A stretch of DNA of 12,564 nucleotides from Verrucomicrobiales bacterium. Lineage in GTDB: Bacteria > Verrucomicrobiota > Verrucomicrobiia > Verrucomicrobiales > DEV007. Shown here piece by piece: positions 1 through 12,564 of this stretch; within the stretch, counting starts at the first letter, position 1, and each line of letters opens with the position of its first letter. The notes beneath the pieces were generated by a model, which was not told the DNA's origin, made no database searches, and was given only the letters and a program-made list of their open reading frames with translations. The DNA is taken from positions 1 through 12,564 of the forward strand of contig NYVP01000176.1 in the NCBI GenBank assembly GCA_002684575.1, given 5' to 3'. Position numbers and translations under genes: made by a program.

Positions 1-21
1 AAAAAAAGTTAAATTTTTTTC
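1..21 (-). terminator. Possible weak A/T-only terminator after the CRTAC1-family gene
   Basis: Directly after the TAA stop on the minus strand is a run of seven A, a six-base spacer and a run of seven T. This could fold into a weak hairpin that ends in U residues. There is no GC in the stem and the window edge cuts the context, so this is only a suggestion. Confidence 0.25.
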
Positions 22-3000
22 TTATTTCTTGTTAGTGCTTTGTAAAAAAGCTTTTCCATTTTTGTACAGATTCAGACGATTTTGAATGGTTTGCTTAAGT
101 TTTGAGGAATTTTTTAACTGAGAGATGGCCATTTCTGCCGATTTTGCTGCTTTCGTGAATTGACCGTTAGCCGCTTGAGCTGCAGCCAGTGTATCAAGCA
201 CTTGGGGAACTTTATTACCAGTATCTGCATTCAATTTTGTGGCGACGATCAACGCTTCTTCAGCATTTCTTAGGTCTTGGTTAGCTGATGTGGCAAGAAT
301 CCAAGCTAAATTGTTTCTGGCTGCATTGTTTGAAGGGTCGATGACTAGACCTTTTCTGTAATGATTGATAGCCGTCTCTCTCATTTGTTGCCTGTCCATT
401 TGTGTGGCAAAAGCAAAATATACAGAAGCAAGTTGCGATGATAATTGTTTTGAATCAGGCACAAGCTTGTTCGCTTTTTCAAAATGATTTATAGCTCCTC
501 TTAAATCACCGGCACTATACCAGTTTATGGCGTGTCTTCGGTGAATGCTGGCTTCGTGTTCTAATAAACGCTGAGTTGCCTTGGGGTTTTTGATAAGAGA
601 CCCTTCCAACTTTGCTGCTGCTTTGACTCTGGTAATAAATCCTTCGGATGATAATCGAAGATCTTTGATGATTTGCTCTACATTTACTGGACCCTTATAT
701 ATAACCGAAACATCACCATTTGGATCAATTAGAAAACTTGAAGGTATTGGTAATGGTTCATTAAGACCCACGCTTTGATCATGAATTCTTTGAAGTATTT
801 CCATTAACTGTTTGTTTGCAGAAATGGACGGAAACGGGAAATTCATTTTCTTAATGACATCTGATGGCTTCTTCGAATTATCATTCTGTGAGTCTAATTC
901 ATCGACGTTGACTGCTATCAGTTCCACTTCGTTATCTATGAGCGTTTTTTTATGGTCACGGAAGTGAGCCATTTCCTGTAGACATGGAGCACACCAGGTT
1001 GCCCATAGATTAATAAGTTGATGTGATTTATTTTTATTATTTTGTTTCTCTATTCCATTTTTTCTTAGGTTAATAGTTGGGCCCTTGAATAAGGTTATTG
1101 CAGGGATTCTCGCAACCTGTGAGGGAGGGGTTTTGAGACCAGGTGAACTGACCAGGTTGTTTTTTTCAGATTCTAATTTTACCTCTTCAGCGGTGGAGTT
1201 CTCCTGCCTTATGATATATTTTTTGTTTGGTAGTACATCTTCTATTTTGCTCACCGTGCCGTCTGTCCAACTGATTTTTATATTGATGGATTCAATGGTT
1301 TCATTCAAAGCGAATTGAATCCATTTACTTGATTGAGACAAAAATCCCTGACCCGCCCTTAAGGTTTGAATTTGTTTAAATTTCCCTGAATCTTTTCCAT
1401 TAATTATCTCAATTCTTGCACCAATTGCATCTTTGTTTACGGTTTTACCATTGCCTCTTAACCGCAATGAAATGAAGGAGTTAACCTTTTTGGTGTCGTT
1501 CCTCATTAGTCTAAGGCGTGGAGCGTTTCTGTTTGTGATCCACAAATCTAGATCCCCGTCATTATCCCAATCAGTTACACTAATGGCTCTGCCATCATCA
1601 GGAAAATCCAATCCACTGAGGCCAGAAATATCGGCAAATTTTCCATTGCCCATATTGATAAAAAAACAGTTTCTTTCGTTTCCACTGAATGACCTGCCGG
1701 CATCCATCATTCGAGAAAGAGCTGTTTGGCCTGAGTTTGAGGAAGATCTTTCGTTTGTGTTAATTCCGTCCGTAGTTTGAGCGACAACCTGTCGCCAAAA
1801 AAAGCTTCACAAATCACCACTTTCACTTTTTGATGTAAGATACCCGTTAGCTACCACTAGGTCTGGCAAGGTATCATTATTAAAATCGATGAAGTTCGAT
1901 CCCCATGCCCATCGTCCCATATTTACACCGGCTGATAGACTTGCATCTTGAAATTTTCCATTCACGTTTCTTAAAAGCGTATTACCTCGCGCGAACCTTC
2001 TGAATCTTTCACGGACAGATTGTTGAGTGGAGCTTTTAAATTGTTTTTGGTTAGTGATTCTATTCCCTGCTGCTGAAAACATATTTGAAATGTAGACGTC
2101 CATATTACCGTCCTTATCATAGTCTGCCCATGAAACTGACATGCCAGAAGCGCTATCCTCTGAATCCGTTTTTGAGGCTAGATCTGTAAATTTTCCTTTG
2201 TCATTATTGTAGAGATTGTTTCTTCCATAATCGTTGGCAACGTAAAGATCTTGATCGCCATCATTATCATAGTCTTCCCAAGATGCAGCAAAACTCCATC
2301 TAGAATTATTAACATTTAGCCCCACTTCACCAGTCACGTCTAAAAATGAAATCTTACCGATGCCTTTGGTAACGTTCTTATACATTGTATTCGATGCTCC
2401 ATTTTTAGCATCATGATAAACGAATTCATTGCTGTCGGTGCCAATTGAGTTTCCGTTATCCTCATTCACGTAAGCACATACGTACAGGTCTATTAGACCA
2501 TCATTGTCATAATCGGCCGCAGCTAAAGAGGAGGTTGACCAACTCGTTTTAAGAATAGCAGCAGGCTCAAATCTTTTTTCTTGGACATTCTCAGCGATTA
2601 CAACCATTCCATAGCAGGCAACGGCTAAATCTTGATCACCATCATTATCAAAGTCAGCAATGATTGAAGATCTTGAATCTTCTATCCAATCTATTCCCCA
2701 TTCTTTGGATGATTCCACCGCCTGACCATTTTTTTCCTGAATAAATAGCCTGTTGGGCAATCCGGGTTCTTGGCACAGAAAAAAATCATCAAGACCATCT
2801 CCATTAACATCTCCCATTGAAATGCCGGGCGTTCCAAATCGGTTGAGCATTGCTCGTACAGGCATTCGTGTTAACCAATGATTCATTCCGTAGGCGAGTT
2901 GTGTTTTATAACAAGAGTTTGACCCTATAACAGATTCGGTGATCTCTGTGAACAGAGGAGACTGGTTTTGCATGATAGCCTGCCTGAAAGAATTAACCGA

Positions 3001-3678
3001 GATGTCTAATATTTTAGTATCCTCATTAAGACCTTTCCAATTAATGGCCCAAACAGCATTTTTTTGAACGATTTTTTTCTCTGTCTTATATTTAATACTA
3101 AAAAGTGCTTTTGTATTAAAAGTTTGTTTATCGGTATTAACTTCGATACCAACAATTTTAAATTTCACGTAGCGTTCTTCAGGTGATGAGGTGCTTTGGG
3201 TTCTGACTAATTTGAGCTCTTGCTCGAGGTGTTGGCTTCCAGCTTTTTTACCGTTTAATTCAATTTCTCCTGACTGAATAAGCAAACGATCTTTTGAGAG
3301 TAGTGTCTCTAGATTTTTTGGAGATAGTCTATAAGATGAAAAATCATCCGTGATAATTTTTTTCAATGAACCATCAATAAAAAACAAGTCACTAAGTTTT
3401 TTTAGTTGTTTGTTAGCACGATTGGCTAAAACTTCCGTTTCCCATCCGTCTTCGGATGGATCGTCCAAGTCATTCCATTTTTGTTCAGACCCAACAATTG
3501 TAATGTTGGGTCTAGTATTAGCAGTAGAGGAATAATCAGGGGGTGTTTTTTTGGAACTGTCATCAGAGTGGTTTGTTTTTTTCTGGCAGTTCGTCAAAAA
3601 CAAAAAAAACAAGATCATAGGAAGAATTTTCTTCACCAATCTATAGAATGATAATTTTCTTTGTTTATTTGTAATCAA
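22..3678 (-). CDS. Selenocysteine-containing CRTAC1-family lipoprotein (FG-GAP/ASPIC-UnbV + thioredoxin + TPR), read through UGA at 1807-1809
   Basis: One 1218-residue frame with a single in-frame TGA at codon 624; standard decoding splits it into 623-aa and 562-aa pieces in the same frame. Residues 1-31 are a signal peptide with a basic start, a hydrophobic run and Cys31 in LTNC (Asn at -1 is atypical for a lipobox), so probably a lipid-anchored exported protein. Residues about 285-610 carry FG-GAP/VCBS calcium-type repeats (DVNGDGLDD, DFDNDGDQD, DYDNDGLID, DYDNDGDQD, DYDKDGNMD), continued after the UGA by DWDNDGDLD near 703-711. ASPIC/UnbV spans about 750-825. A TlpA-like thioredoxin domain has WCAPC at 895-899 and a probable cis-Pro in IPSSFLID near 979. 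TPR-like helices run from about 1050 to the end. The only possible start after the upstream stop is TTG at 3678; the ATG at codon 21 would remove the basic n-region. Its substrate and reaction are unknown. The alternative is a nonsense-mutated pseudogene. Confidence 0.85.
1776..1800 (-). promoter_or_regulatory. Bacterial SECIS-like stem-loop
   Basis: In the mRNA, five Watson-Crick pairs (GCGAC 1795-1791 with GUCGC 1785-1781) close a loop AGGUU (1790-1786). An A-U pair could reduce the loop to GGU. The stem extends outward with G1796-U1780, one mismatch, and UUU (1800-1798) with AAA (1778-1776). Sixteen bases separate the UGA from the loop. As I recall, bacterial SECIS rules call for a loop 16-37 nt after UGA, a G in the first two loop bases and an upper stem of at least 4 bp; all are met. 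The E. coli fdhF loop AGGUCU is nearly the same. The helix lies inside the codons for WRQVVA. Confidence 0.8.
1807..1809 (-). other. In-frame UGA, predicted selenocysteine codon (Sec624)
   Basis: The TGA lies between codons for GDL and SFFWRQVVAQ, and the frame is identical on both sides (1809 to 1710 is exactly 33 codons). The 32 residues after it, up to the next ATG, read as authentic family sequence rather than noise, so they appear to be under coding constraint. TGA acts as a true stop for the PSD1 gene at 5795-5797, and tryptophan is encoded by TGG throughout, so whole-code reassignment is unlikely. A SECIS-like hairpin begins ten bases downstream. The selA, selB, selC and selD genes required for decoding are not in this window. 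Confidence 0.82.
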
Positions 3679-3692
3679 CTTAAAATTAGTAT

Positions 3693-3721
3693 CTTATATT
3701 TACTCTACGAGCATAAGGCAA
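3693..3721 (-). promoter_or_regulatory. Candidate sigma-70-type promoter of the CRTAC1-family gene
   Basis: Minus-strand TTGCCT (3721-3716), 17 bp, then TATAAG (3698-3693); these match the -35 and -10 consensus at 4/6 and 5/6. Initiation would fall near 3686, only about 7 bases before the TTG start, with no Shine-Dalgarno. It faces the divergent PSD1 promoter across a 100-bp shared region. Confidence 0.45.
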
Positions 3722-3741
3722 TAATCTGAAATGGAAAATCC

Positions 3742-3770
3742 TTAACGCGCTTCTTTATCCGCTATAAAAT
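3742..3770 (+). promoter_or_regulatory. Candidate promoter of the PSD1/DUF1501 operon
   Basis: TTAACG (3742-3747), 17 bp, then TAAAAT (3765-3770), matching consensus at 4/6 and 5/6. The predicted start site is near 3777, with the ATG at 3779, so the transcript could be leaderless. An in-frame TAA immediately precedes the ATG and there is no Shine-Dalgarno. AT-rich background makes chance matches common. Confidence 0.4.
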
Positions 3771-3778
3771 AATCTTAA

Positions 3779-5797
3779 ATGAGGGGTATCTCCAGACACT
3801 TGAATTGTATCTTAGCCTGTAAGCTTGGAGTGCTTCATTTTTTGTTCAGTGGATATGAAATATTAGCTAAAGACAAAAAAATTGAACATTGGACATATAT
3901 TAAACCTATCAAGGCTAAGGTTCCTGAAAATTCTCGATGGGGGTATAATGAAATTGATTTTTTCATTATAGATAAAATGAAAAGTGTTGGGCTGTCTCCT
4001 CAACAAGAAGCTCCCAGAGAAGAATGGTTAAGAAGAGCTAGTTTTGATATTACCGGTCTCCCTCCAAGCCTTAATGAGATTGACTTATTTTTAAAAGATG
4101 ATTCCGAGGAAGCGTATAATAAGGCGGTTAAAAGATTATTAAGTTCTAGCAAATACGGCGAACGAATGGCTGCCTGGTGGTTAGATGGTGCGAGATATGG
4201 TGACAGTCATGGATATGATAATGATCTTGAGAATAGTCAGTGGCCCTGGAGGAACTGGGTCATCGAATCATTTAATTCAAATAAACCCTTTGATGTTTTC
4301 ACTGTTGAGCAATTAGCAGGTGATCTATTGCCAAATCCCTCTAATGATCAGATGATAGCGACTGGATTTAATAGAAATCATAGGATACAGACCGAGGGTG
4401 GTGCAATTGATGAGGAGTGGAGGACAGAATATGTCATTGATAGGGTTGAAACAATGGGAACGGTTTGGATGGGGCTGACTTTGAGCTGTGCACGCTGTCA
4501 TGATCATAAATACGATCCGATAACTCAAAGAGAGTTTTATCAACTTTTTGCCTTTTTTAATAATCTCGATGAAAAAGGTTTTATTAATAATTTAAGAGGT
4601 AGTGCTGAGCCGAGAATTCGTTATAAGAAAAAAGAATTTGATCTAAAGGTTTCACAAATTAAAAAGGATTACCCTGAAAAGTCCGATCAGGATCAACAGA
4701 TTTCAAAAATTGAACCGTTCTATCCTCATGTGATGGTTATGAGGGAGATGCCCAAAAAGAGGAAAGCATTTATTCTGGATGGTGGGCAATACGATGCCAT
4801 TGGTGAAGAGGTTTTACCTGGTTTGCCTTCTTCACTATCTTCAGTATTCGACGAATCATTAATGAACCGTATGACGCTTGCAAAATGGTTAGTAGATGGT
4901 GAGCATCCATTAACTTCCCGTGTAATAGTTAATAGGATTTGGGCTCTCTTTTTTGGGACTGGAATTATTTCAAGCACTGAAAACCTTGGGGTGCGGACAA
5001 GTCCTCCTTCGCATCCAAAATTATTAGACTGGCTTGCAGTCGATTTTGCGGAAAATGGTTGGAATATCAAAAGGCTCGTTGAGCAAATAATAACAAGCTC
5101 TGCTTATCGACAAAAGCACGCAGTTGATGCCGAGAGATTAAAAATTGATCCTGATAACCGATTGATTAGTCGCGGGCCAAGGTTGCGACTTGAATCAGAG
5201 ATGATCCGAGACCAAGCCCTATTTGTTTCAGGGCTTTTAGTCGATAAGATTGGAGGCCCGAGTTATTGGGTGTATCAGCCAGTAGGGTTATGGAGAGATA
5301 TTGAAAAGCGTGGGAAATTTGAACAGGACCACGGTGACAAATTATATCGAAGGAGTCTTTACTCTAGAATTCGCAGGACTGTGCCTAATCCGAGTATGGC
5401 GATATTTGATATGCCTAGTCGTGAAGTTTGTAGTGTAATAAGATCAAAATCAAATACACCCCTACAGGCGTTGTCTTTACTTAATAGCGTAACCCACGTA
5501 GAAGCTGCGAAGAAATTTGCGGAAAGAATGCTGCTGATTGAAGGTGAGCTTAAAGATAAAATACGTTGGGGATTTCGTAGCGTTACTTCGAGACTGCCAG
5601 ATGACACTGAGCTTGAATTATTGTTAAAAGGCTATCAAAGAAGATTGGATTATTATAAGACTAATAGTGATCAGTCAAATGCTCTCCTTGGAGTGGGCGA
5701 ATCAAAGGTTTCGTCATTATTAAACCCTGATGAACTGGCTTCAATGACGACTGTGGCTAATGTTCTACTAAACTTAGACGAGGTGATTAATAAATGA
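3779..5797 (+). CDS. Secreted PSD1-type protein (DUF1549 + DUF1553) with a cytochrome c heme motif
   Basis: 672 residues. An N-terminal signal peptide (about 1-30; basic start, hydrophobic core ending near ILA) predicts export. DUF1549 spans roughly residues 55-265 (RRASFDITGLPP near 85-96, AAWWLDGARYGDSHGYDND near 131-149). SCARCH at 236-241 is a CxxCH covalent heme-attachment motif followed by DHKYDPI. DUF1553 spans roughly 365-620 (HPLTSRVIVNRIWALFFG, the SAYRQ motif at 441-445, and late PSREVCSVIRSKSNTPLQALSLLN). Family members are often longer, with an extra N-terminal cytochrome and a LamG-like insert; both are absent here. No enzymatic activity is firmly known; roles in electron transfer or extracellular polysaccharide use are proposed from genomic context. 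The TGA stop overlaps the DUF1501 ATG, so the two are almost certainly made together. Start choice rests on the signal peptide and the stop codon just upstream. Confidence 0.93.
   Translation: MRGISRHLNCILACKLGVLHFLFSGYEILAKDKKIEHWTYIKPIKAKVPENSRWGYNEIDFFIIDKMKSVGLSPQQEAPREEWLRRASFDITGLPPSLNEIDLFLKDDSEEAYNKAVKRLLSSSKYGERMAAWWLDGARYGDSHGYDNDLENSQWPWRNWVIESFNSNKPFDVFTVEQLAGDLLPNPSNDQMIATGFNRNHRIQTEGGAIDEEWRTEYVIDRVETMGTVWMGLTLSCARCHDHKYDPITQREFYQLFAFFNNLDEKGFINNLRGSAEPRIRYKKKEFDLKVSQIKKDYPEKSDQDQQISKIEPFYPHVMVMREMPKKRKAFILDGGQYDAIGEEVLPGLPSSLSSVFDESLMNRMTLAKWLVDGEHPLTSRVIVNRIWALFFGTGIISSTENLGVRTSPPSHPKLLDWLAVDFAENGWNIKRLVEQIITSSAYRQKHAVDAERLKIDPDNRLISRGPRLRLESEMIRDQALFVSGLLVDKIGGPSYWVYQPVGLWRDIEKRGKFEQDHGDKLYRRSLYSRIRRTVPNPSMAIFDMPSREVCSVIRSKSNTPLQALSLLNSVTHVEAAKKFAERMLLIEGELKDKIRWGFRSVTSRLPDDTELELLLKGYQRRLDYYKTNSDQSNALLGVGESKVSSLLNPDELASMTTVANVLLNLDEVINK
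5781..5786 (+). promoter_or_regulatory. Strong Shine-Dalgarno for the DUF1501 gene
   Basis: AGGTGA lies 7 bases before the ATG at 5794, inside the last codons of the PSD1 gene. It fixes the DUF1501 start and shows that the host's ribosomes use an ordinary anti-Shine-Dalgarno, in contrast to the promoter-proximal genes in this window that lack one. Confidence 0.7.
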
Positions 5798-7212
5798 TTG
5801 AAGAATTTAGATCCCTAGACCATTTAAACCGAAGAACCTTCCTATCTGGTTCTGCCCATGGAATTGGTTTAACAGCTTTGGGAAGTCTCTTTTCCAATGA
5901 CCTTAACGGGGCTTTGCATTTGGATCATATCGCTAGAGCCAAACGAGTTATTTATCTTTTTCAATCTGGAGGCCCGTCCCAAATTGATTTGTTTGACCCT
6001 AAAGAAAATCTAGAAAAGCAACGTGGTAAGGAATTGCCTGAGTCAGTGCGAATGGGGCAACGAATAACGACGATGACATCGACTCAAAAATCATTGCCGG
6101 TTCATCCAACCAATTATTCATTCAAAAAATATGGACAGAGCGGAACCTCATTTAGTGAATTAATTCCAAATATTGGCAGTATGTCTGATGATATATGTCT
6201 TATCAGATCATTACATACAGAGGCTATCAATCATGATCCAGCGATTACATTTTTCCAAACCGGTTCTCAACTAGCCGGTCGGCCTAGTATAGGATCTTGG
6301 ATATCATATGGATTAGGATCGGAAAATAATAACCTTCCAAGTTATATTGTGCTTACTTCTCGGGGAGGATCATCTGATGCTCAACCTCTCTATAGTCGGT
6401 TATGGGCATCTGGTTTTTTGCCAACTGAGAATTCAGGAGTAAAACTAAGAAGCTCGGGAGATCCAGTACATTATTTGTCTAACCCTCCCGGGATTAGTAA
6501 CTCTATGCGAAGAGATATTTTAGATGATCTGAAAGGATTAAATGAAAAACAATCTTCGGTTATTGGAGACCCTGAGATTAATTCAAGAATATCACAATAT
6601 GAAATGGCTTTTAGAATGCAGACTAGCGTTCCTGAATTAGTTCAGATTTCTGATGAACCTGAAAGTGTTCTGAATCTTTATGGTTCTGATGTTAAGCGGC
6701 CTGGATCCTATGCGGCTAATTGTTTGTTGGCAAGAAGGTTGGCTGAGAGAGGGGTAAATTTCATTCAGTTATTCCATATGGGATGGGATCATCATTTTAA
6801 GCTTTCAGAAAACCTTCCACGCCAGTGCAAAGATACAGATAAGCCCACTGCCGGATTAATAGCAGACCTTAAACAACGAGGTCTTCTTGAAGATACTCTA
6901 ATTATTTGGGGGGGGGAGTTTGGGCGAACTGTTTATGCACAATCGCCAGAAAAAAATGGGGGTAGGGACCATCACCCGAAATGCTTTACCATGATGATGG
7001 CTGGTGGTGGAGTCAAGGGAGGATATGTCCATGGAGAAACTGATGATTATTGTTATAACATCACAAAAGATCCAGTTCATGTTCATGATTTAAATGCAAC
7101 AATAATGCATCTCATGGGTGTTAATCATGAAGAGTTTACATTCAATTTTCAGGGACGAGATTATCGCCTGACCGATGTTCACGGAAGGATTGTAAACAAA
7201 ATTATCGCCTAA
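5794..7212 (+). CDS. DUF1501 protein, alkaline-phosphatase/sulfatase-fold family, Tat-type signal
   Basis: 472 residues. LNRRTFLSGS at 11-20 followed by a short hydrophobic stretch is a twin-arginine-like export signal. Family signatures are all visible: SGGPSQIDLFDPK near 58-70, SLHTEAINHDPA near 139-150, GWDHH at 330-334, WGGEFGRT near 372-379 and GRDHHPK near 390-396. The Asp, Glu and His residues in these blocks resemble the metal-binding sites of the alkaline phosphatase superfamily, but the reaction is not established for DUF1501. It overlaps the PSD1 stop by four bases (ATGA), has a strong Shine-Dalgarno and ends in TAA. Planctomycete and verrucomicrobial genomes often carry this gene pair, suggesting the products act together outside the cytoplasm. 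The codons for the WGGE motif form a run of nine G. Confidence 0.93.
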   Translation: MIEEFRSLDHLNRRTFLSGSAHGIGLTALGSLFSNDLNGALHLDHIARAKRVIYLFQSGGPSQIDLFDPKENLEKQRGKELPESVRMGQRITTMTSTQKSLPVHPTNYSFKKYGQSGTSFSELIPNIGSMSDDICLIRSLHTEAINHDPAITFFQTGSQLAGRPSIGSWISYGLGSENNNLPSYIVLTSRGGSSDAQPLYSRLWASGFLPTENSGVKLRSSGDPVHYLSNPPGISNSMRRDILDDLKGLNEKQSSVIGDPEINSRISQYEMAFRMQTSVPELVQISDEPESVLNLYGSDVKRPGSYAANCLLARRLAERGVNFIQLFHMGWDHHFKLSENLPRQCKDTDKPTAGLIADLKQRGLLEDTLIIWGGEFGRTVYAQSPEKNGGRDHHPKCFTMMMAGGGVKGGYVHGETDDYCYNITKDPVHVHDLNATIMHLMGVNHEEFTFNFQGRDYRLTDVHGRIVNKIIA

Positions 7213-7244
7213 TGAATTTGTGAATTTATTCTGTTTATTGAGAT

Positions 7245-8492
7245 TTATTTTTCACCGATACAGTATAAAAATTCTTGTCTTTTCCCCTCAATGATCTCGG
7301 CAACTCTTACAAATATTTTACTATCGCAAATAACAGGAGTGGCAAAGGCTTGATCACCTATTTTATTTTTTGCTAGAATCTTGAATTGCTCTGGATTGGC
7401 CGAAAAAACAGAAAAATTTCCGGTTTCGTCGATAGCGTATATTCTATCTTTAACCATTACGGGTGAGGCGCTCGTTGTGCGGTTTAAGCGTTCGCGCCAC
7501 ATGTTTTTTCCAGTCTTAGAGTTCCAACACATAGCATTTCCATTATCCATAACGGCATAAATATAATCCTTGTAAACAATCATAGAGGGAACATATACAC
7601 GGCTGATGTTTTCCCAGGCGACTTCACCAGATCCATCAGCTTTAATGGCTGACACATGATTCCTTGGATAACCCCCGCTTGTGAATACGTGCTCACCATC
7701 CGTAACAATTGAACTAACACATTCGGTTGTTGATCCTGATGTTTCCCAAAGTTTTTTACCGGTTAGAGGATCCAGACTAGTTACAAGATCGCATCCTTGG
7801 AATATTAGTTCATCTCTACCATTTAAATTATATATAACAGGAGACGTATAATTAGGTTTTTTGGGTCGATTGATTTTCCAAACTATTTCACCATTATTCT
7901 TGTTAAGTCCGCAAATGGCCCCACCACCCTTATTATCTGCAGATACAATCAATAGAGATTTGTAAATAGCCGGAGAAGTTGAAAAGCCTTGATGCAAAAT
8001 ATAGCTACTGATTTTTTGCCGCCAAATTTTCTTTCCCTCAAAGTCATAAGCAGTTGTATAAACTGCCCCATTATTTAAAAAATTAACAAAGACTAATCTT
8101 CCGTCTGTTGCCGGGGTAGATGATGCTTGGCTGGCTTTTTTATTAGATTTTTCGGGAAACCCTCCTTCATGAACTTTTTGAGTCCATACTCTTTCACCTG
8201 TTTTTCGATTAATGCATATTAGTGATTGTGTTTTAATAGACTCGTCAGCTGTAGCCAAAAAAACTTTATTTCCATGCACTGTAGGGGAACCATGACCTCT
8301 GCCCTCTATCTTTGAAGACCATATTATGTTATTCTTTTTATTGAAGCTTATGGGTGGATTTTGCTCGCTACTTGCAATTCCATCGTAGTTGAGGCCTCTC
8401 CATTGGGACCAGTTCTTTTCCTGAGCAGTTCCAACATTATTTGATAGAATCAAAAGAATGACACTATAAATCGTGCTGATTATAAACTTCAT
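7245..8492 (-). CDS. Secreted PQQ-like beta-propeller repeat protein
   Basis: 415 residues. A signal peptide (1-23, cleavage probable after GTAQ-like residues) is followed by WSQWRGLNYDGIA, the usual N-terminal hallmark of the PQQ-binding-like propeller family in planctomycetes and verrucomicrobia. Repeats of the form 'G.G.SP.V....V', 'INRKTGERVWTQKV', 'LNKNNGEIVWKIN', 'LDPLTGKKLWETS' and 'WNSKTGKNMWRE' mark roughly seven to eight blades with the tryptophan-docking pattern. I see no alcohol-dehydrogenase-type catalytic signature, so PQQ binding is unproven; many such proteins are structural or assembly propellers of the BamB type. It converges on the DUF1501 gene with a 32-bp gap that shows no clear terminator. 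The ATG at 8492 is the natural start given the signal peptide; no Shine-Dalgarno is apparent. Confidence 0.9.
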   Translation of the reverse strand: MKFIISTIYSVILLILSNNVGTAQEKNWSQWRGLNYDGIASSEQNPPISFNKKNNIIWSSKIEGRGHGSPTVHGNKVFLATADESIKTQSLICINRKTGERVWTQKVHEGGFPEKSNKKASQASSTPATDGRLVFVNFLNNGAVYTTAYDFEGKKIWRQKISSYILHQGFSTSPAIYKSLLIVSADNKGGGAICGLNKNNGEIVWKINRPKKPNYTSPVIYNLNGRDELIFQGCDLVTSLDPLTGKKLWETSGSTTECVSSIVTDGEHVFTSGGYPRNHVSAIKADGSGEVAWENISRVYVPSMIVYKDYIYAVMDNGNAMCWNSKTGKNMWRERLNRTTSASPVMVKDRIYAIDETGNFSVFSANPEQFKILAKNKIGDQAFATPVICDSKIFVRVAEIIEGKRQEFLYCIGEK

Positions 8493-8586
8493 TTTATTAG
8501 GGTAATTATTTTGGGCTAAAATATCAACTTTATCTAAAAATTGTTATAAAGAAGATGCTCTCTGATTTTAGATAATAAATCCTAGT

Positions 8587-8592
8587 ATTATA
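8587..8592 (-). promoter_or_regulatory. Possible -10 element for the PQQ-like gene
   Basis: A perfect TATAAT on the minus strand lies in the 170-bp gap upstream of the propeller gene. The sequence 17 bp further upstream (TTTAAT) is a poor -35, and the start codon is about 95 bases downstream. In this AT-rich gap a chance match is quite possible. Confidence 0.3.
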
Positions 8593-8647
8593 AAGTTCGG
8601 AAATTACTAATTAAATTCGCGGCTCTTAAGACAGACTGATAAAAGAT

Positions 8648-8663
8648 GAACGATATATCGCTC
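8648..8663 (-). terminator. Possible short stem-loop terminator after the formyltransferase-like gene
   Basis: Minus strand GAGCGA-TATA-TCGTTC folds into a 6-bp stem (one G-U pair) that begins on the last base of the TAG stop and is followed shortly by TCTTTT. The core CGATATATCG is also a perfect palindrome. It is weak for an intrinsic terminator. Confidence 0.3.
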
Positions 8664-9331
8664 TATGAGTTCATTTGAGTTTTCCATTTTTCAAACTTAT
8701 CTAACATTAGCTTTTCGTCCTCACTGTTCATTCTTTTTGTAGCAGGTTTTTCTTCAGCTTTAAGCTCTACCTTTTTTCCTAAAAAGTTTAATGCACTGGA
8801 AAGCATATCTAATTCCATTTCATAGTGCCGCCTAGCTAATATTTGGATGCTGTCATCAGGAAATAGTGGTGTCTCTTTTATGTAAATTACCTCACCCTTG
8901 TCCACTTCTGAATCAATTAGGTGTAGTGTGTTTCCGATAGGATCATTATTTAAAATAGCCCACTTAAATGAATCAAGGCCGCGCGAGATTGGTATTATAC
9001 CCGGATGCGCATTAATTATTGGTTTTCCCCTAGCAAATGAGACATCTAATATTCCAGCACCGCCAATGACAAAAAAATCGCACTCCTTATCTAAACTCTC
9101 TTTGCCATCCCATAGTTGAAAAGATACTTTTTCTAGCTGACTTAAATTTTTGGAATGAGTAGCCAGTAGCTGGTTGGGTCTATGCTCAAAAACCACCGTT
9201 CTCGCCTTTCTTTGAACAAATGGCAGTGCAAATAATTTTATTTCTTTTATCCTTATGTCTTCAATATATCTTCTGACAAGTTGCTCAGTTTTTAGGTGGT
9301 TGTGATTGTACGTTATAAGACCGAGTTTCAT
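8663..9331 (-). CDS. Formyltransferase-like protein (Formyl_trans_N fold)
   Basis: 222 residues from the ATG at 9331. A GTG at 9364 would add 11 residues and overlap the previous gene; I prefer the ATG because MKLGLITYN is the expected first beta strand. The C-terminal half matches the N10-formyltetrahydrofolate-dependent formyltransferase core: IINAHPGIIPISRG, with Asn107 and His109 (numbered from this ATG) as the catalytic Asn-x-His, then HLIDSEVDKGEVI with Asp144 in the position of the catalytic Asp of PurN. The first about 95 residues are less typical, and the C-terminal tRNA-binding domain of methionyl-tRNA formyltransferase is absent. It could be a PurN/Fmt-like enzyme acting on an amino-sugar or another amine. 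Its 7-bp gap from the upstream small gene implies co-transcription. It ends in TAG. Confidence 0.82.
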   Translation of the reverse strand: MKLGLITYNHNHLKTEQLVRRYIEDIRIKEIKLFALPFVQRKARTVVFEHRPNQLLATHSKNLSQLEKVSFQLWDGKESLDKECDFFVIGGAGILDVSFARGKPIINAHPGIIPISRGLDSFKWAILNNDPIGNTLHLIDSEVDKGEVIYIKETPLFPDDSIQILARRHYEMELDMLSSALNFLGKKVELKAEEKPATKRMNSEDEKLMLDKFEKWKTQMNS

Positions 9332-9338
9332 TTGATTG

Positions 9339-9704
9339 TTATTTAAGCTCAATGTCCTCAACACCTTCTTGGATACTTGAAAATAAAGATTTCATACAAG
9401 TCGCTTTGGTGGGACTAATAAAAGTCGTGCAATACATCGCGCCAACAAGTTCGTTTGATTCATTAGTGAAAATATAGGTGCCTGTTTCCCTTCTTTCAGG
9501 CGTTAAAAATAAAACTTCAAAGGCCATAATGGGAACTTCGTTAACCGTTCCGGTTTCTGATGGTTCTGTTACCTGAACAAGGTGCCAAGGCTCTCCGTGT
9601 TTTGGAAGTCCAATGCCTCGAGCCAATAACATTTTACCCAAGTATTGAGATAGGGTTTCTCTTGAAGGTAAATCAGGTAGCTTTTGGTTATCATCCATTT
9701 CCAT
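9339..9704 (-). CDS. Hypothetical 121-aa cytoplasmic protein
   Basis: I do not recognise this protein. It has no signal peptide or membrane segment, starts acidic (MEMDDNQKLPDLPS), and contains regularly alternating hydrophobic strands (EPWHLVQVTE, EVPIMAFEVLFLTP, TGTYIFTNESNELVGAMYCTTF) that suggest a small beta-rich fold. Two Cys lie in the last third. It begins at ATG 9704 with an alternative ATG two codons later, has no Shine-Dalgarno, and is preceded by a promoter-like pair. It lies just downstream of the P-II terminator and 7 bp ahead of the formyltransferase-like gene, so it heads a two-gene unit. A functional link with that enzyme is inferred from spacing only. Confidence 0.7.
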   Translation of the reverse strand: MEMDDNQKLPDLPSRETLSQYLGKMLLARGIGLPKHGEPWHLVQVTEPSETGTVNEVPIMAFEVLFLTPERRETGTYIFTNESNELVGAMYCTTFISPTKATCMKSLFSSIQEGVEDIELK

Positions 9705-9713
9705 TTGAATGGT

Positions 9714-9742
9714 ATAATATTAATAAATAACCATTAATCCAA
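9714..9742 (-). promoter_or_regulatory. Candidate promoter of the 121-aa protein / formyltransferase unit
   Basis: Minus strand TTGGAT (9742-9737), 17 bp, then TATTAT (9719-9714). The -10 matches 5/6 and the -35 only 3/6. The predicted start is about 3 bases before the ATG at 9704, so the mRNA would be effectively leaderless. It lies just past the P-II terminator, where a new promoter would be needed. Confidence 0.35.
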
Positions 9743-9752
9743 CTATATGGTT

Positions 9753-9785
9753 AATAAAAAACCCTCCCCGGTAAAGGGAGGGTTT
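9753..9785 (-). terminator. Intrinsic terminator of the P-II gene
   Basis: On the minus strand, AAACCCTCCC (9785-9776) pairs perfectly with GGGAGGGTTT (9768-9759) around a short loop and runs into a U tract (TTTTTTATTAA). It begins 28 bp after the P-II stop. The opposite strand lacks a comparable T run, so it serves the minus-strand gene. Confidence 0.92.
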
Positions 9786-9813
9786 GGAATTATATAATTT
9801 GGTAATTTAAACT

Positions 9814-10212
<399 letters not shown>

Positions 10213-10256
10213 TCAGAAAATCGTATTAAAAGTATCTAATAGTTAAATAATAATTC

Positions 10257-10272
10257 AGCGAATATTGTGCCA
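10257..10272 (-). promoter_or_regulatory. Sigma-54 (RpoN) promoter candidate for the P-II gene
   Basis: Minus strand TGGCAC-AATAT-TCGCT compared with the consensus TGGCAC-N5-TTGCW. The -24 GG and -12 GC have the correct 10-bp spacing; only one T of the -12 element deviates. Initiation near 10246 would give a leader of about 85 bases. A P-II gene is an expected target of nitrogen-responsive sigma-54 control. No clear NtrC-type dyad was found by eye in the remaining upstream DNA. Confidence 0.65.
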
Positions 10273-10389
10273 ACTCTATTTATTATTGTAATTAAGTTAA
10301 GATTTGCTTACTGAAACTACTAGTTATCGTTTTTGTGATTTATAGGTTTTTACGATTTTATTTTAAGAAATGTGTTTGGTCTTTGGCTT

Positions 10390-10407
10390 TTCACTATTAG
10401 AAGTGAA
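10390..10407. repeat. Short inverted repeat, possible operator upstream of the lipoprotein gene
   Basis: TTCACT (10390-10395) and AGTGAA (10402-10407) form a perfect 6-bp dyad with 6 bases between the arms, 25 bp before the ATG at 10433. The size and position suit a dimeric repressor site, but a dyad this short can occur by chance. Confidence 0.3.
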
Positions 10408-10432
10408 CTAAATTAAACTAATATTATTGATA

Positions 10433-11377
10433 ATGAATTATTATTTCTTAATTGTATCACTCTTTTGTTTATATTTTACAGGATGTAATAAGTCTAGCGA
10501 ACTCTCACAGACAGAGCAATCCAGCGCTAGTGAATCTGAGATTGCATCTAAAGATGTTGATATTGTCTGGGGTGAAGATGGCAATTCAGTGCTTTTAAAA
10601 ACTAATTGGATTCCTGGAAAAGAATATAATTTTAGGCAGGTTACCGACATGAAGATGGATTTGCCTTTGGCTGGGGCAGAGGGTTCCAAGACGGAAATGT
10701 CAATCGACTTTAAAATTGATGTTCAAAGTTTGGACGATAGTTCAAACAAAAAAATTCAACTCGGTTTTGATAAGGTAAAAATGACCATGCTAATGGCTGG
10801 TCAAAATATGGTTTATGATTCCGAGGATCCTGATAATCAAAGTCCATTGCTTAAAACGACCTTATCAAGCCTTAGCGATCAAACCTACGAGGCTACTTTT
10901 GATGAGAATAACAAAATATTGTCTTTAGAAGGCGAAGGCGAAGCTGCCGGTAATGGTCTTGGTATGGGTGCTATGAGTCAGGGGGACGTTGAAAATATGC
11001 TTCAACAACTCGGTGATTTTAAGTTTCCTGAAGCCATGATAGATCCCGATACAAAGTGGCAGAATAAACAAAATTTTAAAATGCAACAGATTGGGGAAAT
11101 GAATATGACTGTTGACTATACATATAAAGGTCCCGTTGAATCAGATGGAAAAAAACTCGCAAAGATAACCTTTTCAGGTAAGGCAGAAACTAGTGGAGAC
11201 GGTTTAGTTTCTTTTAAAGACTCAAAGATGACAGGCACTATGCTATTCGATCCAAAACTCGGGGCACTTTTAGAGAGTGAAACTAAAATGGATATGACTA
11301 TGTCAATTGGTGGTGAAGCTGGTGCTGAAATGGATACAGCAACCATATCAAAATATAGGTTGATTTCAGTAGATTAG
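10433..11377 (+). CDS. Methionine-rich lipoprotein of unknown function
   Basis: 314 residues from the ATG at 10433 (a TTG two codons earlier is possible). A short signal peptide ends in the lipobox YFTGC, with Cys18 as the lipidated residue, and is followed by a Ser/Glu-rich linker (about 19-43). The mature part looks beta-rich, with repeated TxMxMD / KMxMTM-like strands; I count 21 methionines. It resembles the uncharacterised DUF6263-type lipoproteins in length and overall layout, but I cannot confirm that from memory. Met clusters (KMTMLMAGQNM near 120-130, EMNM, KMDMTM) could bind Cu(I) or simply reflect a hydrophobic-ligand cavity. It is divergent from the P-II gene and upstream of dnaE with a 101-bp gap. 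Confidence 0.85.
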   Translation: MNYYFLIVSLFCLYFTGCNKSSELSQTEQSSASESEIASKDVDIVWGEDGNSVLLKTNWIPGKEYNFRQVTDMKMDLPLAGAEGSKTEMSIDFKIDVQSLDDSSNKKIQLGFDKVKMTMLMAGQNMVYDSEDPDNQSPLLKTTLSSLSDQTYEATFDENNKILSLEGEGEAAGNGLGMGAMSQGDVENMLQQLGDFKFPEAMIDPDTKWQNKQNFKMQQIGEMNMTVDYTYKGPVESDGKKLAKITFSGKAETSGDGLVSFKDSKMTGTMLFDPKLGALLESETKMDMTMSIGGEAGAEMDTATISKYRLISVD

Positions 11378-11446
11378 TTTTTTATAGGAATTCTTTACTT
11401 TCTTCTCTGAACTGACTTGAACCTTTATGCCTTGTATCCTTATAAA

Positions 11447-11475
11447 TAATTAAATGATTAGTTCTCATTTAATTA
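11447..11475 (+). promoter_or_regulatory. Perfect 11-bp inverted repeat just before dnaE
   Basis: TAATTAAATGA (11447-11457) and TCATTTAATTA (11465-11475) pair perfectly around the 7-base loop TTAGTTC, ending 3 bases before the dnaE ATG. As RNA the hairpin would sit where the ribosome lands; as DNA it could be an AT-rich operator. No T tract follows, so it is not an ordinary terminator. No Shine-Dalgarno is visible. Confidence 0.45.
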
Positions 11476-11478
11476 CTA

Positions 11479-12564
11479 ATGTCTGATTCTTTCGTCCACC
11501 TCCACCTTCATACAGAGTATTCCCTATTAGATGGTGCTGTTAAAATAGCAGATCTGATGGCGAAAGTTAATCGCTGTAAAATGCCCGCAGTCGCCATGAC
11601 GGACCATGGTAATTTATATGGTGCGATAGATTTTTATAAACAAGCATCAAAAGCGGGGGTGAAACCAATTATTGGTTCAGAGGTCTATCTTTCTCCTGGC
11701 CCTATGAATGAAAGGAAAAAAGTCCCAGGACTTCCAAATGCGCATCATTTGACATTATTAGCAAAAAATGCCTTCGGGTACGAAAACCTTGTCCGTTTAG
11801 TATCACAGGCTCATCTTGATGGTTTTTATTATAAACCAAGGATAGATAAGGAGGCGCTGAATAAATACTCTGAAGGTATTATTTGTTTAAGTGGTTGTAT
11901 TAATGGTGAGATTAATTACTGGATTCAACAGGACCAGCTAAAAATAGCTAGAGAAAAACTATCTGAGTATGTGGATATTTATGGCAAGGATGATTTTTAC
12001 CTTGAAATGCATGACCATGGGATGGATCAGCAGCGAATTTGTAATCGGCAGCTATTGGAGTTTTGTGGAGAATTTTCCCTTAAGCCGGTAGCAGCGAATG
12101 ATGTTCATTTTTTAAATAGAAAAGACCACGAGGCACATGATGTTCTTATTTGTATTGGGACAGGGAAGATGGTGCTTGATGAAAATAGGATGCGTTATTC
12201 ACCAGAAGTCCACTTTAAAACAGCACGTGAAATGCGACAGATTTTCAAAGAAGTTCCCGTTGCTTGTGATAATACTTTAGAAATTGCCGAAAAAATTAAT
12301 TTTGATTTAGTTTTAGATTCTACGAGTTCTGAAAGATATCCAGAGTATGAGGTTAATTTGGCCTCCTCGAGAGAGGACTATTTTAGAAAACTTTGTGAAG
12401 AAGGGCTCATTGAAAGGTATGGATCTGAAAGAGCAAAGAATGATGAGGAGCTCAGAAATAGGTTAGATTATGAGATAGGTATAATGGAGCGTATGGGATT
12501 TGTTTCTTATTTCTTAATTACCTGGGATTTTATCAAGTGGGCCAAAGATAATAAAATCCCTGTA
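11479..12564 (+). CDS. dnaE: DNA polymerase III alpha subunit, N-terminal part (runs off the window)
   Basis: The frame is open from ATG 11479 to the last base (362 codons), so the C-terminal part of this normally about 1100-1200-residue replicative polymerase lies outside. It begins with the PHP domain: FVHLHLHTEYSLLDG at 5-19, MTDHGNLYGAIDFY at 40-53, KPIIGSEVYLSPG at 62-74, HHLTLLAKN near 89-97, IICLSGCINGEI near 134-145, and VAANDVHFL at 204-212. The His, Asp, Glu and Cys residues that bind metals in active PHP proofreading exonucleases appear to be present, so this domain may still proofread. The region from about 290 (YEVNLAS..., MGFVSYFLITWDFIKWAKD) enters the polymerase palm/thumb. 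The catalytic Asp triad is not reached. Confidence 0.96.
   Translation, partial: MSDSFVHLHLHTEYSLLDGAVKIADLMAKVNRCKMPAVAMTDHGNLYGAIDFYKQASKAGVKPIIGSEVYLSPGPMNERKKVPGLPNAHHLTLLAKNAFGYENLVRLVSQAHLDGFYYKPRIDKEALNKYSEGIICLSGCINGEINYWIQQDQLKIAREKLSEYVDIYGKDDFYLEMHDHGMDQQRICNRQLLEFCGEFSLKPVAANDVHFLNRKDHEAHDVLICIGTGKMVLDENRMRYSPEVHFKTAREMRQIFKEVPVACDNTLEIAEKINFDLVLDSTSSERYPEYEVNLASSREDYFRKLCEEGLIERYGSERAKNDEELRNRLDYEIGIMERMGFVSYFLITWDFIKWAKDNKIPV

Follow-up and report, generated by a model that had tools for sequence, protein, structure and literature searches.

In bacteria, selenocysteine (Sec) is inserted at UGA codons with a hairpin, the SECIS element, that lies shortly downstream of the UGA and has a G at the start of its loop. 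TlpA and ResA are thioredoxin-like proteins with roles in disulfide or haem maturation. Here, we analysed a stretch of 12,564 nucleotides from the draft genome of a Verrucomicrobiales bacterium (GCA_002684575.1, contig NYVP01000176.1; in the following, the window). It contains a gene in which, judging from sequence comparisons, an in-frame UGA at codon 624 very likely encodes Sec.

The gene resembles known systems in different parts. Its C-terminal WCAPC domain is alike to TlpA and ResA in sequence and fold; here, however, the domain is fused to a propeller with a predicted Sec. The NCBIfam cut-offs for ResA and TlpA are not reached (54.2 vs 170 bits and 48.9 vs 230 bits, respectively). The structure of mouse CRTAC1 (PDB 9etn, a chain of 551 residues) matches residues 181-768 of our predicted model only and does not cover the thioredoxin-like part; in the phmmer alignment, which is weak there, CRTAC1 has a gap beside the Sec site. 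Cys-type homologues (L059 from the same genome as the window, L051-L058 and L171) carry a Cys at the Sec position within the motif D[YF]C-xxFWC. They have another Cys five residues further along; at that place, 28 of the 29 Sec forms in our family alignment (A1) have an Arg. Unlike most Sec forms, the Cys-type homologues have neither the thioredoxin-like domain (0/10) nor the hairpin signal (0/9).

A 2026 inventory (PMC13188914) gives a stated number of 119 prokaryotic selenoprotein families or subfamilies in its Table 1, and we covered the families of Haft and Tolstoy 2025 as they are given there. Among the entries of that table we found no FG-GAP, UnbV or CRTAC1 family. The protein matched 21 NCBIfam models, mostly in its thioredoxin and TPR parts, and none over the cut-off. 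In the literature that we searched, we found no selenoprotein with UnbV, FG-GAP, CRTAC1 or VCBS; PMC4807772 describes selenoprotein candidates in two Planctomycetes, and its Table S9 could contain such genes. The terms looked for did not occur in PMC9312934. As far as Table 1 of the inventory, NCBIfam and this literature reach, the protein family is thus known and its Sec form was not found in print, which agrees with an earlier note on this DNA that had called the gene an undescribed selenoprotein.

The gene and its predicted product

The earlier note had described two collinear frames on the minus strand that are separated by one TGA and 32 sense codons, and the coordinates of the open reading frames (ORFs) confirm this. 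The upstream ORF (3678-1807) begins with TTG and has 623 codons before the TGA at 1809-1807. The downstream ORF (1710-22) is in the same frame, from an ATG at 1710 to a TAA at 22, and between the TGA and this ATG there are 32 sense codons. Reading through the TGA results in a frame of 1218 residues, where the TGA is codon 624 in the context GDL-U-SFFWRQVV. The start codon is uncertain. Among the 20 closest database relatives of the N-terminal half, with identities of 91-95%, 17 have a length of 603-604 aa, as would be expected if translation began at an ATG near codon 21. Thus, from the claim of a 1218-aa product with Sec at codon 624, the read-through frame stands and the length becomes a range (see the table).

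Table. Features of the read-through gene and its neighbours in the window
Feature	Position	Strand	Content or evidence
Whole read-through gene	22..3678	-	FG-GAP beta-propeller, UnbV_ASPIC, TlpA/ResA-like thioredoxin domain and TPR; ~1198-1218 aa
TGA, predicted Sec codon 624 (numbered from TTG at 3678)	1807..1809	-	Conservation, database ends
Propeller and ASPIC core, residues ~270-830, CRTAC1 fold (predicted model)	1189..2871	-	
TlpA/ResA-like thioredoxin domain, residues ~871-999, WCAPC, Cys 896 and Cys 899	682..1068	-	Pfam AhpC-TSA, Redoxin
SECIS-like hairpin core	1781..1795	-	6-bp stem 1790-1795 with 1781-1786, loop GGU 1787-1789
DUF1549/DUF1553 gene (3779-5797) and DUF1501 gene (5794-7212)	3779..7212	+	Divergent neighbours

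Beyond the TGA, the Pfam matches comprise UnbV_ASPIC, AhpC-TSA/Redoxin, TPRs and one more FG-GAP match. Across the members of alignment A1, FG-GAP was found in 33/33 and UnbV_ASPIC in 32/33. The PDB matches of the thioredoxin-like domain include TlpA and ResA. The structure was predicted with a pLDDT of 88.5 and a pTM of 0.91, and in this model the fold of the window protein is that of the CRTAC1 propeller. Between strands of the propeller the model has an insertion with a helix, and the predicted Sec is close to the N-terminal end of this helix (mean pLDDT of 83 for the block of ten). The hydrophobic N-terminus with Cys 31, which is kept in 24 of the 29 Sec forms of A1, suggests that the protein is exported as a lipoprotein.

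The neighbouring DUF1549/DUF1553 and DUF1501 pair also adjoins a paralogue in the same genome (contig C146, L218:13243-16459). There, the pair lies on the same strand directly downstream of the paralogue, whereas it is divergent from the Sec gene in the window.

The thioredoxin-like domain and the role of the predicted selenocysteine

When comparing Sec forms to Cys forms, we found the thioredoxin-like domain in 88 of the 93 assessable Sec forms (97 examined) and in none of the ten Cys forms. This count is based on a profile built from the family, which replaced an over-strict motif count (48/76), and it leaves out L176 and L179 (TGA) as well as L173, L181 and L184 (Cys, with a different local motif). 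The profile matches in all 88 Sec forms that extend for 330 aa or more beyond the site (88/88), and both CxxC cysteines are present in 87 of the 88 Sec forms with the domain. Five apparently complete Sec forms are without it (L047, L064, L065, L067 and L070). Cys 671 is present in 63/88 and missing in 25/88. In L073 (G000, contig C39), a Sec paralogue from the same genome as the window, Asp and Ser replace both CxxC cysteines.

The near restriction of the domain to Sec forms leads us to infer a redox role, in which Sec is recycled by the fused TlpA/ResA-like domain. Taken as a whole, it seems probable to us that the TGA is decoded as Sec with the help of SelB and a predicted SECIS, and that this Sec is the redox centre of a predicted exported CRTAC1-like propeller with its own recycling domain. 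In such a mechanism, SelB would insert Sec at the predicted SECIS hairpin just downstream of the TGA, and the Sec selenolate would then attack an oxidised or electrophilic substrate. A selenenyl-sulfide would form, perhaps with Cys 671, and would be reduced by the WCAPC thioredoxin-like domain.

Alternatively, Sec might be inserted but act as a metal ligand or as a structural or substrate-binding residue instead of a redox catalyst, with the thioredoxin-like domain serving otherwise, e.g., in disulfide or haem maturation as in TlpA and ResA. The position of the site would fit such a role, as it is in the propeller insertion, outside the thioredoxin-like domain, and neither a UxxC nor a CxxU motif was found at the Sec site; the five apparently complete Sec forms without the domain would fit it as well. 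However, the distribution of the fused domain over Sec and Cys forms, the retention of both CxxC cysteines and the modelled position of Sec close to the N-terminal end of a helix all argue against it, and we consider a non-redox Sec unlikely, though worth keeping in mind.

If Sec is indeed the redox centre, this would be a new selenoprotein family that is built on a beta-propeller. It would provide a reason for the use of Sec in this group, where one genome has ten such genes and a selD that contains a TGA itself. It would also give bacterial CRTAC1/ASPIC proteins a testable function, namely thiol/selenol redox chemistry, probably outside the cytoplasm.

Codon 624 in related genes

We used the read-through protein as a query against 114 relative genomes and scored up to six candidates per genome. 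We found matches at 1e-30 in 38 of these genomes, and most of the matches listed contain exactly one TGA. From this search 30 loci (the window is L018) were aligned with 60 further loci. In these 90 loci, window included, codon 624 is TGA in 76, Cys in nine, Pro in four and Arg in one; TAA or TAG was found in none. All loci whose score against the query exceeds 180 bits have TGA, and Cys, Pro or Arg is found in distant relatives only. The Cys forms share the motif DYC[ST]xFWCHD, and one of them (L059) is in the same genome as the window. The earlier note had suggested that homologues carry Cys or another residue between DL and SFFWRQ and had proposed an alignment to look for Cys or UGA at this site. 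The suggestion was borne out by the nine Cys loci next to the 76 with TGA; the other five, all distant, have Pro or Arg.

The surroundings of the site are also conserved. In the 76 TGA genes, the preceding codon is TTG in 65 and the following codon is AGY in 75. The pattern D-L-TGA-[S]-xxx-W-R occurs at five places in the draft genome of the window, all of them belonging to the family and having TGA at this codon, and at ten places in the relative G008, where all ten were confirmed as TGA family members; in other genomes, chance matches contribute to the counts. Two divergent loci (L047 and L179) read DG-U-[TR]-C-x-W, that is, a U-x-C motif in place of DLUS.

Database proteins present the same picture from the annotation side. 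The best 120 of 7647 relatives of the N-terminal half, mostly from one close clade with 74-95% identity, all end exactly at ...SGDL, at the TGA. This is in line with the earlier note, which had expected standard gene callers to report two genes or a pseudogene. Most N-terminal halves among the matches listed are nameless and the few with a name are called FG-GAP or VCBS repeat protein; the C-terminal halves among the matches listed are named ASPIC/UnbV, thiol-disulfide isomerase/thioredoxin, TPR or hypothetical protein. Neither half is called a selenoprotein among the matches listed. Since the UGA very likely encodes Sec, the catalogues hold a protein that is cut in two and appear to miss a likely selenium redox family. 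If this is true, the split gene calls could be corrected across many metagenomes.

The TGA might instead be an ordinary stop, and the gene either a pseudogene or two genes whose products act as separate proteins. A mechanical listing does return two ORFs, and the C-terminal half has a possible ATG at 1710. Yet the TGA and the family sequence beyond it are conserved in relatives with ~32-91% identity and across loci that are filed under four phyla, the Cys homologues run straight through the site, and neither TAA nor TAG occurs at it in the 90 loci. The earlier note had named an isolated mutation among close relatives as a sign against Sec; we looked for it and found TGA in every locus above 180 bits and likewise, judging by where they end, in the best 120 of 7647 N-terminal relatives. 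We therefore regard an ordinary stop as very improbable.

To see how far the family extends, we collected 80 loci from named genomes. The site is readable in 36 of these, with TGA in 23, Cys in four and another residue or a gap in nine; the 44 loci that have no alignment at the site were left out. Taxonomic labels are available for 22 of the 23 TGA loci. They comprise Verrucomicrobiota groups (Roseibacillus, Akkermansiaceae, Verrucomicrobiales), Planctomycetota groups (L138-L140, L147, L153, L176 and L179), Acidobacteria (L150 and L152), Gemmatimonadetes (L151) and BD2-11 (L155). As all named-genome TGA loci are metagenome-assembled, the phylum labels may err. In a sample of 288 genomes drawn evenly from the phylum, with two candidates scored per genome, the genome of the window was the only one with a 1e-40 match to the query protein (P0001). 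In the same sample selA was found in 17 genomes, and the other 16 of these had no family match at 1e-40. Rather than being phylum-wide, the family is thus concentrated close to the window's own family.

Genomes with the family contain several copies, with ten in G008. These copies could be part of a large superfamily of exported selenoenzymes that has gone unrecognised: CRTAC1-type propellers with a catalytic Sec in an insertion at a helix start and mostly their own TlpA-like recycler, which would span at least four phyla and reach ten copies in one genome. We see this wider reading as evenly poised. If true, a propeller, and not a thioredoxin fold, would be a main selenium user of these bacteria.

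The downstream hairpin and the selenocysteine machinery

In the window, the loop of the hairpin begins 17 nt downstream of the TGA. When a 58-nt piece of the window was simply folded, the result was unremarkable (z of -0.54; 56 of 200 dinucleotide shuffles are as stable). When the 21 nt from TGG are compared to 300 synonymous recodings, the folding energy is -8.7 kcal/mol vs a mean of -3.2 kcal/mol (P 0.007). The same recoding test (P<=0.05) is passed by 62 of the 76 TGA genes and failed by 14, while none of the nine Cys genes passes; in control windows further on, 2/75 and 4/76 pass.

Covariation was estimated for 80 of 99 TGA sequences, where the 19 left out are identical 33-mers or contain N. 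Over a 5-bp stem, 81.8% of the cells are paired vs 73.8% in shuffled alignments. The unpaired cells come partly from genes whose stem closes two bases earlier, including the window's. The covariation score is 0.236 vs 0.104 when shuffled (0/500 shuffles as high). Slid partners score 0.059-0.081, a comparison that favours the tested stem because it was drawn from the same sequences. Two weaker measures are the pairs changed on both sides (four, reached in 86/500 shuffles) and the further pair types (ten, reached in 15/500 shuffles). The most telling pair joins base 3 of the Arg codon to base 1 of the ninth codon after the TGA, with the counts G-U 26, A-U 18, G-C 11, C-G 8, U-A 2, U-G 1 and other 14.

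A comparable arrangement is present in selD, which belongs to a different protein family. In the genome of the window and in G008, which this comparison covers (the selD of G056, L226, was left out), selD has an in-frame TGA followed by a hairpin whose GGUC loop starts at the same position as in the window gene, 17 nt on. The hairpin that the earlier note had placed just downstream of the TGA thus has the expected spacing, loop and covariation, though no Rfam SECIS model matches in the window or in 1700-1860. As the hairpin accompanies the TGA forms, it also argues against an ordinary stop. Overall, the decoding looks like canonical bacterial Sec insertion.

The draft genome (2.79 Mb in 188 contigs, 81.6% complete) passes the curated cut-offs for selA (435 bits), selB (335 bits) and selD (357 bits), and the TGA of its selD lies in SKTCGUAAK. 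We did not find selC (tRNA-Sec) in this 81.6%-complete draft; eight matches under the cut-off are ordinary tRNAs according to ARAGORN. The Sec genes whose presence in the source genome had been proposed as a check are therefore there for selA, selB and selD, and missing from the draft for selC. Among the 114 relatives, selC is over the cut-off in 43, including G003, G006, G007 and G008 from the same genus.

To compare genomes with and without TGA members, we used 32 TGA-member genomes, each read at codon 624 (G063 is a borderline member). A selA match is found in 29 of these vs 27 of the 82 others (Fisher 1.4e-8, not corrected for kinship). Of the 29 matches, 26 are over the cut-off and three are partial and under it; the three TGA-member genomes without a match are 53-59% complete. 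For selC, the numbers are 20/32 vs 23/82 (Fisher 0.001). We found selD in nine of 12 chosen genomes, and the three without it (G050, G096 and G111) gave non-TGA homologues only. In two genomes that gave Cys forms only (G084 and G102), selA is present and selD lacks a TGA.

It is also conceivable that, owing to a suppressor or an altered genetic code, the UGA is read as another amino acid, e.g., Trp or Cys, and the missing selC in the draft would be in line with this. Against it, TGA ends ORF 3779-5797 of the window (one of eight ORF ends checked), which bears out the earlier note, where TGA had been taken as a normal stop codon in the rest of the window. Furthermore, selA, selB and selD are present, the hairpin is tied to the TGA forms, and the non-TGA homologues have Cys (nine), Pro (four) or Arg (one), never Trp. 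We consider this reading slightly less probable still than an ordinary stop. An error in this one contig has a negligible probability, even though the draft is fragmented, because the same TGA is found in 75 other loci, making 76/90, and the best 120 of 7647 relatives are truncated at the same point; for practical purposes, this excludes chance or read error. Based on conservation, the pairing with Cys, the hairpin and the machinery, we reject an ordinary stop, a pseudogene, split genes, a read error and another residue as working explanations.

Lastly, we note several arrangements of Sec genes in relatives. In G056 (contig C52, 217510-249291), selC, selA, a TGA family member and a selD that contains a TGA are all found within 32 kb of one another. 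On contig C73 of G049 (119883-120679), there are two tRNA-Sec matches over the cut-off, ~700 bases apart. Contig C61 of G033 carries a partial selA and a Cys-type homologue, and at L216 (G039:C500) a Cys-form gene (4839-7136) adjoins selA (~2787-4112).
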